Source: a bacterium (GTDB lineage Bacteria; Hydrothermota; Tepidihabitantia; Tepidihabitantales; Tepidihabitantaceae). Taken from it: a DNA stretch of 55,713 nucleotides. The stretch is taken from assembly GCA_035505375.1 (NCBI GenBank), contig DATJQV010000089.1:1-55713 (forward strand). The letters are read 5' to 3'. Shown here piece by piece: positions 1 through 55,713 of this stretch. The notes below the pieces were generated by a model. The model did no database searches, was not told where the DNA came from, and worked only from the letters and a program-made list of their open reading frames with translations. Position 1 is the first letter of the stretch; every line of letters begins with the position of its first letter. A program made the position numbers and the translations under genes.

Positions 1-1
1 C

Positions 2-865
2 TCGCTCCCCGCCCCCCGTCCCCCTCTCGACCTCCGCGGCTACCTCTGGGCCCTGCCCGTGCTTGCGCTTGCCACCGGCCTGAACCTCCTGCTGGAGCGC
101 TACGTCAACCCGATTTCTCTCTACTCGGTCTATCTCGTCGCCGTAATCCTGGTCGCGCTTCGGTGGGGCACCGGCCCATCGGTCCTTGCTTCAGTCCTGA
201 GCCTGCTGACATTCGACTTCCTGTTCGTCCCGCCGAAGTTCACCATGGCAATAGCCCGGCCCGGCGACGTGGTCGGCGCCCTTGTTTTCTTCCTTGCTTC
301 CATCGTCATCGGCCAGCTCCTCCGGATTACCCGACGTCAGTATCAGGCTCTCCAGGTCCGGGCCGAACGCATCTCGGTACTCGAAGAGATGAGCAAAGAA
401 CTGCTCGCGTTACCGCCGCTCGAACTCCTCATCGGCAACATGGCCGGTCAGACCGGAGACCTCCGCGACAGCGTGAGCGTGCTGCGCACAACCGTACTCG
501 ACGACGTCGGGCAGACCACGGTGCGGAACCTATCCAAGGCAGTGGCCGACCCAATCCTCATCCTGTTCGGAGGTAGCGCCGCCAGCCTCCGCATCTGGGC
601 CCGGTCCCAGCCCGACCTCGCGCTGACGCCTGAAGAACTCGCGGTCGCCGAATGGACCTTCGGCCACGGCGAGCCCGCGGGTTCCGGCACCGAGACCCTG
701 GCCAGCGTCGGCTTCTACTTCATCCCGATGAAATCCCGGGAACAGACCATCGGCGTAATCGGAGTGAAGGGCGACTACCAGAGCCTGCTTCCGGAACAAC
801 GCCACCTCATCGGCGCCATCGCCAACTTGGCATCCTTGTCGGTCGCCCGCTGGGTCTCTGCCTAA
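2..865 (+). CDS. KdpD-like membrane sensor, DUF4118 plus GAF-like part, 5' partial
   Basis: The frame is open to the window edge, so the start is missing and only the last 287 residues are seen. Four hydrophobic segments (around YLWALPVLALATG, YSVYLVAVILVAL, SVLASVLSLLTF and VVGALVFFLASIVIG) match the DUF4118 membrane region of KdpD. A soluble part of about 150 residues follows and ends in a GAF-like stretch (IGVIGVKGDY...LLPEQRHLIGAIANLASLSVARW). In KdpD a histidine kinase core would follow, but here the gene stops. It may therefore be a sensor-only KdpD form or a truncated gene. The potassium-sensing role is inferred from the family only. Confidence 0.75.
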   Translation, partial: SLPAPRPPLDLRGYLWALPVLALATGLNLLLERYVNPISLYSVYLVAVILVALRWGTGPSVLASVLSLLTFDFLFVPPKFTMAIARPGDVVGALVFFLASIVIGQLLRITRRQYQALQVRAERISVLEEMSKELLALPPLELLIGNMAGQTGDLRDSVSVLRTTVLDDVGQTTVRNLSKAVADPILILFGGSAASLRIWARSQPDLALTPEELAVAEWTFGHGEPAGSGTETLASVGFYFIPMKSREQTIGVIGVKGDYQSLLPEQRHLIGAIANLASLSVARWVSA

Positions 866-937
866 CCTGGCTCTGTCCTCGCTTCTGACTTCACTATTCT
901 GCATTCTTATTTCTGACTTCGCCCGCATCCTGGACAC

Positions 938-973
938 GCCTCGCTCTCCGTCGCGCGCTGGGTCAGCGCATAA
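938..973 (+). pseudogene. 12-codon remnant repeating the 3' end of the KdpD-like gene
   Basis: These 36 bases read ASLSVARWVSA plus TAA, the same peptide and stop codon that end the KdpD-like gene at 830-865. Seven of the 11 sense codons differ, all synonymously (for example GCC/GCA, CTC/TTG, AGC/TCT). This looks like the tail of a diverged tandem paralogue whose body was deleted. The spacer between the two ends is a repeat word (CTTCTGACTTC, CTGCATTC). Confidence 0.6.
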
Positions 974-1013
974 GCACGCCCGCTGACCTGAACGAACTCG
1001 CGCTGCTGCGCTG

Positions 1014-1301
1014 AAAGCGTCCTGCAAAGCTCGCCAGAAAGCTCGCATCAGAGTTCGCTGGAAAGTGCCTTAGAAAGCAAACTCGAAAGCTCACTTCAGA
1101 GCATCTTCCATCGCTCAGTTCAGAACTCGCTTCATCGCTTCGCGCATCGCTCGTGTCAAAGCTCAACGCATCGCTTCTTTCATCGCTCGCTGCAAAGCTC
1201 AGCCGAAAGCTCGCGCGAAAGCTCCTCTGAAAGCTCGACTCAAAGCTCGGCTCAAGGCTCGTTTCATGGCTTCTTCGAAAGCTCCTCAAAGGGCCAGCCC
1301 C
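1014..1301. repeat. 12-nt-periodic array 1, 24 units
   Basis: There are 24 consecutive 12-nt units with consensus ANNGCTCNNNNC; the commonest core is AAAGCTC or ATCGCTC, followed by five variable bases. Examples are AAAGCTCGCCAG (1026), ATCGCTCGTGTC (1146) and AAAGCTCGACTC (1230). No indel breaks the phase. Read on the minus strand the array encodes an SFxx/SDxx tetrapeptide repeat without stops. The plus-strand KAxx frame contains a TAG. A gapless second copy lies at 32018-32305. Similarity between copies continues past the array for about 70 bases (GGCGACCCCT-TATGCGG to GTTATG). Function unknown. Confidence 0.9.
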
Positions 1302-1677
1302 CGGGCGACCCCTGTATGCGGACTTTCCCCGACGCAACAGGGCTTAACCGACTGAGAGTACTTGAGTTATGCCGGCTTCGGAGAATCGCTAGACCATCAG
1401 TTCTTGTAGGCCTTACGCGACCCCGAAATCAACCCCCCCGCGCGTCGGCAATCGCCTATCGCGGCACCGGAACTTCTCCAGAAGTGTCGGTCACCAGACT
1501 ATCCGCAACCGCCCGGAGCCTCAGTTCCTTCGGGCTCTCATGATGTGGCGAATGGCAATCACGTCTGTTCATACATCACCGTACAGCTATTGATACGCGA
1601 GTTCTCGGAAAAGAGTGCAGGTTTCCGGGATAACCCCGTCGCCCCAGGGAGCGGTATGGGGGGCAATAAGGCCCGCC
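1302..1677. other. Gene-free spacer between two 12-nt arrays
   Basis: The first 70 bases or so are shared with the sequence downstream of the array copy at 32306-32374. For the rest I see no convincing gene, promoter or RNA. Confidence 0.5.
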
Positions 1678-1989
1678 ATGACCCCTGCCGTGACTCCAGC
1701 GATGGCTCCTGTCATGGCTCAAGTCATGACACCGGCAATGACTCAGGTCATGTCACCCGCCATGGCACAGATCATGGCTCCTGCCATATCACCCGTCATG
1801 GCTCCGGCCATGACCCAACCCGTGACTCCCGCCATAGCTCAGGCCATGACTCCAGCCATGATACCCGCCATAGCTCGCGTCATGGCTCCGGTCATAGCTC
1901 AAGCCATAGCTCCTATCATGGCTCCCGCAATAGCACCGGTCATGACCCCTGCCGTAGCTCCCATCATGGCTCCAGCAATGACTCCAGCC
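1678..1989. repeat. 12-nt-periodic array 2, 26 units
   Basis: There are 26 units of 12 nt with consensus ATGGCTCCNGCC (ATG or ATA, then GCT or ACT, CCN or CAN, GCC or GTC). It shares the ANNGCTC plan with array 1, but the consensus differs and it does not align with array 1 as a copy. In the plus frame it lies inside an open stretch (1615-2028) that encodes a tetrapeptide repeat of the type M/I-A/T-P/Q-A/V/I. I cannot tell whether this is translated: I see no clear ribosome site or promoter. The unit number and phase are intact throughout. Confidence 0.9.
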
Positions 1990-2041
1990 CCGACTTCCCG
2001 CCCGGCCCGCGGCTTGACAGCGGGCTAGGCCCGTCTACATT

Positions 2042-2503
2042 TCACCGTCGATGGAAGTCGATCTCTTCCCGGCCTTGACGGAAACGAGATGAATAATGTG
2101 TCCCCGAAATCTCTACGCGGACCACCCGACCGAGGATGTCGCACAGCTTGTAGGCAAATGGGTCGTGTCCCAACGCGTGGTCAGGGCGTATCAGAAAAGA
2201 GGAACCGCGACGACCGACGACTCGGTGTACCACCAGCCGGCGGCCAGTCAGCCACGGGTGTAGGAATGCCACGACTTTGCCTAAGCCTATGTCACTCTCT
2301 GCCGAGACCGGTACGATGGTTATCACGTCCCCGTCCTTGATGAACGGGGTCATGCTGCTGCCCCACACCTGAAACCGCACTGACCGGCCCTTTTCCAGCA
2401 CGTCCCGCGTGAGAGCTATGAAATCCGGCATGGAGAGCCGTCGTCTTTGCCCGAGTCTCATAGAGTGTGGATTGCCCGGCGTCTGCGGCCAGTCTGTCGC
2501 CAT
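2042..2503 (-). CDS. S26/S24-type signal-peptidase-like protein
   Basis: This 153-residue protein has the serine motif GSSMTPFIKDGDVI (around residues 49-62) and a second block GRRLVVHRVVGRRG. The second block has a histidine where bacterial type I signal peptidases carry the catalytic lysine, as in the SipW/archaeal-type (Ser-His) subclass. A tail with G-DP-A-KL follows. It has no N-terminal membrane anchor, so it may be soluble or LexA-like rather than a true leader peptidase. The start lies 6 nt after the stop of the TPR gene, so the two are probably one operon. An internal start at MPDFIALTRD is also possible. Confidence 0.65.
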   Translation of the reverse strand: MATDWPQTPGNPHSMRLGQRRRLSMPDFIALTRDVLEKGRSVRFQVWGSSMTPFIKDGDVITIVPVSAESDIGLGKVVAFLHPWLTGRRLVVHRVVGRRGSSFLIRPDHALGHDPFAYKLCDILGRVVRVEISGTHYSSRFRQGREEIDFHRR

Positions 2504-2509
2504 CTGCAG

Positions 2510-3706
2510 TCAGTCTGAGGATTCGCCCGGCCGGGCCAGCGAGTCGGCCAGCTTCACTGCGTCCGCGCTGGTCATCCCCGCCTCGACGCATCCAGCAACG
2601 AATTTCTCGCGTCCCACCTGTCCCAGCAGCGGCTTGAGTTCCCCGGTAGCTTTCTCCGCTTTGGGCCTGTCGCCGATGGCTGAAAACACTAAAATGGCTT
2701 GAGCGAGGTACTTCAGTGCCTTGTCGAACTCGCCCTTGGAATAGCAGGTGCTCCCGATGTTACGGAGATCACTCCCCACGGCCTGCTGATACCCAACCTT
2801 GCGGGCTATCTCCAACGACTCCTCGTAATGCCTGAGCGCCTCGTCGAACTCGCCCATGGAATAGTAGATGCTCCCGATGTTGCCTAGGTCGCTCGCCACG
2901 CCCTGCTGATACCCAATTTCGCGGTCTACGGCCAGCGCTTCCTCCTGGTACTTCAGCGCTCTGTCGAGTCTACCTCTGTAGCTGTAGATGAGCCCTAGGC
3001 TGCCGAGGGCGGCCGACACGCCCTGCTGATACCCGATTTCGCGGGCCATCGCCAGCCCTTCCTCACAGTACTTCAGCCCCTTGTCAGGTTCTCCTTTGAC
3101 GCTATAGATGTGCCCGAGGCTGATGAGGGCACTCGCCACGCCCTGCTGATACCCGATTTCGCGGGCCATCGCCAGCACTTCCTCGAAGTACTTCAGCCCC
3201 TTGTCAGGTTCGCCTTTGACGCTGTAGATGTGCCCGAGGCTGCCGAGTGCGTATGCTCTCCCCTTCTTGTCTCCGAACTGCTCTGCCAACCGGACCGATT
3301 CCTCGTAATTCCTCAGCGCGTCGTCCAGGCGGCCCGGCGTGTAGTGGCATAGGCCAATCAGGTTGAACAGCGCGACAAGCTGTGTACCTTTGGCGTCTAT
3401 CATGGCCTTCCGGAAGTACCCGATTGCCTCATCCCACTCGCACGCCCTCATCGCGTCCATGCCTGCATCGTAGCTCAACCGCACTGGGCCGGTCGACTTG
3501 GGCAGCCCGTCGAGGTACAGAGCCATTTTGTGCATGTCGCGCTGCATGCCGTCGAGCCTATTCGCGACAGTCTTCGCATGCCGTCTGCTGGGTCCCAGCT
3601 CATACACGATGGTGGTTACGATAGCTGTGATAACGATGCCTACTGCGGCGGGTGCGACTGCCCAAAAGACAAGAGGGTCGAAGTAGTGCCCGAGGAAATG
3701 CACCAT
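2510..3706 (-). CDS. Membrane-anchored TPR protein
   Basis: The 398 residues begin with one transmembrane helix (around residues 14-35), then carry about six 40-residue tetratricopeptide repeats built on YALGSLGHIYSVKGEPDKG and LKYFEEVLAMAREIGYQQG. The repeats are so alike that the DNA shows a 120-bp tandem periodicity between about 2700 and 3300, suggesting recent internal duplication. The likely role is a protein-interaction scaffold at the inner membrane. It probably works with the S26-like peptidase encoded just downstream. The promoter lies so close to the ATG (8 nt from the -10 box) that the mRNA should be leaderless. Confidence 0.8.
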   Translation of the reverse strand: MVHFLGHYFDPLVFWAVAPAAVGIVITAIVTTIVYELGPSRRHAKTVANRLDGMQRDMHKMALYLDGLPKSTGPVRLSYDAGMDAMRACEWDEAIGYFRKAMIDAKGTQLVALFNLIGLCHYTPGRLDDALRNYEESVRLAEQFGDKKGRAYALGSLGHIYSVKGEPDKGLKYFEEVLAMAREIGYQQGVASALISLGHIYSVKGEPDKGLKYCEEGLAMAREIGYQQGVSAALGSLGLIYSYRGRLDRALKYQEEALAVDREIGYQQGVASDLGNIGSIYYSMGEFDEALRHYEESLEIARKVGYQQAVGSDLRNIGSTCYSKGEFDKALKYLAQAILVFSAIGDRPKAEKATGELKPLLGQVGREKFVAGCVEAGMTSADAVKLADSLARPGESSD

Positions 3707-3714
3707 CGGCAGTC

Positions 3715-3742
3715 AGTCTATGCATCCTGCACCCGCCGTCAA
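3715..3742 (-). promoter_or_regulatory. Promoter of the TPR gene, leaderless arrangement
   Basis: On the minus strand: TTGACG (3742-3737), 16-nt spacer, TAGACT (3720-3715). The ATG of the TPR gene follows after 8 nt, where transcription should start. Confidence 0.6.
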
Positions 3743-3872
3743 ATCCCGTCGTCTTGACTTCTAACCCCGCCGGCGTAAGATTCGACCTGTTGTGGAACCC
3801 AAACCCCGCCCGGCCTTGACGGATTTGGAGTCGAGTATGGCGCTCCCGAGACTCCCCGAGAAGCTCTGACTC

Positions 3873-5090
3873 ATGGGTATCGCTCCGCTCTTGCCACCAA
3901 AGCGTAAGAAGAACCGCACACTCCCCATCTTGCGGGAAGTCATAGCCGTGCTGGCATGGTCTTACGTGCTGGTGAAGCTCTTCGTCTACGACGTTGACGT
4001 GTACGTGGTCGAACGACTATGTCCGGCCATCGGGTGGGTCATACGCTACAAGTTCGTCGTTCTCGTAGTACTACTTGCGGTGGTATGGACGGCGACAAGG
4101 AAGCGGACCGTCCTGTTGTGGGGGCTGTACATCGCCTTCTATCCCTTCATCGTCCTGTTCTACAGAGTCCCGCTCTTCATATTCCGTCGGCGGAGCTGGG
4201 TACTGGCCATCGCCGTGCTGGACTCAGCGATGTCCTTCTTCAGGACGACCAGGGTGAATCTAGTCCTGTTGGCTCTGCTTCTGTCATCAGGGGTGATCGT
4301 GCTCGTGACAGCGCACAGGTGGCTACTCTGGCCGACAACCGCCTCACTTGCGGTTGTCCTGCTGTTCGCGTATGGTCTGATAATCGTTCGTGTATTCAAG
4401 ACACCTGCAGTGTACCGTACGTTTACTGCGATACTGACTAAAATCCGAGGCGACAGGTCGGCCTTCGCTGTAGACGAGAGCCTAAGGGGTCTTCCGGTAG
4501 CGAGCTACGATACGAGCCAGATGGCAAAATGGAGCGGTACCCTGCAGACGTCTGTCTTGTACAACCGGCTCTGTCTGTTCGGGGCGAGAAAGCTGAGCGA
4601 CTTCCGCAAAAGCGGCTTCATCTACTTCTCATCTGTAGCGACACTCCTCCTGCTCCTGATACTGACCGTCATAGTCTTCGCGCTCATCAACCTGGGATGC
4701 TACAAGATAGACCATGCATCGTTTGCCGCGTTGCATCCGCCAGCCCAGTTCACCTTTTTCTACTACAGCTTTAACCGCCTAGTCTTTAACTCCATACCCG
4801 AGCTGTCGCCTGCGATCCCGTTTACCCAAGCCGTGTCCATGGCAGAGTCGTTCCTTGCGTTACTACTGGGACTGGTATTTGGCTCTTTGCTCCTGTCCGA
4901 GAGAAAGCAAAAGCGTATGGAGGAGCTGGACGACACTATCAGGCGCTTGGAGGCTGAGGGCTCCGAAATGGAGCTTTTCATTCGCGACGAGTACCAGCTG
5001 AGCTGCGTTGAAGATGCGATGGCCGAACTGGTCAAGATGAAGGCGTCCTTTGCGACGTTCCTCTACAAGATATCAGAAAGCATCCCCTAG
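3873..5090 (+). CDS. Multi-pass membrane protein with an ion-channel-like pore region
   Basis: The 405-residue protein has about eight hydrophobic segments and a basic N-terminus. The last part resembles a 2TM pore module: a helix (ATLLLLLILTVIVFALI), then a re-entrant-like stretch YYSFNRLVFNSIPELSPA, then a second helix (FLALLLGLVFGSLLLS) leading into a charged coiled-coil tail. The stretch sits where K+ channels carry SFVTLTTVGYGDISP, but the TVGYG filter is absent. The family is not recognised; a transporter or a non-selective channel is possible. The ATG lies 3 nt after a 10-codon ORF (3837-3869). Confidence 0.6.
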   Translation: MGIAPLLPPKRKKNRTLPILREVIAVLAWSYVLVKLFVYDVDVYVVERLCPAIGWVIRYKFVVLVVLLAVVWTATRKRTVLLWGLYIAFYPFIVLFYRVPLFIFRRRSWVLAIAVLDSAMSFFRTTRVNLVLLALLLSSGVIVLVTAHRWLLWPTTASLAVVLLFAYGLIIVRVFKTPAVYRTFTAILTKIRGDRSAFAVDESLRGLPVASYDTSQMAKWSGTLQTSVLYNRLCLFGARKLSDFRKSGFIYFSSVATLLLLLILTVIVFALINLGCYKIDHASFAALHPPAQFTFFYYSFNRLVFNSIPELSPAIPFTQAVSMAESFLALLLGLVFGSLLLSERKQKRMEELDDTIRRLEAEGSEMELFIRDEYQLSCVEDAMAELVKMKASFATFLYKISESIP

Positions 5091-5494
5091 GGGCCAGAAG
5101 CACCACTGAGAAACGGGGACACGACAAATAGGTTCGGACGCGCCCGCGTTCAACATCGGGCCACACCCCCGCTCCGCCCGGCCATCAAGGCCATCGTGGA
5201 TTCTAGATTGACGATTGCAGGTTGGCGGTTGGCCGCGGCTTCGCCGCGAGGCCGGGATTGAGGCTGAGGCTAAGGTAGAGAGACGACGCGGATCTGCGTC
5301 GCAGCTACAAGCCCCAAGCCTCAAGCCTTATGCTGGCCCAAACAGCTCGCAGCCGCGACCGACGGCCAATCCCTGATCCTGAGCCACCAACCCGTGGTCC
5401 CTCCTCCTGATTGACATCCCGCCCGCGAGTTCCTAGACCGCCAATAGGCAGGGCCCTGGCCTTTCAGCCCTGACGTCCGCCTCTGTCATTGGCC
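5091..5494. other. Gene-free spacer with dispersed repeat words
   Basis: No gene seen. It contains word repeats found elsewhere in the window: GATTCTAGATTGACGATTGC (from about 5200), and a short palindromic word with GCGTCGCAGCTACAAGCC followed by CCAAGCCTCAAGCC (about 5288-5327), which recurs at 10741 and 11613. Confidence 0.6.
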
Positions 5495-5522
5495 TTGACT
5501 CCGATGGAATACAAGTTACTAT
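5495..5522 (+). promoter_or_regulatory. Promoter upstream of the secreted protein gene at 5722
   Basis: TTGACT, 16-nt spacer, TACTAT. The region downstream is open in one frame from about 5531 to a TGA at 5663, which overlaps an ATG at 5662 in the frame of the next gene. A leader ORF here would need a non-ATG start. Confidence 0.5.
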
Positions 5523-5721
5523 TCCGGATAATTGGGGGCGAGGCGCGGTGGTATCTCTTCCCTGTAGTCCAAAAGACAAAGCCATCGGTCTCGCCAGAGA
5601 CGATTAGATCCGCGCGACGTCGAACGCCAACACGACGTCCGATGACACGGCAGCTCCCTGCATGAGGCGGGGACAGGGAGCCGAAGGAGGTGCCCGCCAC
5701 AGTGAATCAAGAAGGAGTACT

Positions 5722-6954
5722 GTGGACGTAAAGGTGAGAAGACCTACGTTGTTCTGCCACTCAGATGTGACGGCCAGCGAAGGACCGCGCCCGCACCGGC
5801 CTATCTGGCTCCTCTTTCTGCTCCTGGTGCTGGTCGTTCCGTTCCGGACTGTCGCGGCCAGCCCTGGTGATTCAGATGTACCGTTGAACATGCTGCCCGA
5901 GCCGGTTGCCCCAGGAGTCGTGTTACTCGGCACCGCGCCGGCAACAGTGGAACGACCCGGTTCGGCAGCAGACATTGCCGCGACCATCACCAACGCTACC
6001 GGCAGTGCGACCGCCGCGGCGTCCAACTTCGCGCTGCAGATAGCACCGTACTGGTGGCCGCATGCGCCCAAGTTGACCTACGAGAAGTACAAGAGCGACG
6101 ACCTCGTCAACAACTTCCTTCAGACTGCCAGCTTGTCCATGGTTACAGGTTCGGTCGCGAAGGCTCCCGGGACAGCACTTGGGTTTGGCGCCAGATTCTC
6201 GCTAGCGCGGGGGAACGTTGATACCGTCTTCAACGGCTATGCAAAGTCAATCCGGTTTATTGACTCGGTGGCCCGAACGATTGCCGGTAAGTCGAACGCA
6301 TTGGCCGAGAGCGTTCGCGGCCATGACACCATCAGGATACGCCTGATGAGTGCATCTCTGGCCGCCAAGAGCGACACTGCCTGGCAGCGTCAGTTCAACA
6401 AAAGGAACGACATCGACAACGCACTCGCTGAGAGCATCGCGGCGAGAGACTCACTGGGCCATGGACGAGATCTTGCGCGCATCAAGACTACCGCGACCAA
6501 CATGCCGTTTGAGCGATTCGGATGGAAGCTTGACGTGGCCGGTGGGACCGCGCTCAACTTCCGATCATCCGTGTACGACTCGCTTACGCGCGGCAAGTCG
6601 GGTGTATGGCTCACGGGCGGCTATGAGCACCGGCATTGGAGCCTGATTGGGACGGCGCGTCTCCTCACCGGACCGGCACCGGTGGATACAACGTCACTGG
6701 ACTTCGGCGCACGGTTCACCCTGCCCGCGATCAAGAAGGCAGTGCCTTCGTTCGAGTTCATCTACCGCGCGCACCCCACCACGTTACCATCTACTATGCA
6801 GCGAATACGCTTCGATGGGCTCGTCGATGTTCCAGTCGGTACGAACAAGGCGGTCTCGGTAACGGTCGGACGCGATTTCGGTGCCTGGAAGAAGGCCAAG
6901 ATGATTCTCGTGCTGAAGCTGCATATGGGCTTTGGCACCAACAGACCACTCTAG
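5722..6954 (+). CDS. Secreted, probably outer-membrane protein of unknown function
   Basis: I choose the GTG at 5722 because it follows AAGGAG at the proper distance; the open frame extends back to 5662. The product is 410 residues. After about 28 residues comes a signal-peptide-like helix (IWLLFLLLVLVVPFRTVAAS), then a Ser/Ala/Thr-rich region. The C-terminal half has alternating patterns (WLTGGYEHRHWSLIGTARLL, LDFGARFTLP, VSVTVGRDFG) and ends MILVLKLHMGFGTNRPL, which would fit an outer-membrane beta-barrel. The family is not recognised. The next gene starts with an almost identical ribosome site and GTG GAC, so the two may be expressed together. Confidence 0.65.
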   Translation: MDVKVRRPTLFCHSDVTASEGPRPHRPIWLLFLLLVLVVPFRTVAASPGDSDVPLNMLPEPVAPGVVLLGTAPATVERPGSAADIAATITNATGSATAAASNFALQIAPYWWPHAPKLTYEKYKSDDLVNNFLQTASLSMVTGSVAKAPGTALGFGARFSLARGNVDTVFNGYAKSIRFIDSVARTIAGKSNALAESVRGHDTIRIRLMSASLAAKSDTAWQRQFNKRNDIDNALAESIAARDSLGHGRDLARIKTTATNMPFERFGWKLDVAGGTALNFRSSVYDSLTRGKSGVWLTGGYEHRHWSLIGTARLLTGPAPVDTTSLDFGARFTLPAIKKAVPSFEFIYRAHPTTLPSTMQRIRFDGLVDVPVGTNKAVSVTVGRDFGAWKKAKMILVLKLHMGFGTNRPL

Positions 6955-6973
6955 GAGCCCACGGCTGGAGATA

Positions 6974-7132
6974 ATGAGTCACTTCCAACGCCAACGGAGG
7001 ATCGAAGCAATGCCCGGCCCCTGTCTCTGGCACATACGAAGTCTTGGTGAATTCAGCTGGGATTTGGGGTCTGCGGCTGCGCGCTGGACTCTGAGCACCA
7101 GCCGGGAAACTCGTTTGTTCGAACGATCGTAA
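6974..7132 (+). CDS. Possible small protein of 52 residues
   Basis: An open frame from ATG 6974 ends 16 nt before the next gene. It is Arg/Ser-rich with no recognisable domain and no clear ribosome site. It could equally be a leader ORF or chance. Confidence 0.2.
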   Translation: MSHFQRQRRIEAMPGPCLWHIRSLGEFSWDLGSAAARWTLSTSRETRLFERS

Positions 7133-7148
7133 ACCAAGGAGGAGAACT

Positions 7149-9149
7149 GTGGACAAAGAGGACAGAAAACCGACGCTGTACTTCTACTCAACGAGAGGCA
7201 AACCTGTTGACCTGAGCATCAAAGTGCAAGATGGACACCGGGGTTCCACCGCGGGACCGAACGTCCCGCCGCGGAAGCCAGACGAGCGTCAACCAAATCC
7301 CCTGCCGGTTCACCTTGCGGATGATGGAAAGGAGCTTTGGGGGCGGGACATGCTGTACACAACAGAAGTTGTCGCCATGACCCCAGAACCCAGGACGAGG
7401 GTGACTTATGAACTATCGGGTGTCGACGATGCCGACTCACAGGTCAATATTCGCCCCCACCCAGGGGATGACGCCAAGGCAAAGGGCGATACGGTCGAAT
7501 TTGCCCCGACATTCATGTTCCTCCGACCGAAAGAAGACGTTGAGGGCGATCAGATTCCCGAGGCGCGGCACGATAGCTCTTCCGAAGTCAAGCCGAACCC
7601 AGAGACGCGGACCGAGGACGGTGCCAAGGTCAACGTCAATTCGGACTCCACGGCACAGCACAAGAACGATGCCGAGGACAACACGAACCCCGAGGTGCCG
7701 TCCGAGCCCAAGCCACCACCAAAGGGCCCTGCTAAGAACAATCAGAACTTCGTGACCTTGAGCTTGAATGTCTTGCACGATCTTCTGGACAAGCTCACTG
7801 ACGTCCTGAACTTCGGCCGTATTCTGTCCATCGGCGTCCCAGGCTTCATCGTGAACTTCAGCATGCTCATGTTGTTCTCGCTCTTCTCCGCGCGCATGCC
7901 GACACCGACTCAATGGGTGGTCGAGAGAGTGAACGAGAGTGGCATAAGGCGCGATACCATTGAGTTCACCGGGACAGCCGGTAGCGCGGTGCCCATCGCC
8001 CAATTCGATAGCGGCGGAGGCACGAGAACTGTGGTCCCTGTCTATTACGAACAGAATAGGGGCGTTCACGGACTCAGCTTCATCGATCGGAGCCGGATTG
8101 AGTTCGACGCCGAGCGAGTCGCCAGTCAACCGTACTACTGGTTATACTGGTTCATCGGCTCAATCCTCGTAGGCAGCTTGATCAGTCAGTGGGGTCATCG
8201 AGAACTGAGGAAGCGCGAAGTCCCTCATGGAATCTGGACCCGGATGATTCGGCTGGCTGGGAGTTTTGAGCCTCCCATGCTCGATGTCGTCAAGAATACC
8301 AGACCCTGGAATCTGAAAAAGCTGCGCGACGCTCTGCGTAAGCTGGAGCCAGCTGTTACTCGCGATGAAAGACGCGCTTGTGACGACTTGCGGGAGGACC
8401 TTCTGGAGCCGGCTGTCTCTCGCAGAGAAGAACGCGCGGACTTGCAGAACGACCTCTTGGAGTTGGCCGCGTCTGACAAAGAGAGACGCGCGTATGACAA
8501 CTTGCTGGTTGACCTCGAGCTCGCTCGGCATGGGAGCGACGAACCAAGTTGGTCAGCGCTCCACCTGCCGCTCTTGCGCCAGACCATGATCGCTTCGCAG
8601 AACGTCACATACTGGGACCACCTGACCAAGGAATACTGGCGATTTGCTGAGTTCGCGGTCAACTGCCCGGTGGCGGTCTCACTCTTCTGTGTTTTCCTCG
8701 GATCATACTTCCTTTTGCTTTCCGCGATGTATGGCGGCGGAGCCTGGCTAGTCGGTGTCGTACTGGCATCGTCGGGCGTCGCGGTTTTCGTGGCCGCGCA
8801 GTTGTGGTGGAATCCCGTCGTAGCCTTCGCATCGTTCAACAACTACAAGATCGCCCGCTCCGGCCTGATTGCCGGCCTGTCGTTATTCCCTGCCACACAG
8901 CCCGACGTCAAGAACCCTATGCAAGAGGTGTATACGGACTGCGCCGAGTTCCGCAAATGGTACTGCGATCACTATCAAGGCAGTCTGGCGCTGCACAACC
9001 AGGGCCTGTGCGATAAGAAACCGCCCTTCGCCTGCCACAATCCGACGCCCCTGCCAGAAGGAGACGGCACTTCCATTCCGAAGGAACCGACGAAGACGCC
9101 TCGCGGCACGCAGCCCTCAGAAGAGGCCGATTCCCACAGGGGGAAATAG
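7149..9149 (+). CDS. Large membrane protein of unknown function
   Basis: The start is GTG 7149 after AAGGAGGAGAACT. The 666 residues divide into a soluble, charged, Pro-rich N-terminal half (about 1-225), a helix (GVPGFIVNFSMLMLFSLF), an extracytoplasmic loop of about 70 residues, a helix (YWLYWFIGSILVGSLI), a cytoplasmic helical segment, and two more helices (VAVSLFCVFLGSYFLLLSA, WLVGVVLASSGVAVFVAAQL). The cytoplasmic segment (about residues 393-455) holds three copies of an 18-20 residue charged repeat starting LEPAVTRDERRA, LEPAVSRREERA and LELAASDKERRA. The tail is hydrophilic. No family recognised. Confidence 0.65.
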   Translation: MDKEDRKPTLYFYSTRGKPVDLSIKVQDGHRGSTAGPNVPPRKPDERQPNPLPVHLADDGKELWGRDMLYTTEVVAMTPEPRTRVTYELSGVDDADSQVNIRPHPGDDAKAKGDTVEFAPTFMFLRPKEDVEGDQIPEARHDSSSEVKPNPETRTEDGAKVNVNSDSTAQHKNDAEDNTNPEVPSEPKPPPKGPAKNNQNFVTLSLNVLHDLLDKLTDVLNFGRILSIGVPGFIVNFSMLMLFSLFSARMPTPTQWVVERVNESGIRRDTIEFTGTAGSAVPIAQFDSGGGTRTVVPVYYEQNRGVHGLSFIDRSRIEFDAERVASQPYYWLYWFIGSILVGSLISQWGHRELRKREVPHGIWTRMIRLAGSFEPPMLDVVKNTRPWNLKKLRDALRKLEPAVTRDERRACDDLREDLLEPAVSRREERADLQNDLLELAASDKERRAYDNLLVDLELARHGSDEPSWSALHLPLLRQTMIASQNVTYWDHLTKEYWRFAEFAVNCPVAVSLFCVFLGSYFLLLSAMYGGGAWLVGVVLASSGVAVFVAAQLWWNPVVAFASFNNYKIARSGLIAGLSLFPATQPDVKNPMQEVYTDCAEFRKWYCDHYQGSLALHNQGLCDKKPPFACHNPTPLPEGDGTSIPKEPTKTPRGTQPSEEADSHRGK

Positions 9150-9214
9150 GCACAGCTACTCGTTCATGACGGCGTCAATTGCATCGGTCTGCGCCTCCAA
9201 TTCCGCCCGCCGAT

Positions 9215-9242
9215 TTGACCTCCCCGTCCCGAGTCCTAAGAA
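9215..9242 (+). promoter_or_regulatory. Promoter of the leader ORF and nuclease gene
   Basis: TTGACC, 16-nt spacer, TAAGAA. An ATG lies 7 nt after the -10 box, at the expected transcription start. Confidence 0.55.
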
Positions 9243-9249
9243 TGGAGCC

Positions 9250-9360
9250 ATGCCAGGGCCGGGCTCAACCGTAACGGGCCATAAGGTGGTCCACGGACTA
9301 CGAAACCGGAACCAAGCAACAAAAGGAGAGCTCCGAACAATGGAGCCAAGGAGAAACTAG
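9250..9360 (+). CDS. Leaderless leader ORF, 36 residues
   Basis: The frame opens with the ATG at the predicted transcription start and ends with TAG one base before the ATG of the nuclease gene (TAGCATG). The peptide is basic (starts MPGPGSTVTGHKV, ends EPRRN). Ribosomes finishing here could restart at 9362, helped by AAGGAG at about 9347. Its sequence is not recognised. Translation is inferred from position only. Confidence 0.45.
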   Translation: MPGPGSTVTGHKVVHGLRNRNQATKGELRTMEPRRN

Positions 9361-9361
9361 C

Positions 9362-10474
9362 ATGCGCGTAGCGACTTTCAACGTCGAAAACCTGTTCAGT
9401 CGTCCGGTCGCAATGAACTACAGCGACAAAGGAATGGGGCAGCCTGTCTTGGACGACTTCCACGACCTGAACACGCTCCTGCGAAAGGAGACCTACAGCC
9501 CTGCCGACAAGCAGGAGATCGAGCGACTCTGTGACAAGTACAAGCTGACGGACCGGAACTCAGACCATCACGAGATGGTGCTGCGCGAGGTCAGAGGCAA
9601 GCTATGGCAACAGCACCAGAACGGCACCCGGGATTGGATCGCGACCGGCAGCAACGACTTTCTCGGTTGGGTCGAGCTTGTCTACGAGGCAATTGACGAC
9701 CGCGCGATCCAGAATACGGCCAAGGTAATCGCCACTGTCAATGCCGACATCCAGATCATGGTTGAAGTCGAGAATCGTCCGACGCTGCAGCGCTTTCATG
9801 ATGCGGTACTGAAGCCGGAGCTGGCTGCCGGACAGCAGCCCTACACGTTCATGCTGCTTATGGAGGGAAACGATGAGCGCGGCATCAACGTTGGCATCCT
9901 GTCTCGCATGCCAGTCGTTCTCATGAAGTCGAATGTCGAGCTCCGCAACAATTCCGGCCACCCGCTCTTTGCCCGTGATTGCGCGCAGTTCTTCATCGAC
10001 CTGGGAGCGAACCGGCGCCTGTGTATCTTCGCCAATCACTTATCGAGCCAGGGGTCCGACCACACCGGCAAGCGCCGCAAGGAACAGGCCGACAAGGTGC
10101 GGGAACTCGTGGACTCGGTCTTGAAACAGAAACTGGCCACGGATGTCATCGTCTGCGGCGACATGAACGAACCCGAAGCGGACGGTCACCTGCAAGCACT
10201 GCTTAACCCGAACGCGGACAACAAACTCCAGGATGCGATGGACCTGCCTCAGTACCCGGAAAGCGCGCAGTTCCCCGGAACCTACAGCAACGGGACGAAG
10301 AGCAACAAGTTCGACTATCTTCTAATGTCCAAAGACCTGGTGAGCCAGGTCAAAGCGGTGGGCGTAGAACGGCGCGGTACCTACTCGAGTCAGAAGTGGA
10401 CACCGTTTCCGACCGTTACCGACGAACGCAGCCAGGCATCCGACCATCATTGTCTCTGGGCCGATCTGAGCTGA
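9362..10474 (+). CDS. Endonuclease/exonuclease/phosphatase (EEP) family protein
   Basis: The 370 residues open with the EEP signature RVATFNVENLF (metal-binding Asn), then show VEVENRP (metal-binding Glu, about residue 138), GDMNEPEAD (Asp/Asn pair, about 263) and the C-terminal QASDHHCLWADL (catalytic His). Fold and motif order match Mg-dependent phosphodiesterases and nucleases of the exonuclease III/DNase I class. There is no signal peptide, so it should be cytoplasmic. An extra charged segment of about 70 residues lies between the first two motifs. The substrate could be DNA, RNA or a phospho-metabolite; the sequence does not decide. Confidence 0.85.
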   Translation: MRVATFNVENLFSRPVAMNYSDKGMGQPVLDDFHDLNTLLRKETYSPADKQEIERLCDKYKLTDRNSDHHEMVLREVRGKLWQQHQNGTRDWIATGSNDFLGWVELVYEAIDDRAIQNTAKVIATVNADIQIMVEVENRPTLQRFHDAVLKPELAAGQQPYTFMLLMEGNDERGINVGILSRMPVVLMKSNVELRNNSGHPLFARDCAQFFIDLGANRRLCIFANHLSSQGSDHTGKRRKEQADKVRELVDSVLKQKLATDVIVCGDMNEPEADGHLQALLNPNADNKLQDAMDLPQYPESAQFPGTYSNGTKSNKFDYLLMSKDLVSQVKAVGVERRGTYSSQKWTPFPTVTDERSQASDHHCLWADLS

Positions 10475-10920
10475 GTCCGTCCTCAGGCTGCGTACCCGGT
10501 AGCGACGTCAAGCGGCCTTGCCCGCACGCGGGCGAATAGGTACGGGCCCCGGTCCGACAGCGTGCCGAACGGAGAGTTCTCAAGGCACGACGGAACCCCG
10601 ATGGCCTACGGTCGTACCGTGTCGCAGGGACTTCGGGATTGCGCCCCGATTCCGCCCGGCCGTCTCGAATGAGCTTACAACCCACAGCCGGCAGCAACGT
10701 CATTCAGGATCGTAGATTTCCGATTCTAGATTGGGCGCGGCGACTGCGTCGCAGCTTCAAGCCGGTTTCTCCCCAAGCCCCATCAGCGGGGACGCAAGTC
10801 CCAAGCCCTAACGACGAATGAAGAAGGCGTGCACCTGTCACCCCGTTGGGGTGAGACCGCCTCAAGCCGCAAGCTTGAGTTCGTGAACTAGCGGTTGGCG
10901 GTTAGCGGTCAGGAACCGGC
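10475..10920. other. Gene-free spacer with repeat words and small palindromes
   Basis: No gene seen. It holds GATTTCCGATTCTAGATTGG-type words, the palindromic word GCGACTGCGTCGCAGCTTCA (from about 10740), CAAGCC-rich words and a small hairpin CACCCCGTTGGGGTG (about 10838-10852). A weak hairpin GCCCGCACGCGGGC lies near 10518 without a T-run. Confidence 0.5.
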
Positions 10921-11436
10921 TCAGGGAGTGGAGTCAGTTCCATAGTAGAACCAGGTTAGCTGGATTTCAGGTTCGTCAATGATGTTCTCCACAGTCGTGT
11001 CGTTTCTGTAGATAACGTAGTACGTACCTGCGCTATTGAACGTGTAGTTGATCGTGTTGCACCCCTTGTACCCGCGAGTGTGGAAATCACCCCGGATGGT
11101 GGGCGCGGTGCCGTGCACCCAGTTGTTGGCGTTGTCCTCCGTCACAAGCACGCACGTAAACGGCAGGCTGTCCGGCGCATCCAGAGAATCGACCGAAACG
11201 CCGTCGGCCTCGATGTAGGGCGGGAAATCCTTGAGCATCATCTTGCTCGTGACCGTCACCCTGTAGGGCTGGAACGTGCCAGGCGCAAGAACCAGCTCCG
11301 GGCTCCCTGTATTGATCAGATCGTGTTTCGCATTCGGGACATCGTCCTTTTCGCAGCGCACCAGTACGCACAGCAGAGCGGCGGCGGCTGCAACCCGCAG
11401 CGTAAGGCGGTATCCGAGCACGAAGTCAGGCTTCAC
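10921..11436 (-). CDS. Secreted lipoprotein of unknown function
   Basis: GTG start after AAAGGAGACAAGA. The 171 residues begin with a signal peptide (LRVAAAAALLCVLVRC), the Cys at about residue 28 fitting a lipobox. The mature part looks beta-rich (YRVTVTSKMML, GTYYVIYRNDTT, IQLTWFYYG) and has two further cysteines. It may be an envelope lipoprotein with an immunoglobulin-like fold. It has its own promoter about 130 nt upstream. Confidence 0.6.
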   Translation of the reverse strand: MKPDFVLGYRLTLRVAAAAALLCVLVRCEKDDVPNAKHDLINTGSPELVLAPGTFQPYRVTVTSKMMLKDFPPYIEADGVSVDSLDAPDSLPFTCVLVTEDNANNWVHGTAPTIRGDFHTRGYKGCNTINYTFNSAGTYYVIYRNDTTVENIIDEPEIQLTWFYYGTDSTP

Positions 11437-11568
11437 TCTTGTCTCCTTTGCTGGTCGTTATTCCTCGCGCAACCTAGTCCGGGCCTTGGCCGGCCGTTCC
11501 GAATTGGCTTCCGGCCACCGATCGTGGTCAGCCGGATACGGTGGCGACTGCCCGGACGGTAGCGCGGA

Positions 11569-11596
11569 ATCATAGCCGGAACATGAATTGAGTCAA
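11569..11596 (-). promoter_or_regulatory. Promoter of the lipoprotein gene
   Basis: On the minus strand: TTGACT (11596-11591), 16-nt spacer, TATGAT (11574-11569). The leader to the GTG is about 125 nt. No start codon lies at the transcription start. Confidence 0.6.
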
Positions 11597-11612
11597 ATTG
11601 GATAGGGGTCGC

Positions 11613-11636
11613 GCGACTGCGTCGCAGCTACAAGCC
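11613..11636 (+). repeat. Dispersed palindromic word, third copy
   Basis: GCGACTGCGTCGC followed by AGCTACAAGCC. Near-identical words lie at about 5295-5313 and 10741-10763. The core GCGAC-TGC-GTCGC can form a small hairpin. Confidence 0.6.
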
Positions 11637-11679
11637 CCAGACTGCAAGCCGAAGGCCCGCGGCGGGAGGCCGTACGCCG

Positions 11680-12606
11680 TCAGCCTTCTGCCGGATGGGT
11701 CAGGTCGCAGGAGAAGACCCGAAGCGTACCTTGATGTTCATAGCCGGCCCGTTCGAGGGCGGAGTGCATCGGGCGGTTCTCCATGTCGGTCTCTGCCACG
11801 ACCGTCTTGAGCCCTCTCTCTTGCAGGAGCGCCGTTCCTTTCATCAGCAGGTCGAAGCCGTAGCCTGAGCCCCGCAGTTCCGGTACAACCCCGATGTAGT
11901 TGATGCTGCCTTCGTTGTCGACCTCGATCCGTTGCGGCACGACGAGGCCGCAGAGGCTTCCGTCGGGAAGGTAGCCGAGCTGCCATTGGTCGGGCAGGAA
12001 CTCAACGTCCTTGAGTATCGCCATGTACCTTTGACCCATGTAGTCCAGGCCGTACTCCGCGACGTCTGCCTTGTCCTCGCGGTCGAGGCTGCCCTCGGTG
12101 ACCCGCCGCGCCGCATCCGCGAACGCGCCCTCACCGACGATGGCCATGGAGCGGTATTCCAGCCGGGTCGGCACTTCGATGGCGGCGCCCGCGTCCTGCC
12201 AGACGTACCGTTTCTTCTCCTGGAACTGACCGAACCCGACCGCTTCAAGCAGTTCCTGCTTGCGGGCCGGATCCCGCTCGTAGATGTCGTAGATGGCCGC
12301 CTTGGTACCGGTTGCGCCGGACCGGGCGAGCCGGGCGAGGGCAGTTGTCAGCAATCCTCTGCCCGTCTCCCGGAAGTCGACCGACTCATCGACGTACATC
12401 CCGAACATGTCGAATGCGGTGGAAGAACGGCCATAGAGGAAGAAGACGCGGCCAACCGGGTTGCCGTCGTTCTCCGCCACGAAGCAGAGGTCGGGCGAGC
12501 TCTTTCCTTCCCTCCAGAATCGCCTGACCACGTCGGCCAGCCAACCAGCCCCACCCAGCGCGCAGCAGGCTCCGAGTTCCTCTGCCCTGATTGTCCGTAT
12601 CGTCAT
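11680..12606 (-). CDS. Double GNAT-family N-acetyltransferase
   Basis: I take ATG 12606 (MTIRTIRAEELG) as the start; the frame runs on upstream only through repeat words. The 308 residues contain two GNAT-like halves: an N-terminal one (LCFVAENDGNPVGRVFFLYG, then a helix with LTTALARLARSGA) and a C-terminal one with the acetyl-CoA loop VPELRGSGYG and the usual NRPMHSALERAGYE end. It probably acetylates an amine on a small molecule or peptide; the substrate is unknown. It ends about 240 nt from the promoter of the lipoprotein gene and appears to be a single unit. Confidence 0.8.
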   Translation of the reverse strand: MTIRTIRAEELGACCALGGAGWLADVVRRFWREGKSSPDLCFVAENDGNPVGRVFFLYGRSSTAFDMFGMYVDESVDFRETGRGLLTTALARLARSGATGTKAAIYDIYERDPARKQELLEAVGFGQFQEKKRYVWQDAGAAIEVPTRLEYRSMAIVGEGAFADAARRVTEGSLDREDKADVAEYGLDYMGQRYMAILKDVEFLPDQWQLGYLPDGSLCGLVVPQRIEVDNEGSINYIGVVPELRGSGYGFDLLMKGTALLQERGLKTVVAETDMENRPMHSALERAGYEHQGTLRVFSCDLTHPAEG

Positions 12607-12912
12607 GAACAAGTGTAGATGACGCCCGTGACCTGTCAAAGCCAGACCGGCGTAAACAAGCCCGCCCGGAGCCGGCGCTGGACACGACCCCCCCCAGAAC
12701 CGATATTGAAGCCACGAAAGCACGAAAGACACGAAGCGGACAGGATGAACCACCGATGCACTGCCTGACAGGGGCCTCGGGGGCCAACACGGATAGCCGG
12801 GCAGATGTCTCCGCCAAAACCATCTGTGTTCATCTGTGTCCATCCGTGGTTGGTCGGTCGCGTCATCCGGTTTCGTGGCCATCTATCTCGGATTCAGGGG
12901 ACCCGCGCCGGC
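12607..12912. other. Gene-free spacer with repeat words
   Basis: No gene seen. It contains AAAGCACGAAAGACACGAAG-type words (about 12716-12738) and CATCTGTGTTCATCTGTGTC-type words (about 12823-12850), both of which recur elsewhere, the second also inside mfd. Confidence 0.55.
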
Positions 12913-12941
12913 TTGACTTCTCGGCTCGCGCGAAGTATGCT
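12913..12941 (+). promoter_or_regulatory. Promoter of the leader ORF and flavin oxidoreductase gene
   Basis: TTGACT, 17-nt spacer, TATGCT. An ATG follows 9 nt after the -10 box. Confidence 0.6.
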
Positions 12942-12950
12942 TAGCCCTCC

Positions 12951-13013
12951 ATGTCCTATCTATTCTATGGGGTTGCGTCGTGTGGCCCTGCCGAAGTGAA
13001 GACGACGCGTTGA
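12951..13013 (+). CDS. Leaderless leader ORF, 20 residues
   Basis: It reads MSYLFYGVASCGPAEVKTTR and stops with TGA, which overlaps a TTG codon (TTGA) in frame with the flavin oxidoreductase. The ATG is at the predicted transcription start. This would couple translation of the enzyme to the leader. Evidence is positional only. Confidence 0.4.
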   Translation: MSYLFYGVASCGPAEVKTTR

Positions 13014-14098
13014 CGGCTGACCGAACCCTACCCGACCTTGTAATCGGCGACCTCGTAATCAACCCGCCTATCATTCAGGGCGGGATGGGTGTACGGGTGT
13101 CGGCGTCGCGGCTGGTTTCGGCCGTCTCGAAGGAGGGAGCGCTCGGAGTCATCGCCACGGTCGGGCTGGGCGAGGAACTGCTCGACATGACGCCCGACTA
13201 CCCGAGGCGAGCGGAACTCGGCCTTCGCGAGCAAATCCAGAATACGAAGAAACACACCCACAACCCGTTCGGCGTGAACGTCATGTGCGCTCTGACCAAC
13301 TACGACAACCTCGTCCAGGTTTCCGTCGCCGAAGGCGTGGCCGCAATCATCTCCGGCGCCGGCCTGCCGATGAAGCTGCCCGGCCTCGTGTCCGACCGGC
13401 ACGTCAAGCTGATACCCATCGTATCTTCAGCCCGTGCCGCCGGTCTCATCTGCAAGACCTGGCAGAAGCGGTTCAGCCGCCTGCCGGACGCGCTGGTCGT
13501 CGAAGGGCCGCTGGCCGGTGGCCACCTCGGCTTCTCACACGACCAGATTCTGGACGTGGAGGCGTTCCGGCTGGAGCGGCTGGTCACTGAGGTGCTGGAG
13601 GTAGCCCGCGAGCACGGCAACATCCCGGTCATACCTGCGGGCGGCATCTACGACGGCAGGGACATTGCGAAGTTTCTCCGGATGGGCGCGTCCGGGGTTC
13701 AGATGGCCACCCGGTTCGTCTGCACCCACGAGTGCGACGCCGCCGACGCCTACAAGCAGGCCTTTCTCGATTGCCGGAAAGAGGACATCACGGTCATCCA
13801 TAGCCCGGTCGGAATGCCGGCCCGGGTCATCAAGAATGACTTCGTGGAGCGATACCTCAAGGGCGAGAAGGTCAACTTCGGTTGCCCCTACCACTGTCTT
13901 CTGACCTGCGAGCCGGCGGTCGCCGGGTATTGCATCGCCCAGGCCCTGCTCGCGAGCTACCGCGGCCAGATGGACAATGGCTACGCGATGTGCGGGGCCA
14001 ACGCCTGGCGGTGCAACAAGATTGTCTCGGTCCACGAGTTGATAGAGGAACTGGTCGAAGAGTGTGCCGCGGCCCTGCACGGCCAACCTTCAAGCTAG
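13010..14098 (+). CDS. NAD(P)H-dependent flavin oxidoreductase, nitronate monooxygenase family
   Basis: The protein is an FMN-binding TIM barrel: NPPIIQGGMGVRVSASRLVSAVS at the start, PVIPAGGIYDGRDIAKFLRMGASGVQMATRF in the phosphate-binding region, and a Cys-rich tail (NFGCPYHCLLTCEP...YCIAQAL). This pattern fits the 2-nitropropane-dioxygenase-like/FabK-like subgroup seen in anaerobes. The likely reaction is FMN-dependent oxidation of nitronates or reduction of an enoyl substrate; the true substrate is unknown. From TTG 13010 it is 362 residues. A GTG at 12980 in the same frame is the alternative start. Cysteines in the tail might bind a metal. Confidence 0.8.
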   Translation: MTADRTLPDLVIGDLVINPPIIQGGMGVRVSASRLVSAVSKEGALGVIATVGLGEELLDMTPDYPRRAELGLREQIQNTKKHTHNPFGVNVMCALTNYDNLVQVSVAEGVAAIISGAGLPMKLPGLVSDRHVKLIPIVSSARAAGLICKTWQKRFSRLPDALVVEGPLAGGHLGFSHDQILDVEAFRLERLVTEVLEVAREHGNIPVIPAGGIYDGRDIAKFLRMGASGVQMATRFVCTHECDAADAYKQAFLDCRKEDITVIHSPVGMPARVIKNDFVERYLKGEKVNFGCPYHCLLTCEPAVAGYCIAQALLASYRGQMDNGYAMCGANAWRCNKIVSVHELIEELVEECAAALHGQPSS

Positions 14099-14236
14099 AA
14101 GACGGTTACTCGAAGTTTCGGGAACACACCCTTGTCTCATTTCGCAGCGCGGTAAGGGCATCGGACCACGACCCAGTTCCGCCCGCCCGGTTGACGGGCC
14201 GTGCTGACTCCCAGGCCCAATCGCAGCATCCCGGTG

Positions 14237-14362
14237 ATGCTTCCTGACGACAACCTCAGAAAGCGGATACAGGACATCGTCGAGGTCGGGGCTCAGGTTG
14301 AGTCCAAGGCTTGCTACGAAGCCGACCCGGAGTTCTCCCCTCTTTCCGACGACGAGCAATAG
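14237..14362 (+). CDS. Possible small acidic protein of 41 residues
   Basis: ATG 14237 opens MLPDDNLRKRIQDIVEVGAQ and ends SDDEQ with TAG. The composition is protein-like, but there is no good ribosome site and no family is recognised. It lies just upstream of the promoter for the peptidase gene. Confidence 0.3.
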   Translation: MLPDDNLRKRIQDIVEVGAQVESKACYEADPEFSPLSDDEQ

Positions 14363-14371
14363 CTCGTCCAT

Positions 14372-14399
14372 TTGACTCCGCGCCTGTGAGCCCTAGAAT
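14372..14399 (+). promoter_or_regulatory. Promoter of the papain-like peptidase gene
   Basis: TTGACT, 16-nt spacer, TAGAAT. From an ATT at 14404, at the predicted transcription start, a frame stays open to a TAA at 14503-14505 that overlaps the peptidase start. Initiation at ATT is doubtful. Confidence 0.55.
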
Positions 14400-14494
14400 C
14401 GATATTCAGCCGAGCCGGTTAGGCACGAAAGACATCGCGTGGCCGGACCGGATACGAGCTGTGGCCTGCAGGATGTTACAAACGGAGGAAAACC

Positions 14495-15286
14495 ATGGAG
14501 AGTAAGCGACCCGGAATCGCCAGACCCCGCAGCAGCGCCTGGTACGGTTGGGTGCCGGACCTGCCGGACCAGCGCGACTTGATGTACGCCGCAATCCGCA
14601 AGGTACCGCGAAAGCTGCCCAAGTCCGTGGACTTGAGCCCGAAGTGTCCGCCGGTCGAGAATCAGGGCCAACTCGGCAGTTGCGGATCCAACGCGCTGGC
14701 CGGCGCGCTCGAGTTCCTGGAAATCAAGGATGGAGACAAGCTTGTCGACCTGAGCCGGCTGTTCATCTACTACAACACGCGCGTGGTCGAGGGCACGGTG
14801 GACACCGACAGCGGAGTCATGATTCGTGACGCCGTGAAGACGCTCGTGAAGCTGGGCGTCTGCTCGGAACAGAGCTGGCCGTACGTCATCGCGCGGTTCA
14901 AGCAGAAGCCGAGCCCGGCATGCTACAAGGAAGCCATCAATCACCAGGTCATTTCCTATCACCGCATCGCAAATCTCAACGAGATGAAGACCTGCCTGGC
15001 CGACGGTTTCCCGTTCGTCTTCGGGTTCACGGTCTACGACGCTTTTGAGTCTGACGCGGTGGCCAAAACCGGCGTGCTCAACCTGCCGAAGCCGGACGAG
15101 CAGCAGGTCGGCGGTCACGCGGTCATGGGTGTGGGATACGATGACGCCAAGCAGCGCCTGCTGGTGCGTAACTCGTGGGGCGATGACTGGGGCATGAAGG
15201 GATACTTCACGATGCCCTACGACTACGTCGAGTCCCGCAACCTCTCGGACGACTTCTGGACGATCCGGAAGGCCGAGAACATCTAG
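14495..15286 (+). CDS. Papain-like (C1) cysteine peptidase
   Basis: The start is ATG after GGAGGAAAACC. The 263 residues show the full C1 catalytic set: Gln57 and Cys63 in ENQGQLGSCGSNA, His208 in GGHAVMGVGY and Asn226 in VRNSWGDDWG. There is no signal peptide and no long inhibitory propeptide; only about 45 residues precede the core (SAWYGWVPDLPDQRD, a motif common in bacterial C1 enzymes). It should therefore act in the cytoplasm, or be exported by another route. The substrate is unknown. It is a single gene with its own promoter. Confidence 0.88.
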   Translation: MESKRPGIARPRSSAWYGWVPDLPDQRDLMYAAIRKVPRKLPKSVDLSPKCPPVENQGQLGSCGSNALAGALEFLEIKDGDKLVDLSRLFIYYNTRVVEGTVDTDSGVMIRDAVKTLVKLGVCSEQSWPYVIARFKQKPSPACYKEAINHQVISYHRIANLNEMKTCLADGFPFVFGFTVYDAFESDAVAKTGVLNLPKPDEQQVGGHAVMGVGYDDAKQRLLVRNSWGDDWGMKGYFTMPYDYVESRNLSDDFWTIRKAENI

Positions 15287-15361
15287 GCGCGTCGGACGAA
15301 GGGAAGCTGCAAGCCTCACGCCTCAAGCTCCGGACCGAGGCTTGTGGCTTAAGGCCGAACG

Positions 15362-16399
15362 CTAGGCTGTAACTTCTATCGTGCCGGGAGCGCCGGCTAT
15401 GGCCGAGCCGACCACCGCGGCAAGGATACCTGCATCCTGAGCCCGGCGCTGGAATTCGGCGACACGGTTCTCAGGCAGCACAACCAACAGCCCGCCTGAA
15501 CTCTGGGACTCCCAGAGGATGTTCTTCAGGGCAGGAGAGATCTCGCCCTTCCATTCGACCTTGTCCTCGAAGGAACTCTCGTTCATGGCGACCCCGGCGT
15601 CGATCATCGTCTCCGCCAGGCTGAGGACCTTGGGCAGCAGTGGTATGGCCGAGGCGCTGAACCGGAGCCGCACGCCGCTCCCCTGCGCCATCTCCTGCGC
15701 GTGACCGATGAACCCGTAGCCGGTGATGTCGGTGGCGGAGTGGACGTCGCAGGCAAGCATCGCCTCGGACGCGGCGCGATTGAGTTGCATCATTGACCGC
15801 GTCGCCGCCTGATACAGCTCCGGGTCGACTTCGTCCTGGGTCATCATCGCCTGCGCGAACACGCCGCAGCCCAGCGGCTTCGTGAGGATGAGGACGTCGC
15901 CGACCTTTGCCGCCGCGTTGGTGACAATCCTGTGCGGGTCAATCCGACCGGTCACCGACAGCCCGAACTTGATTTCCTTCTCGTTGAACGTGTGCCCGCC
16001 CGCGATCACCGCTCCTGCCTCCGTGACCGTATCCTGTCCGCCGCGCAGGATTTCGGCCAGCACCTTCTTGTCCATCAAGCCCGGGAAGCCGACGATGTTG
16101 AGGACCGTCAGCGGCGTCCCGCCCATCGCGTAGACGTCCGAAAGGGAGTTCGCTGCCGCTATCCGGCCGAACGTGTACGGGTCCTCGACCATCGGCGTCA
16201 GCAGGTCAACAGTCTGGACCAACGCGAGGCCGTCCTGCAACAGGAACACGCCCGCGTCGTCAGCAGTGCTGATGCCCACGAGCAGCCGCGGGTCCTTCTG
16301 GGGTGAGAGCCCCTCGAGTGCTTGCGCTAACTGCGCCTTGCTTAGCTTGGACGCTCAGCCGGCGCAGGTCACGGTAGCAAGTATGCCACGCTTAGCCAT
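15362..16399 (-). CDS. selD: Selenophosphate synthetase with in-frame UGA (selenocysteine) at residue 15
   Basis: The ATG at 16399 follows GGAGG. The frame reads MAKRGILATVTCAG, then TGA (16357-16355), then ASKLSKAQLAQALEG, and joins the classic SelD body (ISTADDAGVFLLQDGLALVQTVDLLTP, AGGHTFNEKEIKFGLSVTG, ATDITGYGFIGHAQEMA). UGA sits at the catalytic Cys position of SelD (GAGCGCK in E. coli becomes CAGUASK), with the Lys kept. SelD makes selenophosphate from selenide and ATP for tRNA-Sec. Total 345 residues. Conventional gene finding would start at 16279 and lose the active site. selB lies 72 nt upstream, probably in the same operon. Confidence 0.9.
16326..16346 (-). promoter_or_regulatory. 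SECIS-like hairpin after the selD UGA
   Basis: Eight bases after the UGA, the transcript can pair GCUAA with UUAGC around an 11-base apical region containing AAGG. Bacterial SECIS elements that recruit SelB lie at this distance. I read the fold by eye only. Confidence 0.5.
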
Positions 16400-16471
16400 G
16401 TTCCTCCGTAGGTTCCAGTTGCCAGGTACCAGTTACCAGGTGGACAAGACCGTCCTGACACTGGGAACTGG

Positions 16472-18436
16472 TCACTGGACACTGGTCACTTTCTGCCTGA
16501 GTATTCGGACTTCGCCTTTGCGCTGCGTCACGCCGCGCGAGTCGAGGTGGTTGAGCAGCGGGATAAGGTATTTCCGGGTCGTGCCCAGTTCCTGCCTGAT
16601 TTCTGAGGCGGTCAGCTCAGGCTTCCGTGCGAACTGAGCCTTGACCTTCTGCTCTGCCAGCGCGACCGTGTCGCGATGGAGTACTACCGACTCGCCGACG
16701 TCAACCAGATGACCGGATTCGAGCAGGGCGACCCTTGCCTGCTGCGCGAGCTTCTTGTCCACTCCGGCCAGCGCCTCTTCAAAACTGGGCGGAGAAAAGC
16801 CCGTTTCCTGGAACAGTTTGTCGAGGCGGTCGAACTCCTTCTGCAAGGCCGGGCTGAGCCTCATCTCGTGCGCTGCCAGCTTGACCCGGTCGTCTTCTAG
16901 CACCACCTGTCCCTCTTTGAGCAGGGCGGCGAGCACCGCCTCAAAAAGAGGAAGGGACATTGGCGCGGCCGGATGGCCTGGGGCACGACCCGGAACTCCA
17001 GAAGCGCCACGGTCATGTCCCGCGCCGGACTTGGACCGCAACTCCGGCCGCTTGAGCCCGACCCGCAACGGGTTCTCGTTGTGGAACTGGGTTAGCGCCC
17101 CGACCACGGCCGCACGCGCCTCCCCGACCATCTTCTCGTGGACGATGTACTCCTTGCCCTCGAACTCGAGCTTCCGCGCTCGATTGGTCGTAAGCAGCAG
17201 GTCGAGCATCTCCTTTGCGTCGGCGTCGGCCAATGCCAGGTCTTTGGCCGCTTGCGCGAGCGTCCTCGCGTCGAACCGGTGCTTGACCAGATACTGCTCC
17301 AGCACGCTTCCGGCCTCGCCGGTACGGAGCGCCCTGAGCCGTATCACCACGTCTTCGTCGAACCGGCGCTCCTTCGACGGGTTCGCCTCGAGCACGATGC
17401 CGCCACCGATGGTCTGCTGTGGTGCGAACGTCCTCACAACATAGTGGTCGTTCCAGTCACAAACGACCGGTTCCTCGGCGCGCACCTGGACCAGCGCCTC
17501 CTGCCCTGGTGCCAGTTCCTTGGTGTCGAGCAGCGCCACGCGGCACATCACCTCGGCAGTGCCGATGTGCAGTTTGAGGCTGGACAGGTTCTTGAAGGGC
17601 TTTTCGACCGACTTGAGCAGGTACATTGTCGCATTGAAGTTTGTCGTCGGTGCGTAGTAGCCCGGGGTCGCAAGCACGTTGCCGCGCACGACCGCCTCAC
17701 GTTCAAGCCCCTGCAAATTCAGGGCCGCACGTTCTCCCAGCCCCAGCATCTCCAGCATCTGGTTGTGCCGCTGGATACCCCTGACCCGCACCTCGCGCTT
17801 CTGCGGGAGCAGATCAAGAGTGTCGCCGACGCGGACAAGGCCGGACAGGACCGTGCCGGCCACGACCGTGCCGAACCCCTTCATCGAGAAGTTCCGGTCA
17901 ACCGGCATCCGGAATACGCCGCGGTCCGGTTTGGCCTCGACCTTCTTGGAAAGGTCGATGATCGCCTGCCGCAGTTCGGGCACGCCCCTGCCAGTAACGG
18001 CGGATACCGGAATCATCGGGGCACGATCGAGGAAAGAACCCTTCACCATTTCGCTGATATCCAGTTTCACCATCTCGACCCACTCGTCGTCGACGAGGTC
18101 CGCCTTGTTGATGGCGACAAGCCCTCTTCTGATGCCCATCAAGCGGCAGATTTCGAAATGCTCGCGGGTCTGCGGCATGACCCCGTCGTCGGCAGCTACG
18201 ACCAGCACCACGAGGTCGATAGTGCTCGCGCCGGCCAGCATGTGCCGGACAAAGCGCTCGTGTCCGGGCACATCGATTACCGTGATGTCGGTACCGAGGA
18301 AGGCGAAGCCGAGATCGGTAGTCATCCCCCGCTCTTTCTCTTCCTTCAGACGGTCGGGGTCAGTGCCGGTCAGGGCTTTGACCAGCGCCGACTTGCCGTG
18401 GTCGATGTGCCCGGCCGTTCCGACGACTACGTGCAA
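16472..18436 (-). CDS. selB: Selenocysteine-specific elongation factor SelB
   Basis: The 654 residues begin with an EF-Tu-like GTPase ([38 protein letters not shown]), followed by beta-barrel domains and C-terminal winged helices ending in [25 protein letters not shown]. SelB brings Sec-tRNA to UGA codons marked by a SECIS hairpin. An insert of about 26 residues (GC-rich, bounded by GGCGCGG at 16962 and CCGCGCC at 17020) splits the first winged-helix region. The last codons and the TGA are formed by a repeat word (GTGACCAGTGTCCAGTGACC). Upstream of selD, downstream of rpoN. Confidence 0.95.
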
Positions 18437-18440
18437 CTAG

Positions 18441-18487
18441 TTCTCCTGCCCTTCATTCGTCATTCGCACTTCGTCATTCGTCATTGT
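18441..18487. repeat. Repeat word between selB and rpoN
   Basis: The spacer is built of near-copies of TTCGTCATTCGCACTTCGTC. It belongs to the short-word families that fill other spacers. Confidence 0.6.
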
Positions 18488-19978
18488 CTAGAAGCTCTTC
18501 CTGTCATTGCACCCCGCAACCCCGAGTTCGGCGCGGTACTTGGCAACAGTCCGTCGCGAGATGTCGATGGACTCAAACTTCAGTCTGGAGCAAATCTCAT
18601 CGTCGCTCAAAGGACTCTTCTTGTCTTCGGCGTCCACGATTGCCTGGATCTTCTGTTTGATGCTGGTGCGCGACTTGTCACCGGCCCCGGCCTTGAAGAA
18701 GTAGTCAAAAGGAAAGATGCCCTGTTCGGTTTCGAGATACTTGCCGGCAATCGCCCTGGAAACGGTGGAGGCATGGACCCCGATGATGTCGGCGGCCTGC
18801 TTCAGGGTCGCTGGTTTCAGGTGCTGCTTGCCGTGCAAGAAGAAGTCGTGCTGCTGCTCAATGATCAGTTCCACCAGCCGCTTCAGCGTCCGGCGCCGGG
18901 ACTCGATACCCTTCAGGAACATTAGTGCCCGCTGCAGTTTGTCACGCGCGAACCGCACCTGCTCGGGCGCGTAGTCCTTCGGACTCCGCAGGATATCGAC
19001 GTACCGCTGGGAAAGCCGCAGCCGCGGGAAGCGCTCGTCATTGGCGCTGGCAACAAGCTCGTTGCCCTGCCACTCCACCGAGAAATCGGGTGAGACGTAA
19101 TCCGGCGTACCGGGCGCGAAACAACGGGCCGGTCGAGGCTCGAGCGTAAGCAAACGCTGCACCGCCTTGCGCACGTCATCCTCCGAAACCCCGCACAGAT
19201 TGGCGATCTTGGCGGTCTGCTTCCTTACCAGCAGGTCCCAGTGGTTGGTCAGCAGCGCGCGTTCGAGCGAATTGGCCCCGGTGGTAACTGCCGGGGAGTT
19301 GGGGTCGGCTTCCGCCAACTCGAGCTGGACAAGGAAAGACTCCCGCCGGTCATGGCAGGCGATGCCGCCCGGCTCCAGGCGCTGGATCGCGTAGAGTATC
19401 GACCGGAGACGGTCCACATCCACTTCCTGCTGCTGCGCCATCTCCTCGTCCGACATGGTCAGGAACCCATCTTCGTCCAGCGATTCTATTATGAACTCCG
19501 CGACCGGAGCATCCTCCTCGCTCAGCACGCTGCGGAGATGCGGCATCAGGCACTCGGCCAGTCTCTGTTCCGGCCCGGCCGCAAGCTCGGCGGCCGAGGT
19601 CTGGTCGTCGTCCGTACGCGAACCGGCATACGCGACCGGTGACCAGCCATCGTCGGGCATCAGCTCGTTGATGGTGTACTCCTCGCCTGGATTGGTTTCA
19701 ATCCGGGTCTCGTGAGTCTCGGGAGCCGGTACGTTCTCAGCCGGAACCGGCGCGGCGGCCTCCGGTGCGGGTTCTGAAATCGAGGCAATGACGTCCGCCT
19801 CGATCGTACCCGGGCTGTCGTCGGACTCTTCCAGCGCCGGGTTCTTCTCGATCTCCTCGCGCACGAGCCGCTCGAGATCGAGCGCCGAGACCTGGAGCAG
19901 CTTCATCTGCAGGATGAGCTGCGGCGTCAGCCGCATCTCGAGCCCCTGTTTGATTTCCATCTCGAGCCCCAGCCTCAT
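18488..19978 (-). CDS. rpoN: RNA polymerase sigma-54 factor
   Basis: The 496-residue protein has all three regions: the activator-interacting N-terminus (GLEMRLTPQLILQMKLLQ), an acidic linker (about 55-125), the core-binding domain, the DNA-binding HTH (LKQAADIIGVHASTVSRAI) and the RpoN box (SRRTVAKYRAELG) near the end. Sigma-54 directs RNA polymerase to -24/-12 promoters and needs an AAA+ activator. None is encoded in this window. The start overlaps the lptB stop (ATGA), so the two are translationally coupled, an arrangement (lptB-rpoN) known from many diderms. Confidence 0.96.
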   Translation of the reverse strand: MRLGLEMEIKQGLEMRLTPQLILQMKLLQVSALDLERLVREEIEKNPALEESDDSPGTIEADVIASISEPAPEAAAPVPAENVPAPETHETRIETNPGEEYTINELMPDDGWSPVAYAGSRTDDDQTSAAELAAGPEQRLAECLMPHLRSVLSEEDAPVAEFIIESLDEDGFLTMSDEEMAQQQEVDVDRLRSILYAIQRLEPGGIACHDRRESFLVQLELAEADPNSPAVTTGANSLERALLTNHWDLLVRKQTAKIANLCGVSEDDVRKAVQRLLTLEPRPARCFAPGTPDYVSPDFSVEWQGNELVASANDERFPRLRLSQRYVDILRSPKDYAPEQVRFARDKLQRALMFLKGIESRRRTLKRLVELIIEQQHDFFLHGKQHLKPATLKQAADIIGVHASTVSRAIAGKYLETEQGIFPFDYFFKAGAGDKSRTSIKQKIQAIVDAEDKKSPLSDDEICSRLKFESIDISRRTVAKYRAELGVAGCNDRKSF

Positions 19979-20694
19979 ATCCGGAACCTCTCGCCCAGAT
20001 AGACCTGTCGCGCCTTCTCATCATTGACGAGGTCGTCGGATGTACCGGACAGAAGCACTCGCGCGTCGTACATGATGTAGGCCCGGTCGGTAATCTCCAG
20101 TGTCTCCCTCACGTTGTGGTCGGTGATGAGAACCCCAAGCCCTTCATCCCGCAACTGCCGGACTATGTCCTGGATCTCGGCCCGGACGATGGGGTCAATG
20201 CCGGTAAACGGCTCATCCAGCAGGAGGAATGAGGGATTCGATGCCAGCGCGCGGGCGAGCTCGACGCGCCGCCGCTCGCCGCCGGACAGCGTGCCGCCCC
20301 GCTGCTTCCTCAGTTGTCCGACGTTGAACTTGGCCAGCAACTCGTCGACCCGGACGGCCTGTTCGGCTTTCGGCACGCCCAGCATCTCCAGAATCGCCCT
20401 GACGTTATCCTCGACCGACAGCTTTCTGAATATTGAAGGTTCCTGAGGCAGATAGCCGAGGCCGAGTCTTGCCCGCTTGTAGACGGGCATCCTCGTGATG
20501 TCGTGCCCGTCCAGCGTAATGGCGCCCTGCTCGGGCCGGATGAACCCGGTTATCATGTGGAATGTCGTGGTCTTTCCGGCGCCGTTCGGACCCAGCAATC
20601 CGACAATCTCTCCGCGCTCAAGGTCGAGACTCACACCGTCGACGACCCGGCGTTCGCCGTACCGTTTCACCAAGTCCCGGGTCTCAAGCTTCAT
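19975..20694 (-). CDS. lptB: LPS export ATP-binding protein LptB
   Basis: A 239-residue ABC ATPase with Walker A GPNGAGKTT, signature LSGGERRRVELARAL, Walker B FLLLDEPFTGIDP and the switch His in ITDHNVRETL. The INDRAYIMYDAR-like region and length fit LptB rather than other ABC ATPases, and the neighbours lptA and lptC support this. It powers extraction of LPS from the inner membrane with LptFG, which are not in the window. A 117-nt spacer made partly of repeat words separates it from lptA. Confidence 0.93.
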   Translation of the reverse strand: MKLETRDLVKRYGERRVVDGVSLDLERGEIVGLLGPNGAGKTTTFHMITGFIRPEQGAITLDGHDITRMPVYKRARLGLGYLPQEPSIFRKLSVEDNVRAILEMLGVPKAEQAVRVDELLAKFNVGQLRKQRGGTLSGGERRRVELARALASNPSFLLLDEPFTGIDPIVRAEIQDIVRQLRDEGLGVLITDHNVRETLEITDRAYIMYDARVLLSGTSDDLVNDEKARQVYLGERFRI

Positions 20695-20811
20695 GCGATA
20701 GTAGCAGGCTGACGTTCAGGTTCATGGTAATTCCCGATTGCGAATTCCTGATGCCCAACAAACTCTCAATCACGTCCAAGGCGCGACCGTTCGTCGGGAA
20801 TCAGTCATTGG

Positions 20812-21750
20812 TCATTTCTTCAGATTGCTCTTGCCGTTACGAATCAGCTGTCCTGAGCTCATTTCGCTCACCGCAACCTGGTCGATGGCGCCGCCGGCGA
20901 CTCGAAGCTCGATGGCCTTGCCTGCAACCACGATTGAGTCCCCGGTCTCAGTGCGGTAGTCTCCGGTCGCCCGATTGCGGATATCGACCCGGTGCAGCGC
21001 GCCGTCCTTGACCCAAAACACCATGGTGTCGCCGCTTGCCCGACTCGCCGTGTCGTGCACACGGGGACTACCCAGCGCCAGTCCCGAATCCGGCCCGGAC
21101 CTGAAGTCTATCGTATCGCATTCAAGCTCGGTCGTACCTGACTCCAACCGCACGCCGCCCTGCGCCAGTGCCCGCGATGACTTCTGATACCATGACATCT
21201 GCCGGCTGGTCACGCGAGCGGAGTCCGTGTCACGCCGCCAGGTCAAGACCGGGTTTGAGTCGACAATTCCAACGTCATCGTCAAGGTCATAGGTACCCTT
21301 GTCCCCGGTCACCCTGAAGGTGCGATTGATATTCTCCAGCTCCACTCCGGAGTCCGCCAGCACAAGCTTATCCTTGGAATGATAAAGCAGCTTCGGAGCC
21401 CGGATGTCAAGCGACTCCTGACGAACGCGCACGTTGCCGTAGAGTTCGGCCAGCTTGTCGACGAGATGATAGCGGGCCGAATCGGCCCATATCTGCGCGT
21501 CGGGATTAGTGATGTGAACCGCGTCCTGAATGAACGCCAGCCCCTTGGCCTCATACATCCGCGCCAGATTCGCGGTTATGTGTGTTTGATCGTCGGTCAC
21601 CACCACGCTGTCACGAAACACGGTTGCGTCGCCATCCGGGGTACGCTCGATGGACATGTGCTTCGCGCTGAGATTAGACGCGGCGCTCAATCCCAGGCAA
21701 CACAGCAGCCCCGCCAGAATAGGTCCGACAGGTCCTATTCGCCCCATCAC
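20812..21750 (-). CDS. lptA: LptA/OstA-like periplasmic LPS transport protein
   Basis: 312 residues, with an N-terminal signal peptide (PILAGLLCCLGLSAASN) and a repetitive beta-jellyroll (YGNVRVRQESLDIRAPKLLYHSKDKLVLADSG and similar), typical of the OstA/LptA domain. It is longer than E. coli LptA (about 185) and so contains extra beta repeats, as in other non-proteobacterial homologues. It should bridge LPS across the periplasm. It starts 6 nt after lptC. The stop codon is the first part of a repeat word (TGACCAATGACTGATTCC). Confidence 0.85.
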   Translation of the reverse strand: MMGRIGPVGPILAGLLCCLGLSAASNLSAKHMSIERTPDGDATVFRDSVVVTDDQTHITANLARMYEAKGLAFIQDAVHITNPDAQIWADSARYHLVDKLAELYGNVRVRQESLDIRAPKLLYHSKDKLVLADSGVELENINRTFRVTGDKGTYDLDDDVGIVDSNPVLTWRRDTDSARVTSRQMSWYQKSSRALAQGGVRLESGTTELECDTIDFRSGPDSGLALGSPRVHDTASRASGDTMVFWVKDGALHRVDIRNRATGDYRTETGDSIVVAGKAIELRVAGGAIDQVAVSEMSSGQLIRNGKSNLKK

Positions 21751-21756
21751 TGCTGC

Positions 21757-22320
21757 CTACTTTCCGGTCTCGAATTCGTAGTCCGAAGTCCCTCTTACCG
21801 GACTCAGAATGTCGATCTTGGTCAACGCGGCATCGGACACCAACCCCTTGCCCTCTACTCTGCCTTTGGGAGTCTCGATCACCAGGTTGGCGTCAGTTCT
21901 GACCAGCCGGCGCTGATTGCTCCAGGCGAGAGAATCGGTCACGAGCACCGTGCTGTCTGCGGTCCGCACGACGACATGGCCACGTGCAACCAGGTCTTCG
22001 CTCTGTGAGTATATCGAACCTCCGTCCGCCACCAGCGTGGAGTTGATACCACCGGCTTCGCTGTAGAACAACACCCGCACACCGTTCACATCGGTGCGCT
22101 GCACCGGGTCGTAGACATACGCCTTCTGTGCTTCCAGGGTGTACAACCGCTTGCCGCTGGAGCTCTCATGCACGGTGAATCCCTCGATTTCCTGGCTGGG
22201 CGGCACCGGATTCGGGCCGCAAATCGGCTTGTCGTTGCAGCTGAGCAGGATGCATACCGAGGCTACCAGCACGCCGAACGTCGTCCACTCACGGTCCGAC
22301 CTTCTGCCTTCTGCCTTCAT
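21757..22320 (-). CDS. lptC: LptC-like LPS export lipoprotein
   Basis: 187 residues from ATG 22320, which overlaps the stop of the acyltransferase gene (ATGA). A lipobox follows the signal helix (VLVASVCILLSC). The mature part has the LptC beta-pattern (EGFTVHESSSGKRLYTLEAQKAYVYDP, VLFYSEAGGINSTLVADGGSIYSQSEDLVARGHVVV). In E. coli LptC is anchored by a helix; here a lipid anchor is predicted. The first codons (MKAEGRR) are encoded by a repeat word also seen in spacers. Confidence 0.85.
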   Translation of the reverse strand: MKAEGRRSDREWTTFGVLVASVCILLSCNDKPICGPNPVPPSQEIEGFTVHESSSGKRLYTLEAQKAYVYDPVQRTDVNGVRVLFYSEAGGINSTLVADGGSIYSQSEDLVARGHVVVRTADSTVLVTDSLAWSNQRRLVRTDANLVIETPKGRVEGKGLVSDAALTKIDILSPVRGTSDYEFETGK

Positions 22321-23108
22321 CCTGCGACTGCCCCCGCTTTGCCCCACGACACCCACTCGTCCGGATGTTGCCGCACCTGATCGAGCAAAGCCCGCACGGC
22401 AGCCCGCTCGTCTCCCGGCGGATACACGTCGATTCTAATACGGCCATTCCGTAATCTGGCAAATGCCGGCACTAGCCCCCTGCCCTCCCGTGCCGCCAGC
22501 TTGAATCCGATATCCGGCAGCCGCATCCTGACGCCGTCGCACTCAACCCAAGTCTGGTTGCCCTGGCTCGTGTTGTCCAGCATGAACCCGGTAATCGACA
22601 CCTCACCCCTCGCCCCGCGGATGGCTTGCTTGAGTCCCATGGCAATGGTCACGCCTCCCGATCGACGCAAACCCGACAGCTGCCGGTCCAAGGTACGGTC
22701 GCGCTGCTTTCCGACTGCCAGAACGACCCTGCAGCCATTGCGGCTGAATACCTGCGGAAGGTACTCCCACAGTCCGAAATGGAAAGAAGCCATGGTCGCA
22801 TGCAATTCTCGTTCCAATGCTTGATCACGTAGATTCTCGCCACAAACCACGGCACTGTCAACTAGTGCATCCCCCTTCCGAGTGCCCAATCTCGCCATGG
22901 TCGCGATGTTCAAACCAAGGCGCCAGCCATTCCTGACCCAGAACCACCGGCTGTCTTTCCCCGTGATAATGCGCAGGTTACGCCGAATCTCACGGCGGTA
23001 GTCGGGCCGCAGTACCAAACATGCCAGTACGATCGTGCGGGAAAGGAATGCCGCTGGCTTATCGGGCAGCGCCCGCACCAGCGCGAGAGCGACGCCGGGC
23101 AAACTCAT
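22317..23108 (-). CDS. LpxL-type lysophospholipid/lipid A acyltransferase
   Basis: The 263-residue protein carries the HX4E motif (SFHFGLWEYLP) and the downstream pattern (GVTIAMGLKQAIRGARGEVSITGFMLDN) of the lauroyl/myristoyl acyltransferase family that adds secondary acyl chains to lipid A. A hydrophobic N-terminus would hold it at the inner membrane. The ATG lies 50 nt inside the end of pyrG, so a later start cannot be excluded. Its place next to the lpt genes supports a role in LPS synthesis. Confidence 0.82.
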   Translation of the reverse strand: MSLPGVALALVRALPDKPAAFLSRTIVLACLVLRPDYRREIRRNLRIITGKDSRWFWVRNGWRLGLNIATMARLGTRKGDALVDSAVVCGENLRDQALERELHATMASFHFGLWEYLPQVFSRNGCRVVLAVGKQRDRTLDRQLSGLRRSGGVTIAMGLKQAIRGARGEVSITGFMLDNTSQGNQTWVECDGVRMRLPDIGFKLAAREGRGLVPAFARLRNGRIRIDVYPPGDERAAVRALLDQVRQHPDEWVSWGKAGAVAG

Positions 23109-24696
23109 GGCCGGCCTTGATAAACTCGTGGAAAAGCGGATGCGGCTTGAGCGGCCGCGACTTGAACTCCGGATGGAATTGGGTTGCCAGGAAGAAGGGA
23201 TGACCCTTGAGTTCGACTATCTCCACGAGCCTTCCGTCCGGCGACCTGCCCGTGGCCAGCAACCCGTTCTTCTCCAACTGGGACAGGTACTTGAGGTTGA
23301 CCTCGTAGCGGTGCCGGTGCCGCTCCTGAATCGACGTCGTGCGGTAGCAGCGGTACGCGAGGCTCCCCTTGCGTATTCGGCAGGGCCACGCGCCGAGCCG
23401 CATCGTGCCGCCCTTGCGCCTCACACCGCGCTGGCGCGGCATCATGTATATGACCGGGTAGGGGGTCCGCGGATTGAACTCGGTGGAATTCGCGTTATCC
23501 AGGCCGCACTGGCTCCGGGCAGTCTCAATCACCGCCGACTGCAGCCCGACGCAGAGTCCGAGGAATGGCAGCCGGTGCTCGCGGCAGTACTTCACCGCGC
23601 AGAGCTTGCCTTCGATTCCGCGCACACCAAAGCCACCCGGCACGACAATGCCGGCCAGACCGGCCAAGCGCTCATCGACCGTTTCCGGGGTGATCTCCTC
23701 GGATTCGATCCAGCGGATATTCACCCTCACACCCACGGCGGAAGCCGCGTGGTGCACGGCTTCCACCACCGACTTGTACGCGTCGTGGAGCCTCATGTAT
23801 TTGCCGCACAGCCCGATCTCAAGCTGCTCAGTTGCCAGCGTTTCATGTTCGATGAAACGTTGCCACGCAACAAGGTCGGGTCTGCGGGTCTTCAGACCCA
23901 GGACCTGGCATATGTAGCCGTCGAGGTTCTGGCGATGGAAGACCAGTGGGATCTTGTACACGTTGTCGACATCAACGGCTTCAATGACCGCCTCAGGCCG
24001 CACATTGCAGAATAGAGCGATCTTGTCGCGCGACTCCTGTGGCAGGGCGGTCTCGGCACGGCACATGACGACATCGGGCTGAATCCCGAGGTCAAGCAAT
24101 TCGCGCACCGAATGCTGGGTCGGCTTGGTCTTGTACTCCCCTGCGCTCTTGATGTATGGCACCAATGTCAGGTGGACGTACATGACGTTGTCTCGTCCCT
24201 CTTCCAGGGCGAACTGGCGGGCGGCCTCAAGGAAAGGCTGGCCTTCGATGTCACCCACCGTGCCGCCGATCTCGGTTATCACCACGTCGTGGCCCTTCGC
24301 CAGCTTGCGGATCCGGTCCTTGATCTCGCCGGTGATGTGCGGCACGACCTGAATGGTCCGGCCAAGATAGGCGCCCTTCCGCTCCCGGTCGATCACCGCG
24401 GAGTAGACCTGGCCGGCAGTGACGTTGTTGTCCTGCGAAAGGCTGAGGTCGATGAAACGCTCGTAGTGCCCCAGGTCGAGGTCTGTCTCGGCGCCGTCAT
24501 CGGTAACGAATACCTCTCCGTGCTGGAACGGGCTCATCGTGCCGGGGTCCACGTTGATGTAGGGGTCGAACTTGAGCGGCACGACATTCAGCCCTCGCGA
24601 TTTCAGAAGCAGCCCGATTGACGATGTAGCAATGCCCTTACCGAGAGACGAAACGACGCCGCCGGTTACGAAGATGTACTTAGCCACGAAGGTCAA
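23059..24696 (-). CDS. pyrG: CTP synthase
   Basis: 545 residues in the usual two domains. The synthetase domain opens KYIFVTGGVVSSLGKGIATSSIG and contains FKFDPYINVDPGTMSP-type and GGTVGDIEG motifs. The glutaminase domain has the nucleophile Cys382 in GLCVGLQ and the His/Glu pair in TQFHPEFKSRP. It converts UTP to CTP using glutamine and ATP. The gene sits directly after rpmJ, in place of the expected rpsM. Confidence 0.97.
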   Translation of the reverse strand: MTFVAKYIFVTGGVVSSLGKGIATSSIGLLLKSRGLNVVPLKFDPYINVDPGTMSPFQHGEVFVTDDGAETDLDLGHYERFIDLSLSQDNNVTAGQVYSAVIDRERKGAYLGRTIQVVPHITGEIKDRIRKLAKGHDVVITEIGGTVGDIEGQPFLEAARQFALEEGRDNVMYVHLTLVPYIKSAGEYKTKPTQHSVRELLDLGIQPDVVMCRAETALPQESRDKIALFCNVRPEAVIEAVDVDNVYKIPLVFHRQNLDGYICQVLGLKTRRPDLVAWQRFIEHETLATEQLEIGLCGKYMRLHDAYKSVVEAVHHAASAVGVRVNIRWIESEEITPETVDERLAGLAGIVVPGGFGVRGIEGKLCAVKYCREHRLPFLGLCVGLQSAVIETARSQCGLDNANSTEFNPRTPYPVIYMMPRQRGVRRKGGTMRLGAWPCRIRKGSLAYRCYRTTSIQERHRHRYEVNLKYLSQLEKNGLLATGRSPDGRLVEIVELKGHPFFLATQFHPEFKSRPLKPHPLFHEFIKAGHEFARRRSRAGAGAAR

Positions 24697-24770
24697 ACCT
24701 GAAGGATGAACGCTGAGGGATGAACAGCGGATCGGACAACCGAGGCCGTTCCGCCTTCATCCTTCCGCCT

Positions 24771-24887
24771 TCATCCTTGCCTTTGCTTATGCTTCGGCTC
24801 ACGCTTGCAGATGATGTGTACTACGCCCTTGCGCTTCACGACGACGCAGTGGGCACAACGTTTCTTTACAGATGCACGGACTTTCAC
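24771..24887 (-). CDS. rpmJ: Ribosomal protein bL36
   Basis: A GTG start (24887-24885) after AAAAGGAGCGATA gives a 38-residue protein opening [20 protein letters not shown] and ending with TGA at 24773-24771. The zinc-ribbon ligands are present (Cys11, Cys14, Cys27 and a His near residue 32), so this is the zinc-binding form. It lies 42 nt after infA, the usual order in the spc/alpha operon. It is too short for most gene callers. Confidence 0.95.
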
Positions 24888-24929
24888 TATCGCTCCTTTT
24901 CAGTTCACCGCGGCCGCCGGAGAAAGGCC

Positions 24930-25148
24930 CTACTTGAACCGATAGATGATGCGGCCACGGGTCAGGTCGTACGGCGAGAACTCCACGGTCACCCGGTCAC
25001 CGGGCAGAATCCTGATCCAGTGCAACCGCATACGGCCCGAGATGTGGGCGATAACCTGGTGTTTGTTGTCGAGCTCGACCTTGAAAGTCGCGCTGGGCAA
25101 CGACTCCAGTATCGTCCCCTCAAGCTGTATCAGGTCTTTCTTACTCAT
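24930..25148 (-). CDS. infA: Translation initiation factor IF-1
   Basis: A 72-residue S1-like OB-fold protein ([63 protein letters not shown]) matching IF-1 in length and sequence. It binds the 30S A site during initiation. The RLHW stretch replaces the more usual KNYI/KHYI. Between map and rpmJ. Confidence 0.97.
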
Positions 25149-25204
25149 TCAGCTCCATTATCCAGCTGCTGCCGGCTTCTGGTTGCTTATCGGACATCTG
25201 ACAA

Positions 25205-25966
25205 TCATGAACGGCCAATTCCTCGAGTCAATATCTCCGGCTCGCCCTCGGTGACGAGCAGCGTGTGCTCGTAGTGAGCCGAAGGCTTGCGGTCCTTCGC
25301 CACAACGGTCCAGCCGTTGCTCAGGGTCTCCACCTCAAACCCGCCCATGTTCACCATCGGCTCAATCGCCAGCGTCATGCCGGCGGCGAGCTTCATCCGG
25401 TGCCGCGGGTCGTCGAAGTTCGGCACCGAAGGGTCCTCGTGCAGGTTCGTTCCCACACCGTGCCCGCACAGGTCACGCACCACGGAATAGCCCTGGTCCT
25501 CGACGTACGTTTGCACCGCGTGGCCGATATCTGAAACCCGGTTCCCTGCCCTGGCCTGGGCCGCGCCGAGCCAGAACGAATGCTCAGTGGCGGCGACCAG
25601 CGCGGCCACCTCCGGCTTGACGTTCCCGACCGCAAACGTTCGTGCACCGTCGGCGATTAACCCGTCCTTGGTCACCCCCACGTCCACCTTCACGATGTCG
25701 CCGTCAACCAGCCTTCGATGGTTTGGTATCCCATGCACGACCTCCTCGTTCACCCCGATGCACACCGCTGCCGGGAAACCACGATACCCCAGAAAGGTCG
25801 GGTATCCGCCCTGCGCGCGGATGTACTCGTCACAGACCTTCTCGAGATCCCGCAGGGTCTTGCCCGGGCTGACCACCTTGCCGACAGCCTCCAGCGCGCC
25901 CGCGACAACGCACCCCGCTGCCCGAATCCCCTCGACCTCGCGAGCCGACTTCAGGTGGACTGGCAG
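25205..25966 (-). CDS. map: Methionine aminopeptidase, probable CTG start
   Basis: The type I enzyme is seen with its metal ligands (VKVDVGVTKDGLIADGARTF, GHGVGTNLHEDPSVPNF, TLAIEPMV). The first standard start codon in frame (GTG 25876) would cut off the conserved first helix. In frame upstream the sequence reads PVHLKSAREVEGIRAAG, exactly the family's N-terminus, preceded by CTG (25966-25964) and by GGAG five bases earlier. No ATG, GTG or TTG is available there. I therefore take CTG as the start, giving 253 residues, the normal length. It removes the initiator Met from new proteins. It starts 39 nt after the adk stop. Confidence 0.85.
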   Translation of the reverse strand: MPVHLKSAREVEGIRAAGCVVAGALEAVGKVVSPGKTLRDLEKVCDEYIRAQGGYPTFLGYRGFPAAVCIGVNEEVVHGIPNHRRLVDGDIVKVDVGVTKDGLIADGARTFAVGNVKPEVAALVAATEHSFWLGAAQARAGNRVSDIGHAVQTYVEDQGYSVVRDLCGHGVGTNLHEDPSVPNFDDPRHRMKLAAGMTLAIEPMVNMGGFEVETLSNGWTVVAKDRKPSAHYEHTLLVTEGEPEILTRGIGRS

Positions 25967-26005
25967 GATAACTCCGCTGGAGCAGCGAACCGGAGAGACG
26001 CAGGG

Positions 26006-26653
26006 CTAGGCAATTAGCTTCAATATCTCCTGGTAGACCAGATCGCGGCCCAACTCACCTGCTACTCGCTTGAGCTTGCCCTGTCTCGAGTAGTGGCTCA
26101 GGACCGGCTCGGTCTGCTGGTGATAGGTATCCAGCCGGTCGCGAATTACCGATTCGGTATCATCCTTGCGCTGGTAGAGCTCCCCACCACAATCGTCGCA
26201 GACGCCGGCCACCTTCGGCGGCTTGAACGTAAGATTGTATATCTTCGAGCAGTTGCGGCACTGGCGCCGCGAGGTCAGCCGCTTCACCACCTCGTCGTCG
26301 GCAAGATCGACCAACACGGCGATGTCGACCTTGCGGCCCTGCTTGCCGAGTACGTTGTCCAGGCCCTCGGCCTGCGGGACCGTGCGCGGGAACCCGTCGA
26401 ACAGAATCGGCTTGCCGATGTTCTCGGCCAGGAACGCGTTCACCACGTCGAGCACCACGTCGTCCGGAACAAGCTTGCCCGAGGTGACAAATCCCTCGAC
26501 CCTGGCGCCTACCGGGGTCTTGCGACGGATGAGGTCGCGGAAGACTTCACCGGTCGAGTAATGCACGAAACCGTTCTTCTCCCGCAGGAGCTCAGCCTGC
26601 GTGCCTTTGCCGCTGCCCGGCGGACCGATCAGGACGAGGTTAAGTGAATTCAT
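26006..26653 (-). CDS. adk: Adenylate kinase
   Basis: 215 residues from ATG 26653 (MNSLNLVLIGPPGSGKGTQ, P-loop at 10-18). It has the NMP-binding region, DGFPRTVPQAEGLD, and a long LID with four cysteines (CRNC...CDDC) that should bind zinc, as in Gram-positive-type enzymes. It interconverts ATP, AMP and ADP. It begins the adk-map-infA-rpmJ block. No ribosome site precedes the ATG. Only 10 nt separate it from a good -10 box, so the mRNA is probably leaderless. Confidence 0.96.
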   Translation of the reverse strand: MNSLNLVLIGPPGSGKGTQAELLREKNGFVHYSTGEVFRDLIRRKTPVGARVEGFVTSGKLVPDDVVLDVVNAFLAENIGKPILFDGFPRTVPQAEGLDNVLGKQGRKVDIAVLVDLADDEVVKRLTSRRQCRNCSKIYNLTFKPPKVAGVCDDCGGELYQRKDDTESVIRDRLDTYHQQTEPVLSHYSRQGKLKRVAGELGRDLVYQEILKLIA

Positions 26654-26663
26654 ACTGCGGCGA

Positions 26664-26691
26664 AGTTTAGCAGCTAATGAATGAGTGTCAA
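26664..26691 (-). promoter_or_regulatory. Promoter of adk, leaderless arrangement
   Basis: On the minus strand: TTGACA (26691-26686), 16-nt spacer, TAAACT (26669-26664), then 10 nt to the adk ATG. It is divergent from the promoter at 26734. Confidence 0.6.
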
Positions 26692-26733
26692 GCTGCGGTC
26701 GCGGCGGTCGCGCAGATAAGCGCTGCGGCCAGC

Positions 26734-26761
26734 TTGACCCAGCCAGCTTAGCAGGTATCCT
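26734..26761 (+). promoter_or_regulatory. Promoter of the leader ORF and DUF2723 gene
   Basis: TTGACC, 16-nt spacer, TATCCT. An ATG lies 8 nt after the -10 box. Confidence 0.6.
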
Positions 26762-26769
26762 TAGCACCG

Positions 26770-26808
26770 ATGTACCAGTCCGTACCGAACAGGAGTGAAT
26801 GCGAATGA
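26770..26808 (+). CDS. Leaderless leader ORF, 12 residues
   Basis: ATG 26770 reads MYQSVPNRSECE and stops at TGA 26806-26808, which overlaps the ATG at 26805 (ATGA) in the frame of the DUF2723 gene. AGGAG at 26791-26795 within the leader could serve the downstream start. Evidence is positional. Confidence 0.45.
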   Translation: MYQSVPNRSECE

Positions 26809-29800
26809 CCGACAGACGCTTGAGGCTTGTCCTGTTTCTGGCCGTTGTGACCATCGTCCTCGGCTACTACGCATATGCGTCGGCGCCGACCAACTCATTC
26901 TGGGATTGCAGCGAATTCATCGCTACCGGATACACTCTCGGTATCCCGCACCCGCCATCGACCCCGCTGTTCGTGCAATTGGCCAGGCTCGTGTCGTTTC
27001 TGCCCTTCCGGCACGAGATTGCGGGCCGTATCACCCTGATTTCCAGCATGTTCGGCTCGGTCTGCTGCGGGCTCATCTACCTGCTGGTCGTCTACCTGAT
27101 CGGACTGCAATCATCGACTCCGCGAAAGGAAACGCCGGGAGCACGAGCAGGGATGAACCACGGAAGGGATGAAACAGGAAAGACGGATGACGGAAAACCG
27201 GCTTCATCCTTCATCCCTACACTTTCATCCCTTTCCGAGAGTCCGCCGGGCGGGAACCGGATAGACTGGATTCCACACCTCTCCGGGGTCGTCGCCGCGT
27301 TGCTCTGCGCCTTCGCGTACTCCTTCATGTTCAACACGGTCGAGGCGATCATCTTCACGCCGGCGGCAACCATTGCCGTTGCGGTCACTTTCCTCGCGGT
27401 GCTGTGGTACATCAAGGAAGGCAGACATCAGGGCGATAACCGAATGGTGATCGCGTGCATCTACATCCTGGTCCTTGCCACCGGCGTTCACTTCACGCCG
27501 ATGATCATCTTCTTTGCCCTGATACCGTTCTTCCTGATTGTCGACCGCCGCTCCGTCATCGACCTGCGCCTGGTCGAGCTGTTCGGGTTCTACATCATCA
27601 TCCTCACCGTCGGTGTGGTCGCCGGAATCGGGGCCAAGATCATGTGGGGCTTGGCGCTGGCCGTGGTCTTCTACTTCGGGATGAAGATGCTCGAGGGCGC
27701 GGAGAAAGACCGACAGGTCTGGATGGCGATGCTGATCTTCGTCGGCATGTTCATGCTCGCCTACTTTGCCGGGGCCACGACCGAAGGCTCAAACGAGGGC
27801 GCGCGGAACCTCGTGATGGACAACGTCGTGCTGTTCCTGGCCTCACCGATTGCCGGTCTGATCGACCGAATGTTCGCCAACCTGCCGCTTTTCCTGCTGC
27901 TTGTGGCCGGCTATGGATTCTATATCTACTACCTGCACACCCGGAAGAAACTGGACACGCGCTACGCGCTCATCGGCGTGGGGCTCTTCCTCGTGGCGGG
28001 TACGGTGCAGCTTTTCCTGCTCATCCGTTCCGGCCTCGCCCCCCACATCAACGAGGTAAACCCTCACCACTGGCAGGCATTCGCCTCATCCTTGCGGCGT
28101 GAGCAATACAACGCCATGCGCCTGTTCCCTCGCCAGACGCAGTATCTGAGCGAGAACGACTACCTGAACTACCGGAACGCACCGCCCAACTACGGCCTGC
28201 TTGCCGGCTACTTCGAACAGCTCAAGTACTACCTGCGCTACTTCCTCTGGCAATGGGCCGGACGCTTCAACCTCGATTTCTTCGTTACTTCCACGACCAT
28301 GTTCCTCCAGCCCCTGAAGCTGTTCCCTGCCCTGGTCGGACTGATTCCTCCGCTGCTCGGCATCTGGGGCATCCGCGAACAGTGGCGCCGTGACCACAAG
28401 ACTGCCGCCCTGTTTGGCGCCGCATTCCTGATTGCCTCGCTGGGGCTCCTGACCTACCTCAACAACAAGTTCTCGCCGTCCGACCCGCGGGCCGCGCTGG
28501 TACGCCAGAACTTCCACGAGAACATGTACGTTGAGGTGCGCGAACGTGACTACTTCTACGCCTTCTCGTTCATCTTCTACACGATCCTGGTCGGGATCGG
28601 CCTCAACGCCTTCTTCCGCTGGCTGCAACGAGAGGCCCGCGGCTGGTTCCGGACCGGGCCCGGCTCGCCGGCCGTGCGGCTCACCACCTACGGGGCGGGA
28701 CTGCTGTCCCTCGCCCTCCCGTTCTTTGTCCTGAGCTTCAACATGCCGGTCGTGTCCCGTCACGGCAACTGGATTCCGGCCGAGTACGGCTACAACGTCC
28801 TTGCCTCGTGCGAAAACGGCAGTGTCATCTTCACCAACGGCGACAACGACACCTTCCCGCTCTGGATGATACAGGAAGTCCCCTCGACCGTCAGCGACAG
28901 CGCCGCCCAGGCCGAGCGCAAGATGCCGGGCTACCCCAGGGACAAGATACCCAAGACCAGGGAGCCGATAACGTACGGATTCCACACCCAGGTCGCGAAA
29001 GGCTGGGGCGTGGCCGTGGCGAACCTCTCCCTCCTCAATACGGACTGGTACTGCCGCCAGCTCAAGGCCTGGGGCGCACCGGTCACGCTCACGGACGCTC
29101 AGATCGAGGATCTGACCAAGGGCGGGCTGATGAGCAGAGACGGTACGCGCCGTCTCAACCTGGGCGACGTCATGATCCGTGACATGCTCGCGACCAACAC
29201 GGGCATAAAACTGAGGTGGCCCGACGACTACGCTCTGTCGACCGACCAGTTCCGTGCCCTCGTCTTCAAGAACTACCGGCCCCGGATTCCCATCTACTTC
29301 GCCACGACCGTGGACCCCAACTCCGAGCAGGACGTGCGCGGGCACCTTCTCCAGAAGGGCCTCGCGAACCTCGTGGTCGCCGATGATATTCCCCAGGACC
29401 AGGAACTTGACGGGCCGGCGACGATGGACATCATATTCCACCGCATGAGAATGAACAGCACGCTCGACCCGCATGTGGTGAAAGACGAAAACACCGTCGG
29501 CCTGATGGCCGACTACGCCCGGGCTTTTCTCAGCGCCGCCCAGTACGCTGCCAACGTCGGCGACGCCCAGGCATGCAAGAAGGTGAGCGACTACGCGGTT
29601 CGGCTCGGGCTCGACCGCGAACATCAGGCCCAGGTTTACTACCTGACGAGCAAGGACCTTGCCGACGTCGGTGTGGTTGACCAGGCCCAGGCCTATCTCG
29701 ACTCTGCCAGCAAAATGCTCAAGATGGATCGCTCCACCCAGGCCGCCTTTGCCTGGACCCAGGCCGAAATCTACCGCGCTGCTGGCAAATACGCGGCGGC

Positions 29801-30080
29801 CGAGAGCATCTACCTCCCGCTCGTGAAGATCGCGCCGGACCTGTACTGGGACTTATCAGAACTGTATCGAATCGGATTCAAGGACAACGTCCGGGCTGAA
29901 GCCGCCCTCGATTCGTGGTACAGCAAGACCACTCCTGATTGGCCGAGCACTTCACGGTACATCCAGGCCCTGCTCGGCAACTTCGCCGACCGGCCTCGCG
30001 CCCGCCAGGTGCTCGACGCCTGGCTCAAGAAGAACCCGAAGGACACAAGTCAGGCCTCGGCCTTGCGCAAGACAATCTAG
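26799..30080 (+). CDS. DUF2723 large membrane protein with C-terminal TPR-like region
   Basis: The 1093-residue protein (ATG 26799; ATG 26805 also fits) starts with the DUF2723 signature NSFWDCSEFIATGYTLGIPHPPSTPLF, followed by about 12 membrane helices. A periplasmic part contains ENGSVIFTNGDNDTFPLWMIQEV, and helical repeats (about 900-1085) follow. Such proteins resemble GT-C-fold glycosyltransferases, and a role in protein or lipid glycosylation is inferred. Between helices, at about residues 106-148, lies a hydrophilic insert encoded by a repeat word (GGATGAAAC and TTCATCCTTCATCC) also found in spacers. It ends just before a terminator shared with fhs. Confidence 0.85.
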   Translation: MRMTDRRLRLVLFLAVVTIVLGYYAYASAPTNSFWDCSEFIATGYTLGIPHPPSTPLFVQLARLVSFLPFRHEIAGRITLISSMFGSVCCGLIYLLVVYLIGLQSSTPRKETPGARAGMNHGRDETGKTDDGKPASSFIPTLSSLSESPPGGNRIDWIPHLSGVVAALLCAFAYSFMFNTVEAIIFTPAATIAVAVTFLAVLWYIKEGRHQGDNRMVIACIYILVLATGVHFTPMIIFFALIPFFLIVDRRSVIDLRLVELFGFYIIILTVGVVAGIGAKIMWGLALAVVFYFGMKMLEGAEKDRQVWMAMLIFVGMFMLAYFAGATTEGSNEGARNLVMDNVVLFLASPIAGLIDRMFANLPLFLLLVAGYGFYIYYLHTRKKLDTRYALIGVGLFLVAGTVQLFLLIRSGLAPHINEVNPHHWQAFASSLRREQYNAMRLFPRQTQYLSENDYLNYRNAPPNYGLLAGYFEQLKYYLRYFLWQWAGRFNLDFFVTSTTMFLQPLKLFPALVGLIPPLLGIWGIREQWRRDHKTAALFGAAFLIASLGLLTYLNNKFSPSDPRAALVRQNFHENMYVEVRERDYFYAFSFIFYTILVGIGLNAFFRWLQREARGWFRTGPGSPAVRLTTYGAGLLSLALPFFVLSFNMPVVSRHGNWIPAEYGYNVLASCENGSVIFTNGDNDTFPLWMIQEVPSTVSDSAAQAERKMPGYPRDKIPKTREPITYGFHTQVAKGWGVAVANLSLLNTDWYCRQLKAWGAPVTLTDAQIEDLTKGGLMSRDGTRRLNLGDVMIRDMLATNTGIKLRWPDDYALSTDQFRALVFKNYRPRIPIYFATTVDPNSEQDVRGHLLQKGLANLVVADDIPQDQELDGPATMDIIFHRMRMNSTLDPHVVKDENTVGLMADYARAFLSAAQYAANVGDAQACKKVSDYAVRLGLDREHQAQVYYLTSKDLADVGVVDQAQAYLDSASKMLKMDRSTQAAFAWTQAEIYRAAGKYAAAESIYLPLVKIAPDLYWDLSELYRIGFKDNVRAEAALDSWYSKTTPDWPSTSRYIQALLGNFADRPRARQVLDAWLKKNPKDTSQASALRKTI

Positions 30081-30108
30081 CTCGGTAGATCCCCTCGGTC
30101 TCAAGCTT

Positions 30109-30132
30109 GCGGGCTGTCCTGCGACAGCCCGC
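30109..30132. terminator. Hairpin between convergent DUF2723 gene and fhs
   Basis: A perfect 10-bp stem, GCGGGCTGTC and GACAGCCCGC, around a CTGC loop. It lies between two convergent genes, so it probably acts in both directions. The T-run is weak. Confidence 0.6.
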
Positions 30133-30176
30133 TTGACTTAACTCGCCCGTGCCTGTGGTTGAGGCTTGAGACTGGT

Positions 30177-31844
30177 CTATGACAGCCCGGTCAGCTTCCC
30201 GTCGTCGGCTATGTCTATCTTGAGCGCGTTGGGCTTCTTGGCCAGCCCCGGCAGCAACTCGATTTCACCCGCCACCGGCACGAGATAGCCGGCTCCGGCG
30301 CGGATGTGAATCGCCGAGATGGTTATCTTGAATCCCCCGCACGCACCCACGCATTCCGCGTCATCGGAAAACGAAAGCTGCGTCTTGGCGATACAGACCG
30401 GTAGCTTGTCGAACCCAAGCGCATAGACGCGCTTCAGGTCTCGCTCAGCCCGTGGAGTGTAGACCACGCGGTCCGCGCCGTATATCTTCTGCGCCACTGA
30501 CTCGATCTTGTCCTCGACCCTCGCGGCGCAATCATAGACCGGCTTGTTCTGCCCCGGCCTCTCCTCTATCTGAGTCATTACCGCCCGCGCCAAGTCCTCG
30601 CAGCCCTTGCCGCCGTCAGTGAACCCGGTGCTAAGCGTACACGCTACCCCATGCTCGCGGCAGTACCGCTTCACCAGCTCGATGTCATCGTCGGAGTCGG
30701 CCTCGAACCGGTTAAGGGCGACCACCGGCTCAAGCCCCAGCGTCCGGCAGTTCTCGATGTGCCGACGCAGGTTCTCGAATCCCCGCCACAGTTCGGTCAT
30801 CGTGCCTTTCTTCGCGTCCTTGGCCCCGCCCTGGTGCTTCAGCGCCCGGACCGTAGCCACGAGCACGCAGGCCGCGATATTCCAGCCCGCGAGCGGCGCT
30901 ACGATGTCGACGAACTTCTCCGCACCGAGGTCGGACCCGAACCCGGCCTCGACCACGGTGTATTCTGAAAGACGCAGGGCCGCGTTTATCGAGATGATGC
31001 TTGCGGTGCCGTGTGCGATGTTGGCGAACGGCCCGGCGTGGATCAGCGCCGGCGTGTTCTCGGTCGTCTGCACCAGGTTCGGCTTGATTGCGTCTTTCAG
31101 CAGCACTGCCATCGCGCCGGTCGCGCCCAAATCGTTCGCGGTAATCGGCTTGTCGTCATAGCTTTGCGCGACGAGAATGCGACTTAGGCGCTGCTTCAGG
31201 TCGGCCCGATTCAACGCCAGGGCGAGAATCGCCATAATCTCCGAGGCTGCGGTTATGACGCAACTGTCCTCGCGCGCCGGTCCGTCGGCTCGACCTCCAA
31301 GCCCGACTACCATCATCCGCAGCACACGGTCGTTCATGTCTATTGTGCGCGGGAACGCTATTTCCCGGCCGTCAATCCTGAGCGGATTGTCGAAATGGAT
31401 TGAATTGTCGAGCATCGCCGACAGCAGGTTGTGGGCGGACGTTACAGCGTGGAAATCACCGGTGAAGTGAAGGTTGATGTCCTCCATCGGCAGCACCTGC
31501 GAATACCCGCCGCCCGCGGCGCCGCCCTTGATACCGAACACCGGCCCGAGCGACGGCTGGCGCAGCACGGCGATGGACTTCTTGCCAAGCCGGTTGAAAG
31601 CCATCGAAAGCCCAACGGACACGGTGGTCTTCCCCTCGCCGTACTTGGTCGGCGTCACCGCCGTAACAAGGACCAGCTTGCCGACCGGCTTGTCCTTCAA
31701 CTGGTCCAGCAGCTTGACCGAGAGCTTCGCCTTGTAGTTCCCGTTCGGCAGAATCAGATTCGGGTCGGTGATCCCGAGCCCGGCTGCAATCTCAATAATC
31801 GGCCTCAACTTCGCCTGCTGCGCAATCTCGATATCACTAAGCAC
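30177..31844 (-). CDS. fhs: Formate--tetrahydrofolate ligase
   Basis: GTG start after GGAGGAAAT; 555 residues, full length. Visible are the ATP loop TPTKYGEGKTTVSVGLS, RQPSLGPVFGIKGGAAGGGYSQV, TGDFHAVTSAHNLL and the C-terminal GACGGF region. It makes 10-formyl-THF from formate, ATP and THF. It is the entry step of the methyl branch of the Wood-Ljungdahl pathway, or a one-carbon supply for purine synthesis. Together with the selenium genes it hints at a formate dehydrogenase elsewhere in the genome (inference). Confidence 0.97.
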   Translation of the reverse strand: MLSDIEIAQQAKLRPIIEIAAGLGITDPNLILPNGNYKAKLSVKLLDQLKDKPVGKLVLVTAVTPTKYGEGKTTVSVGLSMAFNRLGKKSIAVLRQPSLGPVFGIKGGAAGGGYSQVLPMEDINLHFTGDFHAVTSAHNLLSAMLDNSIHFDNPLRIDGREIAFPRTIDMNDRVLRMMVVGLGGRADGPAREDSCVITAASEIMAILALALNRADLKQRLSRILVAQSYDDKPITANDLGATGAMAVLLKDAIKPNLVQTTENTPALIHAGPFANIAHGTASIISINAALRLSEYTVVEAGFGSDLGAEKFVDIVAPLAGWNIAACVLVATVRALKHQGGAKDAKKGTMTELWRGFENLRRHIENCRTLGLEPVVALNRFEADSDDDIELVKRYCREHGVACTLSTGFTDGGKGCEDLARAVMTQIEERPGQNKPVYDCAARVEDKIESVAQKIYGADRVVYTPRAERDLKRVYALGFDKLPVCIAKTQLSFSDDAECVGACGGFKITISAIHIRAGAGYLVPVAGEIELLPGLAKKPNALKIDIADDGKLTGLS

Positions 31845-31914
31845 ATTTCCTCCACATTCTGGGCAGAGTGGAACTGCAAACTGCCACCTGCAACCTGCAA
31901 ACAGTGATACTCAC
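31845..31914 (-). repeat. fhs leader made of a repeat word
   Basis: Between the fhs promoter and its ribosome site lie near-copies of TGCAAACTGCCACCTGCAAC. The same word family occurs at 33196-33222 and 55641-55668. Confidence 0.55.
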
Positions 31915-31942
31915 TAGATACCAGAAACTGCGCCCACGTCAA
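31915..31942 (-). promoter_or_regulatory. Promoter of fhs
   Basis: On the minus strand: TTGACG (31942-31937), 16-nt spacer, TATCTA (31920-31915). The leader is about 65 nt. Confidence 0.55.
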
Positions 31943-32017
31943 GCACGGTCACGAAGTCACCAAGGGTTCGGACTCCGGGTAATCGACAATCTGCAATCGA
32001 CAATCGAAAATCCCCTC

Positions 32018-32305
32018 AAGGCTCCCTTGAAAGCTCGCTGGAAAGCTCGCCTCAGAGTTCGCCGGAAAGTACATTGGAATGCATACTCGAAAGCTCACTT
32101 CATAGCATCTTCCATTGCTCAACTCAAAGCTCGTCACATCGCATCGCGCATCGCTCATCTCAAAGCTCCGCGCATTGCTTCTCACATCGCTCGCTGCAAA
32201 GCTCAGTCGAAAGCTCGCGGCAAAGCACCTCCGAAAGCTCAGTTCAAAGCTCATCTCAAGGCTTGTTTCATGGCTTCTTCGAACGCTCCTCAAAGGGCAT
32301 GCCCC
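32018..32305. repeat. 12-nt-periodic array 3, 24 units, copy of array 1
   Basis: The 24 units (ANNGCTCNNNNC) align one-to-one with array 1 at 1014-1301 without gaps. I count about 45 mismatches in 288 bases (84% identity): about 10% in the first seven positions of the unit and about 23% in the last five. The minus-strand SFxx frame is open here too. The array ends about 135 nt before the start of the gene at 32441. Similarity to the array 1 locus continues to about 32374. Confidence 0.9.
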
Positions 32306-32440
32306 CAGGCGACCCCTATATGCGGTTTTCCGGGCTTGCACCGGGCCTCAACCGGCGGATAATACAGAAGTTATGTGCCAATCGCGCCTCACGCTATTTG
32401 CTCAGTTCTTTTCGGCCTTCTCCGTTCGTCATTGGGACCT

Positions 32441-33181
32441 ATGCGCCCTTTGCTCCTGACGGCGCAGACGGACGCCGTGCTGGCCTTCATCCGCCGAACC
32501 GAGTTTCCGCTTTCCGTGTATCGCCGGAGCGCGGCACGAGTCTGGCCGATGGTCAGGGAACAGATCAACCGTCGCATCAGCCAATTCGGCGTGCCCGTGC
32601 ACGAAATCAACATCTACCGACGGTACACTACCGAGATGCTGAGGACATTCCGCACCAAGACCGGTGAGCCCCTGGCCGCGGCGATCGAGCTATGCATACG
32701 CAAGTGGACCAACCTGGGCCTCGCGCCGGAACTCCTCCAGCAACTCCTCTGCGACTGCCACCAGAAGTTTCACGCCGTCGGCCACCAACTGCCGAAGCGC
32801 AAGCCGATTGCTCCCGAACCGAGGCTAAGACGCAGACGCAGAACCACCTACGCGCAGGCACTCGGCAAGGGCCGCGTCTCGCGCAGCCCTGCGGCCACGA
32901 CTGAAGAACAGTCGGCCCGCCATGTAAATGGTATAGCCCGGAACCGGGAGATCAGCCGGAAGCTGGCAGAACTGCTGGTCGCTCGCAAAGTGCCCGGCAA
33001 GGAGTTCATCCGCTACAATGCCTTCGCCCAGAAGCTCGGCCGGCTCTCCCGTAAATACGCGGACAAGTCCCTGCAGATGGCCATCGCTGACCTCGTTGAC
33101 TTGTACGAAGCCAAATCCCTCGACGGCGACACACTCCGCGCCATCGCCGCGGCCCTCTTCGGCATCAATGTCACCTCCTGA
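32441..33181 (+). CDS. Uncharacterised basic protein
   Basis: I place the start at ATG 32441 (MRPLLLTAQTDAVLAFIRRTEFP); the open frame before it is array-derived. It has 246 residues and no membrane segment. The N-terminal half is helical (VREQINRRISQFGVPVHEINIYRRYTTEMLRTF), with a Cys-containing helix LLQQLLCDCHQKFH. A very basic linker (RLRRRRRTT) follows, then a helical C-terminal half. It could bind nucleic acid. The family is not recognised. Its neighbour upstream is the 12-nt array copy. Confidence 0.55.
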   Translation: MRPLLLTAQTDAVLAFIRRTEFPLSVYRRSAARVWPMVREQINRRISQFGVPVHEINIYRRYTTEMLRTFRTKTGEPLAAAIELCIRKWTNLGLAPELLQQLLCDCHQKFHAVGHQLPKRKPIAPEPRLRRRRRTTYAQALGKGRVSRSPAATTEEQSARHVNGIARNREISRKLAELLVARKVPGKEFIRYNAFAQKLGRLSRKYADKSLQMAIADLVDLYEAKSLDGDTLRAIAAALFGINVTS

Positions 33182-33245
33182 CCGCCGTTCGTTTCGGTCA
33201 CTGCAAACTGCCAACTGCAAACTGATCACTCGCTACTGCGTGCGC

Positions 33246-33274
33246 TTGACTTCCGCCCGCCACTGAACTAGTAT
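33246..33274 (+). promoter_or_regulatory. Promoter of the leader ORFs and the gene at 33358
   Basis: TTGACT, 17-nt spacer, TAGTAT. An ATG lies 6 nt after the -10 box. Confidence 0.6.
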
Positions 33275-33280
33275 CCGTCG

Positions 33281-33322
33281 ATGCAACCAGATGCCCACCC
33301 GGCCTTGCCCGAATCGGCGTAG
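33281..33322 (+). CDS. Leaderless leader ORF, 13 residues
   Basis: ATG at the predicted transcription start reads MQPDAHPALPESA and then TAG. Five bases later a second mini-ORF (33328-33354, MSPRSPKD, TGA) begins. It ends 3 nt before the GTG of the main gene. This gives a chain of short frames leading to the start. Confidence 0.35.
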   Translation: MQPDAHPALPESA

Positions 33323-33357
33323 GCAAGATGTCCCCGCGATCCCCAAAGGACTGACCC

Positions 33358-34812
33358 GTGGGAGTACTGCTTCTTACAATGTTACTGACGACTTACAGCT
33401 ACGAGTTGGGCACAGTACTGGGTCGACCGGACACCATCAAGCTGCTTGTCTCACCGCAGAAGGTCGTGGAACGCGGCGATACCATCGTTGTGCTCGACGA
33501 AGAACGGCCCGCCCATTTGACCGTCAAGCACTACACCCTCGACGGATTCTTCATCAGGGAGCGTCCATACGCCCCCGCCACTGACAGCGGCTTGTTCGCT
33601 GGCCTCTGCAGGGCACCGGACTCCGTGGAGGCTCGACGCCTCGCGGGACTCGTTGACGACGAGTTGTACCCGGAGTGGAAGCGAACTGCAGCCGGTCCGG
33701 ATGGTGCAACGTGGTTGGTCTACTCCTGGATCATGGGCGACGGCGGTGGACTCACCCTGGCCAAGCTGAGCGGAGACGGCGGTAGCGTGGCGGCCTCCGG
33801 CTACGGCCCGAGTGAGTTGGATTTCAGAATCGGCTCCATGCGCGACCGCTTGGTGCACGACAGCCGCGACTGGCCGGTCTTCCTCAGCATCGGGCAGAGG
33901 TACGTCTACCTGATTGCATCAGATTTCCTTTGGCAGTACGACCAACAGGCCCGTTTCATCCGCAAGGTCGGCATCGATGCCGAAGGCTGCTTCAAGGAAC
34001 CGGTGGGTATCGCTTTGGGGCCGGATGGAGAGTACGTCACGGATTTCAGACTGGGTCGTGTCTGGCAGCATTCAGCCAAGTACAGGTCGTCTTGGCGTAG
34101 ACTGCCCGAAGAACACTCCAGTCCCCTGCCTGAACCGGAGAGCCCGACCTACCTCTGCACAGGAGGCGAAGGAAGGGTCTGGGTCACCAATGTCCTCGCT
34201 CCAGGACTGCGTCTCCTCGGCTTCCGTAGCTTCCGAGAATTCGCGTTCGGGCGGCAATGGGGAGTCGACCCGGAAGGGCACGACTTCCGCGTTGCCCTGA
34301 AGGACAGCCTGCTGGTCTGTCTCGCCTACACCGGTGGTCTGCATCGAGTGTTCATCTACGACACGCTTGGGCGCTTCGTCCGGACGCTAGGCTTTGAATC
34401 CAACGAAGAACACAAGGCCGACGCTCTGGTCGGTTTGGATAATACCGGCACCATCTACGGCGAGATGTCGTTTCCGCACCGGATGTTTCGACTCTCGCTC
34501 GACGGTGAAGACACGACGTGGCTGCAACTCCCAGACTCGACGCGGGGCCACCAACTCAGTTGGCTCCAGACCTGGCGCGTCGCCGACACGCTCTACGTGC
34601 TGGGCCAACGGTTCGTCGGACGCGACAGTCCGCCTGCCCACTGCGTCTTCGTGTTCGTGGCGGACCGGTTCAGCCATATGATAGACGAATCCGAATTCGA
34701 GGACGGACTGCGCGGATACTTCACAGACATGGCGATGGACGCGGATGGCGATTTCTGGTTCGTGGACATCTGGGATCGGACCGTCAGAGAGTACCGCCAG
34801 AAGCACAACTAG
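33358..34812 (+). CDS. Secreted beta-propeller-like protein
   Basis: GTG start; 484 residues with a short hydrophobic N-terminus (VLLLTMLLTTYS) that may be a signal peptide lacking the usual positive charge. The rest consists of repeated beta-blade patterns of the NHL/6-bladed-propeller kind: GPDGATWLVYSW, EPVGIALGPDGEYVTDFRLGRV, GGEGRVWVTNV, YDTLGRFVRTLG, AMDADGDFWFVDIWDRTVREY. Such proteins bind ligands or other proteins outside the cytoplasm. The exact role is unknown. It is a single gene. Confidence 0.65.
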   Translation: MGVLLLTMLLTTYSYELGTVLGRPDTIKLLVSPQKVVERGDTIVVLDEERPAHLTVKHYTLDGFFIRERPYAPATDSGLFAGLCRAPDSVEARRLAGLVDDELYPEWKRTAAGPDGATWLVYSWIMGDGGGLTLAKLSGDGGSVAASGYGPSELDFRIGSMRDRLVHDSRDWPVFLSIGQRYVYLIASDFLWQYDQQARFIRKVGIDAEGCFKEPVGIALGPDGEYVTDFRLGRVWQHSAKYRSSWRRLPEEHSSPLPEPESPTYLCTGGEGRVWVTNVLAPGLRLLGFRSFREFAFGRQWGVDPEGHDFRVALKDSLLVCLAYTGGLHRVFIYDTLGRFVRTLGFESNEEHKADALVGLDNTGTIYGEMSFPHRMFRLSLDGEDTTWLQLPDSTRGHQLSWLQTWRVADTLYVLGQRFVGRDSPPAHCVFVFVADRFSHMIDESEFEDGLRGYFTDMAMDADGDFWFVDIWDRTVREYRQKHN

Positions 34813-34833
34813 CCCAGCGATTGTCCGCTTGGG

Positions 34834-34852
34834 TCCCCGCGAGAATCGGGGA
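34834..34852 (+). terminator. Weak hairpin after the propeller gene
   Basis: TCCCCG and CGGGGA around a 7-nt loop, 22 nt after the stop. There is no T-run, so this is a weak call. Confidence 0.3.
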
Positions 34853-35024
34853 TTGGCGCTGAGTCTAGCCGTTTCGGACCCGGCATGGAAATTCCCGGCG
34901 ACATAACAGGAGACTCGGGACGCAGGTCGCTTTCCTTGCCAACAGCGTGAATCGGAGGCCATCAGCCGTCTTAGTGTGCTTGTACCTCTGTGGTGAACTC
35001 TGAGCGCGCTTCTGCGCACGCTGC

Positions 35025-35052
35025 TTGACCAAGCGTAGAATCAAAGTATCAT
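35025..35052 (+). promoter_or_regulatory. Promoter of the 22-residue peptide gene
   Basis: TTGACC, 16-nt spacer, TATCAT, with an ordinary leader of about 16 nt to the ATG. Confidence 0.65.
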
Positions 35053-35074
35053 CACCCCAACCAAAGGAGACCCA

Positions 35075-35143
35075 ATGCCTTGCAAGAAGTGTGGCGTGAA
35101 GAAGACCGCCAAGAAGACCGCGACTAAGAAGACCAAGAAGTAG
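35075..35143 (+). CDS. 22-residue Lys-rich CxxC microprotein
   Basis: ATG follows AAAGGAGACCCA, an excellent ribosome site. The peptide opens MPCKKCGVKK and continues with TAKK/TATKK/TKK repeats to TAG. It has one CxxC pair (Cys3, Cys6), ten Lys and no acidic residue. The unit is complete: promoter, ribosome site, ORF and a terminator 22 nt after the stop. The tail resembles the basic tails of histone H1-like and HU-like proteins, so nucleic acid binding is plausible. Two such peptides could share a zinc ion. No known family comes to mind. Confidence 0.7.
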   Translation: MPCKKCGVKKTAKKTATKKTKK

Positions 35144-35165
35144 CTTCAACGTCAGTCTACCGAGT

Positions 35166-35185
35166 GGGGGCGCAAGCCCCCTTTT
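35166..35185 (+). terminator. Intrinsic terminator of the microprotein gene
   Basis: GGGGGC, loop GCAA, GCCCCC, then TTTT. A textbook Rho-independent terminator. Confidence 0.85.
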
Positions 35186-35401
35186 GACTCTGAGAATCAG
35201 GATGAGATCTAACCACAAAGTCACGAAGACACCAACGCCAGAACCAGCCGATGTCAGAAGTCAGATGATAGATGCTAGAAGTCAGAAGTGGCAGGCACCC
35301 GGACTTCTGCATTCTGCGCTCTGCATTCTGACTTCTGAATTCGTCCGGACCTTTGTGTCTTCGTGTCTTGGTGGTAAAACTCCCCTGTCCGAGTCCGTCT
35401 G
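35186..35401. repeat. Repeat words upstream of mfd
   Basis: The spacer contains CCACAAAGTCACGAAGACAC (about 35212), CTTCTGCATTCTGCGCTCTG-type words (about 35300-35340) and TTTGTGTCTTCGTGTCTTGG (about 35354). All recur elsewhere in the window. I see no promoter for mfd here. Confidence 0.6.
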
Positions 35402-38509
<3,108 letters not shown>

Positions 38510-38512
38510 CAG

Positions 38513-39082
38513 CTAGATCGGCGCACGTAGGCCGGTAATCTCAATCCGTCGGCCGGAACCCTCGACGTCCATCCGCACCCGTATCGCCCTGTCCGGCAGG
38601 ATCTTCTCCGCCCGCTCAGCCCACTCGATCAGACAGACGCCTTCACCTTCAAGGTAAGAATCAAGCCCGATCGACTCAAAGTCGCTGTTCTCGCTCAGCC
38701 GGTAGAGATCAACGTGGTAGACCGGCACCCCCTCCCTTTGTTCCCTCCCCCTCAAAGGGGGAGGGAGGGGTGAGGGTGACCGCTTCGATTCATCGTCCGA
38801 ACCTTGGTGCACTTGGCAGCTCCCTTCCGGGTCAGCCGCTCTTTGTGTCTTTGTGTCTTGGTGGTGAATCCCGGCCCTCCCTTGATACTCCGTAACGATG
38901 ACAAAGGACGGGCTCTTCACGACGTCTCCAACGCCCAAGCCGGCAGCAACACCCTTTATCATTGTGGTCTTGCCTGCACCCAAGTCTCCGTAGAAGGCGA
39001 CCACATCACCAGGCCGCAGGATGGAAGAAAGAGCGCGGCCCAGGGCGACGGTTTCCTCTGAACTCTTGGTATGATACACCAC
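38513..39082 (-). CDS. tsaE: tRNA threonylcarbamoyladenosine biosynthesis ATPase TsaE, with an in-frame insert
   Basis: I choose GTG 39082 (VVYHTKSSEETVALGRAL); the frame upstream is a repeat word. The P-loop is GDLGAGKTTMIKG and the C-terminal block YHVDLYRLSE...CLIEWAERAEKILP is typical. TsaE works with TsaB and TsaD in making t6A37 of tRNA and is almost universal. Between the strand FVIVTEYQGR and VPVYHVDLYR lies an extra 45 or so residues. They are encoded by two repeat words, one reading HHQDTKTQRAA (the TTTGTGTCTTGGTGG word) and one reading SPSPLPPPLRGREQREG (a C/G-rich palindrome). Confidence 0.93.
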   Translation of the reverse strand: MVYHTKSSEETVALGRALSSILRPGDVVAFYGDLGAGKTTMIKGVAAGLGVGDVVKSPSFVIVTEYQGRAGIHHQDTKTQRAADPEGSCQVHQGSDDESKRSPSPLPPPLRGREQREGVPVYHVDLYRLSENSDFESIGLDSYLEGEGVCLIEWAERAEKILPDRAIRVRMDVEGSGRRIEITGLRAPI

Positions 39083-39132
39083 TTGTCGCCCTAAGTGCGA
39101 ACGCCGAACGCCGAACGCCAAACTGACACCGA

Positions 39133-39483
39133 CTACAGCCCGCGCTTTGCCGTCTTCCTTGACGCAACGAAGATGGCTACAAGTTGCCTGGCCTCATCAA
39201 GGAGCCGTTCAAGCTCCGACCTCGGTCCGCACGACAGATCTGCAAGCAACTGCATCCAGTAGACAGATTCGTCCGCCTCCTCTTCCACGATGGCGAGCTT
39301 GGCGATGAAATCCGCCCGAGACCGCGCGCGCTGTGCGGAACGATAGTTGGCTCCCACTGACGTGGCTGAACGCAGCAATTGCTTCGCGATGACCTGAAAC
39401 TCAACCCGCCTGGGTAGACCCGAGCAGAAGCGAATAACGTCCAGCGCGAACCGTCGGGTCCGCAGCTCAAGATCCGTTTTCAC
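39133..39483 (-). CDS. Four-helix-bundle protein (23S rRNA intervening-sequence type), copy 1
   Basis: 116 residues of the family first known from proteins encoded in 23S rRNA intervening sequences: RFALDVIRFCSGLPRR, QLLRSATSVGANYRSAQRARSRADFIAKLAIVEEEADESVYWMQLL. Four amphipathic helices, probably a homopentamer as in the solved members. The function is unknown; relatives (Avd) bind reverse transcriptases of diversity-generating retroelements. A close paralogue lies at 40814, on the other side of the thiolase gene. Confidence 0.9.
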   Translation of the reverse strand: MKTDLELRTRRFALDVIRFCSGLPRRVEFQVIAKQLLRSATSVGANYRSAQRARSRADFIAKLAIVEEEADESVYWMQLLADLSCGPRSELERLLDEARQLVAIFVASRKTAKRGL

Positions 39484-39567
39484 TGCGCTGCTTGAGCCTC
39501 CCGGTACGGTTCTCGCCTTTCTCTGATCCTGTTGGTAGTTCGGCGCTCGGCGTTCGGAGTTTGGCGT

Positions 39568-40764
39568 TTACATGAGCTCGACGCTAATGGCCGTGGCCTC
39601 GCCGCCGCCCAAGCATGCCGCGCAAAGGCCGGTCTTCAAGCCCCGGTCCTTCAAGGCGTGGATGATGGACACGATGATTCGCGCACCGGAGCAGCCGATC
39701 GGGTGCCCGAGCGCTATCGCGCCACCGTTCACATTCACCTTGTCCCAGTTCCACCCCAGACCTTTGCCATCGGCGAGCACCTGCGATGCGAATGCCTCGT
39801 TGATCTCAATCAGGTCAAAGTGGTCAATCTTCACCCCCTGGACCTGCAGTAGGTTGTTGATCGCCTTGATTGGAGCAAAGAAGAGCCGCTTCGGCTCCCC
39901 GCCGCCCGTGGCGTATGCCACGACGCGGGCCAGCGGGGTCAGACCCTTCTGCTTTGCGTACGCGCCATCTGCCAGGACCAGCGCAGCCCCGGCATCATTG
40001 ATTGAAGAGGCATTGCCCGCCGTCACCGTCCCGTCCTTGGTGAACACCGGCCTCAGGGTGGATAGCTTCTCGAACGTCGTGTCGGCACGCGGACCTTCGT
40101 CGGTATCGAACACGATTGGGTCGCCCTTGCGCTGCGGAATCACGACCGGCGTAATCTCGGCCTTGAACTTCCCGGCCTTGATCGCCGCGATGGCCTTGGC
40201 GTGGCTGCCCGCAGCCCACTTGTCCTGCTCCTGGCGGGTCACGCCGGCCTCGGTTGCGGTGAAATCACCGAGCTCACCCATGTGGACGTCGCCGAAGAAA
40301 TCCCAGAGTCCGTCGTAGATCATCCCGTCCTGCATCTTGACGTCGCCCATCTTGTTACCGACGCGCAGCTGCTTCAAGTAGTACGGCACGTTGGACATGG
40401 ATTCCTGGCCGCCGGTCACGACCACCTTGGCGTCTCCGGCCTTGATCATCTGGCAGCCCAGCGCCGTGGCAATCATGCCCGAACCGCAGACCTTGTTCAC
40501 GGTAAGGGCCGGAATCTCGACCGAAAGCCCCGACTTCACTGCGGCCTGGCGGGCCGGGGCCTGGCCGATGCCGGCCGGGCAGACGTTGCCCATTATCACG
40601 CCCTCAACGTCAGCCGGGTTGACCCTCGACCGCTCGACCGCCGCCTTGATTGCGACCGCTCCCAACTCCGGAGCGCGCAGGCATGAGAGCGAGCCGTGGA
40701 ACCGACCCACCGCCGTCCGCGCGGCGCCGACAATCACAGTATCCTTTGCCTTCCCAATAGTCAT
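39568..40764 (-). CDS. Thiolase (acetyl-CoA C-acetyltransferase)
   Basis: ATG start after GAAAGGAGTAACAT; 398 residues. The active-site Cys93 is in KVCGSGM, and His and Cys are in the C-terminal blocks GHPIGCSGARI and CLGGGEA. It condenses two acetyl-CoA to acetoacetyl-CoA or runs in reverse in fatty acid breakdown. The crotonase upstream suggests a short-chain acyl-CoA pathway. It is flanked on both sides by four-helix-bundle genes on the same strand. Confidence 0.95.
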   Translation of the reverse strand: MTIGKAKDTVIVGAARTAVGRFHGSLSCLRAPELGAVAIKAAVERSRVNPADVEGVIMGNVCPAGIGQAPARQAAVKSGLSVEIPALTVNKVCGSGMIATALGCQMIKAGDAKVVVTGGQESMSNVPYYLKQLRVGNKMGDVKMQDGMIYDGLWDFFGDVHMGELGDFTATEAGVTRQEQDKWAAGSHAKAIAAIKAGKFKAEITPVVIPQRKGDPIVFDTDEGPRADTTFEKLSTLRPVFTKDGTVTAGNASSINDAGAALVLADGAYAKQKGLTPLARVVAYATGGGEPKRLFFAPIKAINNLLQVQGVKIDHFDLIEINEAFASQVLADGKGLGWNWDKVNVNGGAIALGHPIGCSGARIIVSIIHALKDRGLKTGLCAACLGGGEATAISVELM

Positions 40765-40813
40765 ATGTTACTCCTTTCAAGAAAGTTTGAGTTACGAGTG
40801 TCGAATGTCGATT

Positions 40814-41215
40814 TCACCTGCCCTCGCGGGCGGTCTTCTTTGACGCCACGACAATCGACACGAGTTCACCTGCTTCAGACATCAACCGGACAATGTCCTC
40901 GCCTGCCGGAACATTCAGTTCCTTCAATAGCTCAAGCCAGTAGAGACTCTCGTCAGCTTCCTCCTCCACCAACGCCAGTTTGGCTACGAAATCAGCTCTG
41001 GACCGAGCCCGACACGCGGCTCGGTAGTTGGCACCCACCGACGTAGCCGACCGCATCAACTGCCTGGCGACGACGACACACTCAGGACGTCGCGGAAGCG
41101 CCGTACAGAACCGAAGTGCATCCAGTGCGAACCGCTTCGTCCGGGCTTTCAGATCCTGGCGCGTCCTCCTGCCGGAGCAGCTTCCCGCATGGTCCGCCAC
41201 GTTCATATCAAACAC
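40814..41215 (-). CDS. Four-helix-bundle protein, copy 2
   Basis: 133 residues, a paralogue of the protein at 39133 (shared RFALDALRFCTALPRR, RSATSVGANYRAACRARSRADF, AKLALVEEEADES, then the YWLELL helix). The N-terminus is longer and the start uncertain (ATG 41215 or 41206). The RARSRADF motif and the SATSVGANYR helix are the best-conserved parts. It lies between crotonase and thiolase genes. Confidence 0.9.
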   Translation of the reverse strand: MFDMNVADHAGSCSGRRTRQDLKARTKRFALDALRFCTALPRRPECVVVARQLMRSATSVGANYRAACRARSRADFVAKLALVEEEADESLYWLELLKELNVPAGEDIVRLMSEAGELVSIVVASKKTAREGR

Positions 41216-41258
41216 CAGTGCCCGTCACGTCGGCTCGTCACTCGTCGCTCGTCACTCG

Positions 41259-42029
41259 TCACTTCCAGTTGGGCTTGCGTTTCTCAAGGAATGCCTTGGT
41301 GCCTTCGAAGGGTTCCCCGGTTGAGAAGCACATGCCAAACGTTTCTACCTCAAACGAATTCCCCGTGGCGAGGTCAACATCCAGGCCGCGGTTGATGCAA
41401 GTCTTCGCATACTTCACGGCTGTCGGACCTTTGCTCGCGATCTTCTTCGCCATCTCGGTGACCGTCGCGATCAGCTTGTCACCGGGCACGACCTTGTTCG
41501 CAAGGCCGATGCGCAGGGCCTCGGCCGCGTCAATCGCGTCCGCCGTAAGTATCAGCTCTTTCGCGATCCCCGGCCCGACCAGGCGGGCGAGGCGCTGCGT
41601 ACCACCGAAGCCCGGAATCAGCCCGAGGTTCACTTCCGGCTGGCCGATCTTCACGCTGTCGGCCAGAACCCGGATGTCACAGGCGAGCGCGATTTCGCAC
41701 CCGCCGCCGAGCGCGTAGCCGTTGACCGCGGCAATGACCGGCTTCTCCATGCTCGCGATCTTGCCGAGCGCACGGTGCCCGTTCTGCGCAAACTCCCGTG
41801 CCTGCATCGGAGTGAACTTCGACATCTCGGCGATGTCGGCCCCGGCCACGAACATCTTGCCTTCGGCGTAGACAACTACGACCATCACGTCGTCTTCGCG
41901 GGCGAACCAGTCCATCGCGCGCTCGATCTCGAGCACGATCTCCGTATTGAGCGCGTTCATCGGCGGGCGGTTCATCTTCAGCCAGCCGATACCGTCTTCT
42001 TTTCTGACTACCAAGTGCTTGAATTCCAC
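41259..42029 (-). CDS. Enoyl-CoA hydratase/isomerase (crotonase) family protein
   Basis: I take GTG 42029 (MEFKHLVVRKEDG) because GGAGG lies 6 nt upstream; 256 residues. The oxyanion-hole segments are VAGADIAEM and NGYALGGGCEIALACD. Both catalytic glutamates are in place (Glu112 and Glu132 in QPEVNLGLIPGFGGTQRL), so it should be a hydratase of trans-2-enoyl-CoA. It has its own promoter and probably drives the thiolase as well. Confidence 0.93.
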   Translation of the reverse strand: MEFKHLVVRKEDGIGWLKMNRPPMNALNTEIVLEIERAMDWFAREDDVMVVVVYAEGKMFVAGADIAEMSKFTPMQAREFAQNGHRALGKIASMEKPVIAAVNGYALGGGCEIALACDIRVLADSVKIGQPEVNLGLIPGFGGTQRLARLVGPGIAKELILTADAIDAAEALRIGLANKVVPGDKLIATVTEMAKKIASKGPTAVKYAKTCINRGLDVDLATGNSFEVETFGMCFSTGEPFEGTKAFLEKRKPNWK

Positions 42030-42074
42030 TGCGGGCCTCCTGTTCTGGCTCACCACAAGCGGGTGAGGAACATG

Positions 42075-42103
42075 AATATAGAACGCTCTTTGCCGATGGT
42101 CAA
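42075..42103 (-). promoter_or_regulatory. Promoter of the crotonase gene
   Basis: On the minus strand: TTGACC (42103-42098), 17-nt spacer, TATATT (42080-42075). Divergent from the lemA promoter. Confidence 0.6.
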
Positions 42104-42128
42104 GCCGGCACGCGGCGGCCCCCGGCGT

Positions 42129-42156
42129 TTGACTGCAACCAGAAAGGCGTTATGCT
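42129..42156 (+). promoter_or_regulatory. Promoter of lemA
   Basis: TTGACT, 16-nt spacer, TATGCT; about 17 nt of leader with GGGAG before the ATG. Confidence 0.6.
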
Positions 42157-42179
42157 AGTCCAACTAACCTGGGAGAAAT

Positions 42180-42731
42180 ATGATAGCGTTGATAATCGTC
42201 CTTGTCCTGATTGTCCTGCTGGTCATGATCGCCATCGGTATCTACAACTCGCTGGTGGTGAAGCGAAACCGAGTCAGGAACGGCTGGTCCCAGATTGACG
42301 TTCAACTCAAGCGCCGGATTGACCTGATCCCGAACCTCGTCGAAACGGTCAAAGGTTACGCCGCGCACGAGAAAGAGATCTTTGAGCGGATTGCCGAAGC
42401 CCGGTCGCTGGCTATCAACGCCAAAGGTCCGGCCGAATCGGCCAAGGCGAACAACATGCTCTCCGACACGCTGAAGACCTTGTTCGCCGTGGCCGAGAAC
42501 TACCCGAACCTGAAGGCGAACGAGAACTTTCTCAGCCTCCAGGAAGAGCTCTCCAATACCGAAAACAAGATCGCTTTCGCCCGGCAGTTCTACAACGACA
42601 CGGCGATGGACTACAACAACGCGACCCAGATGTTCCCTTCCAGCATCTTCGCCGGTATGTTCGGTTTCAAGCAGTCGGAGTTCTACAGCGTCCCCGAAGC
42701 CGAACGCGAGGCGCCGAAGGTCAAGTTCTAG
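42180..42731 (+). CDS. lemA: LemA family membrane protein
   Basis: 183 residues: one N-terminal membrane helix ([24 protein letters not shown]), then the LemA helical bundle ([62 protein letters not shown]). The molecular role of LemA is not settled. It is often next to an M48 protease, as here (24-nt gap), so the two likely form an envelope quality-control pair. Confidence 0.95.
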
Positions 42732-42755
42732 AAGTCAACCAGTAGCACGCCCAAC

Positions 42756-43703
42756 ATGGCCGAACGTAGGAATCTGTATCAACTTATCAGCGCCAACAAG
42801 GCCAAGACCTACCTCTTCATCGTGGGTTTCTCACTTCTTCTCGAGCTGGTCGGCTACGGGCTGGGTTGGTACTTCAGATGGGGAACCGGCGCGTATGCGC
42901 TGTTCGGTCTCTTCATAGTCGGCTACAACCTCGTCCTGTACTACAACTCCGACAAGCTCGCCCTTGCCGTCAACGGCGCCAAGCCGGCGGATCCGTCTCA
43001 ATACCACCAGCTACACAACGTGGTCGAGGAGGTCGCGATTGCCGCAGGGATACCGAAGCCGAGCGTCTACGTCATCGACACCGACGCACCCAACGCCTTT
43101 GCCACCGGCCGCAATCCGAACCACGCATCAGTCGCGGTGACTCGCGGTCTGCTCCAGATCATGAACCGTGAAGAACTGCAGGGCGTAATTGCCCATGAGA
43201 TGTCCCACGTCCGCAACTACGACATCCTCATCATGACTATTGTCGCCATCATCGGCGGCCTTCTGGTGCTCTTCCGGGATGTCTTCCTGCGCTGGGGTCT
43301 GTTCGGCGGATTCGGCGGGGGCCGACGCCGCGAATCGAGAGGTGGCGGCGGGCAACTCGGGCTGATACTCGTAATCCTAGCGATAGCTTTTGCCATCATC
43401 TCCCCGCTCTTGATTGCCATCATACGCGCGGCCATATCCAGACAACGTGAGTATCTCGCCGATGCATCCGGCGCTCTCATACTGCGCGACCCGTACGGGC
43501 TCAGTTCGGCCCTGAGGAAGCTGGGGACCTATGAGGGCAGGCTGCGCACCGCCTCAGCCGCGACCGCCCACATGTTCATCGCCAACCCGTTCGGCAAGGA
43601 CCGTGGGACATCGATGAACCTGTTCGCGTCCCACCCACCGCTGGAGGATCGTATCCGGCGGCTTGAACAACTGGAGATGCCGGACTTAACCACTGCCGGC
43701 TAG
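42756..43703 (+). CDS. htpX: M48 family zinc metalloprotease, HtpX-like
   Basis: 315 residues with membrane helices at the N-terminus and around residues 155-175 and 200-230. Zinc site HEMSH at 147-151; the third ligand Glu is in REYLADASGA. HtpX cleaves damaged membrane proteins from the cytoplasmic side. The Gly/Arg-rich loop FGGGRRRESRGGGGQLG between helices is typical of the LemA-linked subgroup. Probably one operon with lemA. Confidence 0.92.
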   Translation: MAERRNLYQLISANKAKTYLFIVGFSLLLELVGYGLGWYFRWGTGAYALFGLFIVGYNLVLYYNSDKLALAVNGAKPADPSQYHQLHNVVEEVAIAAGIPKPSVYVIDTDAPNAFATGRNPNHASVAVTRGLLQIMNREELQGVIAHEMSHVRNYDILIMTIVAIIGGLLVLFRDVFLRWGLFGGFGGGRRRESRGGGGQLGLILVILAIAFAIISPLLIAIIRAAISRQREYLADASGALILRDPYGLSSALRKLGTYEGRLRTASAATAHMFIANPFGKDRGTSMNLFASHPPLEDRIRRLEQLEMPDLTTAG

Positions 43704-43732
43704 TCACCGGCGCATCCTCTCCCTGAACGTCG

Positions 43733-46700
43733 TCACGGCTTTGCGGGCTGCTTTCCCTTGGAGAAGTTCCCGTTTCTGAATCTGTTTCCGTTGCGTACGC
43801 AGGGCGGTATCTCACCCTTGAACCTGACCGAATCCGGTCCGAACACCTCGCGCAGCGAGCCGATCAGCTCGTTGCTCAATGCGACCCGCTGCTCCCGCAA
43901 CTTCATCTCCCGGAATGAACCATCAGGTCGGATAAGATTCAGGTAGACCTGGGCGCCGCCCGGGTGCTCTTCAAGCCGCTCCCTGAGCTTTAGCAGCATC
44001 GCGTCGTCCATTTCCTTCTCGGGAACCGAAACCACGAGCGCGTTAAGGAACCGGTTGCAATCGCTGAACAGCATCACACGGTCGGCCCAGAACTGCGGGA
44101 CACCCTGACCCCGGCCGGGTGAGTCTGCGGCCGCGGCCCTGACCTTTACCGTGCCCTGCACCGCGACCAGGTTGTCGGTCTTAAGCACTGCCCGGCATCC
44201 CTCCAGCACGTCCGAGAAGACCATCACTTCGATACCACCATCAAAGTCCTCGACCGTGACAATCGCATACTCCCGGTCACGTTTGTCCTTGCGCGTCCTG
44301 CGTCCGGTGATGACGCCGCCCAGCGATGCCTTTTCGCCGTCACGCATCGACTCGATCTGGGCTATGGTCGAAAGGCCCAGCGCCTCATATTCGGCCCGGT
44401 AGGGTTCAAGGGGATGGGACGAAAAATAGAACCCGAACGCGTCCTTCTCGTATGCCAACAGCTCGTGTGTATCAAACTTGACGGGGACCGGCTTCGGCTT
44501 GTCCTCTGCCTCACCGAACATGTCGAACTGCCGTTCGGCAAATCGAAGCCTCTCCGAGGCGGCCTTGTTCATCTCCCACTCCAGTGAACTGAGGGACACG
44601 GTCCGGTTCGGCTCAAAGCTGTCGAACGCGCCGGCCTTGATGAGCGACTCGACCGCCTTCCGGTTTACGGTTCCCTTGGTACGAACGAGGAAGTCGAGCT
44701 TGTCCTCGTAAGGCCCGCGTTCCTGTCGCTCCTTGACAATGAACTCGCTGGCACCGGTTCCGAGGTTCTTCACGCCGGCCAACCCGAACCGGACGTTGCC
44801 GCCCTCAATCGTGAATGGGACGAAGCTCGAGTTCACGTCCGGACGCAGCACGGCAATCCCCATCCGCCGCGCCTCGTTCACGAACTTCGCCAGTTTCTTG
44901 AAATCCCCAAGCTCGCTGGTCAGTGTTGCGGCGATGAACTCGACCGGGAAGTTCGCCTTCAAGTACGCAGTGATGTAGGAAAGATAGGCGTAGCCCGCGG
45001 CATGTGACTTGTTGAACCCGTAGCCGGCGAACTTGGCCAGGAGGTCGAAGATCTTCTCGGCCTTCAACTCCGGTATCTTGTTGTACTTCTCGCACCCCTC
45101 GACGAAGACATCGTGCTGGGCCGCCATCTCCTCCGGCTTCTTCTTGCCCATTGCCCGGCGCAACAGGTCGGCCTTCCCGAGCGAGTAACCGGCCAGCACC
45201 TGGGCCGCCTGCATCACCTGCTCCTGGTAGATCATGATTCCGTAGGTTTCGCTGCAGATCGACTCGAGCAGCGGGTGCTCGTAGGCAATCGCCTCCCGCC
45301 CGGCCTTGCGCGCCAGGTACTGCGGAATCAGCTCCATCGGTCCGGGGCGGTACAAGGCAATCAACGCGATGATGTGCTCGACTCGGTCCGGCATCATCTG
45401 CCGGCAAAGGTCACGCATACCCGCGCTCTCGAGCTGGAACACCCCAACCGTGTCGGCCCGCTGCAGCAGCTTGAAGGTGTTGGCATCGTCGAGCGGCAAC
45501 GTCTCTGCGTCGAAGCTCGTGCCCTTGTTTCGCACCAGCTTCACGGCCTCTTCGACCACCGTCAGCGTCCGCAGCCCGAGTACGTCCATCTTCAAGAGCC
45601 CCGCCGCCTCCAGCGAGTACATGTCATACTGCGTGCATGCCTCTTCTCCCGGCGCTTTGTAGAGCGGCACCAGCTCGATCAGCGGTTGCGGCGCGATGAC
45701 AACGGCCGAGGCGTGGATCGAGGCGTGCCGGCACAGTCCCTCGACCTTGCGCGCGATGGCCATCATCTCCCCGTACTCCGGTTTCTCCGCGACCGCGTCT
45801 CTCAGTTCTGCGACGCCCTTGAGCGCCGGATCGAGCCCCATGTTCTGAGGAATCAGTTTCGCGATGCGGTCGACATCGCCGATCGGGACATCCAGGACGC
45901 GGCCCACGTCGCGCACGGCCGCTCGTGCCTGCATCGTGCCGAACGTAATAATCTGCGCGACCGAGCCCTCGCCGTAGCGCTGTCGGATGTAGTCGATGAC
46001 TTCCTGCCGCCGAGCGTCCGAGAAGTCGATGTCAACGTCAGGCAGGCTGACACGCTCGGTAGTCAGGAATCGCTCGAAGAGCAGCCCGTAGCGCAGCGGG
46101 TCAATATCGGTAATACCCAGGCAGTAAAGCACAAGACACCCCGCCGCTGAGCCTCTGCCCGGCCCCACCGGTATGCCCTTCGACCGTGCGAAGTCCACAA
46201 TGTCCTTGACCACAAGGAAGTAGCCGGGGAATCCCATCCTCGCAATCACGTCCAGTTCGAACGTCAGCCGCTCCTCAATCGCCGGCGTCGGGCGATGGTA
46301 GCGCCGATGCAGTCCTTCGCGCGTCAGGTGCTTCAGGTAGGAAAGTGCATCGGCAAAACCCGGCGGCGGGCTGAAATGCGGCAGGTGGAAACGGACGTGC
46401 TCAAGGTCAAGCCGCAGGTTGCACCGGTCTGCCACCTCGCATGTCCGGTGTACCGCATTCGGCATGTCGGCGAAGACCCTGGCCATCTCCTGCTGAGACC
46501 GGAAATAGAGCTCATTTGAGCTGATCTTCAGACGGTTCTGGTCGGAGAGCTTCTTCCCGGTCTGAATGCAGACCAGGGCATCGTGGGCGCGAACGTCATC
46601 CGAACGCAGGTAGTGGCAGTCATTGGTGGCGACGATCGGAATGTCGAGCGTGGAGCTCAACTCACGGATTCCGGGAATGATCCTCTCCTGCTCAGCAAAG

Positions 46701-47260
46701 CCGGCACGCATCACTTCCAGGTAGAAATTCTCCCGCCCGAGCATTTGCTGGTACTCGGAAGCCGCCTGCATCGCGTGCTCCGGGTCGTCGCGGCGCAGGT
46801 AGTGGTTTACCTCACCCTTGAGGCAGCCGGACATTCCGATGAGCCCTTCCGCATGCTCAGCCAGCAGCTCCTTGTCTATGCGGGGCCGGTAGTAGAAACC
46901 TTCCAGATAGGCCTTGGTGGTCAGTTTCATCAGGTTGTGGTAGCCGGTCTCGTTTCGGCAGAGCAACGTCAGATGGAAGCTCGCCTCATGGACGTCGCTG
47001 TCGGGCTTCCGCTCGGTACGCGAACGCGGAGCTACGTACATCTCGCTGCCGATGATCGGCTTGACGCCGGCCTTCTGCGCTTCCTTGTAGAACTTGATGG
47101 CCCCGAACATGTTTCCGTGGTCGGTAATCGCCAGTGCCGGCATCCGGTACTCCGCCGCGAGTTTGACGACCGCCTCGACGCTCGATGCGCCGTCGAGCAG
47201 GCTGTATTCGGTATGGTTGTGGAGGTGGACGAAATCCACGTCCGGGGGCTTCGCGGTCAC
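43733..47260 (-). CDS. dnaE: DNA polymerase III alpha subunit, leaderless GTG start
   Basis: 1175 residues: PHP domain (FVHLHNHTEYSLLDGA), palm with GRGSAAGCLV and catalytic aspartates in PDVDIDFSD (about 402-408), fingers (MIYQEQVMQAAQVLAGYSLGKADLLRRAMGKKK), OB fold and a C-terminal tau-binding-like part. It is the replicative polymerase. The GTG has no ribosome site and follows the -10 box by only 6 nt, so translation should be leaderless. Confidence 0.97.
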   Translation of the reverse strand: MTAKPPDVDFVHLHNHTEYSLLDGASSVEAVVKLAAEYRMPALAITDHGNMFGAIKFYKEAQKAGVKPIIGSEMYVAPRSRTERKPDSDVHEASFHLTLLCRNETGYHNLMKLTTKAYLEGFYYRPRIDKELLAEHAEGLIGMSGCLKGEVNHYLRRDDPEHAMQAASEYQQMLGRENFYLEVMRAGFAEQERIIPGIRELSSTLDIPIVATNDCHYLRSDDVRAHDALVCIQTGKKLSDQNRLKISSNELYFRSQQEMARVFADMPNAVHRTCEVADRCNLRLDLEHVRFHLPHFSPPPGFADALSYLKHLTREGLHRRYHRPTPAIEERLTFELDVIARMGFPGYFLVVKDIVDFARSKGIPVGPGRGSAAGCLVLYCLGITDIDPLRYGLLFERFLTTERVSLPDVDIDFSDARRQEVIDYIRQRYGEGSVAQIITFGTMQARAAVRDVGRVLDVPIGDVDRIAKLIPQNMGLDPALKGVAELRDAVAEKPEYGEMMAIARKVEGLCRHASIHASAVVIAPQPLIELVPLYKAPGEEACTQYDMYSLEAAGLLKMDVLGLRTLTVVEEAVKLVRNKGTSFDAETLPLDDANTFKLLQRADTVGVFQLESAGMRDLCRQMMPDRVEHIIALIALYRPGPMELIPQYLARKAGREAIAYEHPLLESICSETYGIMIYQEQVMQAAQVLAGYSLGKADLLRRAMGKKKPEEMAAQHDVFVEGCEKYNKIPELKAEKIFDLLAKFAGYGFNKSHAAGYAYLSYITAYLKANFPVEFIAATLTSELGDFKKLAKFVNEARRMGIAVLRPDVNSSFVPFTIEGGNVRFGLAGVKNLGTGASEFIVKERQERGPYEDKLDFLVRTKGTVNRKAVESLIKAGAFDSFEPNRTVSLSSLEWEMNKAASERLRFAERQFDMFGEAEDKPKPVPVKFDTHELLAYEKDAFGFYFSSHPLEPYRAEYEALGLSTIAQIESMRDGEKASLGGVITGRRTRKDKRDREYAIVTVEDFDGGIEVMVFSDVLEGCRAVLKTDNLVAVQGTVKVRAAAADSPGRGQGVPQFWADRVMLFSDCNRFLNALVVSVPEKEMDDAMLLKLRERLEEHPGGAQVYLNLIRPDGSFREMKLREQRVALSNELIGSLREVFGPDSVRFKGEIPPCVRNGNRFRNGNFSKGKQPAKP

Positions 47261-47266
47261 GAACCT

Positions 47267-47294
47267 ATAATGCGAGATAGAGCCGGCAAGTCAA
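47267..47294 (-). promoter_or_regulatory. Promoter of dnaE, leaderless arrangement
   Basis: On the minus strand: TTGACT (47294-47289), 16-nt spacer, CATTAT (47272-47267), then AGGTTC and the GTG. One base further, ATTATA would also serve as the -10 box. Confidence 0.6.
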
Positions 47295-47431
47295 GGACAG
47301 AAAATGACCAATACCCAATTCGCAATGACCAACGACGAGCCAGAAGACAATCTCTGACGACCGGTCCCTTCCGCCATTGATTAGTCATCAGCAATTGGGA
47401 ATTCCGGGTTCGAGTGAAGACTGGAACCGGG

Positions 47432-48106
47432 CTACGGTTTCTGCTCGAACTCGAGGTGGAGCTTGAGTTGCGGACCCGGGAACTCGGGCGGCAGAGGCGG
47501 GAGCTTGTCGGTCACAAGCAAAGCCCGCTCGCAGGACACGTCGTAGGCTGCGTCACCGGACTTCTTCTCGGTCACCACATCCTTGATCGTCCCGTCACGT
47601 CCGATGACGAACATGACAGTCGCGACCAGCACCTTCGATGTACCTGCATAGGGATTCAACCAGTTGTCGGAAATACGGGTCAGCATGGCGTTGAGATAGT
47701 ATGAGTACCCGAGTGCCTCGGCGCCTTCGACATTCGCACCCAGACCCTCATGCCTGAACATTCCGCCTGACCCTTTGCCGGATCCGGTCCCGGCTGCCGG
47801 CTTGGTCTGCGCCTTGCCGGCCGACTTGGACCGCGCCTTGCCCTGTGAGCGCGGCTTGTTCTCGATCAACGCGGTCCCGCTCGGTGCGGTCTTGCCGGCC
47901 TCTGCGACCGCAGGCGTTCCCGGCTGAGGCAGCGGTGAGCCGCCACTGACCACCGAGACCGAGAATACGATCGGACGGCGCGTGTCTCGTACCACATGGC
48001 CAATGCTCACTAACGCGATAATGCCGACGATGAGCGCGTGGACGCCCAGAGAGAGAAGCAGGTCAGGTGCGCTCCACCGGCTCTCGGCTTTCATCTGCGT
48101 ACTCAT
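47432..48106 (-). CDS. TolA/TonB-type energy-transducing protein
   Basis: 224 residues from ATG 48106. There is an N-terminal membrane helix (LLLSLGVHALIVGIIALVSIG), then a Pro/Gly/Lys linker (GKARSKSAGKAQTKPAAGTG) and a C-terminal domain of the TonB/TolA fold (LTRISDNWLNPYAGTSKVLVATVMFVIGRDGTIKDV). Coming after tolQ, tolR and with pal in the cluster, it probably serves as TolA. A 170-nt spacer made largely of GGAATTGGGAATTGGTCATT-type words separates it from tolR. Confidence 0.85.
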   Translation of the reverse strand: MSTQMKAESRWSAPDLLLSLGVHALIVGIIALVSIGHVVRDTRRPIVFSVSVVSGGSPLPQPGTPAVAEAGKTAPSGTALIENKPRSQGKARSKSAGKAQTKPAAGTGSGKGSGGMFRHEGLGANVEGAEALGYSYYLNAMLTRISDNWLNPYAGTSKVLVATVMFVIGRDGTIKDVVTEKKSGDAAYDVSCERALLVTDKLPPLPPEFPGPQLKLHLEFEQKP

Positions 48107-48284
48107 CACGGTCAATTACTGATTCCCGATTTCCAATCCCTGGTCAAGCGACATGTCCGAATGACCAACGCCGCGCGATGCTTCGGGCTTGGACATTTCC
48201 TCTCTCGTTGGTCATAGGAATTGGGAATTGGTCATTCCTCTGCATGCCTGCCGCGAACTGGCCTTAGCCGGCACAGCAGACTCG

Positions 48285-48689
48285 TTACTGCGGCAACGCT
48301 ACAAGGCCGATGTTGCTTATCCCCTGCTCGCGGATGTCACCGAGTATCATCATGATCGTGCCGTAGTCGACTTTCTTGTCCGCGCGCAGGTATGCTCGGT
48401 CGTAGCTGCCGCGGCTGAGCTGCTCTCCCAGCACCTTGGCAAACCCGGCCACCGTCGTCGCCTTCTTCTCGACGTATACCGCGCCGTCGGCCTGGATGCT
48501 GATCTCGAGGCCCTCTTTGGTCTGAGGCTCGACGGATGAAGTGCGCGGCAGATCCAGGTCGACGCCCTGGTTGCGACTGAACGCGGTCGAGACGCCGGCG
48601 ATGAGGAATATGACCATCAGGGTGAAGCTGACGTCGGCCAGCGCGGTGATGTTCATCTCGGCCATGTACCTGAGCCGTCGCCGCTTCAC
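48285..48689 (-). CDS. tolR: TolR/ExbD-type biopolymer transport protein
   Basis: 134 residues: a membrane helix with the essential Asp (MNITALADVSFTLMVIFLIAGVST), then the periplasmic fold (DLPRTSS, ISIQADGAVYVEKK, AYLRADKKVDYGTIMMILGDIREQGISNIGLV). The GTG start overlaps the tolQ stop (GTGA). With TolQ it uses proton flow to move TolA. Confidence 0.92.
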   Translation of the reverse strand: MKRRRLRYMAEMNITALADVSFTLMVIFLIAGVSTAFSRNQGVDLDLPRTSSVEPQTKEGLEISIQADGAVYVEKKATTVAGFAKVLGEQLSRGSYDRAYLRADKKVDYGTIMMILGDIREQGISNIGLVALPQ

Positions 48690-49411
48690 TGTCCGCGTCT
48701 CTCCTCGGCGACCGATGAGACGATTTCCCGGCGCAGGATGCCGGTCAGCTCGGACTCAAACCGGTCCATGTAGCCCTCGATGTCGTGCGCGCGACCGACG
48801 AAGTAGTTGTAGAAAAGAGCCGCCGGTATCGCGACCGACAGCCCCATCACTGCCGTTATCAGGGCGTCTGAGATGCCCGGCGCGATGGTCTGCAGCGTGG
48901 GTATCTGGGTCCCGCGCAGGGTCATGAACGTAACGAGCACGCCCTGGATCGTACCCAGAAGCCCCATGAACGGCGCCACCATGGTCGCGATGGAAAGGAA
49001 CGTCAGTGAGCTCTCGAGCTTCTCGGTTTCGCGTGACGCTGCCCGCTCCATTGCCTCGGTGATATTCGGAATCATGTGCTGCAACAGCTCGGCTCCCCCC
49101 TCGTTCTTGCCGAAGTCGGCGCGCAGCGCCTCGTACTCCTTCACCCCGGCCAGGAGCAATGCGGACAGCGGCGAGTACTTCAACCGCTTCGCGACACTCT
49201 CGTAGTCCCCCAGCCTGGTCCGATAGCCCCATACGCTGAGAAACTGCCGGGTCTGCCGCGAGGCGCGGCCCAGGGTTCTCAGCCTGCCGATGACAATTGC
49301 CCAGCTGATGATCGACATCAGGGCCAGCGCGATTACGTCGCAGAGCGCGAACGGCCCCGCGTGGATAAAAGGTCCGAGGAATCCGCTGCTTGGGCCCGCA
49401 GCCGGTGACAC
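48686..49411 (-). CDS. tolQ: TolQ/ExbB-type proton channel protein
   Basis: 241 residues with three membrane helices and the conserved MotA/TolQ/ExbB core (LTFLSIATMVAPFMGLLGTIQGVLVTFMTL, GISDALITAVMGLSVAIPAALFYNYFV). It forms the pentameric channel around TolR. The start is 3 nt from the cpoB stop. Confidence 0.93.
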   Translation of the reverse strand: MSPAAGPSSGFLGPFIHAGPFALCDVIALALMSIISWAIVIGRLRTLGRASRQTRQFLSVWGYRTRLGDYESVAKRLKYSPLSALLLAGVKEYEALRADFGKNEGGAELLQHMIPNITEAMERAASRETEKLESSLTFLSIATMVAPFMGLLGTIQGVLVTFMTLRGTQIPTLQTIAPGISDALITAVMGLSVAIPAALFYNYFVGRAHDIEGYMDRFESELTGILRREIVSSVAEERRGQ

Positions 49412-49414
49412 GGT

Positions 49415-50209
49415 CTACTGCCCCAGGGCCTGAAGCCGGCCCTGCGCCAGCTTCGCCTCGTTCGTGCCCGGATACTCCTTGACGACTTTGCGGAGCTGGT
49501 TGGCGGCCTCAGCCTTGCGGTTCTGGGCGAGGTATACGAGGCCGAGCTTGTACTCGGCCGACGCCAGCTTGTTCCCCTGGGGATAAGCCGTTATCACCTG
49601 CCGGAACCCGGCCTCGGCGCTGTCCAGCCTGCCCAGCGAGTAGAAGCACTCGCCGATCCAGTATTGGGCGTTGTCCGCGTTGTCGCTCTGAGGAAAGGAC
49701 GCGACGTACCGACGAAACTCGCCGATTGCCACATCATACTTACCACGGGTGAAGTCGAGATATGCCGTGTTGTAGAGCTGGTCCTCGCTGTACGCGGCCG
49801 TATCGCTCCGGGACCGTGTCGTGTCCGGCTTCACTGGTCCGGGACGCGTCCCGGTCGCTGATTCACCGACTACCGGCGTGATGTCTCCGCGTCCGGCGCC
49901 CACCCGGCGGCTGATGCGGTCAAGCCGGTCACCCAGGTCTGCCAGACGCGCGTCGAGCTGGTCGAGCCGGCCGTCGACGTTCTCGATCTCGGTCAGGACG
50001 TCGGCGCGCAGCTTGGTCATGTCCTTGTCATGCTGCTGCTGCGCCTGTTCGACTCTTACCAGCCGCACCGACATCGAGTCAAGCACCTGGCCGCGCCGAA
50101 CGTACTCGCGCTGGTAGCTGCAGCCCGTGCCTGAAACGGCAACCAGTAGACCCGACGCTGCTGCCATGCCGAAGCCGGCTGCGCGCGCGAGCCTACTGGC
50201 CGCCATCAA
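49415..50209 (-). CDS. cpoB: CpoB/YbgF-like lipoprotein with coiled coil and TPR
   Basis: 264 residues: signal peptide with lipobox (LLVAVSGTGC), a long coiled coil (VRVEQAQQQHDKDMTKLRADVLTEIENVDGRLDQ region), a Thr/Arg linker and a C-terminal YbgF-type TPR (LYNTAYLDFTRGKYDVAIGEFRRYVASFPQSD, AQYWIGECFYSLG). CpoB couples the Tol system to peptidoglycan synthesis. Here it is predicted to be lipidated, unlike the E. coli protein. Confidence 0.9.
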   Translation of the reverse strand: MMAASRLARAAGFGMAAASGLLVAVSGTGCSYQREYVRRGQVLDSMSVRLVRVEQAQQQHDKDMTKLRADVLTEIENVDGRLDQLDARLADLGDRLDRISRRVGAGRGDITPVVGESATGTRPGPVKPDTTRSRSDTAAYSEDQLYNTAYLDFTRGKYDVAIGEFRRYVASFPQSDNADNAQYWIGECFYSLGRLDSAEAGFRQVITAYPQGNKLASAEYKLGLVYLAQNRKAEAANQLRKVVKEYPGTNEAKLAQGRLQALGQ

Positions 50210-50232
50210 TCATCTGGTCTCGGGCGAGGTAC

Positions 50233-50742
50233 TTACTGGGCCGGCTTGAACTCGCAGCGCCGGTTCAGCTCGTACTTGGCCTTGTCCTGAGTGACGAGCT
50301 TTTCCTGGCCGTAGCTGATGGTCGAGAACATGTTCAGGTCCGCGCCCAGCTTGACCAGGTAGGCCTTTGCTGCCTCAGCGCGGCGCATGCCCAGCGCCAT
50401 GTTGTAGGCCGCCGTGCCGATCGGGTCACAGTAGCCCTCGATTGTCACCATCGGCTTCTGCTTCGCCGCGATTGCCTTCTGGAGCAGGTCATAGTTGCTC
50501 TGGAGAATCGTCGCATCACCCGGCCTGACGTCCGACTTGTCGAAGTCGAAGTGAATGGCGGCGAGGTTCAGCTCGACCTTGGGCGGCGCCGGCGGTGTGG
50601 GCGGCTTCACGTTGAGTGTCTCCGGCGGCGGGGGTGTCGCAACCGACTCCGTCGGGGTGACGCACTTCTTGGCGCAACCGAACATGGTCAGCACGAACAA
50701 CGCTCCGAGGACTACGGTCGCGAGCTTTGCTGTCGTCTTCAT
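50233..50742 (-). CDS. pal: Peptidoglycan-associated lipoprotein Pal
   Basis: I choose ATG 50742 (MKTTAKLATVV) for its spacing from AAGGAGG. 169 residues: lipobox LTMFGC, a Pro-rich linker (EATPPPPETLNVKPPTPPAPP type), and an OmpA-like domain with HFDFDKSDVRPGDATIL, VTIEGYCDPIGTAAYNMALGMRRAEAAKAYL and the final NRRCEFKP. It ties the outer membrane to the cell wall. It is first in the cluster rather than last, and no tolB is present. Confidence 0.93.
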   Translation of the reverse strand: MKTTAKLATVVLGALFVLTMFGCAKKCVTPTESVATPPPPETLNVKPPTPPAPPKVELNLAAIHFDFDKSDVRPGDATILQSNYDLLQKAIAAKQKPMVTIEGYCDPIGTAAYNMALGMRRAEAAKAYLVKLGADLNMFSTISYGQEKLVTQDKAKYELNRRCEFKPAQ

Positions 50743-50830
50743 CGACATTCCTCCTTGGGTTCTTCTGGCAGACAATAGCTGAGACTCCTGAGAATACGTC
50801 CGGACGTTCTGATGGAAATCTCGATGGAGT

Positions 50831-50859
50831 AATCTACTGCCACTCTAACTGCCTGTCAA
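50831..50859 (-). promoter_or_regulatory. Promoter of the pal-cpoB-tolQR cluster
   Basis: On the minus strand: TTGACA (50859-50854), 17-nt spacer, TAGATT (50836-50831), with a leader of about 80 nt. Confidence 0.6.
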
Positions 50860-50925
50860 GAGAAGTCTTAGTCGCACCTCGCCTCGACTGACTCCGGGCG
50901 GTTTCGCTCGCATTAACCCGGGTTC

Positions 50926-50953
50926 TTGACACCGGGCCCTGCTTGCCTAACAT
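50926..50953 (+). promoter_or_regulatory. Promoter of the XRE regulator gene
   Basis: TTGACA, 16-nt spacer, TAACAT. An ATG lies 10 nt after the -10 box (50964). Confidence 0.6.
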
Positions 50954-50963
50954 CTACCCCGAA

Positions 50964-50978
50964 ATGGATACGGTCTAA
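50964..50978 (+). CDS. Minimal leader ORF of four codons
   Basis: ATG GAT ACG GTC TAA; the stop overlaps the XRE start as TAATG. It is the shortest of the five leader ORFs found right after promoters. It may only serve to deliver the ribosome to the true start. Confidence 0.35.
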   Translation: MDTV

Positions 50979-51718
50979 TGGGCCGCAAGGCCCGGCCCGC
51001 CCTGCGTGGTCTCGAAGCCCTGGGCGTCCGCCTCAAGCAGATCAGGGTGCAGTCGGGCCTGTCGCAGATGAAGCTGGCCAAGTCTATCGGGTTCGACCCC
51101 GCCCATGGCTACAAATACATACTGCGGCTGGAAAAAGGGCAGGTGCCCAATCCCACGTTGCGGACGATTGCCGCCTGCCTCGAAGCCTGCGGCGCCTCAT
51201 GGCAGGCCATCGTCGACGTACTGCCTGCCACCGGCACCGTTTCCTCGCCGGCGCCTCGGACGCCGTCCGCCGCACCCGCTTCGGCCCCGAACCCGGCGAC
51301 AGTCGCTGCGCCGCCGCCCGCTCAAGGTCCCGCTCACCCGCTACCCGCCCGGCGCAGAGACTCCCGTCCGATGCGCGAACAACTCCGCTCCCGGCGCATC
51401 GAGGAGCACGAGCAGCACGCCCGCCGCTTCTGGCTGGGCACCAAGCAGGCCGAGGCGATGACCGTCGCCCTGCTCCGCTCACTGCGGATTCCATCCTCCC
51501 TGCACCGCGCCTACCTTTCGTTCACCCGCTCCTGCTGCTCGACCATTGACGCGATCGAGACCGCCCGCCCCGAGGTGGTCGAACGGGAACTGGCCAAACT
51601 CGTCCCGCCGGCAGTGACACAGGGACTTGACCGCGCGCTACTGGCGCAACTGCAATCAGCCTGCGTGCAGATACTCCGCCCGCAGCCGGTCGCCGGAGAC
51701 GCGGAGTCGGCGGGCTAG
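50978..51718 (+). CDS. XRE-family transcriptional regulator with unknown C-terminal domain
   Basis: 246 residues: an N-terminal Cro/C1-type HTH (GVRLKQIRVQSGLSQMKLAKSIG, YILRLEKGQVPNPTLRTIAACLEACG), a Pro/Ala-rich linker (about 88-125), and a helical C-terminal domain (RFWLGTKQAEAMTVALLRSLRIP, AYLSFTRSCCSTIDAIETARPEVVERELAKL) that I do not recognise. It starts 15 nt upstream of, and probably shares an mRNA with, the M1-like protein gene, which it may regulate. Confidence 0.75.
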   Translation: MGRKARPALRGLEALGVRLKQIRVQSGLSQMKLAKSIGFDPAHGYKYILRLEKGQVPNPTLRTIAACLEACGASWQAIVDVLPATGTVSSPAPRTPSAAPASAPNPATVAAPPPAQGPAHPLPARRRDSRPMREQLRSRRIEEHEQHARRFWLGTKQAEAMTVALLRSLRIPSSLHRAYLSFTRSCCSTIDAIETARPEVVERELAKLVPPAVTQGLDRALLAQLQSACVQILRPQPVAGDAESAG

Positions 51719-51733
51719 AGTGACGGACGCCGG

Positions 51734-54322
51734 ATGAAGCGTCCGGTCCTGCTGCCGCTTCTGGTCGCCTCGGCTCTGGCCTTCTCCCTCCCGATTGAAG
51801 CAGACACGAACCAACGCGCGAGTGCCGTCGAGAAACAGACACAATCCGTGGACTACACAATTTCCGCACGGCTCGACGACGCCGCCGGAGTGATTCGCGG
51901 CGCCGAGACCATCCGCTACCGCAACCTGAGCCGGGACACCCTCAGCGACCTCTGCCTTCACCTCTACCCCAACGCCTTTCGCGATCGCGGCACGGCATAT
52001 GCTCGCGAGCTTGAGGCGATGGGCCGCTACGACTTCTCGCTCACCCGGGAACGCAGCCGCGGCTCCATCCGGCTGGACTGGACCGAATCCGGCGGCCGGG
52101 TGGGCCTCATGTACGATGCCGGGACCGAACTCGCGCTGATCCTGAACCCGCCGCTCGCACCCGGCGAAACTGTGTCAATCAGCATCGGGTTCCACACCAA
52201 AGTCCCTGCCACCGGGGCCGAGCTCGCCCGCAAAGGCCGCGGCTTCGTGCTGGCCCACTGGTTCCCCGAGGTCGCCGCAAGACAGGGGCTGTCCCCATCC
52301 AGCAACTGGCTGCTTGGCGGCTACCACGTGTTCGGCCACTCGCCCGCCGCGTTCGCGGACTACCACGTGGTGCTTGACCTGGCCCCGGACCTGGACATCG
52401 CCGCGACCGGCGCGGCAAGCGACTCTCAGGCGTACCCGGCCGGGCCGGGACGCAAGGCCGTTCACATCGAAGCGACGAACGTCGCCGGATTCGCAGTCGC
52501 GGCCTTGCCGGGACTCAAGAAGATGGCCCGCACCATCGAAGGTGTGGACGTGACGATTCTGGCGCGCAGCTTCTCCAACCCGGACTGGTACTACGCCCTC
52601 ATGTCCGTGGCCGACATGCTCCACGACATGCAGCAATGGAACGGCCCGTTCCCGTTTGCCGGACTGACCATCGTTGACGGCTCTGGTGTCGTCGCGCAGG
52701 ATGCATCCCACCCCGGGCTCATCGTCATGGCTACGGGCCCGATTCCTTACACGCGGATATTCGAACAGGAGCTGGCGCGGCAGGTTGCGCTGCAATGGTC
52801 GCGTTGCGCGACCGGCGCCGACGAACTCACCGACCCTGCCATCGTCCAGGGCCCTGCCGCCTACTCCGCCATGCGCTACATGGACGACAAATACGGCCGC
52901 ACCAGCCTCGTGTCGAACCCCGTCTTCGGCTGGCTGCTTCGGGGCCTGAACTCCGAATACTACAACCGGCTCTACTACTACCTCGGCGCGTCGAACAACG
53001 TCCTCTGCCCGGATCCGACCAGATGTCGCGACCAGGTCGGCTACCAGGCCGCCGAGCAATCCGGCCCCGCGCTCCTGCTGCTTGCGGAAGAACGGAGACA
53101 AGGCCGGACCACCTTCGACCCATTACTGCGCACATGGACACAGGGACTGCCCGGCAAAGACCCGACCGTTTTCGACCCTGTCTCCATTCTCCACGCGCGG
53201 GGTACTGACGCCAGCCGAGCACCGGACACGGTCCTGCCCAGCCGCCTCGGCAACCGCCGCGTCACCATCCAGCCCGTCTTCGAACTGCCCAGCTTCTCCG
53301 ACTACCAGATCTTCTACGGCCCGTACTTCTGGGCTGACGCCTACAGCGGAGCCCAATGCTGCGTCTGGGCTCAGGGCCGCCAGTTCTTTGACGTCGGGCC
53401 GCTGCGCGGCCGCCACCAATGGATGGTGAGTGAAATCTACAGCACCCACATTCATGACTTGCACTCCAGCGTCAACTACCAGACTCCGCTCACCTTCATC
53501 GACGACCGGTTGCGCCTCTACGCCGCGCTCGACTACTCGACCGTGGACGCCGGCGCCAAACTCTACTTCAGTCAGGAACTCGGGCCGGTCTACCGCCAGC
53601 CCAAGACCACCATCGACTTCGGCTACCGCGTCCTCGACGTCAAGAGAGTCGATTTCCGCGACACCAACGCCTGGGAACTCGGCCGCACTGCCGACCTTCG
53701 CCTGCACATCGCCCAAAGCTACGAAACGCGGCTCCTCCTCGGCAGCGCGCAACTCCTCGCGCGGAAAGGCATGACTGCGCTCGGCAGCGACAGCAACTAC
53801 CTCAGGCTGGGCATTGAACAATCGCATACCTGGCGGGGCCTGCGCCCGGTCGAACTGACTCTGCGGGCGTTCGCCGGCTGCGTATGGGGCAACGTGCCCA
53901 AACAGGACCAGTTCTACCTCTCCGGCGGCCTCATCAGCAACGGCGCGGAACCGGTCACCTGGGGCTACAAAGGCATCTCGTCCGGCCAGGAAAACTGGCA
54001 CTACGACGCCGACGTCAACTGCCGCGGATACGCGGGCCTGTACCTCCACGGCCGCGCCGCCTACGGCCTCAACTTCCAGGTCACGACCCCGAAACTCGGC
54101 CTGATTTCCGCGTCGCCCTTCTTCGACCTCGGCAATGTCGGAGACAGCCTGAACCAGGCCGGGTTCTGGAATCCCCGCATGGACGCCGGCCTCAAACTCA
54201 CGCTCGGCCCGCTCTACGCCGACTTCCCGGTCTGGCGATTCCAATCCGGCGTTTCCGACCAGCGTTTCGCCTTCCGCTGGATGCTCGGGCTCAAAGTCAG
54301 CGGCACCCTCGGCAGCTCCTGA
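51734..54322 (+). CDS. M1-peptidase-like protein without zinc ligands, fused to a probable outer-membrane barrel
   Basis: 862 residues: signal peptide (RPVLLPLLVASALAFSLPIEA), an M1-type N-terminal beta domain (YTISARLDDAAGVIRGAETIRYRN, LHLYPNAF), a gluzincin-like domain, then from about 500 a Tyr/Trp-rich stretch of alternating strands ending in GLKVSGTLGSS, consistent with a beta-barrel. Where M1 enzymes have HELAHQW, this one has QELARQVALQW (about 346-356): both His ligands are gone. The downstream LxEGF Glu is also replaced (AIVQGPAAY) and the GAMEN-like loop reads QDASHPGLI. It is therefore probably a non-catalytic surface protein. Confidence 0.75.
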   Translation: MKRPVLLPLLVASALAFSLPIEADTNQRASAVEKQTQSVDYTISARLDDAAGVIRGAETIRYRNLSRDTLSDLCLHLYPNAFRDRGTAYARELEAMGRYDFSLTRERSRGSIRLDWTESGGRVGLMYDAGTELALILNPPLAPGETVSISIGFHTKVPATGAELARKGRGFVLAHWFPEVAARQGLSPSSNWLLGGYHVFGHSPAAFADYHVVLDLAPDLDIAATGAASDSQAYPAGPGRKAVHIEATNVAGFAVAALPGLKKMARTIEGVDVTILARSFSNPDWYYALMSVADMLHDMQQWNGPFPFAGLTIVDGSGVVAQDASHPGLIVMATGPIPYTRIFEQELARQVALQWSRCATGADELTDPAIVQGPAAYSAMRYMDDKYGRTSLVSNPVFGWLLRGLNSEYYNRLYYYLGASNNVLCPDPTRCRDQVGYQAAEQSGPALLLLAEERRQGRTTFDPLLRTWTQGLPGKDPTVFDPVSILHARGTDASRAPDTVLPSRLGNRRVTIQPVFELPSFSDYQIFYGPYFWADAYSGAQCCVWAQGRQFFDVGPLRGRHQWMVSEIYSTHIHDLHSSVNYQTPLTFIDDRLRLYAALDYSTVDAGAKLYFSQELGPVYRQPKTTIDFGYRVLDVKRVDFRDTNAWELGRTADLRLHIAQSYETRLLLGSAQLLARKGMTALGSDSNYLRLGIEQSHTWRGLRPVELTLRAFAGCVWGNVPKQDQFYLSGGLISNGAEPVTWGYKGISSGQENWHYDADVNCRGYAGLYLHGRAAYGLNFQVTTPKLGLISASPFFDLGNVGDSLNQAGFWNPRMDAGLKLTLGPLYADFPVWRFQSGVSDQRFAFRWMLGLKVSGTLGSS

Positions 54323-54340
54323 CCGCGGTCTAATCCGCCG

Positions 54341-54700
54341 ATTACGCAGATGACGCAGATTGAGGATTCGGATAGAGCAGAATTCAGAAACCAGAAACCA
54401 GAATGCAGAATTGACGATGGACGAGGAGACGATGGACGAAAGGACGGGTAACCGTAGATTACGCAGATGACGCAGATTCAGGATTCGGATAGAGCAGAAT
54501 CCAGAAACCAGAAACCAGAATGCAGAATTGACGATGGACGAAGAGACGATGGACGAGAGGACGGGTAACCGCAGATTACGCAGATTCAGGAACCGGATAG
54601 TTCAGAACTCAGAAACCAGAGACCAGGATTCAGAATTGGCCAGACGAGGAACCAAGAACCAAAAACCAGGAACTGTCGCGAACCGCAGATGACGCAGATT
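54341..54700 (+). repeat. 117-bp tandem repeat, about 2.7 copies
   Basis: Units start at 54341, 54458 and 54575, exactly 117 bp apart. Each unit combines GATTACGCAGATGACGCAG with CAGAAACCAGAAACCAGAAT and GACGATGGACGA words. The third unit is more diverged and a fragment follows at about 54682. No gene is visible. Confidence 0.85.
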
Positions 54701-54807
54701 GCTTTGGAGTGCGGGAGCACGGCTCCCGCTCTTCACGGCCGGCCAGAGAAGCGAACCGCGCGGATGATGACCGTATGGCTGCGCCGCACTACGTCGATGG
54801 CCACCGG

Positions 54808-54963
54808 AAAGCTCAGGTCAAAGTCAGCCAGAAACCTTATCAAATGGCTTGTTCAGAGGCTCACTCGAAAACTGCGGTCAAGACTCTGCACATCGCTACC
54901 TCAGTCGCTTGAGCCAAAGTACGGCACAACGTTGCTGGCATCTCTCATATCATAGACCCCGAC
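54808..54963. repeat. 12-nt-periodic array 4, 13 degenerate units
   Basis: Units such as AAAGCTCAGGTC (54808), ATGGCTTGTTCA (54844), GAGGCTCACTCG (54856) and ATCGCTACCTCA (54892) keep the ANNGCTCNNNNC plan of arrays 1-3 in unbroken 12-nt phase, with more decay. Confidence 0.65.
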
Positions 54964-54978
54964 TTCGCTTCCTGAATC

Positions 54979-55328
54979 AACCCGGTTGACTCTGGTCAGA
55001 ATCAAACCGCATTACTAGCAGCGGTCGGCATCCTCCGGAGCATCTGCCTAACCGTTCGATAGACCGCCCGACACACCTACCGGAAGTCAGTCTGCAGGAC
55101 CAACTGCAAGTAGGACTATCGGATCGACCATTACACCAACCGACAGTCCGACCATAAGACATACCAGCAGTACAACCGATGATTCAACCGACAGTAGGTC
55201 TATCAGTCGAACCTGCACAGGGTCTACTAGTCCAACTGCTGGTTCGATATTTGGATGTACTGCTGCACCAATCCATAGACCGTCTACCGGACGGTCTGGT
55301 AGACGGTCTGGTAGACGGTCTAGTAGAA
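54979..55328. repeat. 12-nt-periodic array 5, different consensus
   Basis: At least 23 units from 55053, perhaps more from 54979, with a consensus near CAACCNNNAGTC or GGTCTNNTAGAC. Examples are CAACCGACAGTC (55137) and GGTCTGGTAGAC (55293 and 55305, identical). The right end contains an inverted repeat (GTCTACC and GGTAGAC). The phase is unbroken. The base composition is less GC-rich than the genes. Confidence 0.8.
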
Positions 55329-55713
55329 GCAGAGTCTTGGCGCTGCGCTGGCCGAGGCTATGTTGCTAACCTACGTACTTATGGCATTTAGATTGCTTGC
55401 GCGGTCGCTGTGTATGGCTCAGCAGTTATTCCGGTCTTGTTGCTATCAATTGCGTTCATGGCTGCCCCTGCTATGTTCATCCCGGCACTCAGCCGCTCAG
55501 GCGGAATTCGCCATTCAGTGTAGGTCAGGAATCCGCACTCCGATGCCGCCGCCCGGCCCGCCAATGAGACCAAGGTCAAAGAGACCATCAACGCATGCGG
55601 GGTCTCAACGCAGCGCCTTCCGACCCCAGCGTCTGACTCCTGCAAACTGCCAACTGGAAACTGGCAACTCGCGCCGTAGGCGCGTCAGGTCCTGGCCAGG
55701 ACCCATGAGGACG
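55329..55713. other. Mostly unassigned end region
   Basis: A minus-strand frame (55388-55645, 85 residues, middle part GFLTYTEWRIPPERLSAGMN) is open, but I cannot identify it. It could be a gene fragment or the antisense of one. A TGCAAACTGCCAACTGGAAA-type word lies at about 55641-55668. Nothing else is seen. Confidence 0.3.

Follow-up and report, generated by a model that had tools for sequence, protein, structure and literature searches.

The region from 35025 to 35185 of our window, by which we mean the whole stretch of 55,713 nucleotides that was analysed, raises the question whether a promoter, a ribosome binding site, a very short reading frame and a terminator packed into 161 bases form a genuine gene and, if they do, what its product might be for. 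The host genome comprises 3.6 Mb, and its closest named relatives are MAGs of candidate division WOR-3. All four elements had been put forward in an original prediction made from the DNA letters, and each was found in its place; the unit agrees with the window base for base. The sigma-70-type promoter (35025-35052, plus strand) consists of a -35 box TTGACC (35025-35030) and a -10 box TATCAT (35047-35052) separated by 16 nt and matches 10 of 12 consensus positions; no second promoter-like site was detected on the plus strand between 34000 and 36000. A Shine-Dalgarno site, AAAGGAG (35063-35069), lies 5 nt upstream of the ATG. This site had been described as strong; it is indeed present, but with AAAGGAGA it falls one base short of the version in most relatives (AAAGGAGG). 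The ORF (35075-35143, plus strand) encodes the 22-mer MPCKKCGVKKTAKKTATKKTKK, which contains no acidic residue, and includes 1.9 perfect copies of the 12-nt tandem unit AAGAAGACCGCC (35099-35121), encoding KKTA, whose copy number varies among relatives. An intrinsic terminator, GGGGGCGCAAGCCCCC-TTTT with six G-C pairs and a GCAA loop (35166-35185), closes the unit, whose predicted RNA measures about 125-127 nt. The next gene, 216 bases beyond the T-run, is mfd (35402-38509, plus strand), which codes for the transcription-repair coupling factor with the Pfam domains UvrB_inter, CarD_TRCF_RID, DEAD, Helicase_C and TRCF. Between terminator and mfd (35212-35380) an imperfect inverted repeat, ACCACAAAGTCACGAAGACACCAA ... 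TTTGTGTCTTCGTGTCTTGGTGGT, was noted in the window genome (G000), with similar sequences in G003 and G001, and beyond mfd the minus strand carries a gene for a 23S rRNA-intervening-sequence-type protein (39133-39483, PF05635).

For an estimate of chance occurrence all ORFs of 15-100 aa preceded by a Shine-Dalgarno site and with at least 40% Lys were collected. The micropeptide ORF was the only such frame in the complete 55.7 kb, and none occurred when the window was shuffled 30 times in 2-mer blocks; it is therefore not a product of chance. Pattern, DNA and protein searches revealed first homologs in other genera as well as in three sister species. Among the sister species the homology extends as a block from the -35 box to the terminator or about 50 bases beyond, with 83-88% identity; the spacer between stop codon and hairpin has diverged and the hairpin is retained.

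The DNA upstream of mfd was then compared across the phylum. Of the 24 informative genomes in the WOR-3 order, 23 have the cassette of promoter, Shine-Dalgarno site, ORF and terminator in front of mfd; they are distributed over four families (f1, f3, f4, and f5). Carriers in family f1 are G000, G003, G001, and G002 of genus g1 and, from other genera, G008, G017, G013, G009, G012, G006, G016, G007, G010, G014, and G011; family f5 contributes G021, family f4 G020, G023, G025, and G027, and family f3 G024, G022, and G019. G015, where the region ends at the end of the contig, and three members of the order with no mfd match stand outside this count. All 23 carriers share a near-consensus promoter with a spacer of 16-17 nt at the same place and a Shine-Dalgarno site of the AGGAG or GGAGG type, and 22 of them have a GC hairpin shortly downstream of the peptide's stop codon. 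The single exception is G004 (L033, 5516-5700), where promoter and Shine-Dalgarno site are kept, ORF and terminator are deleted and the promoter now stands before mfd. This genome is a natural knock-out of the ORF, and since the frame was lost there, the peptide is dispensable at least in G004. No comparable ORF was found upstream of mfd in 27 genomes outside the order, one of these regions being partial.

A profile search in 65 genomes of the class yielded a single copy per genome, always at mfd and with a broken second copy in G003 as the only exception. The f3 type, G025 and the long types escaped this profile and were recognized by their position. A mobile element is an unlikely cause of the distribution, given one detectable copy per genome that, the G003 duplicate aside, is always situated at mfd. 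In G003 the broken and the intact copy are separated by a DUF6922 gene and an AbiEii-type gene on the minus strand (L030, about 4310-5445); the pair looks as if it had been inserted with duplication of the promoter and the start of the gene. A replicon origin was also considered and dropped, as the region had no match among plasmids.

Selection on the reading frame speaks for a protein product. Six non-overlapping genome pairs showed 17 substitutions; 9.8 nonsynonymous codons were to be expected and four were seen (P < 0.0005), under a simple null model in which the same base changes were placed at random in the frame and none of 2000 simulations gave a value as low. The peptides of G024 and G022, 18 residues each, are identical despite differences at nine third positions. 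Lys codons drift between AAA and AAG while the residues stay; purifying selection acts on the amino acids, not on the Lys codons. The original prediction had named a small RNA as the alternative should the frame not recur in relatives; the frame recurs in 23 genomes, with mostly synonymous changes. That the ORF is incidental to a small RNA would suit the autonomous transcript predicted above, yet the selection at the amino acid level, the divergent spacer between stop codon and terminator and the lack of an Rfam match (none at E ≤ 1 within 34800-35450) leave this reading scarcely tenable, and as a sole explanation it is ruled out by codon pattern and Rfam result.

The position beside mfd is constant, and the gene on the other side is not. 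The upstream neighbor of the cassette belongs to one protein family in genera g2, g3, g4, g6, and g7, putatively PorV-like by our own reading; in g5 its place is taken by a minus-strand gene without relation to it, and in g1, f3, f4, and f5 by still other genes. As this neighbor changes between lineages, general inertia of gene order does not explain the adjacency of peptide and mfd. The mostly synonymous changes and the constancy of this pair lead us to regard the micropeptide ORF as a real protein gene tied to mfd and very probably translated, as had been predicted. The link to mfd itself had escaped the first reading. With mostly 17-28 codons this securely conserved gene is of a size that annotation normally discards, and it establishes an order-wide connection between a micropeptide gene and a universal repair factor.

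The alignment gives a consensus head M-[A/P]-C-[M/K/A]-K-[R/K], typically M-[A/P]-C-M-K-R in the relatives, followed by a Lys-rich stretch, for example VKKTAKKTAKK. The 17 short sequences all share Met1, Cys3, Lys5, and a further Lys downstream, and with the long forms counted Cys3 is present in 20 of 23 genomes. A CxxC motif, earlier taken as the defining feature and, as one possibility, as the basis of a zinc-linked dimer, can be read from MPCKKCG in G000 and G003. Cys6 occurs solely in these two of 23 genomes, which makes the CxxC a local novelty; nearly all relatives carry Arg or Lys at position 6, and even the broken G003 copy still has the head MPCMKRG. For the family we reject a zinc site, and a zinc-linked dimer as such appears very improbable.

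The length of the peptide ranges from 17 to 86 aa, with 17-28 in most genomes, 54-86 in some genera (G014 54, G007 66, and G010 86 residues) and about 40 in one partly masked copy. The difference lies mostly in added Lys-rich repeat units (KKTA, AKKK, and similar): genus g1 has two KKTA/KKTV units, G017 three, G012 and G006 four, and the gene of G007 is a tandem array. Such variation fits a disordered polycation resembling a histone H1 tail and not a zinc fold. The three copies that lack Cys3 are all long or medium, and every copy of up to 28 residues has it, a pattern that would fit a need of short peptides for a link between two chains; the sample is small, and G007 with 66 residues and a Cys is an exception.

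Searches of Pfam, NCBIfam, PADLOC and Rfam returned no family for the 22-mer, in agreement with the earlier statement that no known family resembles it. The search against chains of solved structures at E ≤ 10 also found no match to the peptide, a weak test for a query so short and of such low complexity. Literature searches, with most subscription journals outside their scope, returned nothing on WOR-3 bacteria with mfd and a small protein and nothing relevant on Lys-rich small DNA-binding peptides. The four databases do not cover the peptide, and the literature searched does not mention it. The long relatives, likewise not noticed at first, weakly match the HC2 and H1-like families (E 0.0002 to 0.09), which could be a matter of composition only. 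The best of them reaches 19.6 bits against a cut-off of 40 for PF07382 and 21.9 against 80 for NF038053, and the 22-mer matches neither model. Chlamydial Hc2 (PF07382) and the Burkholderia H1-like proteins (NF038053) are Lys-Ala repeat polycations of variable repeat number, as are the peptides described here, and G007 and G010 align with them weakly. In contrast to these, our peptides are mostly 17-28 aa long, start with a MAC or MPC head and are fixed to mfd. Because the scores are far below the curated cut-offs, we do not claim membership in an H1-like family; the peptide would act like an H1 tail and, by this test, belongs to no known family of the class.

Peptides of similar size and Lys content are known from the ribosome: bTHX and other tiny ribosomal proteins are Lys-rich, comprise about 20-30 aa and are presumably highly expressed. 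A ribosome-associated cationic peptide seated in an rRNA pocket, like bTHX of Thermus, would agree with the size, the charge, the Shine-Dalgarno site and the independent expression unit. We nevertheless consider it unlikely, since solved chains, Pfam and NCBIfam offer no match, a length that varies at least fourfold does not suit a fixed pocket, the gene is linked to mfd and not to ribosomal genes, and it is absent from G004.

Taken together, a minimal nucleic-acid-binding Lys-rich peptide, whose strong promoter probably also feeds mfd by read-through, is our preferred reading, with a probability of roughly 55%. An electrostatic binder of nucleic acids accounts best for a peptide that is Lys-rich, disordered and tolerant of changes in repeat length. 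The peptides are, like the H1-like class, Lys-rich repeat polycations with few or no acidic residues, and they look like nucleic-acid binders, as was suggested earlier. The sequence of events we propose starts from the observed conserved unit of promoter, Shine-Dalgarno site, frame and terminator adjoining mfd. As residue 2 is Ala or Pro, the initiator Met would be removed, Cys would become residue 2 and may then join two short peptides. The product would bind DNA or RNA electrostatically in the manner of a histone H1 tail, with a length adjusted as repeat units are gained or lost. If nucleic acid is indeed bound, the peptide would belong to the smallest DNA- or RNA-binding proteins that a genome encodes, and its relatives would offer a natural series for studying the influence of length and of a single cysteine on binding by a Lys-rich tail.

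Counting against the nucleic-acid binder are the presence of HU in the genome, which does not lack a basic nucleoid protein, and the loss of the ORF from G004. HU-family genes were found in 27 of 29 genomes searched, which rules out a replacement of HU; the peptide would add to the standard nucleoid protein. Within family f1, genera g1, g2, g4, and g5 have one HU-family gene (none in G005 and G017), and sister lineages mostly have two.

A different polyanion might be the ligand. The KPAA repeat tail of AlgP, whose repeat number varies naturally, is H1-like, binds DNA and is required for the positioning of polyphosphate granules (PMC9239181). The Lys-rich tandem-repeat C-terminal domains of AlgP and PhaF, with their variable repeat number, resemble the peptide; however, they are KPAA tails attached to larger proteins that also have an N-terminal domain, whereas the peptide consists of KKTA units and has no such domain (PMC9239181). 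The N-terminal domain of AlgP is separate and helical, and with this part missing we hold a binder of polyphosphate or another polyanion, drawn by analogy to AlgP, to be improbable.

How mfd is transcribed behind the cassette bears on the second part of the preferred reading. Nine genomes (G017, G013, G009, G012, G006, G016, G024, G022, and G019) have the ATG of mfd only 6-8 nt downstream of the hairpin, inside its T-tract or adjoining it; a separate mfd promoter has no room in them except within the peptide gene. In families f8 and f9, which serve as outgroups, there is no peptide, and mfd has a near-consensus promoter of the TTGAC type with its -10 box ending 9-10 nt upstream of the start codon. 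Our inference is that the peptide gene originated downstream of an ancestral mfd promoter, in front of mfd itself, which would now be fed wholly or partly by read-through. Read-through of the terminator would yield much peptide and little Mfd, and it suggests a simple route to low Mfd levels: placement behind a strong small gene. This supply is not universal, since a plausible promoter of mfd's own is present in g6 (TATAAT close to the mfd start) and in some f4 genomes.

The same order of small ORF, terminator and mfd makes a leader peptide the strongest rival by anatomy. Attenuators of the trp/his type consist of a short ORF, a terminator and then the structural gene. Translation through the Lys run would here decide on terminator formation and control mfd by attenuation or translation sensing; the position of the mfd ATG in the nine genomes would suit this, as would the distance of just 4-5 nt from stop codon to hairpin in f4 and f5, at which a terminating ribosome could mask the hairpin. 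Unlike trp/his attenuators, the cassette revealed no antiterminator and its downstream gene is unrelated to lysine. In nearly all genomes the antiterminator energies did not stand out from those of shuffled sequences; G010 (1/100) and G009 (5/100) ranked lowest, and their sisters G014 and G013 were not equally strong. The choice of AAA or AAG drifts at constant residues, the gap between stop codon and hairpin varies from 4 to 22 nt, and the peptide length varies as given above. We therefore grant the leader peptide a modest chance at best. Somewhat more doubtful still is an extension of the nucleic-acid-binding reading, which we offer as speculation: an undescribed family of the smallest H1-tail-like peptides, with one N-terminal cysteine each, might have arisen in the 5' leader of mfd and coat nucleic acid at transcription-repair sites together with Mfd, and the intervening terminator, a structured RNA of a kind reported to stall polymerase, might let Mfd tune its own supply.

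Degenerate arrays with a period of 12, 24 or 36 nt and units such as GCTCGCTGCAAA are found elsewhere in the window (1131-1261, 1675-1989, and 32021-32253) and at L032 (2164-2222 and 2399-2462). One such array directly adjoins the peptide promoter in G002, and sequence of similar appearance lies upstream of the promoter in G001 and in the broken G003 copy.
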